A stretch of DNA of 53,167 nt, taken from NCBI GenBank assembly GCA_019163135.1, contig JAFLKR010000032.1, forward strand, positions 1-53,167, written 5' to 3'. A program made the translations under genes and the position numbers. Of this stretch, positions 1 to 53,167 are shown piece after piece. The stretch's first letter is position 1. Each line of letters begins with the position of its first letter. Below the pieces are notes generated by a model that was given only the letters and a program-made list of their open reading frames with translations, had not been told where the DNA came from and did no database searches. The stretch is from Desulfobulbaceae bacterium (lineage in GTDB: Bacteria; Desulfobacterota; Desulfobulbia; Desulfobulbales; Desulfobulbaceae).

Positions 1-924
1 ACCGATCTTGGTATCCTGTGGTTCCTGGCGCTTGCAGGATTTGGTGTCTACGGCATTATTCTTGCTGGTTGGTCATCTCATAATAAGTTCGGTGTCCTAG
101 GTGGTTTGAGAGCCGCTGCACAGGTCATCAGTTACGAGATTCCCATGGGATTGGCAATCATTAGCGCCCTAGTTGTATACGGCACTGTCAACTTAACGGA
201 AATAGCGCAGTTCCAGGGACAGTTATTGTTTGGATTTATCCCGATGTGGGGGGTGGTGCTGCAGCCGTTGGGCGCCATCATCTTTATCATTGCCGCCTTT
301 GCCGAGACTAACCGGACACCTTTTGATCTGGCGGAGGGGGAGAGCGAATTGGTTGCCGGTTTTCATGTCGAATACAGTTCGATGAAATTCGGCATGTTTT
401 TTATGGGTGAATATGTTGCAATGTTCACCTCCAGCGCTCTTATCGTAACCCTCTATTTCGGCGGATTTCAGATTCCCTGGTTTTCCACTGAGACGCTGGT
501 TAATTTGGCTCGCCCCGTCACCGTAATACTCATGCTGTTGATGCCGGTTTTGGCAAAATTATTCACCTTATGGATCAGCAAAAACAATAAAAGCCATTAT
601 GATCGGGTTGACGATCCCAGAGTCCGTGAAGCCCAAGTGTATATTAAGGGTATTTGGGGCTTGGTTGTCGCCTTGGAAATTGTACTTTTCATCTATCTTA
701 TAACCGTTTCCGGCGGCGTAGCCGATCGGATTCTGGTTACCATATTACAGATTATTACCTTCCTGGTTAAAACAACCCTCATGTGTTTTGTTTATGTCTG
801 GGTTCGTTGGACCTTACCTCGGTTTCGTTATGATCAGCTGCAGAAATTGGGTTGGCAGACTCTGTTACCCCTTTCGCTGCTGAACATTTTTGTCACGAGT
901 GCAATCGTAGTCGCATTGGGTTAA
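1..924 (+). CDS. nuoH: NADH-quinone oxidoreductase subunit H (5' end outside window)
   Basis: Membrane subunit of complex I that joins the peripheral arm to the membrane arm and forms part of the quinone-binding chamber. The frame is open from base 1, so the gene starts upstream; the first possible start inside the window (a TTG at 106) only falls in the middle of the protein. The loop ETNRTPFDLAEGESELVAGF, typical of NuoH, is present and rich in acidic residues, followed by several hydrophobic helices. It is the first visible gene of nuoHIJKLMN, with 11 bases before nuoI. The electron-input subunits (NuoA-G) are not in the window, so the electron donor cannot be read from here. Confidence 0.95.
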   Translation, partial: TDLGILWFLALAGFGVYGIILAGWSSHNKFGVLGGLRAAAQVISYEIPMGLAIISALVVYGTVNLTEIAQFQGQLLFGFIPMWGVVLQPLGAIIFIIAAFAETNRTPFDLAEGESELVAGFHVEYSSMKFGMFFMGEYVAMFTSSALIVTLYFGGFQIPWFSTETLVNLARPVTVILMLLMPVLAKLFTLWISKNNKSHYDRVDDPRVREAQVYIKGIWGLVVALEIVLFIYLITVSGGVADRILVTILQIITFLVKTTLMCFVYVWVRWTLPRFRYDQLQKLGWQTLLPLSLLNIFVTSAIVVALG

Positions 925-935
925 TAGGAGCTGGC

Positions 936-1460
936 ATGAGTGGAAAAATAAAAATTATGGAGCGGCAGGGGAAAGACCTGTACCAACGTCTTTACCTGGT
1001 CGAGGTTTTTAAGGGGATGGCAGTGACCTTAGGTCATTTCATCACCAATCTTCTCGATAACTCGAAATTGTATGTCCGGCATTATCCCGAGGTAAAACCA
1101 GAGATTCCTGTACGCTGGAGAGGAAGACACCGTTTGACCGTGCATGAAGACGGTACCATGAAGTGTGTGGCCTGTTTCATGTGTCAGACCAACTGCCCTG
1201 CTAAATGTATCACGATCGAAGCCGGGGAAAGAATTGACGGTAGAACTGAAAAAATGCCGGTCAAGTTTGAGATTGACCTGCTTGAGTGCATTTATTGCGG
1301 CTATTGCGTTGAGGCCTGCCCAATGGATGCCATTCGTATGGATACTGGGATATTTTCTGTCACCGGGAGTGAGCGAAAACCTTTTATTTTAGGGATGGGG
1401 GAGATGCTGGCTACTAAAGGTGCATTTACCGAAGAAGAGTATAAAAAAGGGGGCGCTTGA
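936..1460 (+). CDS. nuoI: NADH-quinone oxidoreductase subunit I (8Fe-8S ferredoxin-like)
   Basis: Peripheral iron-sulfur subunit carrying the two [4Fe-4S] clusters (N6a/N6b) that pass electrons towards the quinone site. Two cluster motifs are visible, CVACFMCQTNCP and CIYCGYCVEACP, about 40 residues apart as in the family. The ATG at 936 has a TAGGAG ribosome site just upstream; an earlier in-frame start at 852 would overlap nuoH by 73 bases and is rejected. The product is 174 residues, a normal length. It lies between nuoH and nuoJ as in most bacterial complex I operons. Confidence 0.95.
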   Translation: MSGKIKIMERQGKDLYQRLYLVEVFKGMAVTLGHFITNLLDNSKLYVRHYPEVKPEIPVRWRGRHRLTVHEDGTMKCVACFMCQTNCPAKCITIEAGERIDGRTEKMPVKFEIDLLECIYCGYCVEACPMDAIRMDTGIFSVTGSERKPFILGMGEMLATKGAFTEEEYKKGGA

Positions 1461-1464
1461 TATC

Positions 1465-1974
1465 ATGTTTGCCGACGGGCTATTTTTAGGATTTGCAGTA
1501 CTCGCTGTGCTTGGAGCAGCCGGACTTATACTGTTTCGACATCCAATGAACGGAGCCATGAGCTTTGTCGTCACGTTAATTTCTTTGGCGGGACTGTATG
1601 CTTTACTCTCTGCTAAATTGATTTTCGCTCTGCAGTTGATCGTCTACGCTGGGGCAATCATGTCGCTCATAGTTTTCATTATCATGTTTTTAAACATACA
1701 ACCCAGCGATCTTCCTAAAGAGGAAACTAAACTATTATATATCCTTGGAAGTATAGTCGTCGTTTTTCCGATTGGGATGTTTCTGGTTAAGATTGTCAAA
1801 AGTTTACCAATAAGTACCACCGAGATCCTTGGAAATAACTTCGGTGGCGTCAAACCGGTTGGCTTGCTTCTTTTCAAAGACTGGCTGGTACCCTTTGAAA
1901 TAGTTTCGATTCTCCTGCTGGTTGCCTTGATCGGTGCGGTCATTCTTGCTGGAAAACGGGGGGCAGTTAAATGA
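1465..1974 (+). CDS. nuoJ: NADH-quinone oxidoreductase subunit J
   Basis: Small membrane subunit of complex I next to the quinone chamber and the first proton channel. The 169-residue product has about five hydrophobic helices; the segment around [20 protein letters not shown] is characteristic of NuoJ. The ATG at 1465 is chosen because it follows the nuoI stop by 4 bases with a G-rich ribosome site (AAGGGGGC) inside the nuoI end. An upstream in-frame ATG at 1420 lies inside nuoI. Its stop overlaps the nuoK start (ATGA), implying translational coupling. Confidence 0.93.
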
Positions 1975-2267
1975 TTCACAATTATCTCTTCCTCAGTATC
2001 ATCCTTTTTTGTCTAGGGATAGTCGGTGTAATCTCCCGGCGAAATGTCTTTACAGTATTTATGTCCATTGAATTGATGTTGAATGCTGCTAATCTCGCTT
2101 TTATTGCATTCTCCCGCGTTCATCAAAACATGGATGGACATGTTCTCGCGATGATGGTTATGGCGGTAGCTGCTGCAGAAGCTGCACTGGCTCTTGCCGT
2201 TGTGATATTACTGCACAAACATAAAAGCAAGCTTGATACTAATGTATTCAGCCTGCTGAAAGGGTGA
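1971..2267 (+). CDS. nuoK: NADH-quinone oxidoreductase subunit K
   Basis: Three-helix membrane subunit related to MrpC. The 98-residue length is typical. The two conserved helix glutamates of the proton path are visible in [11 protein letters not shown] and in [13 protein letters not shown]. The start overlaps the nuoJ stop by 4 bases, so the two are probably translated together. It is followed after 4 bases by nuoL. Confidence 0.95.
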
Positions 2268-2271
2268 TTCC

Positions 2272-4185
2272 ATGGGACAAAGTGTAAATTATCTAGGTCT
2301 GATACCGCTTTTCCCATTACTGGGCTCGGTACTGATCGGTCTTATTCATGTTTTTGCCGGTAAAAAATTTAGGATTTCTGAGAAATTTTACGGCATTCTT
2401 GCCTGCGTAGGACCGGTACTCTCATTTATCTTAGCGCTCAAAACCTTTGTCGCTCTTAAGGCCTTGGCTCCTGAGTCTCGCTTTTTGTGTCATAAGGCCT
2501 TTACTTGGTTCAGTGTCGGTGAGTTGCATATCGACATGGGATTTTTAGCTGATCCGCTCAGTTGTCTCATGTTGTTGTTTGTCACGTTTATTGGTTCCCT
2601 GATCCATATATATTCCATAGGATACATGGGCGGAGACAAAAATTACGGTAAATTTTTCTCCTACATGAATCTCTTTCTTGGCGCCATGCTGGTGTTAGTC
2701 CTTGGCGACAGCCCGGTTGTCATGTTTGTCGGCTGGGAAGGAGTCGGACTCTGTTCGTATCTGCTCATTAGTTTTTATAGCGAAGACCGCTCTAACGTCC
2801 TTGCAGGCAATAAAGCCTTTATCGTCAACAGGATCGGCGACCTTGGCTTTGTTCTGGGCATGGCCTTTCTTTTCTGGGGTATTGGTGCGAGTGGGTTTGA
2901 TTTCCTTTCGCTGAAAGCTCATTCCGGCAATCTTACCCCGGCGATTGCGCTCACTGTCTGTCTATTGTTATTTGTCGGCGCCACCGGTAAATCGGCCCAG
3001 ATTCCCCTCTATGTCTGGTTACCGGACGCTATGGCTGGCCCTACACCGGTTTCCGCACTCATCCATGCCGCAACGATGGTCACCGCCGGTGTCTACATGG
3101 TCGCTCGATTCAGCTTTATCTATGCAAACGTTGAATTGGCGGGCAACATTATTGCCTGGGTCGGCATCCTTACGGCTCTTCTGGCTGCCATTTTCGGCAT
3201 GTTCCAGGATGACATCAAAAAAGTTCTGGCCTATTCGACCGTTAGTCAGTTGGGGTACATGTTTGCTGGTGTCGGAGTGGCGGCATATTCTGCCGGTATT
3301 TTCCATGTTTTTACCCATGCTTTTTTTAAAGCCTTGCTCTTTCTTGGTGCTGGATCCGTAATCTATGCCTTGCATCACCAACAGAACATCTGGAAGATGG
3401 GCGGGCTGAAATCGAAGATGCCTAAAACCTATTTTACCATGGTGATCGGCGCACTGGCCCTTTCCGGTTGCCCACCTTTCTCCGGATTCTTCAGCAAAGA
3501 CGAAATTCTCTATAGCGCTTTGGCGACTGGGCATTACGGCATTTGGATGGTGGGTGTCTTGGTAGCTGGCATGACTGCTTACTACACATTCAGGATGATC
3601 TTCGTGGTCTTCCACGGCACGCCTCGCGATCAGCATGCCTTTGATCATGCGAAGGAATCGCCTGCTGTTATGACCGTGCCTCTTATTATTCTGGCGGTAG
3701 GTGCTTTGTTTGCTGGATTTTTGAATCTGCCTGCAATCTTTGGTGGCAGTCAAATGGTCACCCATTGGCTGGCTCCCAGCCTGACTGAACACCATCCGCA
3801 TGCAAGTCTTTTTATAGAAATTATAGCTATCGGCGCAAGTGTGGCCGCTTTTGTCATCGGCATTAAGATCGCCTACACCAAGTTTGGACAAGGCGCTCCT
3901 GCACCGGAATTCAAAGGCTTCGCTGAATTTGCTTATCACAAATTCTATGTCGATGAATTGTATCATGCCATTATTGTTCAACCCTATAAAGCTATCGGTT
4001 CGATTATTTGGAAAACCCTCGAACCAAATGTTACCGATAGTCCGGTCAAAGCCGCATCAAAACTCTATATGGCCATTGGAACAGCCTTCAAGGTTTTCCA
4101 GGTGGGCTATGTCAGGATTTATGCAATATATATGATCGTAGGGCTGAGTCTGATGAGCCTGTTCCTCTCTCAATCGTTGAATTAG
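2272..4185 (+). CDS. nuoL: NADH-quinone oxidoreductase subunit L (antiporter-like)
   Basis: Largest and most distal proton-pumping subunit of complex I, related to Mrp antiporter subunits. The 637-residue protein carries the Proton_antipo_N region (GWEGVGLCSYLLI, about residues 155-170) and the Proton_antipo_M core (WLPDAMAGPTPVSALIHAAT, about residues 250-270), followed by the long C-terminal segment expected for NuoL's lateral helix. About fourteen or more hydrophobic segments are evident. Charged helix residues (Glu in GWEG, Lys in GATGKSAQ and in the FFSKDEILY region) match the family. It is tightly packed between nuoK and nuoM. Confidence 0.96.
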   Translation: MGQSVNYLGLIPLFPLLGSVLIGLIHVFAGKKFRISEKFYGILACVGPVLSFILALKTFVALKALAPESRFLCHKAFTWFSVGELHIDMGFLADPLSCLMLLFVTFIGSLIHIYSIGYMGGDKNYGKFFSYMNLFLGAMLVLVLGDSPVVMFVGWEGVGLCSYLLISFYSEDRSNVLAGNKAFIVNRIGDLGFVLGMAFLFWGIGASGFDFLSLKAHSGNLTPAIALTVCLLLFVGATGKSAQIPLYVWLPDAMAGPTPVSALIHAATMVTAGVYMVARFSFIYANVELAGNIIAWVGILTALLAAIFGMFQDDIKKVLAYSTVSQLGYMFAGVGVAAYSAGIFHVFTHAFFKALLFLGAGSVIYALHHQQNIWKMGGLKSKMPKTYFTMVIGALALSGCPPFSGFFSKDEILYSALATGHYGIWMVGVLVAGMTAYYTFRMIFVVFHGTPRDQHAFDHAKESPAVMTVPLIILAVGALFAGFLNLPAIFGGSQMVTHWLAPSLTEHHPHASLFIEIIAIGASVAAFVIGIKIAYTKFGQGAPAPEFKGFAEFAYHKFYVDELYHAIIVQPYKAIGSIIWKTLEPNVTDSPVKAASKLYMAIGTAFKVFQVGYVRIYAIYMIVGLSLMSLFLSQSLN

Positions 4186-4198
4186 ATAAGGTGAAAGA

Positions 4199-5719
4199 AT
4201 GTTCGAACATGTCCTTTCTGTCATAATCTTTTTACCAATACTTGCCGGGTTACTGCTTCTCGTAACCCCTGCAAGCCGGACTATCGCTAGGGTTTCAGGG
4301 CTCATAATTTCTCTGGCTACGCTTGTGCTCAGCCTAGATTTATATGCTAATTTTTCCGCTACCGGCCATCTCGAATTCGTCGAGTATATTCCCTGGATTC
4401 AATCCTTGGGGGTATCATATCACCTCGGTATCGATGGCATTAGCCTGTTTATCCTTATGGCAGGATCTGTTCTTTTACCCATGGTCTATCTGGTGTTTAC
4501 GACCAAGGAAAAAGGATACTATGCCAATTTGCTTATTGTTCAGGGCGCCATGGCGGGTGCCGTATGTGCCGCCGATATGATCCTTTTCTATGTCTTCTGG
4601 GAAGTCATGCTGTTGCCGGTCTTTTTCATGCTCGGCCTTTACGGTGGCCCCAAAAGACTGCCGGCTACGCTTAAAATTACCTTGTACACCATTGCGGGCT
4701 CCCTGTTAATGTTAGCGGCCATTGTTTATCTAGGCGTCAGTTATCATGCCCAATTTAACGAATGGAATTTTGCCATTAGTAAAATGGCCCAACTTAATCT
4801 GACCGGTCGGGTTGCCGCCGTAGCTTTTTTTGGGTTTATGATTGCTTTTGCCATCAAAATCCCTCTTTTCCCTTTCCACACCTGGTTACCCGACGCCTAC
4901 ACGGAAGCTCCTACAGCGACCACCTTCGTCTTATCAGCTATTATGGCTAAAATAGGTGTGTATGGTGTTATCCGGTTTGTCGTCCCTGTTTTTGATGAAC
5001 AATTTGCTCGATTTGCCATCCTGTTGGCCTATTCAGGCGTAATTGGCATGATGTATTGCGGACTAGCCGCAATTGCCCAAAAAGATTTCAAGAGGATGCT
5101 GGCATTTTCCTCAGCCTCTCATATGGGTATTATTGCCCTCGGGGTATTTTGCATGAATATGCAGGCCTTGACCGGGACTATCTACCAGATAGTAGCGCAT
5201 GCAACCAGCACCGGTGTCCTGTTCCTCTTTGCCGGAATTCTCGAAGATCGGACCAACACTCGGACCATAGACGACTTGGGCGGCATTGCAGCCAAAGCGC
5301 CCGTGTTTGCACTTTTTTTCGCGATCGCAATGCTGGCCTCGGTTGGATTGCCTGGAACCAGTGGGTTTATTGGCGAATTTATGATTATTCTTGGCGCCAT
5401 TAAATTCAACACCGTCATTGGCGTATTGGCCGGCACCTCCTTGATCATTGGGGTCTGTTACATGCTTTGGATGTTTCAAAGAGTATTTTTTGAGAAATCT
5501 AACGCTAACTCAGAAAACTTTAAAGATCTGAGTCTGGTGGAGGGACTGACTTTTTTGCCGGTAATCATATTAATTATCGTCATGGGAATTTATCCCCAGC
5601 CATTTCTCAGCAAGATCACCCCTTCGGTGGCGCTTCAGTTTAGCCAGAACCCACCTGTTATTGCCCAAACTGTCACAACCAACGCTCTTCTTCCTGAGCT
5701 CACCATTGAACAGAAATAA
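4199..5719 (+). CDS. nuoM: NADH-quinone oxidoreductase subunit M (antiporter-like)
   Basis: Second antiporter-like proton-pumping subunit of complex I. The 506-residue length is normal. Visible marks are YVFWEVMLLPVFFMLG (essential Glu, about residue 145), FPFHTWLPDAYTEAPTATT (about residues 222-242) with the following lysine in AIMAKIGVYG, and a C-terminal run of hydrophobic helices. It starts 13 bases after nuoL with an AAGGTG ribosome site, and nuoN follows after 15 bases. Confidence 0.96.
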   Translation: MFEHVLSVIIFLPILAGLLLLVTPASRTIARVSGLIISLATLVLSLDLYANFSATGHLEFVEYIPWIQSLGVSYHLGIDGISLFILMAGSVLLPMVYLVFTTKEKGYYANLLIVQGAMAGAVCAADMILFYVFWEVMLLPVFFMLGLYGGPKRLPATLKITLYTIAGSLLMLAAIVYLGVSYHAQFNEWNFAISKMAQLNLTGRVAAVAFFGFMIAFAIKIPLFPFHTWLPDAYTEAPTATTFVLSAIMAKIGVYGVIRFVVPVFDEQFARFAILLAYSGVIGMMYCGLAAIAQKDFKRMLAFSSASHMGIIALGVFCMNMQALTGTIYQIVAHATSTGVLFLFAGILEDRTNTRTIDDLGGIAAKAPVFALFFAIAMLASVGLPGTSGFIGEFMIILGAIKFNTVIGVLAGTSLIIGVCYMLWMFQRVFFEKSNANSENFKDLSLVEGLTFLPVIILIIVMGIYPQPFLSKITPSVALQFSQNPPVIAQTVTTNALLPELTIEQK

Positions 5720-5734
5720 GGCCGGATTTCCATC

Positions 5735-7153
5735 ATGACGAACGATTTAATGTTACTACTGCCACTGATTATCATTGGTGCAGGGGCTATCCTGTTGATG
5801 CTCACCTCTGCGTTTGAAAAATTGAACAATGAAGTTACTGCCTATGGAAGTGCGATTATTTTCGCCGTAGCGTTTCTTGTTCAACTCAGCGCTTGTATCT
5901 CTGGAAACGCCGTCATCTTTTCCGAGGCGTTTAATGGCATACTTGTGGTGAGCAACTTTTCTAAAGCGGCCGGTCTGATCATTCTCGCCTGCGGCTTTTT
6001 TACTACCCTGAGTTCTCAAACCTATTTTAAGCAAAATAATTTTTGCACACCTGAATACTACAGTCTTACAGTGTTCGCAGCCTCGGGTATGCTCCTGCTG
6101 ACCATGGCGCAAGAATTGATCACCGTCTTTATTGCCCTTGAGATCATGTCGTTGGCGATCTATATCTTAGTTGGTTACGATCGTAAGAATGTGATCAGTA
6201 CTGAAGCCGTGCTCAAGTATCTCATTCTCGGGGCCTTTGCCGGAGCTTTCTTTACCATGGGAACGGCTTTCATTTACGGTGCGACCGCTAGCACTAAATT
6301 TATCAAAATCAGCCAGTTCATTGCCAGTCATGGATTTTCGCAATCACCAGCCATTATCGGAGGTTCCTTCTTTATTCTGGTGGCCTTCCTGTTTAAAGCC
6401 GCGGCCTTCCCTTTCCATGCCTGGGTAATTGATGTCTACGAAGGTGCCTCAGCGCCCATCACTGGGTACATGGCCACCGCTCTGAAGGCTGCTATTTTTA
6501 CGGTTTTTGCCAACTTTCTTGTCCTCGACGGCACTCTTCAGGCCGGTTGGATCAAATATCTCTTCTACATCGCTGTTTTTACCATGTTTGTCGGCAATCT
6601 CATTGCGATTGGCCAACAGTCGCTTAAAAGAATGCTGGCCGCATCCGGTATTGTCCATACCGGGTATCTGCTGATTGCTTTGGTGGCGGTCGACAGTAAT
6701 GCTTTCACAGGTAGTGTCATTGCCTACTATCTCGCCGCCTATGCCGCAGGTACTTTAGGTATTTTTGCGGCCCTTTCCTACCTGGGAGGTGCCGGTGAAA
6801 AACGGAAAAATTTCGATGATTTCAAGGGGTTGGCCAAGGCTCGTCCTTATTCCGCAGCTGCGATAAGTATTTTTCTACTGTCTATGGCCGGCATACCGCC
6901 TACCGCAGGCTTCATGGGGAAATTCTACATCATTACATCAGCTATTGAGGCCGGGCAGATAGCTTTGGCTGTCCTTGGAATTATCAGTTCCATCATCTCC
7001 ATGTGGTATTATCTCCGTCTCATCATCAATATGTATTTTTATGAAGCCGAAGAACAGTTCAATGAATCGGTGCCATCGCAATCAGCTCCGATTTGCACCT
7101 TCGTACTGGTGATCTGTGTCTTCGCCATCAGCCTCTATCCTATTGCTATTTAA
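5735..7153 (+). CDS. nuoN: NADH-quinone oxidoreductase subunit N (antiporter-like)
   Basis: Third antiporter-like proton-pumping subunit of complex I, and the last gene of the operon. The 472-residue protein shows FIALEIMSLAIYILVGY (essential Glu, about residue 133) and FPFHAWVIDVYEGASAPIT (about residues 227-246), then LKAAIFTVF with the conserved Lys. The order H-I-J-K-L-M-N is the common bacterial one. Hairpins at 7169-7195 and 7206-7234 close the operon. Confidence 0.96.
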   Translation: MTNDLMLLLPLIIIGAGAILLMLTSAFEKLNNEVTAYGSAIIFAVAFLVQLSACISGNAVIFSEAFNGILVVSNFSKAAGLIILACGFFTTLSSQTYFKQNNFCTPEYYSLTVFAASGMLLLTMAQELITVFIALEIMSLAIYILVGYDRKNVISTEAVLKYLILGAFAGAFFTMGTAFIYGATASTKFIKISQFIASHGFSQSPAIIGGSFFILVAFLFKAAAFPFHAWVIDVYEGASAPITGYMATALKAAIFTVFANFLVLDGTLQAGWIKYLFYIAVFTMFVGNLIAIGQQSLKRMLAASGIVHTGYLLIALVAVDSNAFTGSVIAYYLAAYAAGTLGIFAALSYLGGAGEKRKNFDDFKGLAKARPYSAAAISIFLLSMAGIPPTAGFMGKFYIITSAIEAGQIALAVLGIISSIISMWYYLRLIINMYFYEAEEQFNESVPSQSAPICTFVLVICVFAISLYPIAI

Positions 7154-7168
7154 ATTTTCTTCGACGCA

Positions 7169-7195
7169 CCCGATTACCCCCTTGGCGTAATCGGG
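7169..7195 (+). terminator. Hairpin behind nuoN
   Basis: Perfect 9-bp inverted repeat (CCCGATTAC / GTAATCGGG) with a 9-base loop, 15 bases after the nuoN stop. It has no U-run directly after it, so it probably acts together with the stronger hairpin just downstream or stabilises the 3' end. Confidence 0.6.
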
Positions 7196-7205
7196 CCTCC
7201 TTTCA

Positions 7206-7234
7206 CATCCCGGGAATGACAAATTCCCGGGATG
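7206..7234. terminator. Strong terminator-like hairpin of the nuo operon
   Basis: Perfect 12-bp stem (CATCCCGGGAAT / ATTCCCGGGATG) with a 5-base loop, followed on the plus strand by TTTTC. The form fits a rho-independent terminator for nuoHIJKLMN. The mirrored sequence could also stop transcripts arriving from the opposite operon. Confidence 0.7.
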
Positions 7235-7377
7235 TTTTCATCTCACTGTAGCCCTCATCCAGACAGAACATGCATGAAATGCTTTTTGCCTGTTTTTGCC
7301 TCTTCTGACCTTGTCGATCAAGTCGATACCGATTCTTTTTTTATTTGTAACCATTCAGCATGATTGGCGACCAGATA

Positions 7378-7996
7378 TCATGTCATAAAACCAGGCCACT
7401 TGCCTTGAAAGAGCAATCTCAAGGCTTCGGACGCCGTCAACCCCTGTTTTCTGCAGGTCGATATATAACTGCGTATGCGGCAGGATGTTTTGGCGCCGTC
7501 CATTGAACGGAAACACCCCACCACTTTCTGCTGCACCTTGATCATACGCAGATCATTTTCAGCCTGGTTGTTCGAGAAAGGGACAACAGGGTCATCCAGG
7601 AATCTCAGGACATCAGCCTCAAAATTCTGTATTCGTTCCAGGCGATTTCTGGATTTTGATCGGGCCACCCGGCCGCGTTTCCCTTCTCTTTTGCTCTGTT
7701 CCGGTGCCGGGCATTCGTTCTCGGCTTCTCGTAACAGGTTTCGGTACTGCGTTCTGTACTGCTCCGCCATGGTCGCATCAAGAACCGCCGGCGTCATGGA
7801 CCGCCCGATTAGCCTTTCTGAGAAATTTATTCATCTGCTGTGCCCACTGCTGATCGTCTTGTTCCCAAGCCCGTTCCAATTCTCGAAGGTGATGGGCATT
7901 GCACAGCGCATGCGCTCGGCCGTATTGGAAATACGGTTTCCAGTGGTCGTGGCAAAGGATTCCTCGAAAAATCGGTAGAATCCCTATCGTGTTATC
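7378..7996 (-). pseudogene. IS66-family transposase remnant, 5'-truncated and frameshifted
   Basis: Two reading frames together give the C-terminal half of an IS66 (DDE_Tnp_IS66) transposase. The upstream part (about 7996-7803) reads GILPIFRGILCHDHWKPYF...NAHHLRELERAWEQ, which includes a catalytic-type Asp. It then hits a stop, and the protein continues in another frame from about 7797 with FSNNQAENDLRMIKVQQKV, which contains the catalytic Glu, and ends at 7378. The N-terminal half with the first Asp is missing and no accessory IS66 orfs are visible. The remnant starts within about 10 bases of the hdrA stop codon. A GTAACCATTCAGC stretch near 7347 may be part of the element's end. Not functional. 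Confidence 0.85.
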
Positions 7997-8005
7997 GAAT
8001 GAACA

Positions 8006-10435
8006 TCAGAGTTTACTGAGTGTATTCTGGGTTTCGGCGATCTCCTCTGCGGTGACGCTTTGGCGCAGTTTCTCCATCCGTTTCATGGTTTCGGCGAATT
8101 GGACACCCTCGGCGGCGCTGATCCATTCCAACTGCAGTCGTTCCGGCCGCAGGCCGATCTTCTCCATCTTTTTATGGATGCGAGCAACCCGTTTTTCAGT
8201 CCAATGGTTGGCGTCGATGTAATGGCAGTCACCAATATGGCAGCCGCTCACCAGAACCACCGGCGCCCCCAGCCGGAATCCCTCCCAGATGAACTTCTCA
8301 TCGACCCGACCCGAGCACATCACTCGGATAAGGTGGACATTGGGCGGATACTGCAGTCTTGAGACCCCTGCGTAATCGGCGCCGGCATAGGAGCACCAGT
8401 TGCAGGCAAACGCCAGAATTTTCGACTCTGGGGCAATGTCCAACATGGAATCAACCTGCCCCAGAATCTGGGCATCGGTGAAGTGATTCATGCGGATCGC
8501 ATCGAAGCGGCACTCGGCCGAACAGGTGCCACAGCCAGCGCAAGCCGCAGAATTAACCACTGCCGGCTTCTTGTTCTTCACATCCACGGTGATGGCATTG
8601 TAAGGGCAGACCTCGGCGCATTTGCCGCAGGACTTGCATTTTTCGGTGATGATCACCGAAGTGATCGGTTCGGTGCTTATCTCCCCTTTATGCATCAACC
8701 GGATGGCCCGCATGGCGGCGGCCGAGGCCTGAGTGACGCTCTCCTTGATATCCTTGGGGCCCTCGGCGCACCCGGCGTAAAAAATACCGCGGGTGGCCGC
8801 ATCCACCGGCTGCAGTTTGGGATGGGCCTCCAGATAAAAGCCATCCGAGGTCAGCTGTAATCCCATGATCTCCTGGAGCCGCTGGGTGCTCGGCGCCGGT
8901 TGCATGCCCTGAGCCAGGACCAGCATGTCGAGTTCATGGAACTCTAGCTTGCCAGTGGCTGAATTCTCCACCGCGACTCTTAGCGATTTTTGGTCCAGTT
9001 CTTCCACTGATCCGGGTAAGCCGCGGATGTACTGGGCACCCATGCGGCGGCTCCGGGTGTACAGGTCCTCGAAGCCTTTGCCAAAGGCGCGGATGTCAAT
9101 ATAAAATACCTTGACCTCAACATCGGGGTAGTGCTCCTTGATGATGAAGGTCGATTTGACCGTGTTCATGCAGCAGACATTGGAGCAATGGTGACTTCCC
9201 TTTTTGGCAGAACGCGAGCCCACGCACTGGATGAACCCAACCGATTTGGGGTGGTTGCGGTCCGAAGGACGGATGAGTGAGCCCTTGGTGGGACCACTGG
9301 CGTTAACCATCCGTTCGAACTCGAGGCTGGTGAGGACATTCTCAAAACGGGTGTAGCCGTACTCATCCATTTCGGTCGGGTCATAAGGCGCAAGTCCCGT
9401 GGCGACTATGATGGTCCCGACTTCCTCGATAATCTCCTCATCGGACATGTGGAAATTAATGCAGCCTTTGGCGCAGACCTCGACGCATTTCGAGCAGACC
9501 GCCGGATTATGGCCTAGGCACTCCTTGGCATTGATCAGATAGGAGGACGGTACAGCCTGAGGGAAGGGACTGTAGATCGCCTTGCGCGAACCCATCCCCA
9601 TATTGAATTCATCGGGCCGGACTACCGGGCAGACTTTGGCGCACTCGCCGCAGGCGGTGCAACTGGTTTCATCGACATACCGGGCCTTCTTGATAATCTT
9701 AACTTTAAAATTACCCACATAGCCTTTAACATCGACCACTTCACTTAAGCTCAACAACTTTATCCGTGGATGTCGACCGACATCCGTCATCTTAGGACCT
9801 AAGATTCAAATCGAACAGTCCATGGTGGGAAAAGTCTTGTCCAACTGGGCCATGATTCCACCAACGGAGGGGCTTTTTTCTACCAGGGTGACGTCGTAGC
9901 CGCTATCGGCCAGATCGAGCGCCGCTTGGATGCCGGCAATACCTCCGCCGATGACCAGGGTCTTTTGGGTCAGCGGCAGGATGTCCTCAATCAGGGGTTC
10001 GAGGAGGCGGACTCGGGAGATCGACATGTTGACCAGGGTCTCTGCCTTGAGGGTGGCGTTTTCACGGTCATTCATGTGCACCCAACTGCACTGCTCGCGC
10101 AGATTGGCCATATCCAGCATGTAGGGATTGAGGCCCACAGAATCGATCATCTTTTTGAAGGTTGCCTCATGGAGGCGCGGCGAGCAGGAAGCGATCACAA
10201 CCCGGTCGAGTCCGTTATCTATGATATCCTGTTTGATCTGCTGCTGTCCGGGTTCGGAGCAGGCATAGACGATATCCTTCGAGACCACGACGCCATCAAC
10301 GTTTGCTGCGCCCTCGGCGACCCGATGGCAGTCCACGGTTTGGGCGATGTTGAGCCCGCAGTGGCAGACATACACCCCGATGCGGGGATCCTGATCACCG
10401 TGAGCGGCTTGTTTTGCAAGGGTTGGTTTTGACAT
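8006..10435 (-). CDS. hdrA: HdrA-MvhD fusion, probable selenoprotein (in-frame UGA = Sec at residue 210)
   Basis: FAD and iron-sulfur subunit of heterodisulfide-reductase-type complexes, the site of flavin-based electron bifurcation. I join two apparent open frames (10435-9806 and 9790-8006) because they are in the same frame and separated only by UGA at 9808-9806. Around it the protein reads TFPTMDCSI-U-ILGPKM. HdrA proteins have Cys at this place (CSxC), and Sec replaces it in methanogens and some Desulfobacterota. Order: N-terminal HdrA domain (VCHCG, about 23), FAD motif GGGIAGIQAALDLADSGY (about 162), Sec 210, cluster motifs at about 259 and 303, two ferredoxin motifs at about 597 and 630, then a C-terminal MvhD domain (CNWCSYAGAD about 678, CHIGDCHY about 730). 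Total 809 residues. The start has a GAGGAG site. Last gene of the kor-hdr operon. Confidence 0.88.
9768..9785 (-). promoter_or_regulatory. Candidate bacterial SECIS hairpin
   Basis: In the mRNA sense, a perfect 7-bp stem (GGATGTC / GACATCC) with loop GGUC begins 20 nt after the UGA at 9808-9806, inside the coding sequence. Bacterial SECIS elements are short hairpins with a GU-containing apical loop, roughly 16-37 nt behind the UGA, which bind SelB. Spacing and loop both fit. No folding program was run. Confidence 0.75.
9789..9805 (-). other. Second perfect hairpin immediately after the UGA
   Basis: The 17 bases directly after the UGA form a 7-bp inverted repeat (ATCTTAG / CTAAGAT) around GTC. 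It sits 3 bases before the SECIS candidate, making a tandem pair. It also encloses part of the ATG at 9790-9788 that would otherwise look like a start codon for a separate downstream gene. Confidence 0.55.
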
Positions 10436-10566
10436 GTTCGTTCTCCTCTATAGAAACTGCTTAAGATAGTCTGTGAGTATGTAGTTGGGAGGTAGCCAGT
10501 CTGGTTAAGATAATCTCGTCGATTTATTTGCCAACTTGCGTACCTGCCGACTTGCAACCTGGGCAA

Positions 10567-12177
10567 TCATTCCCAGCGGATGGTCTGGGCGATCACACTG
10601 GTCAGATCCATCATCTCAATGCTGAGTTGCTCGCGCCGAAAGGGATCTTCCATGGCACACTTGAGATGAATCTGGCATTTTGGGCAGGCGGTGATCAACA
10701 GGTCGCTGCCGGTGGCCTGGACCTGCTCGAGTCGTTTAACCTGCATGGCCTTGCTATAGGAATCACACCCGATCCAGGCGCAATTGCCGCAGCAGATGGC
10801 GGATGCGCCAGACTCCTTCATCTCTTCGAACTTAAGGGGTTTGAGTCGTTTCAGCAGTTTGCGGGGCAGGTCGGCCCGGTTCTCCAGGCGGCCGAGGCGG
10901 CAGGAGTCCTGGAAGGTGATGTTGCGTTCAAGCGGTTTAAAACCCACAGCCCCTTTGTCAATCTGCTCTTCGAGGAAATCGTAGAGGTGAACCACCTTAA
11001 AGGTGGTTTCGATTCCCTGGGCCGGGTAGGTGGTGTGCAAGGTCATGAAGCATTCGGGGCAGGAGGTAATCACGGTTTCGATGCCGAGCGCCTGGATTTG
11101 CTCGACGTTCAGGCGGGCGATGCGTTCGAAATTTTGCTTATCTCCAGACCAGAGGAGGTCGTGGCCGCAGCACCGCTCGTCGCTGAGCAGACGGGGGGCG
11201 ACATCGAAGAAGTTGAGGAGACGCAGGCTGTCGATTAAGATTCTGCTGGTATCCACGTCGCTGTGCTTGCCGAAAAAGATGTCGTAATAAGGGGCGCAAC
11301 CGCCGAAGAACAAGGTTTTGCTCTCGGGATCGATGCGGATATCCGCTGGCAGGTCGGTCCATCGTTTGGGTCTAATTGCCGGCGAGGTCATCGAGCGCAT
11401 CAGTGAGTGGAAAAAACCGCCGTGGGTCTCTTGGCCGGGCAGTTCGGTTTGCCGGTAGAAATTGCGCAGATCTTTAATGAACTCGGGGAAATTGACCGCT
11501 GAGGGACAACGGGCGTAACAGAGGCCGCAGGTCAGGCAGGACCAGACATTTTCGTGGACGCCGGGCGAATGCAGGCCGCCGGCAATGACCGAGGCGGCGA
11601 TGGCGCGCGGCGAAAAGGGTTTGCCGATCAGGGCCAGGGGGCAGGCGGAGGAGCATTTGCCGCAGTCCTGGCAGGCATGAATGTCATGAATGGCGATCAG
11701 TTGCTGTAGTTCCTGTTTGCGGGTGGTTACGGTCGGCGGCGGAATAAGTGGGGCGACCTCGATGCCGGTAGGACCGAGTTCACGGATATTGGCACTGAAG
11801 GTCTGGAGGAAACTGAGCATCTCTTCGGACTGTTCGGGGAGAAAGCCGGCAAAACGCAACCGTTCGCTACCCAGACCCATGATATCAAGAATACGCCCTA
11901 AGTCCTGAGTGTTGCGCTGGGAGGTGGCGGTACCACTGCCGTAGCGGCAGGTTCCAGGTTCACAGCCGACCAGAGCGACCCCGTCGGCACCCTTGGCAAA
12001 GGCCTTGAGCAACAGGGCCCGGTCGATGCGGCCGGCACAGGGGGTGCGCACCATATGAATCTCGTCTGGAATTGGCCGTCGCTGGTCCTGGAGGGTCTGG
12101 AAGGCGGCATGCGCACCCCAGTTGCACAGGAAAAGGAGTATTTTCTGGTTGTTATCGTTCTGGGTTGGGTTATTCAT
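10567..12177 (-). CDS. MvhD-HdrC-HdrB fusion protein (536 residues)
   Basis: Predicted electron-transfer subunit of the Hdr-type complex. Three modules run in order. First is an MvhD-like [2Fe-2S] domain (FLCNWGAH about residue 16, TPCAGRID, GCEPGTCRYGSG). Second is an HdrC-like pair of [4Fe-4S] motifs (CQDCGKCSSACP about 166, CLTCGLCYARCP about 211). Third is an HdrB/HdrD-like part with two CCG regions (CCGHD about 337 with CPEC about 372; CCGNCAWIGC about 466 with CPKC about 496), which in HdrB bind non-cubane clusters that reduce disulfides. The first CCG copy has fewer cysteines. The ATG at 12177 is preferred (AGGGAAAG site, 8-base overlap with the upstream gene); a frame extending to 12327 lies inside the neighbour. 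The true acceptor is unknown. Confidence 0.85.
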   Translation of the reverse strand: MNNPTQNDNNQKILLFLCNWGAHAAFQTLQDQRRPIPDEIHMVRTPCAGRIDRALLLKAFAKGADGVALVGCEPGTCRYGSGTATSQRNTQDLGRILDIMGLGSERLRFAGFLPEQSEEMLSFLQTFSANIRELGPTGIEVAPLIPPPTVTTRKQELQQLIAIHDIHACQDCGKCSSACPLALIGKPFSPRAIAASVIAGGLHSPGVHENVWSCLTCGLCYARCPSAVNFPEFIKDLRNFYRQTELPGQETHGGFFHSLMRSMTSPAIRPKRWTDLPADIRIDPESKTLFFGGCAPYYDIFFGKHSDVDTSRILIDSLRLLNFFDVAPRLLSDERCCGHDLLWSGDKQNFERIARLNVEQIQALGIETVITSCPECFMTLHTTYPAQGIETTFKVVHLYDFLEEQIDKGAVGFKPLERNITFQDSCRLGRLENRADLPRKLLKRLKPLKFEEMKESGASAICCGNCAWIGCDSYSKAMQVKRLEQVQATGSDLLITACPKCQIHLKCAMEDPFRREQLSIEMMDLTSVIAQTIRWE

Positions 12178-15100
12178 GGACACTTTCCCTGGTGAGTAGT
12201 TCTTCGAGCGCCTGCTCGAGATAGACCCGGCTACGGAATGGGCTGTCGGCGGCGCTGGTCGGGCAGACCGAGATGCAGTTGCCGCAGCCTTTGCAGAGGC
12301 CTTCGTCGATATGGGCGTGCCAGCCATTGACCCCGTTGGGTTGTAAGGTCACCGCGTGATACAGGCAGACATTGGCGCAGCGCCCGCAGCCTCGGCAGAG
12401 TTTCTCGTCGATGGCTGCGGTGAAGCCCTTGGACTGACGGGGCCCGCGCGGCATGGCCGCTGCCACCATCACCGCCGCCGCTGTCCCTTTTTTGAGCTTG
12501 GAGACATTGATGGCGGGGGGTTCGGCCAGAAAGAGGCCGGGGACCGAGGTGGCACAGGGATAGGCAAAGGGGATGCCGGAAACACCCCGCTGCTGCACTA
12601 AGGATTCAACGGTGCAACTCGGCAGCCCTTCCTGGTGGGTATAGGCAATCCGCCGTCGGGCCTTTTCCCCGAGGATGACCGTGCCGGCCCGCAGGACTTG
12701 CTGACGATCGTCGGATTCGATCAGGATTTGGAAGTCACCGAGGGTGCCGCTGATGCCCTTGACGTTCCAGTCGGGAAAGTTGTGGATGTTGGCATGGTCG
12801 ATCTGGTCTTTCAGCGGTTGCTCGGCGGTGCCGAAGCGAAAAACTTCGTGGTCCGAATCGGCCAGGGTTAGAGCGCTGCTGATGGTTGCCTGGGAATTAC
12901 CGATGACGGCGGCGGCAAAATTGTAATTGCGATCTACCGCATGCATGGGCTGCAGGTTCAGGGTCCGTTTGATCGACCGTTGCAGCAGGCCCTTGAATCG
13001 CTGCAGGGCGAGATCGGGGTTGTCGACGACCAGGCGGAGAATCTCGCCGCGCAGGTTGCAGGTCTCCACCATGGAGCGGCTGATACCGGTACCGTGGAAG
13101 AGGGCGCTTTTCAAACGGCTGCGCTGGTCGGTGCAGGAACTGCAGACAAAGTTGAGCGGGCAGCAGACGCAGGAGGCCAACACAATCCGGGTAATCGCTT
13201 TTTCGCGCACCGCCCGGACTATGGCCGACGAACCTTCCTTGACGCAGGCTGCGGGCATGGCTTCGATATGGACTATGGTCGGATCGGCGGCGGCCAGTTG
13301 TTCCAGGGTGTCGGTCATGGCATCGAGCCAGCCGAAGCTGTCGTTGCAGCGGCAGACAAAAACGCCGATGCGGATCTCCGGTGAAAGACCGGCGTCCGGG
13401 ATGGAGAAGGCCAAGCCGTGACCTTTGGTTTTCCGGGAAGCCCCGCCCAGCAGCAGCATGGCCCGGGCCGCGGCGTCAAAACCGCGGACAATCATGTCGT
13501 TGACATCCGGCCTGGCGGTATTTGGCCCGTAGGCCCGGATGATGTCGTCGCCCTTGATGTTGGGGGCAATGGTCGGGTCGGCAACGATCACAGCTCCGCA
13601 CTGCTCGACAATTTCCTCTTTTTCCTGAAAATGATCGATTGCTTTGAGCGCCCCGCAGGCAGCCACGCACTGCAGGCATTCTGAGCAGACCCCGCATTGC
13701 AGGCAACGACTGGCCTCGGTTGCCATCTGCAACGGGTTGAGGCCGAGCGCCACTTCTTGGAAATCGATTTTGCGCAGGTCGGCCCGACGTTCAGGCATTG
13801 CGACCCGCTGTTGCTTGGGCAGGTCTTCGGGAATGCAGCGGAAATCCTTGGTCAGCGGGCGGGAGGCCGTATTATGGTTGGCGACGATTCCGGTCAGGTC
13901 GTTATGAATGGTTTGGGCGACCGCCCGGCCTGAGGCCATGGCCTTGACCACCGAAGACGGTCCGGACACCGCGTCGCCGGCTGCGTATATCCGCAGGTGC
14001 GAGGTACGCATCTGGGCGTCGGTCTCGAGAAAACCGCGCTCGCTGACCGCCAATCGGCCGCCGAAACTCTTGCTGGTGAAACCGCCGACCTGACCAATGG
14101 CGACAAAGGCCCGGTCAAAGGCCAGGGAAAAAGGCTGTTGCCCTTCGACCACCACTGGCCAGGCGACCCCTCGCTGATCAGGGAGGCCGGGTTGGGTGCG
14201 CAAACACTCAAGTGACTTGAAATTTTTGTTTTCGTTTTCACCCTGAAAGGCAATCACCTGGGTGGCATCGATGATGGTGACGCCTTCTTCAAGTGCCTCG
14301 CGGACCTCATCCGGGTCGGCCGGTATTTGATTGGCGGCAAACCAGGAGACAATGCTCACCTTGGCACCCATGCGGACCAAGGTCCGGGCCAGGTCAAAGG
14401 CGGCGTTGCCGTCGCCGACCACGGCCACCCGCTCGGGCAGGTGGGTGAGGTTTTCCCAATGACGGCGGGCCAGAAAGGCGAGGCAGCCTTCAACTCCGTC
14501 GAGGTCTTCACCAGCCACACCCATCCTGCGGTCGTGCCAGGTGCCAGTGCCGAGGATCACCCCGTGGTATTCCGCAGTCATGCGGTCAAGATCCGCGGCC
14601 AGATCCACCTTATGGTCGGTGATAAAGGTGACGCCCATCCGTTCGATCAGGCCGATCTCCCGGTCGAGAATGACGGGTGGCAATCGGTGCATGCCAATGC
14701 CGTAGCGGAGCAGGCCGCCGAGGGCCCGTTCCTTCTCAAAGACCGTGACCCCGTACCCTTTTCTGGCCAGATCGGCCGCTGCCGCAATCCCGGCAGGGCC
14801 GGAACCGATGACCGCTATTTTTTCCGGTCTGGTCGGCTCGCACTTCGCCGTCATCGCCTCGCCGGCGGCCTTTTGACGGGCGGCATCAGCCCCCTCGTAA
14901 TCGGCCAGGAATCGCTTAATGGCTCGGATCGAAACCGGATCGTCGACGCTGCCGCGTCGGCAGGCGTCTTCACAGGGGTGGGTGCAGACCCGGCCGCAGA
15001 TTCCCGGCAGGACGTTGTCCCGCCGGATCAGGGCCAGGGCCTCATCAAATTTGCCTTGCGCCGCCAAGGCGATGTACCCTTGGGCATTGACGCCCAGCGG

Positions 15101-15574
15101 GCAGCTTTCCTGGCAAAGCGGCTGTTTGCGTTTATCGATATAGGGGCGGCCGGGCAGGCTGGTACGGGCATAGAAGCGCAGGGCTTTGCCAGTATCCGGG
15201 GTCTCCACCGGGCAGACGGCCGCACACTTGCCGCACAGGACGCAGCGGTCGGGATCGATAAAGGTCTGTTCCTGATCGATGCGTACACTGAACCCCTGGG
15301 GGGTGTGCTTGATCGAGGTGATCCGGGCCGGCAGCAGGGTGCGGATGGCACTGTTGCGCATGATCCGGATCAGTCCAGGGCGGTGGGCGTGGTTGAAACT
15401 CAAGCCCGAGGGCAGCCGGTACTCGTCGCTCGCGAGTTTGCGGTCGAGATCCGGGTCGCCATCGATCAGGGTGACCGGGATGCCCAGTTCCCCCAATTTG
15501 TTGGCAGCGGCGATTCCTTCCGGGGTGGCTCCGGCAATGATCACCCGGTATAAACGCTCTTTTTGTCGTGTCAT
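12170..15574 (-). CDS. GltD/HdrA hybrid iron-sulfur flavoprotein (1134 residues)
   Basis: Multi-domain oxidoreductase not matching one standard family. Visible order: a degenerate HdrA-like nucleotide-binding start; a ferredoxin motif CVLCGKCAAVCP (about 111); a glutamate-synthase small-subunit type Fe-S domain (CQESCPLGV about 154, CGRVCTHPCEDACRRG about 192); FAD motif VIGSGPAGIAAAADLARKGY (about 255); NAD(P)-binding motif VAVVGDGNAAFDLA (about 385); a cysteine cluster CLQCGVCSECLQC (about 625); an HdrA N-terminal-like domain (VFVCRCND about 738, CVCCPLNFVCSSC) and two closing ferredoxin motifs (about 1055 and 1091). GltD-type domains use NAD(P)H, so it may be the pyridine-nucleotide entry to the Hdr complex. 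It overlaps korC by 4 bases (ATGA), implying coupling. Function inferred. Confidence 0.82.
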   Translation of the reverse strand: MTRQKERLYRVIIAGATPEGIAAANKLGELGIPVTLIDGDPDLDRKLASDEYRLPSGLSFNHAHRPGLIRIMRNSAIRTLLPARITSIKHTPQGFSVRIDQEQTFIDPDRCVLCGKCAAVCPVETPDTGKALRFYARTSLPGRPYIDKRKQPLCQESCPLGVNAQGYIALAAQGKFDEALALIRRDNVLPGICGRVCTHPCEDACRRGSVDDPVSIRAIKRFLADYEGADAARQKAAGEAMTAKCEPTRPEKIAVIGSGPAGIAAAADLARKGYGVTVFEKERALGGLLRYGIGMHRLPPVILDREIGLIERMGVTFITDHKVDLAADLDRMTAEYHGVILGTGTWHDRRMGVAGEDLDGVEGCLAFLARRHWENLTHLPERVAVVGDGNAAFDLARTLVRMGAKVSIVSWFAANQIPADPDEVREALEEGVTIIDATQVIAFQGENENKNFKSLECLRTQPGLPDQRGVAWPVVVEGQQPFSLAFDRAFVAIGQVGGFTSKSFGGRLAVSERGFLETDAQMRTSHLRIYAAGDAVSGPSSVVKAMASGRAVAQTIHNDLTGIVANHNTASRPLTKDFRCIPEDLPKQQRVAMPERRADLRKIDFQEVALGLNPLQMATEASRCLQCGVCSECLQCVAACGALKAIDHFQEKEEIVEQCGAVIVADPTIAPNIKGDDIIRAYGPNTARPDVNDMIVRGFDAAARAMLLLGGASRKTKGHGLAFSIPDAGLSPEIRIGVFVCRCNDSFGWLDAMTDTLEQLAAADPTIVHIEAMPAACVKEGSSAIVRAVREKAITRIVLASCVCCPLNFVCSSCTDQRSRLKSALFHGTGISRSMVETCNLRGEILRLVVDNPDLALQRFKGLLQRSIKRTLNLQPMHAVDRNYNFAAAVIGNSQATISSALTLADSDHEVFRFGTAEQPLKDQIDHANIHNFPDWNVKGISGTLGDFQILIESDDRQQVLRAGTVILGEKARRRIAYTHQEGLPSCTVESLVQQRGVSGIPFAYPCATSVPGLFLAEPPAINVSKLKKGTAAAVMVAAAMPRGPRQSKGFTAAIDEKLCRGCGRCANVCLYHAVTLQPNGVNGWHAHIDEGLCKGCGNCISVCPTSAADSPFRSRVYLEQALEELLTRESVHE

Positions 15575-16173
15575 GGCACCAACGCTCCTGTCTGGCCCGC
15601 AGCCCGTTTCTCCCGGCCCTTGAGGGTTGAAAGGCCGTAGTCAAATCCTTTGTTGAAGGCCTCGATGTTCCGCTCCTCGGTTCCTTTAGGTACCGACTGC
15701 ACGATGGTGGCATGAGCCGCTTCACTGGACACCGCCTCGGTGATGGCGGTGCAAAAGCCGAGCATGATGATGTTGGCCATCATTTTGTTGCCCAGGTTCT
15801 CGGCCATCCGGGTGGCGGGAATGGCAAAGTGGGCGCAGGGAACCTTTTCCGGATTGACCAGATCCTGATCAACCAGGAGAACGGCGTCGGGCGCCAGGGC
15901 TGCAGCGAATTTGTCGTAACCGGCTTGGGACATGGCCACCAGAATTTGCGGATTGTTGACATAGGGGTAATGGATGGGCACATCCGAGATGATCACTTGG
16001 GCATTACAGGCACCGCCGCGGGACTCCGGGCCGTAGGCCTGCACCAGGGTGCTTTCCTTGTGGTCGCCGAGCGAGGCCGACATCCCGAGGATGCGTCCGG
16101 CCATAATGATGCCCTGGCCGCCGAAGCCGGTGACAATGATCTCCGTCTGGTGGTTTTTTTCTTGCGTGCTCAT
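15571..16173 (-). CDS. korC: 2-oxoacid:ferredoxin oxidoreductase gamma subunit (KorC-type)
   Basis: Gamma subunit of a thiamine-diphosphate 2-oxoacid:ferredoxin oxidoreductase, probably for 2-oxoglutarate (or a related branched 2-oxoacid). The 200-residue protein opens with the family hallmark TGFGGQGIIMAGRILG and contains YGPESRGGACNAQVIIS. Together with korD, korA and korB it forms a four-subunit enzyme that makes CO2, an acyl-CoA and reduced ferredoxin, or runs in reverse. It is separated from korB by 167 bases but overlaps the following flavoprotein gene by 4 bases, tying the enzyme to the Hdr modules. Confidence 0.9.
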   Translation of the reverse strand: MSTQEKNHQTEIIVTGFGGQGIIMAGRILGMSASLGDHKESTLVQAYGPESRGGACNAQVIISDVPIHYPYVNNPQILVAMSQAGYDKFAAALAPDAVLLVDQDLVNPEKVPCAHFAIPATRMAENLGNKMMANIIMLGFCTAITEAVSSEAAHATIVQSVPKGTEERNIEAFNKGFDYGLSTLKGREKRAAGQTGALVP

Positions 16174-16340
16174 AAGCTTGCGTCGTTACCGGGATGTGAG
16201 GAAAATAGAATAAAAAGGTTGTTGCGGTAATGGAGGCCGCAGTCTGTCAGGCCAGGAACAGTAAAATGGGGATTTCCTTGCAGTCATCCCCTGCCTCTGC
16301 GGCTCAATATCTGCAGACTTTCCATCTGTGTTTTAAAAAA

Positions 16341-17189
16341 TCAGTCGTCGCTGCAGGGGCGGTGGAGTTCGCTGTAGCGATCATCGCAGGTGGAACGGTC
16401 GATGTCGATGAACTTGCCGATGACTACGCCTTTCTCGAAATCGATATCCGCCCGGGCAGGGTCGGCCCCATTCTTGATGATGGTCCGGTCCTGGTAGAGC
16501 TTGAGGGTATCGAGGGGTTTTTCCTTGTTGCGGCGGCCGTAATTGATCGGGCAGGGGGAGAGCACCTCGATGAACGAAAAACCTTTGCGGACAATGGCCT
16601 CGTTGATGGCAGTGGTCAGGTCTCGGGTATGGAGAATGGTCCAGCGGGCCACATAGGAAGCGCCGGCGGCATAGGCGAGCAGGGGCAGATTAAAGGGCGC
16701 ATCCGGGTTGCCGAGCGGGGTGGTGGTGGATTTGGCCTTGTTGGGGGTAGTGGCCGCACATTGGCCGCCGGTCATGCCGTAGGTTAGGTTGTTGACGCAG
16801 ATCACGGTCAAATCCATGTTGCGCCGGGCGGCATGGATAAAGTGGTTGCCGCCGATGGCGAACAGGTCGCCGTCTCCGGAAAACACGATCACCTTCAACT
16901 CCGGTTTAGCCATTTTGATGCCGCTGGCAAAGGGGATGGCTCGGCCGTGGGTGGTATGGAAGCTGTCGAGCTTGATATAGCCCGCAGCCCGGGCCGAGCA
17001 GCCGATGCCCGAAACCATGGTGAACTGGTTGTAGGGAATCCCCGTGGCCTTGATTGCGCTGAGGCAGGAGGAGAAAACTGTACCTATGCCGCAGCCCGGA
17101 CACCAGATGTGGGGGATACGTTCGGTCCGGATCAGATCGTCCAGCGGGTGTTCCGGTTGTTTGGCCAACTTTTTCGGATTGGTGGTCAT
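16341..17189 (-). CDS. korB: 2-oxoacid:ferredoxin oxidoreductase beta subunit (KorB-type)
   Basis: Thiamine-diphosphate-binding subunit. Visible marks are HIWCPGCGIG near residue 29 (cluster/TPP region), GIGCSARAAGYIKLDSFHTTHGRA (written in part), and the TPP-magnesium motif GDGDLFAIGGNHFIHAARRN with NN following. The 282-residue length is normal for KorB. Substrate cannot be decided from motifs alone; the four-gene D-A-B-C order and similarity in style favour 2-oxoglutarate. Gaps on both sides (113 bases to korA, 167 to korC) are longer than elsewhere in this operon. Confidence 0.92.
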   Translation of the reverse strand: MTTNPKKLAKQPEHPLDDLIRTERIPHIWCPGCGIGTVFSSCLSAIKATGIPYNQFTMVSGIGCSARAAGYIKLDSFHTTHGRAIPFASGIKMAKPELKVIVFSGDGDLFAIGGNHFIHAARRNMDLTVICVNNLTYGMTGGQCAATTPNKAKSTTTPLGNPDAPFNLPLLAYAAGASYVARWTILHTRDLTTAINEAIVRKGFSFIEVLSPCPINYGRRNKEKPLDTLKLYQDRTIIKNGADPARADIDFEKGVVIGKFIDIDRSTCDDRYSELHRPCSDD

Positions 17190-17302
17190 AAGGTTACGGC
17201 CTGGGTTGTTGAGTCGGTAGGGGAGGAACGCGGCGACATCGTGTGCCCACGCGGAATAACGACGGGCACAAACGGCATGCGCGCCCTGTAGGGAACTCTC
17301 GC

Positions 17303-18457
17303 TTAAAGCGCGCCAAATTTTTCCTGGATGCGTTCAATCACCTTGTCCGGGTGGATGATTTTGCCGCCGGCATGACCGACCAGATAGGCCGGGGCCTTGC
17401 CGCCGCTGCACCGCTCGACCTCGTAATGGATCTGGCCGAGGTTGATTTCCACGGTAATGAACCCTTTGACCCGACCGGCGATATCGCGGATCAGTTCTTC
17501 CGGGAAGGGCCAGACCGTCACCAGTCGCAGCAGACCGGCTTTGTAGCCCATTTTTCTGGCCTGATCAACGGCGGCCAAGCCGGTGCGCACCGAGATGCCG
17601 TAGCTGACGATGACAATGTCGGCATCGTCCATCAGATAATTTTCTATTTCGATGATATCTTCGAGATTATTACGAATTTTTCCTTTAATTCGCGCCATCA
17701 TTGTTTCCTGGGCCTCGACGGTCATGGCCGGATAGCCGCGTTCATCGTGGGTCAGGCCGGTAACATGGATGTTATAGCCCTCGCCGATGGCTGGCATGGG
17801 AGCCACCCCGTTGGGGCCGGGTTCGTAGAGCCGGAAGCGGTCCTTGCGGCCGGTGGGCTTGGGGCGTGAAATCAGGTGGATCTGGTCGGCCTCGGGAATG
17901 ACCACCTTTTCACTCATATGACCGACGATCTCATCAGCCATGATCAGCACTGGCACCCGGTATTTTTCGCTGAGGTTAAAGGCGCGGATAGTCTGGTAGA
18001 AACAGTCCTGCGGGGACGAGGGGGCCAGTGCAATCAGTTCGTAGTCTCCGTGCGAGCCCCAGCGGGCCTGCATCATGTCGCCTTGGCCAGTCTGGGTAGG
18101 CAGGCCGGTGGACGGCCCGGTCCGCTGAACATTGACGATCACGCAGGGGGTTTCGGTGCAGACCGCCAGACCGAGGTTTTCCATCATCAGACTGAAGCCG
18201 GGGCCCGAAGTGGCGGTCATGCTTTTGACCCCGGTCCAGGCGGCGCCGAGAATGGAGGCGATTGCGGCGATTTCATCCTCCATCTGGATAAAGGTGCCGC
18301 CGATATCGGGCAACCGTTCGGCCATGTGCTCGGCGATCTCGGTGGCCGGGGTGATCGGGTAGGCGCCAAAAAACAGGCATCCCGCCGCAATTGCACCTTC
18401 GGCGCAGGCGACATCGCCGGTGATATAGTGGTCGCCTGTCAAGACTGCTGGTTTCAT
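17303..18457 (-). CDS. korA: 2-oxoacid:ferredoxin oxidoreductase alpha subunit (KorA-type)
   Basis: Pyrimidine-binding subunit of the 2-oxoacid:ferredoxin oxidoreductase. The start shows GNVA-type sequence TGDVACAEGAIAAGC, then FFGAYPITPATEIAEHMAE, and TATSGPGFSLMMENLGLA, all typical of the alpha subunit. It has 384 residues. The ATG has an AAGGA site upstream and lies 27 bases after korD. It pairs with KorB to form the active site. The substrate is inferred to be 2-oxoglutarate. Confidence 0.92.
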   Translation of the reverse strand: MKPAVLTGDHYITGDVACAEGAIAAGCLFFGAYPITPATEIAEHMAERLPDIGGTFIQMEDEIAAIASILGAAWTGVKSMTATSGPGFSLMMENLGLAVCTETPCVIVNVQRTGPSTGLPTQTGQGDMMQARWGSHGDYELIALAPSSPQDCFYQTIRAFNLSEKYRVPVLIMADEIVGHMSEKVVIPEADQIHLISRPKPTGRKDRFRLYEPGPNGVAPMPAIGEGYNIHVTGLTHDERGYPAMTVEAQETMMARIKGKIRNNLEDIIEIENYLMDDADIVIVSYGISVRTGLAAVDQARKMGYKAGLLRLVTVWPFPEELIRDIAGRVKGFITVEINLGQIHYEVERCSGGKAPAYLVGHAGGKIIHPDKVIERIQEKFGAL

Positions 18458-18484
18458 AAAAGAGTCCTTGCTTACAAGATGGAA

Positions 18485-18760
18485 TTATTTCTGGACAGCT
18501 GCTGGCGTAATTTCAACCGAATAGATAGCGAATTCGGGGCAGATGATTTCGCAGTAATGGCAGTTGACGCATTCGTCGAGCTTGGTCACAACCGGTGGAT
18601 GGTAGCCTTTGCGGTTGAATTTGTCGGAGAACTTAAGAATGTCTTTGGGGCAGAATTCGATGCAGTAGCCACACCCTTTGCATCGATCGTCGATGATGCA
18701 GACCACCCCTTTGATAACCTGTATCTCCTGCGCATCCAGAGGTACTCGCCAAAATGCCAT
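18485..18760 (-). CDS. korD: 2-oxoacid:ferredoxin oxidoreductase delta subunit, 2[4Fe-4S] ferredoxin
   Basis: Small ferredoxin subunit that takes electrons from the thiamine site. Two motifs are visible, CKGCGYCIEFCP and CVNCHYCEIICP, separated by about 26 residues. The ATG at 18760 gives a 91-residue protein starting MAFWRVP with an AGG-type site upstream; the frame stays open to 18895, but that would add an unconserved-looking leader. It is the first gene of the kor-hdr operon, so the operon promoter should lie upstream of it (18761-19100). Confidence 0.88.
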   Translation of the reverse strand: MAFWRVPLDAQEIQVIKGVVCIIDDRCKGCGYCIEFCPKDILKFSDKFNRKGYHPPVVTKLDECVNCHYCEIICPEFAIYSVEITPAAVQK

Positions 18761-19548
18761 ATTGCTTACCTGTGATGGGGTAAAAGTTTGGTTTGAATGA
18801 AGGAGGAAACCTGGAAAAAATTGGCTAACAACAGACGAAAGGGCTGTTGGTGGGCTCGCCTCGCACCCGATTGAATAAACTGAATAATCAAGCAAGTGTC
18901 AAGTCTCAAGCGGGATGTAACGTAAAAAAAACGAGACGCTGGGCGGTTTTTTCCACCGGTGTCTCGATTTCGTCCTCGAGGTCTCTGTTCGTTTCCAGCA
19001 ATCTGTTTGGGGTTTATGAGAGGGAGCCGGCATCGGGGAAACGGTCTCTGGGAACCTAAAATTTTTAAAGAAGTTAGGTTTTTTCGTAGCGTACCAATGC
19101 AGTGACTGTCTAGGAGTCTGTCTGGTTATTTCCTATCCTCAACAGATGGGGATCTAGGTTTTCCGCCCTCCTTTCGCTGTACCCCTCCCCTGAAAGGCTC
19201 TCCGCCTGATTTGATGCTGACGGGTGTTTAATCTTGGATCCAGGTACTTTTGAAATCATCTCCAGGAGCTTGCCCATATTCTCAATCCGCGAAAGAATGT
19301 CTCGTTTTGAGACGGCCACTCGTTTCGTCATCTTTGCAAGCGATCAATAAAAGGTCTTTTTTGGATAATTCTGCCGCTGGCACCCTGTTTGTATAAGGAT
19401 ATCTTGGTTGGTACAGGGCGTAGAACTTTTTGGTATCGGATGAAAGGGCTTTACGTATTATTAATAACTGCAAAGAACCTCAATCCAACAAGCGCAACCA
19501 TGCGTTAGGGGTACTCTGTTGCAGAACTGATAGACAAGGAGAAAATCC
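18761..19548. other. Intergenic region between the divergent kor-hdr operon and the chemoreceptor gene
   Basis: Must hold promoters for both directions. A frame on the minus strand at 19331-19110 (73 residues, starting MTKRVAVSKRDILSRIENMG) has no clear ribosome site and no family I recognise; it could be a small protein or chance. An imperfect inverted repeat (GAGAC...GTCTC, about 18932-18967) is present. No tRNA or riboswitch was recognised. Confidence 0.5.
19378..19393 (+). promoter_or_regulatory. Partial sigma-54-like site upstream of the chemoreceptor
   Basis: TGGCAC-N5-TTGTA, with the -24 box perfect but the -12 box reading GT where GC is expected. It lies about 155 bases before the chemoreceptor start. 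Weak candidate only. Confidence 0.25.
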
Positions 19549-21276
19549 ATGTTGCAACGAATGCGGATCAAAACACGGATGCTGCTTATTATTGGAGGAA
19601 TCGTTCTCCTTTTTCTGGTGATGTCGTCGTTTACCTTCAATATCATCGGACAAACCCGCGATATGGTGGGTGATGAAATCGGGAAGGCTATGCTGGCGGA
19701 TCAAAAGGCCAAACTTCAGGTCGCCAGTCACGCCATGGCTATCGCCCTTGGTGAGGCGGTTAAAAAAGCCGGTGCTTCTAACCCCGAAGAAATCAATGCC
19801 CTCATTCGGGCCATGGTCGATTCCATTCGCTTTGAAGATGACAAGTCAGGGTATTTCTTTGTCTACCAGGGAACGGTGAATGTGGCATTTCCGGTGAAGC
19901 AGGAAAGCGAAGGTAAGGACCTCGGTGATCTGAAGGATAAAAACGGAATCGCTGTAATCCGCGAACTGGCGCAGAAGGCAAATGGCGGCGGGGGCTACGT
20001 TGAATATATCTGGCCCAAACCGGGGGTCGGTGATGTCCCCAAGTTGAGCTATGCCGAGATGATTCCCGGCCTCAACCTCTGGGTGGGCACCGGGGTATAT
20101 ATGGACAACATCGAGAAAACCAACAGGGCCATCTCGGAAAATATGGACCGACTTTCCACTAAAAAGACGGTGCAGATGCTGGTCGTCGGCGGCCTCGTTT
20201 TTTTGGGGATCGTGCTGCTCAGTTCTTATATATCCCTGGGAATCAGTTCCGGCCTGCATAATTTAATCCGTAATTTTCGTGATGTCATCGAAGGTGATGG
20301 CGATCTGACCAAACGGATTACGGTGCGCTCCAAGGATGAACTCGGTGAGTTGGGTAGCCTGTTCAATGCCTTTCTGGGTAACCTGCAAGAGATGATCAGG
20401 AGGATCGCCGCCAATTCCCTGGCCGTCAACGATTCGGCTGATAGTCTGACTGTGCTCTCCGGTGAGGTCAACGAAAGAGCCCGTGAAACGTCGATGGTAT
20501 CCAATAACGTTGCCGCCGGCGCGGAAGAGATGACCACCAATCTCAATGCGGTGGCAGCGGCTATGGAACAATCCTCGACTAACACGGCCATGGTCGCGGC
20601 CGCAGCCGAGGAGATGACTGCGACCATCACCGAAATTGCCACCAACGCCGACCGAGCCAGTGTAATGACCAAAGAGGCCGTCCAGCAGTCAGTTACAGCC
20701 TCGCAGCGGATGGCCGAACTTGGCGTGGCCGCTGCGGCCATCGGCAAGGTCACTGAAACTATTAACGACATTTCCGACCAGACCAACCTCCTGGCCTTGA
20801 ACGCCACCATCGAGGCGGCCCGGGCCGGCGAATCGGGAAAAGGGTTCTCAGTGGTTGCTAATGAAATCAAGGAATTAGCCAAGCAGACCGCTGAGGCTAC
20901 CCGACATATCAAAGTCCAGATCGAAGGCATGCAGTCGACCACCTCGGTGACTGTGGAAGAAATCAAGCGGATTTCCGAGATTATCAACCAGGTGAACGAA
21001 CTGGTTGCCACTATTGCCACGGCCGTGGAGGAACAAAGTGCCGCAACCGGCGAAATTGCCGCCAATATTGCCCAAGCCTCCCAGGGGTTGCAGGAGGTCA
21101 ACGAGAATGTCGGCCAAGGCTCAATGGTTGCAGGTGACATCACTGCGGACATCACCAAAGTGAGTGTTGCCGCCGAAGAAATCACCCATTCGAGTGATCA
21201 GGTCCGCGAACGGGCGGAACAGTTACAAGCTACAGCCGGAGAGCTCAAAGCCATCGTCAGTCGTTTTCGGATTTGA
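19549..21276 (+). CDS. Methyl-accepting chemotaxis protein with periplasmic single-Cache domain
   Basis: Membrane chemoreceptor that signals to CheA/CheW. Domains in the 575 residues: a membrane helix at about 10-32; a periplasmic sCache_2-type domain ([15 protein letters not shown] about residue 102, [20 protein letters not shown] about 165-185), a family that binds small organic acids and similar ligands; a second membrane helix at about 205-228; a HAMP linker; and the coiled-coil signalling domain with the highly conserved hairpin around [20 protein letters not shown] and [17 protein letters not shown]. No CheR-tethering pentapeptide is seen at the C-terminus. The start has an AAGGAG site. 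No che genes are adjacent; the ligand is unknown. Confidence 0.93.
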
Positions 21277-21283
21277 GTCCCTT

Positions 21284-21315
21284 ATCCGGCCGCAGGAAGT
21301 ATCCTGCGGCCGGAT
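21284..21315 (+). terminator. GC-rich hairpin behind the chemoreceptor gene
   Basis: A 14-bp perfect stem (ATCCGGCCGCAGGA / TCCTGCGGCCGGAT) with a 4-base loop, 7 bases after the stop codon. No U-run follows, so it may stop transcription weakly or protect the mRNA end. Confidence 0.6.
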
Positions 21316-21700
21316 GCATCGTATACTCCCACTGTCCTAAGAGGAAAAAACGCCACCGGAAAGCCCGCAAGTCGCCTGGAGGTCATGCTGTTTTCTTCAG
21401 AAAGGATTTTCTTTCCTTGGAAAAAGGCGCAGTCGTTTCGCAGGATCGGTTCCCCGTGTCTGCGAGCAGCATCACGGCTTAAACAAATTTTGGCTACCCT
21501 CGCCGGTGATTATCCTGAATATCCAATTTTTCCGTAAATTCCTCAGGTTGGTTACAACATGCAACTTTTTTTCCACAGTTTTCATTGTGCGAAACATCGC
21601 AAGCCAGTTATGTTGGCGCAGTTTGTATGTTTAAACTTGTTGCCCTGCAATAACGAATTTCCCCAATTTTTTCTGTGCACTTACCCCAGGAAAACCTGCC
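21316..21700. other. Intergenic region before arfB
   Basis: About 385 bases with no convincing gene. It should carry the arfB promoter, but I see no clear -35/-10 pair. The part nearest arfB ends in CCAGGAAAACC, a possible weak ribosome site. Confidence 0.4.
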
Positions 21701-22117
21701 ATGCACGATCTGCAGATTACCCAGAACCTCACCATTGCCGCATCGGAGATCGAGATAACGCCTATCCGCGCTCAGGGGGCCGGAGGCCAGAACGTCAACA
21801 AGGTTTCCAATGCAGTCCACCTGCGTTTTGACGTAGGGAAATCCTCGCTGCCGGAGGCGTACAAACTCAGGCTCCTGGCCCTGCATGATCAACGCCTGAC
21901 CGCCGACGGTGTGATCGTCATCAAGGCTCAGGAATTCAGGAGCCTTGAAAAGAACCGAGCGATGGCCTGTGAGCGATTGGTGGAGATGATCCGGGTGGCC
22001 GGAATCATCAGGAAAAAGCGGAAAGCCACCCGGCCGACCTTGGCGGCCAAAAAACGGAGGCTGGAAAGCAAAATTAAGCATGGGCAGACCAAATCTCTGC
22101 GGAAAAAGCTTAGCTGA
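21701..22117 (+). CDS. arfB: Peptidyl-tRNA hydrolase ArfB (ribosome rescue)
   Basis: Releases nascent chains from ribosomes stalled at mRNA ends, using a release-factor GGQ loop and a basic tail that enters the empty mRNA channel. The 138-residue length matches ArfB/YaeJ. The catalytic motif is in RAQGAGGQNVNKVSNAVHLR, near residues 28-34, and the C-terminal third is strongly basic (KKRKATRPT, AAKKRRLESKIKHG). It lacks the codon-reading domains of RF1/RF2. It stands alone in its transcription unit as far as can be seen. Confidence 0.92.
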   Translation: MHDLQITQNLTIAASEIEITPIRAQGAGGQNVNKVSNAVHLRFDVGKSSLPEAYKLRLLALHDQRLTADGVIVIKAQEFRSLEKNRAMACERLVEMIRVAGIIRKKRKATRPTLAAKKRRLESKIKHGQTKSLRKKLS

Positions 22118-22263
22118 AACCCCTCTCCTGCCGCTTGGCGGGTCGACTCGTTGCCGCACTCTGTGAAAATTCTTATGCAAATGAGTTCTTGTCACAATTG
22201 TTTTTTTGAGTCAAGATGCTTGGGCGTAATCATATAGAATTTTTTAGCATTTGGAGAGAGAGG

Positions 22264-22470
22264 ATGAAAGATAAGATTATTCATCAGTGGAGAGATTGGG
22301 TCCTGGAATATGTCGAGGATGGCAAGTATGAACTGATCCATAAAGAAACCCTGACGGTTCGCACAATCCAGGCCAAAACCGACATGGACGCAGAAACGTT
22401 CGCGCAGCAGATTATTAAAAATGCGAAGGGCATACAACCCGTCGAACAGGCGGATGGCGTTGAATTGTAG
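22264..22470 (+). CDS. Small hypothetical protein (68 residues)
   Basis: Soluble, charged protein starting MKDKIIHQWRDWVLEYVEDG; no family recognised. The ATG at 22264 has a purine-rich site (GGAGAGAGAGG, 22252-22262) directly upstream; an earlier in-frame ATG at 22216 lacks one. The pattern of alternating hydrophobic residues and the good ribosome site make it a likely real gene, but there is no functional clue. A hairpin at 22565-22592 lies about 95 bases behind it. Confidence 0.55.
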   Translation: MKDKIIHQWRDWVLEYVEDGKYELIHKETLTVRTIQAKTDMDAETFAQQIIKNAKGIQPVEQADGVEL

Positions 22471-22564
22471 CAACGGAGGTCGGGTACGACAGAATCACCG
22501 CCACCTGTAACGGCTATCATGCCAAAATCCGCGATAAAAAATAACAGAAAATTTCCCAGACCAT

Positions 22565-22592
22565 CTGGCCCCTTTTTGTTGAAAGGGGCCAG
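22565..22592. terminator. Hairpin behind the small hypothetical gene
   Basis: An 11-bp perfect stem with a 6-base loop (TTGTTG). No T-run on either immediate side, so its terminator role is uncertain. Confidence 0.45.
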
Positions 22593-23048
22593 GCGGTATT
22601 CTCAGTCGCCGGCCCCTGTTCCAAAATCAAGTTTTTTGTAAAGAACGATTTGGCGGAGGATTAACCGTGCCCCATAACGTTCGGCAGTAATACCCCTCGG
22701 TTATCCAAGCCTTCCAAAACGCTACCCACTGTAGCTCTTTATTGTATTACCCGATCAAAGACCTCTCCTCTGGCCATGCTTTTTTAGGCAGGATTTTTTT
22801 TCGGCGGTTTCCCCTCGGTTGGTTGCGCCGTTCACCCGTTGGTGCTCAATGGCGATCAACTCCGCATTGTCGCTTCTTCTTCGCAGTTTTTTTCAAGTGC
22901 AGCTTTTGGAATTCCATAAACTCCTCAAGACTGCTCTCTTCAGTAAATATTCTCATTATGCGACACGTAATCTTGTAATGAGACACATAGACGTTCTCTG
23001 GTAGTACTTATCAGCTTAATTTATAGGTGTTTTCATGTAATTATTATT

Positions 23049-23064
23049 TGGCGTAATATTTGCT
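23049..23064 (+). promoter_or_regulatory. Sigma-54-type promoter candidate for the fimT-pilY1 operon
   Basis: TGGCGTAATATTTGCT has the invariant GG (23050-23051) and GC (23062-23063) with exactly 10 bases between, and a TTGCT -12 element. It points towards fimT, whose start is about 250 bases downstream. Sigma-54 with PilR-type activators controls pilin genes in several proteobacteria; use for minor pilins here is inferred. Confidence 0.5.
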
Positions 23065-23312
23065 TTACCGTTTTAGGTGAAGATATTGTTCCGCCCAAGA
23101 ATCGGGCAACAAAGGAGAGCGTCAGGATCTGTTGTTATTATCTGTCGGTGTTTGGCAGAAATCCTGTTGGAATGGGGTGCTAATCTGGGATTTTGGCAAG
23201 GTTTCGGGTTGTTCTTCCCTTAGCTTTTTAGAGAGCTCTTGCCTCAAATCCTTCACCGTCTCGGAGACGTCCGGCTAAAGCTGCTGAAATAAAATAACCG
23301 TCCAGGCACAGT

Positions 23313-23846
23313 ATGATGAGGAAAGATCAAGCGAACTGCTGCGACCGCTCAGGGTTCACCCTGGTGGAACTGATGATAGTCATCGGCATCATCGGGATTT
23401 TGGGGGCGGTGGCCTACCCTATGGTTGTCGTCACTTTACCCGGCTATCGGCTCCGGGCGGAGATGCGTGAGATGGTTATCAACTTCAAGCGAGCCAAGCT
23501 TGAGGCCGTGAAGAGCAACCGCAATGTGGTGCTCGCCTTTGCGCCTGGAGTGGGCTCACAGTCGGGTTCCTATCAGATTTTCGTAGATAACAATAATAAT
23601 GGCGTCTTTGATGCGCAAATCGACCGCAATCTGGCTATTCAACCGATGCGCCAAAACGTTGTCTTAGTCAAGACAGGGTTCCCCGTTAATCGTACGAAGT
23701 ACAATTCGCGCGGCATGGCGGCAATAAGCGGCAAGATCGAAATCAGGCGGGATGATGACCGAAAGCGCTATCGCCTGGTGCTGTCCTCGACCGGGGTTGT
23801 GCGGGTGGAAACCAGTACCGACGGTGGCGTGCATTGGACCGGGTAA
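23313..23846 (+). CDS. fimT: Type IV pilus minor pilin FimT/GspH family
   Basis: Pilin-like protein that helps prime pilus assembly. It has a short leader ending in G followed by FTLVELMIVIGIIGILGAVA, the prepilin-peptidase site with Glu at position +5 and the hydrophobic assembly helix. The remaining part is the GspH/FimT-type beta domain, with a C-terminal GVVRVE segment. 177 residues. First gene of fimT-pilW-pilV-pilX-pilY1; its end overlaps the chosen pilW start by 13 bases. Confidence 0.88.
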   Translation: MMRKDQANCCDRSGFTLVELMIVIGIIGILGAVAYPMVVVTLPGYRLRAEMREMVINFKRAKLEAVKSNRNVVLAFAPGVGSQSGSYQIFVDNNNNGVFDAQIDRNLAIQPMRQNVVLVKTGFPVNRTKYNSRGMAAISGKIEIRRDDDRKRYRLVLSSTGVVRVETSTDGGVHWTG

Positions 23847-24508
23847 CAAGAATATGCAGACATGTCTCCCCCTTCCTGGCGTCAAGCGTCGGGTTCACGC
23901 TGATGGAGTTGATGATCGCCATGGCTTTGGGAGGCATAGTCATGACCGTGTTGATGACCACCTTTTTGTCACAGCATCAGGTCTACCTTGCACAGGATCA
24001 GGTGGTCGAGATGCAGCAGAACGCCAGGGTGGCCATGGATATGCTGGAGCAGGACATCCGCAGTGCGGGGTATGACCCCGACCATCTCGGAGCGGGAATC
24101 ACGGTCGCCGATGCCAATACGTTTGCATTTACCCGCGATAACGAAGCCGGCAGGTTGCAAACCATCCGGTATGCTTTAATTGATGCCTTTGCCTCATTAG
24201 ACCGTAGTGATGGCGTGATAGATGACTTGGGCCGAAGCGTGGACGGCGGGGGGTTGCAGCCCGTTGCCGAAAATATCAACCAACTCGAGTTTCGTTACCT
24301 TGATGTAAACGGTATCCTCACCACAGAATTGCGAAAGATTTGCTTCGTCCAAGTTTCGATGCTGGTGCAGTCGTCCCAGCGGGAAACAAAAATGCATCCA
24401 GGCCGTAACCTTTACGTTACTCCTTCCGGAGTGCATTGGCAGGCGCAGGTCGGATTTTGGAACGTGTATCTGACCACAACGCTCAACGGCCGCAACCTGG
24501 GGCTGTGA
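23834..24508 (+). CDS. pilW: Type IV pilus minor pilin PilW-like
   Basis: Minor pilin of the PilW type. Prepilin cleavage site and helix: SVGFTLMELMIAMALGGIVM, with Glu at +5. It is followed by the typical QMARVAMD-like segment (QQNARVAMDMLEQDIRSAGYD) found in PilW. The start is uncertain: no ATG lies upstream of the signal in this frame, and the TTG at 23834 inside the fimT end is the only reasonable start. 224 residues. In known pili PilW joins PilV, PilX and FimU in a tip complex with PilY1. Confidence 0.82.
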   Translation: MDRVTRICRHVSPFLASSVGFTLMELMIAMALGGIVMTVLMTTFLSQHQVYLAQDQVVEMQQNARVAMDMLEQDIRSAGYDPDHLGAGITVADANTFAFTRDNEAGRLQTIRYALIDAFASLDRSDGVIDDLGRSVDGGGLQPVAENINQLEFRYLDVNGILTTELRKICFVQVSMLVQSSQRETKMHPGRNLYVTPSGVHWQAQVGFWNVYLTTTLNGRNLGL

Positions 24509-24510
24509 TT

Positions 24511-24954
24511 ATGGTCTGTCAGCGGCAAAAAGGATTTACCCTGGTCGAGGTGCTGATCGCCCTCATGGTGCTGACCATTGGTCTTTTGGCGGTTGCTTCA
24601 ATGCAGACCCTTTCAGTAACCGGGAATTCCCAGGCTGTTCGGACAACCAAGGCGGCCATCTGGGCTGAAAATACCATGGAGACACTGATAAAACGCCCCT
24701 ACCAACATGCCGATCTTCAAGATGTCGCTAATCCTGGTGTGGACGGCCTGAACTGTACCGATCTCGTCGGCACGCCACCCTGTTCAGCCGATGGCGGCCC
24801 TACTGTTCAAGGCAGTTTTACCGTGTTTTGGAACGTGGCGGACAATCACCCTGTTATTGGTTGTAAAATCATTCGAGTCCTGGTTCGGCGCAACCACACT
24901 GCACTCGAGCGGCCAAATGTAGTATTGGACTTTATAAAAATGGCACCGAATTAA
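24511..24954 (+). CDS. pilV: Type IV pilus minor pilin PilV-like
   Basis: Minor pilin of the PilV type with the prepilin motif KGFTLVEVLIALMVLTIGLL at the N-terminus, followed by AVASMQTLSV, a common PilV sequence. The ATG at 24511 is 2 bases after the pilW stop and gives the usual short leader (MVCQRQKG); a longer frame from 24436 overlaps pilW. 147 residues. A C-terminal cysteine pair region (CTDLVGTPPC) could form a disulfide. Confidence 0.85.
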   Translation: MVCQRQKGFTLVEVLIALMVLTIGLLAVASMQTLSVTGNSQAVRTTKAAIWAENTMETLIKRPYQHADLQDVANPGVDGLNCTDLVGTPPCSADGGPTVQGSFTVFWNVADNHPVIGCKIIRVLVRRNHTALERPNVVLDFIKMAPN

Positions 24955-24955
24955 C

Positions 24956-25567
24956 ATGGTCACACAGAAATCGCCGATGTTCCATGCAGGGCATCAGGAA
25001 GAAGGTTTTGTGCTGGTGTCAGCCCTGCTTTTTTTGCTGTTGCTGACCCTGATCGGGACATTCGGGCTCAACGCCACCAATATGGAAATCCAGATCAGCG
25101 GCAATGATCGCATCCGCAAGGAGATATTTTTCCAAGCCGACGGAGGGGCGCAACTTGGCCTCCGACTGCTTGAGGGAAATCTGGAAAACTTGGGGGCGTA
25201 CACCGCCTTGAATTTGGGATTTTTGAGGGAATCAAACAACACCGTGTTGATTGATAATCCCTCCTTTGTAAATAATGAAGCCTTACGGTTGCCAACCGAT
25301 ACAGCCAGGGACATAGCCTATTTCCCCGCCGGGTTTGATCCCGCCGCAATTGATGCCCCCCACACCAATATAACGGTGCATTGTCAGGATGCCACGCCTT
25401 CTCCCGGCTCAAATCTTCAAATGGTGGGGTACCAAAACCATGCCGACAAGGGGGCACAGGTCAACTGCACGGTTTCCTCCCAGCATCTAGGTAGGGCGGG
25501 CAGTGAAGCGGTGGTGCAGGTCAACTGGATTCATGTGGCCGGTCTTGAGTCGGACGGTCGGTATTAA
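24956..25567 (+). CDS. pilX: Type IV pilus assembly protein PilX-like
   Basis: Minor pilin of the PilX type. The leader ends EEG before FVLVSALLFLLLLTLIGTFG; it lacks the usual Glu at +5, as is common in PilX/GspK proteins, and continues with NATNMEIQISGNDRIRKEIFFQADGGA (quoted in part), typical of PilX. 203 residues. It starts one base after the pilV stop, and its stop overlaps the first possible pilY1 start. In pilus systems PilX bridges pilins and PilY1. Confidence 0.82.
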   Translation: MVTQKSPMFHAGHQEEGFVLVSALLFLLLLTLIGTFGLNATNMEIQISGNDRIRKEIFFQADGGAQLGLRLLEGNLENLGAYTALNLGFLRESNNTVLIDNPSFVNNEALRLPTDTARDIAYFPAGFDPAAIDAPHTNITVHCQDATPSPGSNLQMVGYQNHADKGAQVNCTVSSQHLGRAGSEAVVQVNWIHVAGLESDGRY

Positions 25568-25593
25568 TGATGGGCAGGATTGTTTTTTGCTCA

Positions 25594-25599
25594 AGAGGA
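25594..25599 (+). promoter_or_regulatory. Ribosome binding site supporting the second pilY1 start
   Basis: AGAGGA lies 3 bases before the ATG at 25603, whereas the ATG pair at 25567/25570 has no comparable site. Choosing 25603 also gives a normal-length signal peptide. Confidence 0.5.
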
Positions 25600-25602
25600 A
25601 GA

Positions 25603-28600
25603 ATGGAAAATGTTGGTAATATAGGCAACAGGCTGTTTTGGCTTGGCCTGTTGTTGGCCGGAATTTTTCCGCTGAGCACGTTTGCCGAGGTTTCCAGCGA
25701 TCCCATGGTAAGGTTCAGCAGCGTGCCCCTCAATGTGACCGGCACCAATGTCACCCCCCTGGTCATGCTCAATGTTTCTCGAGACCACCAGCTTTCCACT
25801 AAAGCCTATACCGATTATGCTGATCTCGATGGCAACGGCATGCCGGAAACGACCTATACCGACGGGATCGATTACTATGGCTATTTTGACAGCAGAAAAT
25901 GCTACGCTTATGCTACCAGTCCGGACAGGCGCTTTGTTCCGACCGCGCAGGCAACCGGACCATGTAAACACTATTGCTCCGGCCAATGGAGTGGAAATTT
26001 TCTGAACTGGGCGACCATGACGCGTATCGATGTGGTCCGGAAATTGTTGTATGGCGGCATGCGCGCCTTTGACTCAGGGGCCAGGACGGTGCTGGAGCGT
26101 CAGTATTTGCCCACCGATGCCCATGCTTTTGCCAAATATTACAATGGCTCCGACCTCGCCAGCTTAACCCCGTTTTCCGGGATAGCCGCTACGTCGCCTA
26201 CCGCCTTCAGCAACACCTCCAACAGTATACCTGAGGGCGAGAAAACTTTAAGTTTTACCACCTCGCTCTCCGTGAGTCCCGGTGATCAAATCAAGGTTTT
26301 TCAAACCGGTTTCGAAACTGTCCATTGGATGATTGGTGGGGTAACCAAAGTTGACAACGGGACCGTCACTTTGCAAGTTCCCGAGGGCAGTTTTGCCGGT
26401 TCAGGAGTCACTTTAAAAGAATGGACCGTACGAAATTTGAGTCAGACAGGGATTACACTGTGCAATCTGACCCAAGGGGACCATTCCGGTAGTTCGGTCA
26501 ATCAGTTTTCGGAAACCAATACCAATCTTCCCATTATTCGAGTGGCAAAGGGTAATTTTGCCCTATGGACTGCAAACGAGCGTTGGCAGGGTTCTTGGTC
26601 GGGCGAGCATTTTAACACGCAGTTGCGATTTATGGATGGCTTTGGCAGTAATGGCAACAAGGCATATCGCTCCGGCCTCCTTGCCAGTGCTGAAAATCCT
26701 TCTCAAACAATTCATGGTCTCGGTAATTCTGGTGCCACCCAGGGCGAATATGTGGCGCGGGTGGAGGCCTGCGTGCCAACGCTGCTTGGCCAGGAACAAT
26801 GCAAATCATACGGCAGTAGTTTTAAACCAACCGGGCTTCTTCAGATGTATGGCGATACCGATCAACTTCATTTTGGTTTAATGACCGGGAGTTATGCTAA
26901 GAATATTTCCGGCGGCGTCTTGAGGAAAAATGTCACCACCTTTACCGATGAAGTGAATCGCGTAGACGGCACCTTTGTCGCAAGCGCCCATGGTATCGTC
27001 GATAATTTGAATAAACTGCGGATCACAGGGTATGACTACCACGCCGGCAGTTATGTCAGGCATGACGGTTGCGGGTATCAACAAACCGGTTTGACGCCTT
27101 CAGGCAGTGACGCCTCGAGTGGCCGTTTGAGAGGTCACATGGCAGGCGAGGGTAATTGCAGTTCCTGGGGCAATCCGATGGCTGAGATTTTTATGGAGTC
27201 TTTACGATATCTTGCCGGGAAAAAGGCAAGTGCTGATTTCATTTCCGCCTCGGGATCAGGCTCTAAGGACGCTATTCTGGGCCTGACGGTGGCCACCTGG
27301 TCCGACCCCTTGAACGCCACCAATTATTGCGCGCCACTGGAAGTGCTGAATTTCAATGCCGGTGTTTCCAGTTATGATAACGATCAACTGGCCGGCTTAG
27401 CCGACTTGCTGCCCTCTACCGCTGCTTCTACGGCGAAGAGCTTAACCGATGCTGTTGGATTGCAGGAAGGGCTGAATGTCGGGGCCTGGTTTATCGGCAG
27501 CAATGGCATCGCCAAAAATGAGTTGTGTTCTTCTAAATCGATCGGAGCCGGGTTGGGCTCGTTTATTGGTTTGTGCCCTGAAGCCCCAGGCCAGCAAGGG
27601 ACCTATCTGCTATCTGGCCTCGCCCATTATGCTCATACCCATCATGTCCGTTCCGACCTGGTGGTGCCGCCCGCGCGTGCCGACTCCCGTGATCTTACGG
27701 TCAGCACCTATGGCGTTGCCCTGACAACCAATGTGCCTCAGATCGAAGTCCAGGTAGGCGGAAAAAAGGTTAAGCTTCTGCCGGCCTATCGGCTGGATGT
27801 CTCATCGAACGGCGCGGGCCCTTTTGGTGGCGGTGCTCTGGTGGATTTCAAAATCATCGAGCAGACCCCAACTCACGGTAAGTTTTACGTCAACTGGGAA
27901 GACAGTGCGATGGGGGGTGACTATGACCAGGATTTATCGGGCGTTCTTGAATATGTGGTCAGCGGCAATACCATTACGATCACCACCGATGCAGTGGCAG
28001 CCTCCACCAGGAACGGTCAAGGCTTCGGCTATGTCATCAGCGGCACCAATAACGATGGCGTCCATTTTCATTCCGGCATTGCCGATTTTGATTTTGTTGA
28101 CCCGACCGGGGTAACTGGTTGCAGCAACTGCGTGGTCACTGATCTGCCGACCTCGGTCACCTATACGGCAACCAGTACTGCCGCTGATCTCTTGCAGGAT
28201 CCCCTCTGGTATGCGTCCAAATACGGGGGGTTTGTCGACAGTAATGCCAACAATCTCCCCGATATTCCGTCTGAATGGGATAAAATGAACAACCGCGATG
28301 GGAGCGTCGGAGGCGATGGGCTTCCCGACAACTTTTTTTTTGCTAGCAATCCCCTGCAGTTGGAACACTCTTTAAATCAGACATTATTCACCATTCTCCA
28401 ACGGGCCTCATCCGGGACCGCTGTCGTCGTGGTATCCAAAAATGTCAACGGTACCGGTGCGTTGTACCAGGCCTATTATGAACCCCGTCGCCAAGACAGT
28501 CTTGGTAATGAGGCCACCTGGATCGGCACGGTGCAAGCGCTCTGGCTAGATAGTTTTGGCTATCTCCGGGAAGATGATGGCAATGCCCGGTTGGATGGAT

Positions 28601-31146
28601 ACAACACCGACAAGGTGATCCAGTTGTTTTATGATGATACTAAAAATAAAACCCGGGTTCGTCGTTTTACCAGTATCAAGGATGATGCGTTTACTCCTTA
28701 TTCCATGCAAGGGCGAGTCATCGCCACCAGTATTGGAAACTTGCGCTTTACCGTCGATGCAATAGGAGGCTACTCCGGGAGTGGTCCCTTTAGCGAATGG
28801 ACTGTTTCCAATCTAACCACCGGCGAAACCGGGCACAGCACCGATGCCTCCACCTTGGCGGCAGCGACCAACTCCGCGCCAGCCACCAGCACTTTTGCCG
28901 TAACCCCTGACACGATGCAGTTTCGAACCGGCGATACAGTAAAGGTCGTACACGCTGCCTCGACTATCCTTGAGTTGGAGGAGGTTGGCGCCCTATGGAA
29001 TGCCCGGGAGCAGTTGAGCAGGATTGTGCAAACTGAAAGCCAAAGGCCGTTTACGGCTCCGGCTGAAACCGGACGATTTATCAAGACCTGGCTTGATGGC
29101 AAGGGGGATGGTATATTCAACGGCGTTGTGGATCCCGGCGAATTTGTTGATTTTACCAGAACAGCCGTGCCGCCTGCTAAATTCGGTTTTTTCAATCTGG
29201 CAACCAAGCCTGAAATGGAAAACCTGATCGACTACATCCGGGGCAAGGAGATTGACGGTTATCGGCGACGCACGATTGATTATGAGGAGAATAAAATCGC
29301 TCAGGTGCAGCGTCTGGGGGATATTGTAAATTCCACCCCGACGGTGGTGGGAGTGCCCCAGGAAGGCTTTCATATGCTGTATAAAGATGCGTCCTATGCG
29401 GCGTTCAAGCGGCAATATGCACAGAGGCGGCAGGTGGTCTATGTTGGCAGCAATGACGGGATGCTGCATGCGTTTAATGGCGGTTTTTATGATGGTAATC
29501 GACAGGCTTTCCTTGAGTTTGGAAATAAATACGATGGAGTGACCCCCGCCACCCCTCATCCGTTAGGCTCCGAGATATGGGCTTATGTGCCAATGAATCT
29601 GCTGCCCCATCTCAAATGGCTCGCGACACCGCAGTACACCCATGTCTCTTACGTCGACGGCAAGCCGCTGGTGTTTGATGCCAAGATATTTGATTCGACC
29701 GACCCGGATCATCCCGGGGGGTGGGGCACAGTTCTGGTGGTCGGCATGCGGTTTGGCGGTGGCGCAATGACTATCGATACGGCTGCTGACGGCTTGTCTT
29801 CCGGGGATGCCAACCCCGATGACAATAGGGTTTTCAGTTCGGCCTATATGATCATGGATATCACCAATCCTGAGGTCGAGCCACATTTGCTGGCCGAAAT
29901 GCAGGTACCCGACAGCAGTTTCAGCACCTCCCATCCAGCGGTTTTGACCGTGAAAGATAGCAACCCCGCACGAGATGCCAATAAATGGTTGCTGACCTTC
30001 GGTTCCGGCCCCAGTAATCCGGAGGGATTGACTACTGCCGCCAGCACGACTTCGGCCAAGTTTTATGTCTTTGATTTAGGAGAAATCGCCTACCCCGGCA
30101 CCAGTGCTGCCAGTCTCCCCGCCAATGTCGGAGCGGCTACCTGCGTACGTCAGAGTGTTGGAACGGGAGGGCGGATGAAGATACTCTCCTGTGATACCGG
30201 CGTTGATTCAAGTTTTGTCGGTGATGCGATCGCGGTTGATCGGGATCTCGATTACAAGGCCGAGGGGGTGTATTTTGGCATCGTCGGTGATGGGCTTGCC
30301 AACCGCGGCCAGGTGATGCGTCTAGGCATTAATGAAAACCCTGATCCGGCATCCTGGACTGGTCCGGTAACCCTTGTGCAAACCTCGCAACCCGTGGTGG
30401 CCAGCGTCATGTCGGGTGTTGATGAAACCGGTCAGAACTGGATTTTTTTTGGCACCGGGCGGTATTTATCCAGGGTTGATCAGCAAAGCACCACGACGCA
30501 AACTCTCTACGGGATAAAAGAACCAGCAGATGGATCGATGGTTGCTAAAAACAGCTTGGTCGATGTTAGCGCAGCCCAGGTTGAAACCAATGGCAGGCTG
30601 CACGGGGTGACGGATGCATCCGGGATGTCCATCGCCACTGTCGATGCTTTGGAGGCAGAAATCTCAAAACCGGCTCAAGGCGGCTGGCTGCTAAATTTAC
30701 TTCCTATCCAGGGGGAAGAAGGTACCGCACCGGCCACGAGGGTTCTCGATTTCTCGCCCCTGAAAGGGGGTGTTTTATTTACCTCGGCCTACCAGCCGGG
30801 TGTCGATCTTTGCATGGGGGAAGGTTCCAGTCGATTGTATGGTTTGTTCTATAAAACCGGAACGCCGTATGCTGATCCACCGATTTTCGGCACAAAATCC
30901 ATGAGCACAAAAATTATCACCACGGAAACTGTCACCACGAAAACCATAGCGAGATCTTTTATAGAGTTAGGTGTTGGTTTAGCGGCCCCGCCGGCCTTGC
31001 ACAGCGGGGTGAGTGCAGGGCCTGAAGCGGTCAGCGTGTTTATCCAGCAGTCCACCGGCGGCGTTGTTCGAGCAGAGGCCAAAACCGTGTTCGGGGTCCG
31101 CAGCAGGCTGGATTCATGGAGAGAGGTCAGGGATGGGGGGCGATGA
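25603..31146 (+). CDS. pilY1: Type IV pilus tip adhesin PilY1
   Basis: Very large secreted protein (1847 residues from this start; 1859 from 25567) that caps the pilus and acts in adhesion and retraction control. A signal peptide is visible (LFWLGLLLAGIFPLSTFA). The C-terminal half holds the PilY1 beta-propeller region (RQVVYVGSNDGMLHAFNGG, then EIWAYVPMNLLPHLKWLATP). Several Asp/Asn-rich loops that could bind calcium are present: DLDGNGMPE near residue 70, SNANNLPDIPSE near 875, DGKGDGIFNGVVDPGEF near 1165. The N-terminal half looks unlike a VWA domain, unlike some PilY1. Last gene of the minor pilin operon; no pilE follows. Confidence 0.9.
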   Translation: MENVGNIGNRLFWLGLLLAGIFPLSTFAEVSSDPMVRFSSVPLNVTGTNVTPLVMLNVSRDHQLSTKAYTDYADLDGNGMPETTYTDGIDYYGYFDSRKCYAYATSPDRRFVPTAQATGPCKHYCSGQWSGNFLNWATMTRIDVVRKLLYGGMRAFDSGARTVLERQYLPTDAHAFAKYYNGSDLASLTPFSGIAATSPTAFSNTSNSIPEGEKTLSFTTSLSVSPGDQIKVFQTGFETVHWMIGGVTKVDNGTVTLQVPEGSFAGSGVTLKEWTVRNLSQTGITLCNLTQGDHSGSSVNQFSETNTNLPIIRVAKGNFALWTANERWQGSWSGEHFNTQLRFMDGFGSNGNKAYRSGLLASAENPSQTIHGLGNSGATQGEYVARVEACVPTLLGQEQCKSYGSSFKPTGLLQMYGDTDQLHFGLMTGSYAKNISGGVLRKNVTTFTDEVNRVDGTFVASAHGIVDNLNKLRITGYDYHAGSYVRHDGCGYQQTGLTPSGSDASSGRLRGHMAGEGNCSSWGNPMAEIFMESLRYLAGKKASADFISASGSGSKDAILGLTVATWSDPLNATNYCAPLEVLNFNAGVSSYDNDQLAGLADLLPSTAASTAKSLTDAVGLQEGLNVGAWFIGSNGIAKNELCSSKSIGAGLGSFIGLCPEAPGQQGTYLLSGLAHYAHTHHVRSDLVVPPARADSRDLTVSTYGVALTTNVPQIEVQVGGKKVKLLPAYRLDVSSNGAGPFGGGALVDFKIIEQTPTHGKFYVNWEDSAMGGDYDQDLSGVLEYVVSGNTITITTDAVAASTRNGQGFGYVISGTNNDGVHFHSGIADFDFVDPTGVTGCSNCVVTDLPTSVTYTATSTAADLLQDPLWYASKYGGFVDSNANNLPDIPSEWDKMNNRDGSVGGDGLPDNFFFASNPLQLEHSLNQTLFTILQRASSGTAVVVVSKNVNGTGALYQAYYEPRRQDSLGNEATWIGTVQALWLDSFGYLREDDGNARLDGYNTDKVIQLFYDDTKNKTRVRRFTSIKDDAFTPYSMQGRVIATSIGNLRFTVDAIGGYSGSGPFSEWTVSNLTTGETGHSTDASTLAAATNSAPATSTFAVTPDTMQFRTGDTVKVVHAASTILELEEVGALWNAREQLSRIVQTESQRPFTAPAETGRFIKTWLDGKGDGIFNGVVDPGEFVDFTRTAVPPAKFGFFNLATKPEMENLIDYIRGKEIDGYRRRTIDYEENKIAQVQRLGDIVNSTPTVVGVPQEGFHMLYKDASYAAFKRQYAQRRQVVYVGSNDGMLHAFNGGFYDGNRQAFLEFGNKYDGVTPATPHPLGSEIWAYVPMNLLPHLKWLATPQYTHVSYVDGKPLVFDAKIFDSTDPDHPGGWGTVLVVGMRFGGGAMTIDTAADGLSSGDANPDDNRVFSSAYMIMDITNPEVEPHLLAEMQVPDSSFSTSHPAVLTVKDSNPARDANKWLLTFGSGPSNPEGLTTAASTTSAKFYVFDLGEIAYPGTSAASLPANVGAATCVRQSVGTGGRMKILSCDTGVDSSFVGDAIAVDRDLDYKAEGVYFGIVGDGLANRGQVMRLGINENPDPASWTGPVTLVQTSQPVVASVMSGVDETGQNWIFFGTGRYLSRVDQQSTTTQTLYGIKEPADGSMVAKNSLVDVSAAQVETNGRLHGVTDASGMSIATVDALEAEISKPAQGGWLLNLLPIQGEEGTAPATRVLDFSPLKGGVLFTSAYQPGVDLCMGEGSSRLYGLFYKTGTPYADPPIFGTKSMSTKIITTETVTTKTIARSFIELGVGLAAPPALHSGVSAGPEAVSVFIQQSTGGVVRAEAKTVFGVRSRLDSWREVRDGGR

Positions 31147-31219
31147 GTTGGCGGGACACCGTGAAATTTTGACTTAGGGCCTGTCAGCAAATGACTTGAA
31201 CAAAATTGCGACCAAGCCC

Positions 31220-33226
31220 TTACGCCTTTTCCCCACCCCCGAAACCGGGCAGTTCCGGAGGGATGAGCACCGGTTTTTTAGGAGTGCCGGTGATGTCGGT
31301 GACCCGGCGGACAGTGCGGTTGGCGATCCGTTTGCCCTTGGCGCTGGCCCCTTTGATCAGGTAGTCGTCGAGCTCGATTTCCACGGCGTTGTGCTTGGCC
31401 CGGGCCGACGGCGCCAGGCTGGCACGCACCCGCAAGCCCTCCTTGCCTAGGCGCAGCAGGAGGATGGTGGAGCGTTTGTCCTCTTCAAACAGGCGGTATT
31501 CGCGGTTGAGGATGAACTTCGGGGTGACGAATCGTTTGGCATAGGCCAGATTTTCAGGGCCGTGGCGATAAATCAGGTTGAATACCAATTCACTCCGCAC
31601 CACCCCCATCCAATACAACTCCGGACCGACAAAGAGTTTGTCGGGTACCGGCACCACCTTGTAGAGGCCGTCCTTGAAGATCAGCAGCACACGGTCGTAT
31701 TCAGAACAACAGACTTCAAGATCATGGGGCTGTTCCTCGGTCTTGATCCGGTGACCGATGAAGCCGCTTTCCCGATGATAGACGACATGAAGATTGGAAA
31801 GCGCCGCTGAGCGGGCATCGATTTCGTCAAAGGCGCGCAGTTCGCTGTGGCGGGGAAACAAAGGGCCGTACTTGCCCAGCAGCGCCGAAATCGAGCTGAT
31901 GGTAAAGCCGACCATGTCGGTAAGGTACGCTTTGATCTGAGCGATGGCCTTTTCAATCTCCCGGATTTCTTTTTCCTGGCGGTTGATATCAAAGCGGGAG
32001 ATGCGGCGAATCTTGATTTCCAGCAGTCGTTCCACGTCCTCGGTGGTGATTTTGCGTTGCAATTCCTCGGCAAAGGGCGTCAAAGCCTGGCGGATGGTGC
32101 TGACCACCGCCTTGTAATTGATTTTCTCCTCGATCTCCTTGTATAGCCGTTCTTCGATGAAGATCTGTTCGAGCTTGCGGGCATGCCATCGTTCTTCCAG
32201 CCGTCCCAGTTCGATGTTCAGTTCACGCTCTAGGTTTTTGACTAGCTGGTCGGTATTGCGCTTTAGGACTTCCTCCACCTCCATCTGTCGCGGCATATTT
32301 TCGACAATGGTCACCAGGCTGGGGGAGACGCTCAATTCGCAGTCGGTGAAGGCATAGAGGGCGTCGATGGTCTCTTCGGCGAGCACGCCGCGGGCGAGTT
32401 TGATCTCGACCTCGACCTTCTCGGCGGTGTAATCGTTGATCGAGGCGATTTTGAGTTTGCCGGCCTTGGCTGCCTTCTCGATGGACTCGATCAGCGATTG
32501 CGTGGTGATGTTATAGGGCAACTCGGTGACCACGATGGTCTTGGCGTCCGGCTGCTCCAGTTTTACCCGGCAATTGATGCGGCCGTTGCCGTGGTTGTAG
32601 TCGGCGGCATCGATGATGCCACCCCGAGGAAAATCGGGGTACAAGGTGATTTCCTGACCACGGAGATAATCGATCTGGGCCTGGAGCAGTTCCGAGAAAT
32701 TATGGGGCATGATTTTGGTGGCCATGCCCACCGCAATCCCTTCGGCGCCGAGCAGCAGGAGCAGCGGGATCTTGGCCGGCAGGCTCACCGGTTCCTGCAT
32801 GCGGCCGTCGTAGGAATCGACGAATTCGGTCAGATCTTTGTTGAACAGGGCCTCGCGGGCCAGCGGCGACAGACGGCATTCGATATAGCGGGCAGCCGAG
32901 GCCTGATCGCCGGTGAAGATATTGCCGAAGTTGCCCTGGCGGTCAATCAGAAAACCTTTGTTGGCCAGGTTGACCAAGGCGGCGAAGATCGATTGATCGC
33001 CGTGGGGATGGAGTTTCATGGTCTCACCGACCACGTTGGCCACTTTATGATAGCGGCCGTCGTCCATGTTGTGCAGGGTCTGGAGCAAGCGCCGTTGTAC
33101 CGGTTTGAGGCCGTCATCCACGTCCGGGATGGCACGTTCGCGGATGACATACGAGGTGTAATCGAGGAAATTGGTATCAAACAACTGATGCAGCTTACCG
33201 CGCTGCCGCTCTCCCGTCTCGCTCAT
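31220..33226 (-). CDS. parC: DNA topoisomerase IV subunit A
   Basis: DNA-cleaving subunit of a type IIA topoisomerase. The 668-residue protein starts with the winged-helix region (IPDVDDGLKPVQRRLL, then HPHGDQSIFAALVNLA) and contains the active-site tyrosine in SAARYIE, near residue 112. A coiled-coil tower segment (about 380-470) follows. The C-terminal domain is short, and I see no GyrA box (QRRGGKG), which favours ParC over GyrA. Its start overlaps the parE stop by 4 bases. It lies tail to tail with pilY1 across a 73-base gap. Confidence 0.88.
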   Translation of the reverse strand: MSETGERQRGKLHQLFDTNFLDYTSYVIRERAIPDVDDGLKPVQRRLLQTLHNMDDGRYHKVANVVGETMKLHPHGDQSIFAALVNLANKGFLIDRQGNFGNIFTGDQASAARYIECRLSPLAREALFNKDLTEFVDSYDGRMQEPVSLPAKIPLLLLLGAEGIAVGMATKIMPHNFSELLQAQIDYLRGQEITLYPDFPRGGIIDAADYNHGNGRINCRVKLEQPDAKTIVVTELPYNITTQSLIESIEKAAKAGKLKIASINDYTAEKVEVEIKLARGVLAEETIDALYAFTDCELSVSPSLVTIVENMPRQMEVEEVLKRNTDQLVKNLERELNIELGRLEERWHARKLEQIFIEERLYKEIEEKINYKAVVSTIRQALTPFAEELQRKITTEDVERLLEIKIRRISRFDINRQEKEIREIEKAIAQIKAYLTDMVGFTISSISALLGKYGPLFPRHSELRAFDEIDARSAALSNLHVVYHRESGFIGHRIKTEEQPHDLEVCCSEYDRVLLIFKDGLYKVVPVPDKLFVGPELYWMGVVRSELVFNLIYRHGPENLAYAKRFVTPKFILNREYRLFEEDKRSTILLLRLGKEGLRVRASLAPSARAKHNAVEIELDDYLIKGASAKGKRIANRTVRRVTDITGTPKKPVLIPPELPGFGGGEKA

Positions 33227-35055
33227 ACCGGCCTCAAAATCAGATGCTCCATGATGTACTGCTTGCGCTCTGGCGTGTTTTTGCCCATGTAGAATTTCAG
33301 CACCCGGCTGACTTCGCTGAGACTGTCGATCCGCACTTGCTTAAGGCGCATGTCGGCACCGATGAACTGCTTGAACTCGGGCGGCGAAATCTCGCCCAGC
33401 CCCTTGAAGCGGGTCATCTCGATACTGCGGTCGGCCTTGCTCTTGCCTTTGAGGGCGACGATGGCCTCTTCCATATCCTGATCGGAATAGCAGTAAAAGG
33501 TCTTTTCTTTGTTGCGCACCCGGAAAAGGGGAGTTTCCAGAATGTAGACCCGCTCATGTTTGATCAGGGGCTCGAAGTAGTGGAGGAAGAAGGTGAGCAG
33601 CAGGTTGCGGATATGGAGGCCGTCGACGTCGGCGTCGGTGGCGAGGATGACCTTGTCGAAGCGGAGGCTGGCAATCGAGTCCTCGATATCCAGGGCCTGC
33701 ATCAGCGAGTACATCTCTTCGTTTTTGTAGAGCACGTCCAGCCGTTGTCCCAGGACATTCATCGGCTTGCCCTTGAGGGAAAAGACCGCCTGGGTCATGG
33801 GATCGCGGCTGCTGACGATTGAGCCGGCTGCAGACTGCCCTTCGGTGATGAACAGCATGTTCTCGCGGCCCTCCTTGGAAACATTACCGCGGGAGGGATG
33901 ATACTTGCAGTCCTTGAGCTGGGGAATCTTGAAAGCTATTTTCTTGGCCTTGGCCTTGGCGTCGCGGCGCACCGACTGCAATTCGCGCCGTATCCGTTCG
34001 TTGCGCTGGACTTTGTCAACAAAGACCTCGGCTGTTTCCGGGTGCTTGTAGAGTTGGGTGGCAACCGCATCCTTGACGGTATTGACGATACCGGCGCGGA
34101 TATCGGTGTTGCCGAGCTTGTTTTTGGTCTGCGACTCGAACACCGGATCCTGGACCTTGACCGCCAGGATGCCGACAATGCCGTCGCGAACATCGAGTCC
34201 GTTGAATTTTTTGCCGGTGAATTCGTTGATGCCTTTGAGGATGCCCTCGCGGAAGGCGGAGAGATGGGTACCGCCTTCGCTGGTGTAGGTGCCGTTGACG
34301 AACGAAAAATAGGATTCGCCGTAGTCGTCGGTATGGGTGAAGGCAAATTCGAGGGCCTTGTCGGCAAAATGGATCGGCGGGTAGATCCGCTCGCTGCTGA
34401 CCTCGCGATCGAGCAGATCCAGCAGCCCGTTTTTGGAGAAATAGAGTTCGCCGTCGAGGTGAAGACTCAAGCCCGCATTGAGATAGGCGTAACGCCAGAG
34501 CCGCTGGTCCACGTACTGCGGGTCATATCGGTAGCCCGGGAAGAGGTGCTCGTCCGGAAGAAATTCCACCAAGGTGCCGTTCTTTTCCTTGGTTTCGCCT
34601 TCCTCCTCGTGTTGGAGAACGCCTCGGATGAAAACCGCCTTTTTGTAGCAGCCGTCGCGGAAAGCAAAGACGGTGAAGCTGCTGGACAGGGCATTGACCG
34701 CCTTGGTGCCCACCCCGTTAAGGCCCACGGAAAACTGAAAGACTTCGGTATTGTACTTAGCGCCGGTGTTGATCACCGAAACGCATTCGACCACTTTGCC
34801 CAGGGGGATGCCGCGGCCGAAATCGCGGACTCGGCAGAGGCCGGTTTCGTTAATGGCGATATCGATCCGTTTGCCGCAGCCCATGATGAATTCGTCGACC
34901 GCGTTATCCAGGATCTCTTTCAGCAGAATATAGATGCCGTCGTCCGGATGCGAACCATCGCCAAGGCGGCCGATATACATACCCGGCCGCTTGCGGATAT
35001 GCTCGAGCGAACTGAGGGTTTTGATTTTGGATTCGTCGTACTGATGGGCTGTCAT
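33223..35055 (-). CDS. parE: DNA topoisomerase IV subunit B
   Basis: ATPase subunit partner of ParC. The 610-residue protein has the GHKL ATP site (EILDNAVDEFIMG near residue 46, GRGIPLG, GLNGVGTKAVNALS near 110), a transducer domain, and the TOPRIM part with EGQSAAGS near 408 and DADVDGLHIR near 472, ending in FKGLGEISPPEFKQF. The short linker and pairing with parC favour ParE over GyrB. No strong ribosome site is seen before the ATG. Confidence 0.88.
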   Translation of the reverse strand: MTAHQYDESKIKTLSSLEHIRKRPGMYIGRLGDGSHPDDGIYILLKEILDNAVDEFIMGCGKRIDIAINETGLCRVRDFGRGIPLGKVVECVSVINTGAKYNTEVFQFSVGLNGVGTKAVNALSSSFTVFAFRDGCYKKAVFIRGVLQHEEEGETKEKNGTLVEFLPDEHLFPGYRYDPQYVDQRLWRYAYLNAGLSLHLDGELYFSKNGLLDLLDREVSSERIYPPIHFADKALEFAFTHTDDYGESYFSFVNGTYTSEGGTHLSAFREGILKGINEFTGKKFNGLDVRDGIVGILAVKVQDPVFESQTKNKLGNTDIRAGIVNTVKDAVATQLYKHPETAEVFVDKVQRNERIRRELQSVRRDAKAKAKKIAFKIPQLKDCKYHPSRGNVSKEGRENMLFITEGQSAAGSIVSSRDPMTQAVFSLKGKPMNVLGQRLDVLYKNEEMYSLMQALDIEDSIASLRFDKVILATDADVDGLHIRNLLLTFFLHYFEPLIKHERVYILETPLFRVRNKEKTFYCYSDQDMEEAIVALKGKSKADRSIEMTRFKGLGEISPPEFKQFIGADMRLKQVRIDSLSEVSRVLKFYMGKNTPERKQYIMEHLILRPV

Positions 35056-35192
35056 GGACGGTTTCGGTTGCTGTTAAAGGAGTGATTGGAACGGTTATCC
35101 GGGATGAAAGGATCGGCGGGCGCACTGTACTTGCCTCGTCCCTGCAAGTCAAAGGATAAGCGAGAATCCATTCCGGGTCGGGCCATGGAAGC

Positions 35193-35402
35193 TCACTCCA
35201 TCATGTGGACCCGTTCGCAATCCGGACAAATCCAGGTCGGGCCGTTGCTGATCCCCCACTTGTTCTCCTCAAAGCAGTCGGGGCAGATCTGAAAACCGCA
35301 GCCGCAGTTCCAGCAGAAGGGCTTTTCCTGTTTGCAGCAGTGGCAGCGGAACTCTTTTTTTGCCCGGCGCGGACGTTTCGGTTTGGTAGCATCGGTGGTC
35401 AT
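35193..35402 (-). CDS. Small zinc-ribbon protein (69 residues)
   Basis: Four CxxC-like pairs are visible: CHCC, CWNCGCGFQICPDC and CPDC, with a basic N-terminal tail (KPKRPRRAKK). Such small proteins bind zinc; the function is not known. The start lies 4 bases after the cutA stop, so the two are probably co-transcribed. The CxxC spacing and basic tail make it a likely real gene rather than a chance frame. Confidence 0.7.
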   Translation of the reverse strand: MTTDATKPKRPRRAKKEFRCHCCKQEKPFCWNCGCGFQICPDCFEENKWGISNGPTWICPDCERVHMME

Positions 35403-35406
35403 CGGT

Positions 35407-35736
35407 TCACTCGCTCCGTGGCGGCTGGAGTTCTTGTTCCATCCAGGCCAGATAGCTCTCCGCCCCGGCGATCACCGGTACGGCTAGAATCTCCGGCACC
35501 TGGTAGGGATGCATGGCTCGGATGGCCCGGCAAAGCTCGGGAAAGAGGTCGTGCCGCGATTTAATGGTGCAGACGAGCTCTTCGCCCTGTTCGATTTTTC
35601 CCTGCCAGCGATACAGCGAACTGCAGGGGGCAATCTGGACGCAGGCGGCCAGGCGCTGTTCCAGCAGGCTGGTTGCCAGTTGTTCCGCACTGGCTCGGTC
35701 GGCCACGGTGGTGACCACCTGGATGTAGGATGGCAT
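35407..35736 (-). CDS. cutA: Divalent-ion tolerance protein CutA
   Basis: Small trimeric ferredoxin-fold protein linked to divalent metal tolerance. The conserved segments are visible: VVTTVADRASAEQLATSLLEQRLAACVQI (quoted in part), LYRWQGKIEQGEEL and the C-terminal HPYQVPEILAVPV. The start at 35736 (MPSYIQV) is chosen because GGAG sits 6 bases upstream (35743-35746); the frame is open further to 35838, and another ATG at 35748 has no site. 109 residues, close to the usual 105-115. Confidence 0.9.
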   Translation of the reverse strand: MPSYIQVVTTVADRASAEQLATSLLEQRLAACVQIAPCSSLYRWQGKIEQGEELVCTIKSRHDLFPELCRAIRAMHPYQVPEILAVPVIAGAESYLAWMEQELQPPRSE

Positions 35737-35742
35737 CGGTTG

Positions 35743-35746
35743 CTCC
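35743..35746 (-). promoter_or_regulatory. Ribosome binding site deciding the cutA start
   Basis: GGAG on the minus strand, 6 bases before the ATG at 35736. It favours the MPSY start over longer forms. Confidence 0.5.
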
Positions 35747-35878
35747 ATGAAAAACGGGCCATATACCAACACGGCCCAGCTCGGGGTGGAATATTTTTGC
35801 AAATTGGAATATCTTACCAGTGCTTTTGAAAAAATCAATTCTCTGCTTCCTTCTCTAACTGTTCAGACAGGTGATTCT

Positions 35879-36676
35879 ATGCTTTTTGCCGTCGATGTCG
35901 GAAACTCCCATACCGTGAGCGGTATCTATGAAAACGGCCAATTGATCGGCAACTGGCGGTTCCAGTCCCGCCAGGATCGGACCGCCGACGAATTGGCGAT
36001 CCGCTACCACGGGCTGTTCCAGATGGTCGGCATCAATCCGGAGCGGATCACCGGTTTCATCGTAGCCTCGGTGGTGCCGACTTTGGAAACCAGTTGGCTC
36101 CATTTTGCCCGGAGCTATCTGACCAAGCTCAAGCAGCCGCCGCTCGCGGTCAGCCATACCCTCAAATTCGGGATGAAGATCGCCACGGAAAACCCGGCGG
36201 AGGTCGGTGCCGACCGCATCGTCAACGCCGTGGCGGCCTGGGATCGTTTCCACAGTCCGTTGATCGTCATCGATTTCGGCACGGCCATCACCTTTGACTG
36301 CGTCAACGGCGAGCCGGCCTATGTCGGCGGCACCATACATCCGGGCATCGGCATTTCACTCGACGCCCTGGCCACCCGCACCGCCAAGCTGCCGCGACTC
36401 GATATCGACGTCACCCCGGACCATCCTATCGGCACCACCACGGTCAAGGCCATCCATTCCGGGATGCTCTACGGGTTCGGTGGTCTGGTCGACCGGATGG
36501 TGGAAGTGCTGAGCAAACAGCTGACCCCGGACCAGGAGCGAGCCCGGACTATTGCCACCGGCGGTATGGCGGAATTGATTAAGCCTTACAGTCAGTCTAT
36601 CGACGAGATCGACACCGAGTTGACCCTCACCGGTCTGCAACTCATCTACCGCATGAACAGCAAAGACCATGGGTAA
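35879..36676 (+). CDS. coaX: Type III pantothenate kinase
   Basis: First enzyme of coenzyme A synthesis, phosphorylating pantothenate, with an actin-like ASKHA fold. Motifs: MLFAVDVGNSHTVSGIYENG at the N-terminus (Asp of the phosphate loop), ADRIVNAVAAWDRF, VIDFGTAITFDCVN and GGTIHPGIGISLDAL, all CoaX signatures. The ATG at 35879 has AGGTG upstream and removes a 44-residue leader that overlaps the cutA promoter region. 265 residues, normal. It overlaps the next gene by 8 bases. Confidence 0.93.
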   Translation: MLFAVDVGNSHTVSGIYENGQLIGNWRFQSRQDRTADELAIRYHGLFQMVGINPERITGFIVASVVPTLETSWLHFARSYLTKLKQPPLAVSHTLKFGMKIATENPAEVGADRIVNAVAAWDRFHSPLIVIDFGTAITFDCVNGEPAYVGGTIHPGIGISLDALATRTAKLPRLDIDVTPDHPIGTTTVKAIHSGMLYGFGGLVDRMVEVLSKQLTPDQERARTIATGGMAELIKPYSQSIDEIDTELTLTGLQLIYRMNSKDHG

Positions 36677-37607
36677 ACGACCAATCCTGCCGCCCCGGCT
36701 GAAGCGAGGGGACACCATCGGGTTGCTCTGCCCGGCCGGGCCGGTCCGCGAGATGGAGCATCTCTATGCGGGCGTCCGCTTGATCAAAGACCTGGGGTTT
36801 AAGGTGAAGATTCAGGGGGCTGCCGAACCGAGGCAGGGCTATCTCGCCGACAGCGATGCTCAGCGGGCGGGTAACCTCCATGCCCTCTGGGCCGACGAGG
36901 AGGTCAAGGCGGTGCTGGCGATCCGGGGCGGGTTCGGCTGCCTGCGCCTGATGGAGCTGCTGGACATGGATCTGTTCAAGGATCACCCCAAATTCCTCAT
37001 TGGTTTTAGCGATGTCACCGTGCTGCTCAACGGCCTGCTGCAGCAGGCCGGGCTGGTGTCGCTCCACGGGCCGGTGGCGACCTCGCTGGCCCGGAGCGAT
37101 GAGGCGAGCGTCGCCTCGCTCTTTACCCTGCTCACCGGCAATTTTTCCGAGCGCATCCGACCCAAGGGGATGGAGATTTTGCGGCCCGGGACCGGCAGGG
37201 GGCAGTTGATCGGCGGTAATCTGACCACCTTGGTGCATTTGCTGGCCACCCCCTGGGATCGGGATTGGGACGGCTGCCTCCTGCTGCTTGAAGACACCAA
37301 TGAGCCCATGTACCGCTTGGACCGGATGTTGACCCAACTGGCCCTGGCCGGACGACTGGAACGACTGGCCGGGCTGCTGCTCGGCACCTTTGATGCGGGC
37401 AGCAACGATCAGGTGGCCACGTTGCGTCTCCAGGAAGAGGTCTGGGCGCGGGTCATGGAACTGGCCGGACCGGGGTATCCGATCTGGGCCGCTTTTCCCT
37501 CAGGTCACCAGGAAAAAAATTTGACCTTGCCTATCGGCATGGAGGCAATCATGGAATCCGCCAGCGGCACCCTCAGGTTGTTGCCCGATTCGGTTGAGAT
37601 GATCTGA
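36669..37607 (+). CDS. ldcA: LD-carboxypeptidase (peptidase family S66)
   Basis: Cytoplasmic serine peptidase of the S66 family, which trims the last D-alanine from murein tetrapeptides during recycling (LdcA), or cleaves microcin-type conjugates (MccF). The start DTIGLLCPAGPV is typical, AIRGGFGCLRLM and FLIGFSDVTVLL carry the nucleophile region (Ser in GFSD near residue 116), the Glu lies in LLEDTNEPMYRLDRM and the His in PSGHQEKNLTLPIG. 312 residues. Recycling LD-carboxypeptidase is the more likely role; no immunity or peptide genes are near. Confidence 0.88.
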   Translation: MGKRPILPPRLKRGDTIGLLCPAGPVREMEHLYAGVRLIKDLGFKVKIQGAAEPRQGYLADSDAQRAGNLHALWADEEVKAVLAIRGGFGCLRLMELLDMDLFKDHPKFLIGFSDVTVLLNGLLQQAGLVSLHGPVATSLARSDEASVASLFTLLTGNFSERIRPKGMEILRPGTGRGQLIGGNLTTLVHLLATPWDRDWDGCLLLLEDTNEPMYRLDRMLTQLALAGRLERLAGLLLGTFDAGSNDQVATLRLQEEVWARVMELAGPGYPIWAAFPSGHQEKNLTLPIGMEAIMESASGTLRLLPDSVEMI

Positions 37608-37624
37608 ACCAGGGGCGATTGATC

Positions 37625-38278
37625 ATGTTCAAGCGTTCCCTGCTGACGTTTTTTGCCCTGCTGCTTTTGGCGAGCGTCTCTCTGGTCAGCCTGTGGCCAT
37701 TGTTCGCGCTCAAAGATTCCCTCGAGCCGTCGACCTTACTGCTGGTTTGCTGTCTCTGGGGGGCGGGGGCGGCCTTGTCGTTTCTGGTCGCTTTGAGGCT
37801 GCTTATCAGCAAAATATGGGTGTTCCGTGGAACCGGCGAACCGGCCACCCTGGAGCACCTCCAGGAACTGCTGCTCGGCATCAACGACACCCAGGGGCCG
37901 GTGCAGGTGATCCGCAAGGGGCAGCGACTCGTCTTTACCTGGCGATATCATGAGTTGCAGTGGTGTGAGCGGTTCAGCCGCCTGAGCCTTAATCGGCTCT
38001 ATGAGCTGCATTGCCGGTTTGATCCCGACACCCGCACCGTCTTGCTGCTTGATCGCATGCGCACTGCTGATTTTCTGATCTGTCCCGACCAGGTCAAAAT
38101 CGGTTGGCTCCGCATTCCGTTGCCTTTGTTCAGGGTGCGGCCAAGGCGCTTGGGGACCATCGCGCAATATGCGACCCTTGGCCCGGAGGCCTACCAGTTC
38201 CATCCCCGTGAGATCAAGGCGCCGGTGATGGGAACCCTTCTAGCCAGCGGTTGGAACGTCAGGTTCCGCCTCTTTTGA
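37625..38278 (+). CDS. Hypothetical membrane protein (217 residues)
   Basis: Two N-terminal membrane helices are visible (about residues 5-25 and 35-60), followed by a soluble domain of about 150 residues rich in Arg, Leu and Trp (WRYHELQWCERFSRLSLN). I recognise no family. The ATG at 37625 is preferred over the TTG at 37619 because of the AGGGG site. It follows the LD-carboxypeptidase gene by 17 bases and is probably in the same operon; a link to the cell envelope is only a guess. Confidence 0.65.
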   Translation: MFKRSLLTFFALLLLASVSLVSLWPLFALKDSLEPSTLLLVCCLWGAGAALSFLVALRLLISKIWVFRGTGEPATLEHLQELLLGINDTQGPVQVIRKGQRLVFTWRYHELQWCERFSRLSLNRLYELHCRFDPDTRTVLLLDRMRTADFLICPDQVKIGWLRIPLPLFRVRPRRLGTIAQYATLGPEAYQFHPREIKAPVMGTLLASGWNVRFRLF

Positions 38279-38338
38279 CGGGATTCCCGTTTGCCTTGCG
38301 TCAACTGTGACGGAATCCTTTCGGGTTCTTTTCTTGTG

Positions 38339-38364
38339 AACTGCTAATTCAACGATTAGCAGTT
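38339..38364. repeat. 10-bp inverted repeat before the kinase gene
   Basis: Perfect AACTGCTAAT / ATTAGCAGTT with a 6-base spacer (TCAACG). No T-run follows. It could be a regulator site or part of a terminator for the upstream gene. Confidence 0.4.
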
Positions 38365-38427
38365 GTCTGGGACACCTCGTGTTCACTCCGCATACCAATC
38401 GACCACCTCTTTCCAGTGTATCGCCTG

Positions 38428-41295
38428 ATGAATAAAAGAAATATTTTGTCAAAGCCTTCGAGAGCGGCGATAAGAATAACCCTCCTGTATCTCGGGTTTT
38501 CCATTTTGTGGATCTGTTTTTCAGATTGGGCAGTTTTATTTTTCATTAAGAATGCCGAGCTGTTGAATCATTTCCAGGCCGGTAAAGGGTGGTTTTATGT
38601 GACCATCACTGCGCTGGTCATCTTCCTGCTGCTTGAAAAAGAGATCAGACGGTATGAAATGGCCGCAGAAGCATTGCGGGCCAGCGAGAATTACCTGGGC
38701 AGTATTTTTCGGGCCGCTCCCATCGGCATAGGGGTGGTCAGTGATCGGATCTTTCGCACGGTCAATGACCGGATCGGCTCGATGACCGGTTACCGTCAAG
38801 AGGAACTGATCGGCCAAAATTCCCGGATGTTGTATTGCAGCGATGCCGAATATATCGCCGTCGGCACCGAAAAATATCTTCAGATCGGCATACACGGAAC
38901 CGGCACGGTGGAGACGCGCTGGCAACGCAAAGACGGTCAATTCATTGATGTCCTCTTGAGTTCTACCCCCATCAATCCTCTTGATCTTGGGGCAGGGGTG
39001 ACCTTTACCGCTCTCGACATCACCGCCTCGAAAAAGGCGGAAGCCGCGCTCCGGGAAAGCGAAGAACGCTATCGCGGCCTGATCGAACTGGCCGTGGATG
39101 GCATTCTTCTTGGCAGCCATGAAGGCGTCATCATCGATGCCAACCAGCATATGTGCACCATGATCGCCATGGAGCGGGAGGATATAATCGGCAGGCATAT
39201 CAGTGCCTTGCCCTTTATCCCTGAGAGTATTGAAAAAACGCCCTTTCGTTTTGATTTGCTCCAAAAGGGCGAAGCCGTCATCAGCGAACGGACGCTGACC
39301 CGACCAGATGGAGTCGCCATATCTTTTGAAATGCGAACCAAGATGATGCCGGATGGCACCTATCAATCGATCTATAGAGACATCACGGAGCGTAAGCGGG
39401 TGGAAAATGCCCTCCGGGAAAGCGAGGAAAAATTTGCCCTGGCCTTTACCGCCAGTCCCGATGCCGTCAATATCAATCGCCTTGCAGACGGTTTGTATGT
39501 GGAGATCAATAAAGGCTTTACCGATTTGACCGGCTTTACCGGCGAAGATGTCTACAGCCGGACCTCGTCGGAAATCAATATATGGTGTGATTCTGCCGAC
39601 CGGCAACGGTTAGTCAAGAGCCTTGGAGAAAACGGGTACTGCGATAATCTCGAGGCCAGGTTTCGCCGGAAAGACGGCAGCCTTGCCACCGGATTGATGT
39701 CCGCCCGGATGATCGTCTTGAACCATGTGCCCCATATTATATCGATAACCCGCGACATCACTCAGCGTAAACAGGATGAGGCCGATCGTGAACGGTTGAA
39801 GGTCGCCATCGAGCATGCCGGCGAAGCCATTGTGATCACCGATGCCCAGGGGAATATTCAGTATGCCAATCCAGCCTTTGAGCATGTAACCGGTTACACG
39901 TTTAAGGAAGCGCACCTGCAAAACCCGCGCATTTTGAAGAGCGGTCTCCATGGCGAGGCCTTTTTCACCGAACTGTGGAACACCATCTCCAGTGGCCGGA
40001 CTTGGACGGGACGTCTGATTAACAAGAATAAATTCGGTACATTGTATACGGAAGAAGCGACCATTTCCCCTGTTTTTGATGCCGAGGGGAGGATCGTCAA
40101 TTATGTGGCGATTAAGCGCGATATTACGGCCCAACTCAAACTTGAAGATCAATTTCTGCAAGCCCAGAAAATGGAATCGGTCGGTCGGTTAACCGGTGGG
40201 GTTGCCCATGATTTCAACAATATCCTCGCCGTGATCATCGGGTACACCGAAATAGCCATGGATTTAGTCGATCCGTCCCAGCGTCTGCATTCCCATCTGG
40301 AAAAAATCTACGAGGCAGCAGAACGATCCGCCGATATTGTCCGGCAGTTGCTGGCGTTCTCCCGTAAGCAAACTATTACCCCCAAAGTGCTTGATCTCAA
40401 CAGTTCGGTGTCCGGTCTGCTGAAAATGCTCCATCGATTGATCGGCGAAGATATTGTACTGGCCTGGATGCCCGCCCCGGATCTTTCCCCTGTTAAAATG
40501 GATCCGGCCCAGATCGATCAGATCCTGGTGAATCTGTGTGTCAATGCTCGAGATGCCATCAATGAAATCGGTAAGATTACCATTGCAACCCAAGGCGTCA
40601 GTCTTGATGAAAACGTCTGTGGCGAGAACCTTGATTGCATCCCCGGTACATATGCGGTGCTTTCGGTTAGCGACACCGGTTGCGGTATGGAACAGGCGGT
40701 GATTGATAAAATTTTCGAGCCTTTTTTCACCACCAAAGAATTGCTTGGTACCGGTCTTGGCCTGTCAACGGTGTACGGTATCGTTAAACAGAACAATGGG
40801 TTTATCCGTGTTGCCAGCGCACCCGGCGAAGGCGCGACTTTTAAGGTCTACCTGCCTATCCATGCAGATGCAGAGGTTCGGAGCAAGGAGGCTTTCGATA
40901 AAAGCCCTGCCATGAGTCGGGGAGAAACCCTGTTTCTGGTGGAAGATGATAAACTGATCCTGGAGATGAGCAGCGTCATGCTGGAAAAATTGGGCTACCG
41001 GGTGCTGGCCGCGGACAGCCCAAGGGAAGCCCTGCGGTTGGCTGCCGAGCATACCGGTCGGATAGAATTGCTGATCACCGATGTGATCATGCCCGAGATG
41101 AACGGCAAGGAATTATCCAAGCAATTACTGGCGCTGCATCCGGAGCTCAAACTGCTCTACATGTCTGGTTATACGGCCGATGTCATCGCCCACCACGGGG
41201 TACTGGATCAAGGCGTTCACTTTTTGCAAAAACCATTCTTGCACAATGATCTCTCCGTCAAGGTCAGAGAGGTGCTGGATGAACAAGGTGCGTGA
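38428..41295 (+). CDS. Multi-PAS hybrid histidine kinase with C-terminal receiver
   Basis: Membrane-bound sensor kinase of about 955 residues. Two helices near residues 12-38 and 53-68 anchor it. Four PAS domains follow, the first starting near 85 and later ones marked by RESEERYRGLIELA, RESEEKFALAFTAS and AIVITDAQGNIQYANPAFEHVTGY. Then come a HisKA region (VGRLTGGVAHDFNNILAVII, phosphorylated His in AHDFNN), an HATPase domain (QILVNLCVNARDAI, GTGLGLSTVYGIVKQ) and a receiver domain (FLVEDD, Asp in LLITDVIMPEMNGKE, Lys in FLQKPF). No separate response regulator or Hpt gene is next to it, so the output is unknown. GTG at 38416 is an alternative start. Confidence 0.9.
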   Translation: MNKRNILSKPSRAAIRITLLYLGFSILWICFSDWAVLFFIKNAELLNHFQAGKGWFYVTITALVIFLLLEKEIRRYEMAAEALRASENYLGSIFRAAPIGIGVVSDRIFRTVNDRIGSMTGYRQEELIGQNSRMLYCSDAEYIAVGTEKYLQIGIHGTGTVETRWQRKDGQFIDVLLSSTPINPLDLGAGVTFTALDITASKKAEAALRESEERYRGLIELAVDGILLGSHEGVIIDANQHMCTMIAMEREDIIGRHISALPFIPESIEKTPFRFDLLQKGEAVISERTLTRPDGVAISFEMRTKMMPDGTYQSIYRDITERKRVENALRESEEKFALAFTASPDAVNINRLADGLYVEINKGFTDLTGFTGEDVYSRTSSEINIWCDSADRQRLVKSLGENGYCDNLEARFRRKDGSLATGLMSARMIVLNHVPHIISITRDITQRKQDEADRERLKVAIEHAGEAIVITDAQGNIQYANPAFEHVTGYTFKEAHLQNPRILKSGLHGEAFFTELWNTISSGRTWTGRLINKNKFGTLYTEEATISPVFDAEGRIVNYVAIKRDITAQLKLEDQFLQAQKMESVGRLTGGVAHDFNNILAVIIGYTEIAMDLVDPSQRLHSHLEKIYEAAERSADIVRQLLAFSRKQTITPKVLDLNSSVSGLLKMLHRLIGEDIVLAWMPAPDLSPVKMDPAQIDQILVNLCVNARDAINEIGKITIATQGVSLDENVCGENLDCIPGTYAVLSVSDTGCGMEQAVIDKIFEPFFTTKELLGTGLGLSTVYGIVKQNNGFIRVASAPGEGATFKVYLPIHADAEVRSKEAFDKSPAMSRGETLFLVEDDKLILEMSSVMLEKLGYRVLAADSPREALRLAAEHTGRIELLITDVIMPEMNGKELSKQLLALHPELKLLYMSGYTADVIAHHGVLDQGVHFLQKPFLHNDLSVKVREVLDEQGA

Positions 41296-41665
41296 TAAAC
41301 AACCGATCATTCCCGCCTTCTTATCTTTTTAAATAGTTTAAATATCTATTTAATATTTAAAATATCTTTATTTTATTTTGGGAGACCAGGGACTATTATC
41401 AAATTTACAGGTAAGCGTCTGACGTGGTTCAACGGCCGTTTTTTCCTGAAAAACTTGGCAATTCTTCAGGAGCAGTCGGGGATGGCCCAACAGGAGAAAC
41501 GGTCAGGACTCGTCTGGAATCGTACGATGCCCCTGAACAAGGAAAAGATGTAACGTTTCAGCTGTCTAGTCTGTCAGTGCTTAGCCTGTCAGCAAAGGTG
41601 CATTCCATTCAGTTCCCGTCGCCGAAAAGGGATCGATGTCGACTGCACACCGAGAGGAGGCTGCA
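41296..41665. other. Intergenic region before the transglutaminase/VWA cluster
   Basis: Starts with a very A+T-rich stretch (about 41329-41375, repeated TTTAAATA-like runs) suited to DNA unwinding, promoter UP elements or nucleoid-protein binding. No gene was recognised. A strong ribosome site closes it at 41655-41660. Confidence 0.45.
41655..41660 (+). promoter_or_regulatory. Ribosome binding site deciding the start of the transglutaminase-like gene
   Basis: A full AGGAGG five bases before the ATG at 41666. The other possible starts (41636 and 41789) have nothing similar. Confidence 0.6.
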
Positions 41666-43945
41666 ATGTTCTCTTCAGGATCATTATACTGCCAGTCTAA
41701 CGGAAGGCCTGCTGCGCTGAGGCCTTCCCGTCCGCCATTGCCCCTATCCGCAGTACCCTTTATCCGCCCAATACCATTACACGTTTTGATGCTGCGAGCC
41801 TGTCTCGTCCTGATAACGGGTATCGCCATGTTAAACCTCGCCTACGCCGAAACACCGAAGTCCCCGGATTTGCAGACGGCGATTGCCGCGATCGGCCCCA
41901 CACCTGAGTCCTTGTTCGTTCATGTTCGAGATCGAATCAAGCCAAGTCTCAACCGCCTCGCGCTCCAAAGCCCAACCCAGGTCCTCGTCAGCGGCTACGG
42001 AAACACGTTAGAACGCGCCCGCCTGCTGGCCGCTCTGCTGACAGCGGCGGGCCATCCGATCCGCTTCCAAACCTGCCTCCTAGACGATGAGAAGGCAGGC
42101 GTTTTGATTCAGGCGGCCATGTCTTCAGCCGGCAAAGTGCGAAATTGGCCGGCCGAGGTGCCTTTATCCAGGCCGGCTGCAGACCGGGGCTTGATTGAAG
42201 GCGTGCGCCTGCATACCTGGGTGCAGGTATTGTCAGGGGAGCGCTGGCTGAATCTGGACCCAGCATTTCCTGGAGCAACACCGGGTATGCGACCTGCTGC
42301 AGCGACAGCCACATTTTACCGCTTTTCTGAGGCCCGACTGCCGAGGTTGGAGCTCACTTTGGAATACAACCGCGTTGCTACGCCCGCCGAGTTCGAGGAA
42401 TTGATCTGGTGGGAGGGCCCACTCGAGGCAGTTGCCGATCAGCCGCTTTCGCTGCGTATCTATCCACGCATCACGGTTATGAAAGCTGGCGAACAAGGTG
42501 ATCTGGACCCGGCCCGGAAACTGGTTGATCCGCTGGCCGGTGGGGATGAAAAGACGGTCTCGCCGGTCACGGTCACGACCTGGCAGGCTACTCTGTGGCT
42601 TGGTGATCAAATGCTCATTAGCGATCAACTGGCCGATCTCGCGGCGGCAGAGAACAGACTCTGTTCCCTGCGGTTGCGCGCCCGGATTATTTTTGCCGAA
42701 GATGACATTCTCGAAGACCTGCGCGTGTTGGCCGAGGTTAATGAGGCCGGAAAGTTGCCGCTCTTTCAGCGTCATTCGTTGCTTTTTGCGACGTCTGCTT
42801 TTAACCCGGTGGCATTGCAGCAATGGTTATTGAGCCATCCCCCGGCTCAGCGCGCCGCAGCACACCAAGAGAGCGAGCGCATCCGCTATCATCTTACAGA
42901 AACGGGTACCGCGTCATCCTCTCTGCTGGACGCCTCGCTGGGCGCTGAGCAAATGCTCGGCGGTTACAGCGGCCATTTACTGAATCTAGCCTACTGTGTT
43001 GTATCGGACCAGATGTCTGCCGATCTGGCCAACCGGCTGGGCGTTTACGCCTATTTCGACCACCCACGCCTGATCATTACCAGTGTCTTCACCGAAGCGG
43101 ATAACCGTCAGCGGATTATGCTCGATCTGCGTCGTGATCGGCAGCCAGCCGTCGCACTTCCGGGACAAGCGCAGCGCATCGTCGAGAGCTATCAGTTCGG
43201 ACGCGGGGTGATGGCGTCCGCATTGGAAGGACGTCTGGTGACCCTCGCCACCGGCACCCCGGCATTGACCACAACCGTATTGATGCGTCAGGCGCAGACG
43301 CAAGGAATTCCGGTACGGCTCTATTCGATGTGGGAACGCGACCTGCTCGCCAACCTGTCCCTTCCCGAATTCGTGTTGTCTCGGATAAAAAAGAAGCTCC
43401 AAGCCGGTCAGATTGTGATGCTTCCCGTCAAGCCGGTGCAGTTTGCAGGGGGAAGACGATGGGGCTGGTGGCAAATCGATCCGGTTAGCCACCACACAGT
43501 CGGCGTGCTTGACAGCGGCCTGCACCAGGCGGTGATTGAACGGACCCTGATCGAGACCGAGGGCGTTTTGAGCGATGAAATGGCTGCCGTAATTGGCGCC
43601 ATCAGCGGGGCCACCGACACGCAGTTCGCTCTCAGCGCCATGGTCCTCAAGCATGGAGACTTGAACGCAGAGGCATTGGCCGAGGTTAAAGAATACATGG
43701 CGAATCTCGGCGAGGACCTGTGCCAACAACACACTGTCGAGGCTAAAGTGGGGGGCGGCAAAACCATCGCCTCCGCTTCGGTGGAAATAGAAGGATGTTT
43801 CCGCTACGAACAGTCAATGGAAATCGTGGCGGAGGCCGGCGGTTCGCTGACTTTGATGGACAAAGGCTGGTGTGAAGCCTTTCAACGAGGCTTCTCCTGC
43901 GCTGCGATGACTCTACTCAACGCCTATCTCGACGAACAGAAATGA
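41666..43945 (+). CDS. Exported transglutaminase-fold protein (759 residues)
   Basis: First gene of a four-gene cluster for exported proteins. A hydrophobic segment (ACLVLITGIAMLNLAYA) at about residues 43-60 looks like a signal peptide or anchor with an unusually long leader; a start at 41789 would give a normal one but lacks a ribosome site. A transglutaminase-like region follows: GYGNTLERARLLAALLTAAG (about 100-120) and HTWVQVLSGERWLNLDPAF (about 180), with the His and Asp of the fold. No Cys stands at the usual catalytic position (GNTLERA), so it may be non-catalytic. A later WWQIDPVSHHTVGVLDSG segment recurs in such proteins. Function unknown. Confidence 0.7.
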   Translation: MFSSGSLYCQSNGRPAALRPSRPPLPLSAVPFIRPIPLHVLMLRACLVLITGIAMLNLAYAETPKSPDLQTAIAAIGPTPESLFVHVRDRIKPSLNRLALQSPTQVLVSGYGNTLERARLLAALLTAAGHPIRFQTCLLDDEKAGVLIQAAMSSAGKVRNWPAEVPLSRPAADRGLIEGVRLHTWVQVLSGERWLNLDPAFPGATPGMRPAAATATFYRFSEARLPRLELTLEYNRVATPAEFEELIWWEGPLEAVADQPLSLRIYPRITVMKAGEQGDLDPARKLVDPLAGGDEKTVSPVTVTTWQATLWLGDQMLISDQLADLAAAENRLCSLRLRARIIFAEDDILEDLRVLAEVNEAGKLPLFQRHSLLFATSAFNPVALQQWLLSHPPAQRAAAHQESERIRYHLTETGTASSSLLDASLGAEQMLGGYSGHLLNLAYCVVSDQMSADLANRLGVYAYFDHPRLIITSVFTEADNRQRIMLDLRRDRQPAVALPGQAQRIVESYQFGRGVMASALEGRLVTLATGTPALTTTVLMRQAQTQGIPVRLYSMWERDLLANLSLPEFVLSRIKKKLQAGQIVMLPVKPVQFAGGRRWGWWQIDPVSHHTVGVLDSGLHQAVIERTLIETEGVLSDEMAAVIGAISGATDTQFALSAMVLKHGDLNAEALAEVKEYMANLGEDLCQQHTVEAKVGGGKTIASASVEIEGCFRYEQSMEIVAEAGGSLTLMDKGWCEAFQRGFSCAAMTLLNAYLDEQK

Positions 43946-43991
43946 ACTTGGTTGTAAAGATTCCGATAGCTCATTACGGGAGGAAACACCC

Positions 43992-44756
43992 ATGAAAACC
44001 AAATTTTCAGTACGAATCGGACTGGCCATCATCTTTCTTTTGCTGAGCGCCGCGGCATTCGCCGACACCTATATGAAGCAGGTCAGGCAGACCGACCCCT
44101 TTACTGTGATGGGGCAGGTCCAGCCTGCTAAAACTGAAACAGTCGAGATTTGGCTCGGCGCAGAGGCTACCCGCATCAACAACCCGGACAGAACCTCTAC
44201 CCTGGTGATCTTCAACGAACAAAAGGCCTACATCATGAATCATGTCGATCGCAGCTACGCAGAGATGCCGCTGGGCATCGACAAGATCATCGAGGAGGCC
44301 GTGGCGACTGATGATAACGACAAGGACAGTCAAGCCGGGGCGGCAGCCATGCGAGGCATGATGACCGCCATGATGCAATTCGAGGTCAGCCTGAAGGACA
44401 CCGGGGAACAGCAAAAGATTGGTGCCTGGCAAGCCCGTAAGTATATGCTGACCACCAAAACCGGCATGGGAACAAGTACCAGTGAGATCTGGGCAACGGA
44501 AGCGTTGCGTGTCGACATGACCGGTTACTGGAAAGCAACCAATGCCATGCTGGCGCGGCAGAAGGGCTTTGCCGACATGGTCGCGGAGATGGCCAAAATT
44601 CGCGGCGTGGTGGTGAAGACGATCAGCCGTTCGCAAGCCATGGGCTCTGAAGTGAAGTCGACCGAGGAGCTGGTGGAGTTCGTCACCAAGCCGGCACCGG
44701 CTGGCGTCTTTGCCATTCCGCCTGGTTACCGCAAAGTGCCGATGTTTGGTGAGTGA
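43992..44756 (+). CDS. Exported DUF4412-like protein (254 residues)
   Basis: A clear signal peptide (FSVRIGLAIIFLLLSAAAFA) with AFA-like cleavage. The mature part resembles DUF4412 proteins: a segment on the form of the sample's own readout (WLGAEATRI..TSTLVIFNEQKAYIMNHVDRSY), a middle region GAWQARKYMLTTKTG, and the ending FAIPPGYRKVPMF, a usual close for this group. No enzyme residues are evident; such proteins are periplasmic or outer-membrane associated with unknown function. The ATG has a GGGAGGAAA site. It lies 46 bases after the transglutaminase-like gene and about 90 before the next. Confidence 0.7.
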   Translation: MKTKFSVRIGLAIIFLLLSAAAFADTYMKQVRQTDPFTVMGQVQPAKTETVEIWLGAEATRINNPDRTSTLVIFNEQKAYIMNHVDRSYAEMPLGIDKIIEEAVATDDNDKDSQAGAAAMRGMMTAMMQFEVSLKDTGEQQKIGAWQARKYMLTTKTGMGTSTSEIWATEALRVDMTGYWKATNAMLARQKGFADMVAEMAKIRGVVVKTISRSQAMGSEVKSTEELVEFVTKPAPAGVFAIPPGYRKVPMFGE

Positions 44757-44846
44757 GGGCGAGCAGTCTGGGTCCGCTACTCTCACCTGTGATGAATGGT
44801 AATATCGATGCCAGAATCTATCTGCGTTAGTCAAGAAGGAGGGCGC

Positions 44847-46130
44847 ATGGGCAGGCGGTTCGTGCCGCTAATAATCATTTTTGCGCTGTTTCTGACGTTC
44901 CCGGCGATTGCCCAGGAAAACACTCGCTGGCTGGGCAAGAGCGGGTGCAACGCCCAAGTCGAACTGACGGTGTTTGATATCACCATGGCGCCGCTGGCGG
45001 AGCAAACCGGACGTGTCAGCATTACTGTGGCCACGGCCTGGCGCAATATCGCGCCGCCCCAACGTATGGGTGAAATCGAATGGAAGACCAGCGGCGTAGG
45101 CGGCCTGGCTACTTTTGGCCGGGCGAGGCCACCCACAGGGCGCGCTGCTGTGCAGCACACGAGCTATCTGGTGCCCAAACTTAGTGACCATGTGTACTTG
45201 GTCAATGGCAACGGCGGGATTGCGCGTCTCGACGACAACCGCGAAATTCGACTGCCTCGGCAGCATGACGAGGTTGAGTGGCTTGCCCGTTTTGAAATTG
45301 ATAAAACTGAAACCGATGCCCTGCTGCTGGTGTTTTTCGATTTTGACCATGGCCACATAACCATCCCTCTCACCGAGCGCGTTCCGCCCCGCGAAGGCAA
45401 TGCGCCGGTGAGCGAGGACCGCAATGCATACCTCCGCGCACGGGTTTATGGCAGCCGGACTCAGGGTGACGACCTCGAAATCGACCTCGGCCTGCTAAGC
45501 ACCTCAGAGGGCAATGCGGTGGAAATAGAGTTGAGCGGCGCGATCGGCCTGTTGCGTCCCGATGGCGCGGTGGTGGAACCGGCAGAGAACTCCGCCGTCC
45601 ACTGGCTCACCGGAACTGCCCGCATCCTTCCCGATTGGGAGCAGCGTGGACGGCTCCTGTTTACTGGTGGGGCTTCAGGGGACCCGGGTGTGCTCGAGAT
45701 TGTGTTGCCTGGTGTGGTGCCGCTGCATCTGCCGGTCAAGTCCGGCGCGAATGCCTCGGCGGCAACCGTGCAACCTGGGCCGAAGGTGCTGCACACTTGG
45801 GAGGACGGCGAAGGTTTGCACCTGGAATTGTTGCAGGCCACCCCAGATCTACAAAGCAAGGGACTCCTCGTGCGTGTGCGGGTGGTGAATCGCTGCGGCA
45901 GTGACCTTTCCTTCTCTCCGGCGGCACAGTTCCGGCTGGTTGCCGATGGCCGAGAAGTGTCCGTCCAAGCAAGTGGGAACGAGAACGACGGGACCTGGGT
46001 GGTGCGCGATGGCGCGACTCGGATGCTGGAATTGCGTTATGCGTTGAAGGGCATGCCCGCCAAAGCGCAAATTCGCTACCAGGGTTTCGAAGCAGACAAC
46101 ACCGTACCTTTGGAGGTGACTCGGCGATGA
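44847..46130 (+). CDS. Exported protein of unknown family (427 residues)
   Basis: Signal peptide FVPLIIIFALFLTFPAIAQ right after the start at 44847, which has an AAGAAGGAGGG site; the frame extends upstream to 44796 without need. The mature protein looks beta-rich with alternating hydrophobic residues and repeated segments about sums of attributes (VELTVFDITMAPL..., LLLVFFDFDHGHITIPL, VEIELSGAIGLLRPDG). No named domain was recognised. Its end overlaps the VWA gene by 4 bases (ATGA), so the two proteins are likely made together and may interact. Confidence 0.7.
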   Translation: MGRRFVPLIIIFALFLTFPAIAQENTRWLGKSGCNAQVELTVFDITMAPLAEQTGRVSITVATAWRNIAPPQRMGEIEWKTSGVGGLATFGRARPPTGRAAVQHTSYLVPKLSDHVYLVNGNGGIARLDDNREIRLPRQHDEVEWLARFEIDKTETDALLLVFFDFDHGHITIPLTERVPPREGNAPVSEDRNAYLRARVYGSRTQGDDLEIDLGLLSTSEGNAVEIELSGAIGLLRPDGAVVEPAENSAVHWLTGTARILPDWEQRGRLLFTGGASGDPGVLEIVLPGVVPLHLPVKSGANASAATVQPGPKVLHTWEDGEGLHLELLQATPDLQSKGLLVRVRVVNRCGSDLSFSPAAQFRLVADGREVSVQASGNENDGTWVVRDGATRMLELRYALKGMPAKAQIRYQGFEADNTVPLEVTRR

Positions 46131-49100
46131 TTGCGCATGCAATTTTTCAATCCGGCGTTTTGTTGCTGCGGACAGCGGTCCTGGTGATCGGTTTTGGCTT
46201 GGGGAGCGCCGCAACCGCAACTTCGGAGGTCATTTTCGATTCTCTTGCAGAGGCTGATGCACCCCGTTGGTTTCAGGGGGTGACTGAACTCAGCGGCGCG
46301 ATTGCCGAGGACGGCACGGTGGCCAGTGGTTTGTTGGCGGGCGAGGCCGGCGACTTCCGGGCCATTGTGCCGCTGCGTGTCCTTGGTCCCTACAGTGGCA
46401 CAACCGGTGTGCTTTTTGGTTCACGCGGTGCGCAGAATCTCTGGCTGGCCGGCTACAACCCGCAGGAAGGCCGTTTCGAAATACTGCATCAGTCGGCCGG
46501 CGGCCTTGAAATGCTGGCTGCGGCGGAACAGGAGGTCAGTCCAGGCACCCGGCTCAGTCTGGAATTGCGGGTGGCGGGGCGCCGAATCGTGCTGGCGTGC
46601 GACGGCAAGGAGTTGCTGACCTTTGACGCCGACGAGCCGATTCGGGGTCAGGTGGGGATCGGTTCGGTCCGGATTGCCCGTCACGATATGCTGCTTGAGG
46701 GGGTACAGATTATGCGGCCCGACGGTAAGCCGCTGTATGCCATGCCGCCGCAGGGTGCGCTGCCTTGGACGCCCTTTCGCGCCCTCAAACTGAGTGAGGG
46801 CACGGGAAAGTGGGGGCGTGCGCAAGTGATGATTCCGTCGGACGAGTGGCGGGACGAGTCGTCTCGGGCGGCCCTTTTACTCGACGCAGCCTCGCCGGGT
46901 GAGCGTTTCCGGCAGGAAGTCGAGGTGCGTAAAGACGCTGGTTTTCGAGGCTTGGGCATCACAGGACTGGTGTTCGGCTACCGCGACGCCACCCATTACA
47001 ATCTGCTCGGCCTCGATCCGGAAAACACCCGCATTGAGTTGTGGCATCGTTCGTCCGTTGGATTCGAGTTGCTGGCCTCGGCCCGCCTCGAGATAGAGGG
47101 CGAATGGCTTGCCTTCGGCATAGAAGTTTCGGGCGATCGTGTGCAGGTGCAAGCCGGAGGCCAGCCGCTGTTCGATCTCCGTGATCCTCGCTTTATCGGT
47201 ACTCGCACCGGGCTGGCAACCTACGGATCACGGAAGTGGCCGGCTTTGTGGCGCAGCAGTGGAGTCCGTGCAGGCGGTGAGCCATTGCCGCTCAAGGAGC
47301 CAGATGACCTGCTCGCCATGGCGCTCGGAGCCCGCGCATTGTATCTCGAGCCGGCGGAGTTGAAGAACTGGGAGGCACTGGTCGACCATCCGATTGGCAT
47401 GGGCGAGCGCGGAACCGGCGAAATTTTCGCCCTGGACAGCCCAACTGGTCCGCTGGCAGCAGTTTTTGCCTTTCCGCATCAGCGTCTTGCGCGGGTCGAG
47501 CAACTGGATGTGCAATTGGCGGGAGAGGGCAACATCGGCCCGGTACGATTCCTTGCCTCAATGGATACGCCGCTGACCGGATTCACGGAGTTGGCAGTGC
47601 TGCAACCGAAACCCGGAGCTGTCGCCAGTGTGGTCATCGACCCGGTTACCGCCAAGTATCTGCGCATCGAACTGCCCGAGGCTGCCGGCAAGACGGGACA
47701 GGTGTCTGAAATCTATGTGCGGGGTTCGCTGCAGAGCCGTGCCGTCGCTTTGCGGGCAGCGGAAGCAGCCGTTGCAGCCACGTCCGACCTCGTAGAGCAC
47801 GAACCAAACGACACCGTGAATCAGGCCATGCGTCTGCCGCCCGCAGTCTGGATTGGGGGAAGCACCGGCTTGGGCGATGTCGACCATTACCGCTTGCATT
47901 TGCCGGTGCAAGGCGGAAAGTTGGTTCTCTCCGGCCGTAACCTCGGGGCGCTTCCGGCACGGTATGTCCTGATCGACCCGGACGGACGCGAGATTGCTCC
48001 GGCCACGACCGAACAAACCGCGACCGGTTGGAGTGCCGCCTACTTGCTGGAGGGCAGCACCTGGTATCTGCGCGTCTTCAGCGAACCGGTTTCACTGACG
48101 GTGTTGTTTGATGACAGCGGCAGCATGGGAGAGGCGCGCGATGTTCTGCCCCAACTGCTTCTTGCCTTGGCCGGTCGCGTCGGACCTGGCCTGCGAGTGA
48201 AGCTGATGAAGTATGCCGAGGCACCGGTCGAGATCTTTGATTTCGTGGACGATCCGAAGGTCCTGCGTGAGGCCATCGAACGCGAAGTAGAAGCCACCGG
48301 CGGCACCGAAACCCTGTCAGGGCTGATGGGCGGACTGGAAAGCTTGCGAAAGGTGACCGGCAACCGGACACTCCTGGTGGCGCTGGATGGAGTGGATGGC
48401 TATGTCGACCCCGAGCCGTACCAAGCCTTCTGGCGCGCCTTGGTGGAAATCGGCGTACCAGTCCATATTGTCGGGATTGGTGCGGACGGGTGGGACAATG
48501 AAGACCGCACGCTGGGGCTGAGCGATCGCAATTTCCTCAGCGAAGTGGCTTGGGCCAGTCGCGGGCAGTTTCTCATCAACCCGACGGTGAAAACTTTTGA
48601 GAAAAGTGTCAGTGACATTCTTGCCACTCTTTCGAGCGCGGTACCGTATCAGGTGCGGGCCGAGTTTATCGAAGGCGAAGCGGCAAAGCAACCCCAAGGG
48701 CAGGGAAGCCTGCAGGTACTGCTTGCCCCTGGCGCAGCAACGGAACGGGTCCGAACAATCGAACTGATTCTCGATGCGTCTAATTCCATGTGGGGACAGA
48801 TCGAGGGCAAGAACAAAATCGAGATTGCGCGAGAGGTTTTGCGATCCGCACTCGAGAGCCTCCCGGAAGGGATACATCTCGGATTGCGTGTCTATGGTCA
48901 TCGCTGGCCGCGTGCAGATCAACGGGCTTGCACTGATTCCGAATTGGTGTTTCCGATCGGCCCAACCGACCGTGCGAAAATGATTCGTCATATTCAGGGT
49001 ATTACTCCCAAAGGCCGCACACCTTTGGTCCACTCGCTGCTCCAGACCCCACAGGACTTCAAAGGTCTGTCACGTGGCACCGTAATCCTGGTGAGCGACG

Positions 49101-49519
49101 GCATCGAAAGCTGCGACGGACAGCTTGAAGATGTGGTGAAGGGTTTGCAAGGTTCAGGCCTTGACTTGACGGTGCATGTCGTCGGCTTCGACGTGCGAGA
49201 GCGAAGTAGCCGAGACGAGCTTGAACGCGTCGCACGTGCGCTTGGGGGGAGATATTTTGATGCAGGCGATGCTCGCAAACTCAGTGAATCCCTGGAACGG
49301 ACGCTGCGCATCGAGTACGAAGTGCTTGCCGCCGACGGCGCCGTAGTGGCCCGCGGGCTCGCCAACGACGAAGCGGTGACCTTGGGTGCGGGCGCATACC
49401 GTCTGCGGGTTCTGCTGGAGCCCAGGCCGGTGGAGGCGCCGATCCAGGTGCAGTCCGGACAACAGCAGGCATTCACGGTTTCCGGCAGCCAAGGCGTCTG
49501 GAAGATCGAGGGACGTTAA
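46127..49519 (+). CDS. Large exported protein with lectin-like, discoidin-like, PPC-like and two VWA domains (1130 residues)
   Basis: N-terminal hydrophobic segment (about 10-30) for export. Two related beta-sandwich domains resembling LamG/DUF1080 follow (about 35-205, GVLFGSRGAQNLWLAGYNPQ; about 215-395, GLVFGYRDATHYNLLGLDPE), then a discoidin-like part ending VSEIYVRG (about 400-535) and a PPC-like domain (EPNDTVNQAMRL near 558, DVDHYRLHLP). Two VWA domains close it: VLFDDSGSMGEA with the metal-site DxSxS near 661, and LILDASNSMWGQ near 882, with TPLVHSL and VSDGIESCDG. A small beta domain ends the protein. Metal-dependent VWA domains usually bind proteins, so a surface or periplasmic scaffold is inferred. 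No sorting signal was seen. Confidence 0.8.
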   Translation: MIAHAIFQSGVLLLRTAVLVIGFGLGSAATATSEVIFDSLAEADAPRWFQGVTELSGAIAEDGTVASGLLAGEAGDFRAIVPLRVLGPYSGTTGVLFGSRGAQNLWLAGYNPQEGRFEILHQSAGGLEMLAAAEQEVSPGTRLSLELRVAGRRIVLACDGKELLTFDADEPIRGQVGIGSVRIARHDMLLEGVQIMRPDGKPLYAMPPQGALPWTPFRALKLSEGTGKWGRAQVMIPSDEWRDESSRAALLLDAASPGERFRQEVEVRKDAGFRGLGITGLVFGYRDATHYNLLGLDPENTRIELWHRSSVGFELLASARLEIEGEWLAFGIEVSGDRVQVQAGGQPLFDLRDPRFIGTRTGLATYGSRKWPALWRSSGVRAGGEPLPLKEPDDLLAMALGARALYLEPAELKNWEALVDHPIGMGERGTGEIFALDSPTGPLAAVFAFPHQRLARVEQLDVQLAGEGNIGPVRFLASMDTPLTGFTELAVLQPKPGAVASVVIDPVTAKYLRIELPEAAGKTGQVSEIYVRGSLQSRAVALRAAEAAVAATSDLVEHEPNDTVNQAMRLPPAVWIGGSTGLGDVDHYRLHLPVQGGKLVLSGRNLGALPARYVLIDPDGREIAPATTEQTATGWSAAYLLEGSTWYLRVFSEPVSLTVLFDDSGSMGEARDVLPQLLLALAGRVGPGLRVKLMKYAEAPVEIFDFVDDPKVLREAIEREVEATGGTETLSGLMGGLESLRKVTGNRTLLVALDGVDGYVDPEPYQAFWRALVEIGVPVHIVGIGADGWDNEDRTLGLSDRNFLSEVAWASRGQFLINPTVKTFEKSVSDILATLSSAVPYQVRAEFIEGEAAKQPQGQGSLQVLLAPGAATERVRTIELILDASNSMWGQIEGKNKIEIAREVLRSALESLPEGIHLGLRVYGHRWPRADQRACTDSELVFPIGPTDRAKMIRHIQGITPKGRTPLVHSLLQTPQDFKGLSRGTVILVSDGIESCDGQLEDVVKGLQGSGLDLTVHVVGFDVRERSSRDELERVARALGGRYFDAGDARKLSESLERTLRIEYEVLAADGAVVARGLANDEAVTLGAGAYRLRVLLEPRPVEAPIQVQSGQQQAFTVSGSQGVWKIEGR

Positions 49520-49523
49520 CACG

Positions 49524-49616
49524 GTGGTGCTTTTTTTGGCGAGCATCGTTGAGGTGGCATTGATCGCAGTGATGATCTTGACGACCAGAAAAAGGGGGGC
49601 TGATATTCGGGTTTGA
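49524..49616 (+). CDS. Possible small membrane peptide (about 30 residues)
   Basis: A short frame from GTG (49524) immediately after the VWA gene encodes one hydrophobic helix (LFLASIVEVALIAVMILTT) followed by a basic end (RKRGADIRV), the usual inside-positive pattern of a single-pass peptide. The ribosome site is weak. It could be chance. Confidence 0.2.
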   Translation: MVLFLASIVEVALIAVMILTTRKRGADIRV

Positions 49617-49770
49617 ATGCAACCGCCTGCGTGAAAAACCCCTTGCAATCGGGCTTTTGCGGTTTATTGGTTTTGTTAAGCAAAGGTTGCCGCAGGCCGT
49701 GCAAAGCCCGTTGAGCAACCCTTGTAACCAAAGGGTATTTATTCTTATCACCTGCCAACGGAGGCCCACC

Positions 49771-50784
49771 ATGAAAGCCATTGCCTATCAGATATCCCTC
49801 CCGATTGAACACCCCAATTCCCTGCAAGATATCGAAATCGATGATCCCCTCGCCACCGGCCGCGACCTGCTGGTTGAGGTCCGGGCGGTTTCGGTTAATC
49901 CGGTGGATACCAAGGTTCGCATGCGAGATACGCCACCCTCTGGGCATTGGCGCATTCTCGGTTGGGATGCCGTCGGTATAGTTCGTGCGGTTGGGCCTGA
50001 GGTCACCTTGTTTGCGCCTGGCGACCGTGTCTGGTATGCCGGGGATATCACCCGACAGGGCACTAATGCCGAACTGCATTTGGTGGATGAACGCCTCGTC
50101 GGCCGTATGCCGGAAACCCTCGATAGCGCGGAGGCCGCTGCCCTGCCGCTGACCTCGATCACCGCCTGGGAGATGCTCTTTGATCGTCTCGGCCTGACTC
50201 CCGGCAAAAAAATGACCGATCAATGTCTGTTGATCATTGGCGCCGGAGGTGGTGTTGGCTCGATCATGACCCAACTGGCCCGGCGACTGACTGGCCTCAC
50301 CGTTATCGGCACCGCATCACGACCCGAAACGCAGGAATGGGTCAGGAAACTCGGGGCTCATCATGTGATCAATCACACCCGACCGCTCAGTGAGGAATTG
50401 CGGCGCATCGGCATTCCTCTGGTCAGTCACATCGTCAGCCTGACCCAAACCGATCTCCATTATCCCGAGATTGTCGAAGTCATCGCTCCCCAAGGGAAAT
50501 TTGGCCTGATCGACGATCCCACCTCAATCGACATCACCAAGCTCAAAGGCAAGTCTGTTTCGCTGCACTGGGAACTGATGTTTACCCGCTCCAAATTCCG
50601 CACTGCGGACATGATCGCTCAACACCGGATACTGACCGAGATGGCTGCCCTGGTGGACGACGGGCTCATCCGTTCCACTCTGGTCGATGCCATGGCGCCG
50701 ATCAATGCCCACAATCTGAAGCGGGCGCACGCACTTATTGAGAGCGGTAAATCTCGCGGCAAGATTGTTCTTTCTGGGTTTTGA
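49771..50784 (+). CDS. Zinc-type alcohol dehydrogenase-like / quinone oxidoreductase family protein
   Basis: Medium-chain dehydrogenase/reductase of 337 residues. N-terminal GroES-like fold (VSVNPVDTKVRMR, LGWDAVGIVRAVGPEVTLFAPGDRVW) and a nucleotide-binding Rossmann part (LLIIGAGGGVGSIMTQLARR near residue 152). The Cys/His zinc ligands of true alcohol dehydrogenases are not seen, so it is more like the NADPH quinone/enone reductases. The ATG at 49771 has a GGAGG site; the frame is open to 49657 without one. It stands alone; the substrate is unknown. Confidence 0.85.
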   Translation: MKAIAYQISLPIEHPNSLQDIEIDDPLATGRDLLVEVRAVSVNPVDTKVRMRDTPPSGHWRILGWDAVGIVRAVGPEVTLFAPGDRVWYAGDITRQGTNAELHLVDERLVGRMPETLDSAEAAALPLTSITAWEMLFDRLGLTPGKKMTDQCLLIIGAGGGVGSIMTQLARRLTGLTVIGTASRPETQEWVRKLGAHHVINHTRPLSEELRRIGIPLVSHIVSLTQTDLHYPEIVEVIAPQGKFGLIDDPTSIDITKLKGKSVSLHWELMFTRSKFRTADMIAQHRILTEMAALVDDGLIRSTLVDAMAPINAHNLKRAHALIESGKSRGKIVLSGF

Positions 50785-51251
50785 AATCGAAATTCGGCAG
50801 GTTGTGTGCGGGATGATCTATGGCGATGCCTTTTGCGCCGGCAATCAGAAAGCGATCACGGCGCTTGGTGCTTTACCCCACGATATCACTGGATATTGAT
50901 GGAATTTTCTCCCTGAAGGTGTTGCCGGAATCCTTCACCTCATCGCCCGAATCGTTTCCGCCAGCTTGCCTAAATCGACTCGCCATTCATGGAGCGGTCA
51001 CGAATCGCTTATATAAGCGGCAACTGTTCCTCAAAAATCGGTTTTTTCTTCAGGTAGAAGATATACACGGTTAAAATGTAGAGAACCCAACGGTGCAATA
51101 ACCTGCCGGCCGAGGGACTGCCCACCTTCAAGAACGTGGCTATTTCCGGGCAGGTTTATTGACCTGATAATATAAAAGACCCCCTTCGCTCCCCGGACCG
51201 CTGCCGTTATAATGGGAGAGGAAGCAACGCAAATGCAAAGGAGGCCTTCTG
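50785..51251. other. Intergenic region including the probable left end of an IS110-type element
   Basis: No gene was recognised. The part 51101-51156 is bounded by an inverted pair AACCTGCC / GGCAGGTT with a long loop. It lies in front of a transposase remnant at the place where IS110 elements carry a structured guide (bridge) RNA. A TATAAT at 51208-51213 could be a -10 box. The element's exact end cannot be fixed. Confidence 0.4.
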
Positions 51252-51328
51252 ATGCGATTTTATACCGAACAACACAAGCATTACTGTGGAATCGATCTGC
51301 ACACCAACAAAATGGACCTGTGCATTCT
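51252..51328 (+). mobile_element. 5' remnant of an IS110-family transposase gene
   Basis: The first about 26 codons read MRFYTEQHKHYCGIDLHTNK and MDLCIL, the start of an IS110-type DEDD transposase with the first catalytic Asp in GIDLH. A strong AAAGGAGG site precedes the ATG. Homology stops near 51326 where the sequence runs into the 3' end of the opposite-strand gene; the hybrid frame ends at 51395. More than nine tenths of the transposase is missing, so it is dead. Confidence 0.75.
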
Positions 51329-51800
51329 ACGCGAGTTGCCAACTGGTCAGCGAGGCGCGAGCTTCGCCCCCGCTGATGTCGGGGACAATACTTAACTCGA
51401 GTGCGGTCAATTGATCGAGGTGAACCGTGTAATCTTCAACTTCTCGGGTCGAGTCCGGCGGACTGAAATTATACTGCTGTCGGACCACCTCCTGGTTGGA
51501 CTGCCCGCCATCGGGTGACCACCGCAGTACAAACTCCTGGGTGCGCACCCGTTGGGTTTCGTTGAAGACCAGCCGGATTCGGCTGAGTCGGATCGGCGCA
51601 TCAAACAGGAGGCGGATGATCTGCTCCCCGGGTTCGGCTGCCTGCCAGTCTGATCCGGTTGCTGGGAGCAGCGCATTCTCGATCGGGTAGGCTGGGTTCT
51701 CAGAGCTGAATTCGATTTGGGCGAGGCGGTCTATATCCAACCAAATCTGTTCTATGGGGGAGACCGCCTGCATCTCACGACTAACTATCTTCTTGCGCAT
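51327..51800 (-). CDS. Discoidin-like (F5/8 type C) domain protein, 157 residues
   Basis: Single beta-sandwich protein without signal peptide. The order EFSSENPAYPIENAL, GEQIIRLLFDAPIRLSRIRLVF, EFVLRWSPDGG and TALELSIVPD follows the F5/8 type C / XRCC1-N like pattern. It may bind carbohydrate or act as a protein-interaction module; function unknown. Its stop codon (51329-51327) falls exactly at the junction with the IS110 remnant, so the original 3' end may have been changed. The start MRKKIVSREMQ has an AGGAGG-type site (GAGGATTC region) upstream. Confidence 0.7.
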   Translation of the reverse strand: MRKKIVSREMQAVSPIEQIWLDIDRLAQIEFSSENPAYPIENALLPATGSDWQAAEPGEQIIRLLFDAPIRLSRIRLVFNETQRVRTQEFVLRWSPDGGQSNQEVVRQQYNFSPPDSTREVEDYTVHLDQLTALELSIVPDISGGEARASLTSWQLA

Positions 51801-51924
51801 CAGTGAATCCTCCTGATTTGTTGTTCCGTTTCCGTTCGGGACTTTATGTTTGCGGTTACATCATGCACGCAATGGTTATTCCGGACAGGCCTGCTCGTTT
51901 TCCATCGGGCAACGGTCCGTTGGC

Positions 51925-53167
51925 TCAAAGTTCGCTGAACAACCGCTGCACCGTGGCCGGAATGGTGCCTTTGGGGATCAGGCTGCGGTCCTTGCCCACC
52001 TCATAGATGCCGAACCACTGTTCCGGATCCTCCGGGTCATGCCTGGTCGATTCTTCGGCGCTTTTGGCGCTCTTCCACCATTCATCCTGCAACTCGAAAA
52101 AGACCAGGCCGCAGAAGCGCTCGCGACCCTTGGCCGTCCTGATATCTTTCCATACCGCTGCAAAGGTTTTGGGCACATCTGCAACCTTGTGTCCGCCGAA
52201 CCCGGGCACCCATGGCTTGGGGGCAATCGGCGAGGTCGACAGTCCCACTTGGGTGACCAGGATCGGTTTTTTCGATTCGGCGGCCAGTTGCTCCAGGTAG
52301 CCCTGATAGGTGGTGCCGGTCACTGAACCCGGCGGGGAGGTACGGACCCCGTTGGCATAGGTATAGACATTGAGGCAGATCAGATCGCCCATGTCGGGAT
52401 TGAGGATGGATTGCTGGCTCACCTCCAGGTCGGGCCGATTAGACACCGGGCCGATATGGGTCCAACTGGTGTGGCAATAAAGGTGGCGGCGGCCGTAGGT
52501 GGTGAGTTCATAGTCCATGGCCTCATCCACCAGTTTGGCCATGGCGACCTCGGTTGGGGTGCGATTGGTCACAGTCAGGTGCTTGCCTTTGTACTCGTGA
52601 ACGTCGGGATGACGGGCGTCGGTGGAGGTAACGCATTTGGCCTGCAACTCATCACCGATGGAAAAAAGCAGCAACCGGTCCGGTCGGCCGACCTTATAGG
52701 TATGATCGATTACCTCCTTGATATCGTTCAAGGTCTTGGCCTGGAAGGCCGGGGCCAGGAAATCCTCCTCATAAGCCCAGACCCAGACATCCTGACTGTA
52801 GACCAGGTCGGTCTGGTCGAGCGCCGTGAAGAAGTTGGGGGGCATCATCCGCGGAAAGACATGAAGATAGTTGGCGCCGAGGTTTTTGATCAGGGTCAGG
52901 TGGGTGGGATAGCGGTCATCGTTGCCCGGTAAGGCGCCTAAAACCGGGGTCTCGCCAGGGAGATAGGGCGAGTACCCCATGCCCCGGAAAAAAACCGGCT
53001 GTTTAGGGCGGGTCAGGTCGATCAGCGAGGTGCCGCGCACGATAAAACGATTCGGCTGCGGAGTCGTTGCCGAGATTTCCATGGTTTTAGCGCCAGGGGC
53101 GGGCTGGGCGGCAGCGATCAGCGGAAGCACCAGCACCAGCAGAAGGGCAAGGGGTAAGAGCAGGGGG
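51925..53167 (-). CDS. Secreted glycoside hydrolase-like protein (5' end outside window)
   Basis: The frame is open to the window edge with a hydrophobic signal-peptide core (PLALLLVLVLPLIAAAQ), so the true start lies beyond 53167; the GTG at 53136 is inside this core. The rest is a TIM-barrel-like glycosidase of about 400 residues: FFRGMGYSPYLPGE near the start, GANYLHVFPRMMPP, LLFSIGDELQAK (candidate acid/base region in GDE) and CGLVFFELQDEWWK near the C-terminus (candidate nucleophile Glu). Similar proteins are found with exopolysaccharide genes. The substrate is unknown. Confidence 0.75.
   Translation of the reverse strand, partial: PLLLPLALLLVLVLPLIAAAQPAPGAKTMEISATTPQPNRFIVRGTSLIDLTRPKQPVFFRGMGYSPYLPGETPVLGALPGNDDRYPTHLTLIKNLGANYLHVFPRMMPPNFFTALDQTDLVYSQDVWVWAYEEDFLAPAFQAKTLNDIKEVIDHTYKVGRPDRLLLFSIGDELQAKCVTSTDARHPDVHEYKGKHLTVTNRTPTEVAMAKLVDEAMDYELTTYGRRHLYCHTSWTHIGPVSNRPDLEVSQQSILNPDMGDLICLNVYTYANGVRTSPPGSVTGTTYQGYLEQLAAESKKPILVTQVGLSTSPIAPKPWVPGFGGHKVADVPKTFAAVWKDIRTAKGRERFCGLVFFELQDEWWKSAKSAEESTRHDPEDPEQWFGIYEVGKDRSLIPKGTIPATVQRLFSEL

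Follow-up and report, generated by a model that had tools for sequence, protein, structure and literature searches.

An HdrA2-MvhD Fusion Gene with an In-Frame UGA Codon, Probably Read as Selenocysteine, in a Desulfobulbus-like Bacterium

Results

Two Open Reading Frames Probably Form One Selenoprotein Gene

The locus at positions 8006–10435 (minus strand) of the window, that is, of the whole 53,167-nucleotide stretch of Desulfobulbaceae DNA that we analyzed, very probably encodes one selenoprotein, an HdrA2-MvhD fusion of 809 residues in which the UGA at codon 210 would be read as selenocysteine (Sec). Judging from the sequence, we put the probability of this reading at about 0.93, a figure that does not extend to the reaction of the complex to which the protein may belong. 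The strongest evidence for it, absent from the initial annotation, is a SECIS hairpin downstream of the UGA.

Read with translation table 11, the locus yields two ORFs, 10435–9806 (209 aa) and 9790–8006 (594 aa), both on the minus strand, so that automatic annotation splits the gene, as had been anticipated. Both ORFs belong to a single frame, whose sole internal TGA is codon 210 (9808–9806, minus strand). Five sense codons separate it from the ATG at 9790, and the terminal stop of the frame is itself a TGA (8008–8006). The joined protein, searched with C put in for U, matches the NCBIfam HdrA2 model (NF040770) over nearly its full length (residues 18–798) at 1186 bits, above the cut-off of 1100. 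It contains an FAD/pyridine nucleotide domain and ends in an MvhD domain (Pfam FlpD, PF02662; residues 673–789, E 2.5e-46) encoded at 8069–8419 (minus strand). The initial annotation had proposed a single in-phase HdrA-MvhD with the UGA at the second Cys of a CSxC motif, and both proposals hold: in its context DCSI-U-ILGPKM, U210 aligns with the Cys of homologues, including Cys197 of the solved HdrA 5odc_A (counted from the alignment, which is gap-free up to there).

Among 584 listed stretches, 575 encoded a relative, and the best 80 named loci were kept. Codon 210 is TGA in 78 of these 80 and TGT in two, a second copy in Desulfobulbus rhabdoformis (L112) and a locus of Desulfogranum japonicum (L114). 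The nearest named relatives among the 80, D. elongatus (90%) and D. rhabdoformis (88%), are isolates with TGA, as are Desulfogranum marinum and Desulfoprunum benzoelyticum. By its nearest named relatives, the host is placed in Desulfobulbus or close to it. In the genus of the window, 15 of 23 genomes carry the TGA form, the window's own included. A TGA shared by 78 of the 80 named loci, isolates among them, excludes chance or a sequencing error in place of TGC or TGT. The ATG at 9790 encodes the M of ILGPKM. As the same Met is kept in Cys-type relatives that have no stop, this ATG does not indicate a second gene; homologues do not point to a separate downstream start, a check proposed earlier, and the codon is an ordinary one.

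A Conserved Hairpin Follows the UGA Codon

In bacteria, a SECIS is a hairpin a short distance downstream of the UGA whose apical loop contains a G. At 9785–9768 (minus strand), the predicted RNA contains the stem-loop GGAUGUC-GGUC-GACAUCC, with 7 bp and the GGUC loop at 9778–9775. The hairpin starts at the 21st nucleotide after the UGA and its loop at the 28th, which corresponds to a UGA-to-loop distance of 27 nt. Over 79 Sec sequences, synonymous conservation peaks at codons 216–224, whose excess of 0.364 ranks first of 744 nine-codon windows (s.d. 0.048).

To count stem pairs, we took the 196 sequences covering this place, removed 56 with less than 55% identity and then 28 duplicates from the remaining 140; among the removed rows are four remote Sec-HdrA (L211, L213, L214, and L217). 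All seven pairs are present in 88 of the 98 distinct Sec regions and six in the other 10; 97 of the regions have a GGUC loop. At the sixth pair, 50 regions have U-A, 38 C-G, and 10 U-G, and none has a mispair. None of 10,000 shuffles reached 98 of 98 paired (mean 78.7), a figure that is not a probability because the 98 sequences are related. This pair couples codon 219, which differs between Val and Ala (GTC/GCC), to codon 221, where the choice between two Arg codons (CGA/CGG) is otherwise synonymous, and the combination of GCC with CGA is found in none of the 79 Sec sequences. The 14 distinct Cys regions form three pairs in seven cases, four in four, five in two, and six in one (L112), and only one of them has a GGUC loop. 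As L112 keeps six of the seven pairs, Sec and Cys forms cannot be told apart completely by pairing alone.

Folded as a single sequence, the region around the UGA gives a z of −1.24, and 23 of 200 shuffles were as good. No Rfam family matched the window at gathering scores, and a search around the UGA at E up to 10 returned a chance hit only; the assignment of the SECIS consequently rests on pairing and conservation. On this basis, hairpin 9785–9768 is a predicted SECIS of the bacterial type, with strong comparative evidence and a weak single fold.

A further hairpin, hairpin I (AUCUUAG-GUC-CUAAGAU; 9805–9789, minus strand), lies directly 3′ of the UGA. It is perfect in the gene of the window and contains a GGUC of its own. 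Among 14 sequences of the genus, codons 212–216 show an excess of 0.474, first of 776 five-codon windows, and the best window outside codons 209–224 reaches 0.233; within the genus, the synonymous constraint on hairpin I thus equals that on the SECIS. Over all 79 Sec sequences, codons 212–215 show no synonymous excess. Outside the genus, 90 distinct Sec regions form four of the seven pairs in 17 cases, five in 40, six in 30, and seven in three, partly because Gly-Pro codons can pair mutually. As such pairing is common there anyway, it is the within-genus constraint alone that speaks for hairpin I.

The Genome Encodes the Selenocysteine Machinery

The search for selA, selB, selC, and selD suggested by the initial annotation found all four in the genome (98.95% complete), each above its curated cut-off: a canonical tRNA-Sec (69.3 bits vs. 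47; ARAGORN was also run), SelB (360.8 vs. 242.25), SelA (616.9 vs. 267.9), and SelD (375.5 vs. 125). In-frame TGA codons occur in Sec-like contexts inside selD (KAAGU) and the formate dehydrogenase gene fdhA (RVUHSPSVA), which we take to be known Sec motifs; the formate dehydrogenase matches are all under the family cut-off. Downstream of the canonical tRNA-Sec gene (L001:1501–1598) are integrase-like ORFs (1995–3093, recognized by eye), as if the gene were an integration site.

The same genome has a second tRNA-Sec-like gene (L002:1501–1597, corresponding to contig C18:35337–35433), with G1-C72, U73, which is the Cys discriminator, and a UCA anticodon. A selC* tRNACys is defined by a tRNA-Sec-like body, U73, and a GCA or UCA anticodon (PMC7609411), a description that the L002 tRNA fits by its sequence. 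The further criterion is an 8/4 acceptor branch with a bulged A51a. The consensus of 11 aligned copies, one per genome, folds 8/4, and the copy of the window's genome has a C-A mismatch at the eighth acceptor pair. By DNA search, selC*-like tRNAs were matched in 11 of the 23 genus genomes and in none of 32 other relatives. A twelfth, weaker match (L157, the second in genome G300) has UCA and a discriminator other than T and was left out of the alignment.

A cysteine synthase (recognized by eye) fused to a second cysteinyl-tRNA synthetase (774 aa) is also encoded in the window's genome (L281:583–2907, contig C2), as is an ordinary CysRS (contig C6). The CysM-CysRS fusion has an essentially full-length match in 17 of the 23 genus genomes. 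Considered as a partner of the selC*-like tRNA, it finds no support in co-occurrence (17 vs. 11 of 23 genomes), and our literature search returned no link between such a fusion and selC.

Alternative Readings of the UGA Codon

A spurious TGA, due to a pseudogene or an assembly error, might be suspected in a draft genome of 217 contigs with a fragment of an IS66 transposase gene just downstream of hdrA. This reading is already refuted by the TGA counts, as the codon is shared by 78 of the best 80 named loci, cultured isolates included, and by 14 other genomes of the genus (some perhaps identical with named loci). In addition, the frame is otherwise intact across its 809 codons, and we give such an error practically no chance. 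That the UGA terminates and translation restarts at ATG 9790 to give two polypeptides is also very improbable. This ATG is only five codons past the UGA and has a weak AGG 7 nt before it, but the cut would fall inside the FAD domain, the Met is that of the stop-free Cys relatives, and neither the synonymous constraint nor the covariation of the hairpin would have a role in such a model.

A different possibility is that UGA-210 is decoded in part as Cys by the selC*-like tRNA, for instance under selenium limitation, which would give a Sec/Cys mixture. The tRNA is present in the window's genome, its 11 aligned copies all combine U73 with UCA and differ by compensatory pair changes, and Cys forms of HdrA2-MvhD do exist at position 210. 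According to a review, some selC* tRNACys carry UCA and some CysRS variants charge such tRNAs (PMC7609411). Sec-HdrA is found in 10 of the 11 genus genomes with the tRNA and in 5 of the 12 without it, counts that are not corrected for kinship or incomplete genomes. However, these five, among 15 Sec-HdrA genomes of the genus, gave no match to the tRNA in the DNA search, so that it is not needed for Sec-HdrA; two of the five are less than 85% complete. The canonical tRNA-Sec and SelA are present, no second SelB scored above the cut-off in the genome, the eighth acceptor pair of its own tRNA copy is mismatched, and L157 lacks T at the discriminator. We therefore regard partial decoding as Cys as unlikely. 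Still more speculative is a tunable UGA-210 in Desulfobulbus and its nearest kin, in which SelB would bring either Sec-tRNASec or a Cys-charged mimic and hairpin I would help to set the ratio of Sec, Cys, and stop by selenium supply; we hold this to be distinctly improbable. Nothing that we found speaks against reading UGA-210 as Sec, the interpretation that we retain.

The Gene Belongs to a Conserved 2-Oxoacid Oxidoreductase Operon

The genes upstream of hdrA2-mvhD are all on the minus strand. They encode, in order, a ferredoxin-like, KorD-like ORF of uncertain start (18485–18895, Cys motifs recognized by eye), the alpha (KorA, 17303–18457), beta (KorB, 16341–17189), and gamma (KorC, 15571–16173) subunits of a 2-oxoacid:acceptor oxidoreductase, an HdrL-like protein (12170–15574), and an MvhD-HdrC-HdrB protein (10567–12327). 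The Kor subunits and the HdrL-like protein were assigned by domain and family searches; in the latter, a GltD-type NAD(P)H/FAD oxidoreductase precedes a part that resembles a degenerate HdrA. A domain search of the last ORF found FlpD, an HdrC-type ferredoxin, and HdrB-type CCG domains. Its likely start is at 12177 (Met51), and many relatives align only from about residues 59–62 onward. HdrB, HdrC, and MvhD partners are thus encoded together, by the domains of this ORF and the fused MvhD. Just downstream of hdrA lies the IS66 transposase fragment (7378–7797, minus strand).

This organization is conserved among the best 80 of the 575 relatives. With identity limits of 50% for MvhD-HdrCB and 45% for the HdrL-like protein (L113, at 39%, was counted as a miss), the two genes were found upstream in 73 of 78 and 63 of 66 loci with enough upstream sequence, respectively. 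Of the 51 loci whose sequence extends upstream by 5,900 bases or more, 48 encode KorC there. The link to a 2-oxoacid oxidoreductase operon drawn in the initial annotation is therefore real.

Proposed Role of Sec210

What the sequence itself establishes is the single frame, a covarying SECIS, a full set of Sec machinery genes, and a UGA kept at a position of Cys. We propose that SelB carrying Sec-tRNASec binds the hairpin starting at the 21st nucleotide after the UGA, and that the ribosome would thereby read UGA-210 as Sec. Domains and gene order suggest a cytoplasmic complex in which HdrA2-MvhD, as the core for flavin-based electron transfer, would associate with two neighbors, the MvhD-HdrCB protein and the NAD(P)H oxidoreductase of HdrL type. 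Within this complex, electrons would be exchanged among the oxidation of 2-oxoacids (KorABC/ferredoxin), NAD(P)H, and a disulfide at HdrB.

Among 192 aligned rows, 24 cysteines are kept in all or nearly all (Cys314 is kept in 34 of 43 remote rows); they are the presumed ligands of six [4Fe-4S] clusters. Neither Cys nor Sec is present at position 210 in 13 remote rows of the 192, and all 13 also lack Cys207, while they keep Cys24, Cys26, Cys59, Cys84, and the other 20 presumed ligands. As Cys207 is lost together with residue 210 while the cluster ligands stay, we propose, more tentatively than the composition of the complex, that, within the FAD domain, Cys207 and Sec210 may act as a redox pair instead of ligating an iron-sulfur cluster. 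Against this, 7 of 43 remote rows with Cys210 (L174–L180) lack Cys207; the two residues are not always kept together, which weakens the idea of a strict pair. A structural paper of 2025 states that electrons reach the HdrA flavin from an MvhD-type cluster “by an unknown mechanism” (PMC12350162). A role of Cys207/Sec210 as a relay from MvhD finds no support in their distribution: the alignment extends to the MvhD domain in 12 of the 13 pair-less rows, and all 12 keep the five cysteines of this domain.

Sec and Cys Forms of HdrA

We built a FastTree phylogeny of 170 HdrA proteins (118 Sec and 52 Cys), after removal of short and duplicate rows and of those in which position 210 is neither Sec nor Cys. 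On this quick, unrooted tree, the state changes between Sec and Cys three times. Four Cys rows (L112, L114, L158, and L235) are nested in a large Sec clade and look like reversions to Cys, the direction being deduced from nesting in an unrooted tree. L112 keeps a SECIS relic with six of seven pairs, and both L112 and L114 lie outside the kor/HdrL-like/mvhD-hdrCB gene context. The remote Sec rows L211, L213, L214, and L217 (46–48% identity) are placed elsewhere on the tree and have a different stem (GGATGAC-GGA-GTCATCC in L211), which suggests that Sec at position 210 probably arose twice, independently in the remote group. L214 and L217 each contain one further in-frame stop.

Sec and Cys forms of HdrA2-MvhD coexist in D. 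rhabdoformis DSM 8777 (L040 and L112) and in genome G297 (L225 and L235). The window's own genome encodes a Cys-type HdrA paralogue (DCSMC, contig C61).

Discussion

Sec-HdrA in sulfate-reducing bacteria is already known; what we describe here is a Desulfobulbus-like genome with the RNA signal intact. A search of non-subscription papers on Sec-HdrA, on the operon, and on Desulfobulbus selenoproteins returned none that describes this Desulfobulbus locus. Desulfococcus multivorans is a marine host of another order. Its hdrA1 (dmul_C02770/80) was annotated in 2016 with a UGA and a SECIS, as here, and adjoins mvhD1 and a pyridine nucleotide-disulphide oxidoreductase gene (PMC5109826). One genome has, at 0.320 Mb, a match of 74% that carries the TGA, and this is the place given for hdrA1 in that paper (PMC5109826); by this correspondence, D. 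multivorans hdrA1 is probably the orthologue of our locus.

The precedent for Sec-HdrA in Desulfobacterota invoked by the initial annotation is in print for Deltaproteobacteria since at least 2006, with seven Sec-HdrA reported in Syntrophobacter fumaroxidans, four in Syntrophus aciditrophicus, and one in Desulfotalea psychrophila (Zhang et al. 2006, PMC1794560). Our locus shares with these the HdrA family, Sec, and bacterial decoding. The operons described there are of the type glpC-hdrA-frhD-frhG-frhA (PMC1794560), whereas our hdrA is fused to mvhD and is preceded by korABC, by a gene of HdrL type, and by an mvhD-hdrCB fusion. Desulfobacterium autotrophicum HRM2 is reported to have Sec-containing HdrA (HdrA1 and HdrA2) and HdrL beside mvhD (PMC2702500). 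An HdrL-type gene is also a neighbor here; in contrast, HdrA and MvhD are encoded by separate genes in HRM2 according to that report and are fused at our locus.

Archaeal HdrA-MvhD fusions, described in Methanosarcina and A. fulgidus (PMC2702500), share the domain order of our protein, which passes the HdrA2 cut-off of NF040770. The predicted SECIS lies inside the gene; in the archaea covered by one study, SECIS elements were looked for, and located, in the 3′ untranslated region (PMC11227280). The fusion of Sec-HdrA to MvhD in a 2-oxoacid oxidoreductase operon had initially been regarded as less familiar. This stands only in part, given the archaeal fusions (PMC2702500), the Sec-HdrA of Deltaproteobacteria (PMC1794560), and the probable orthologue in D. 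multivorans (PMC5109826). Less ordinary are the selC*-like tRNA in about half of the genus and the extra constrained hairpin after the UGA. If UGA-210 were indeed tunable, the proportions of Sec, Cys, and stop in a protein central to electron transfer would follow the selenium supply.

When such loci are read with table 11, the selenoprotein is missed, and so is the dependence of a central redox complex on selenium; for archaeal HdrA, a survey of 2025 describes the same loss (PMC12054007). That the Sec sits in a CxxU motif, away from the residues presumed to bind the clusters, suggests a chemical role open to direct testing. The conserved operon offers a clear object for such tests, as it contains a Sec-HdrA for which natural Cys versions exist, one of which, L112, shares its genome with a Sec version.
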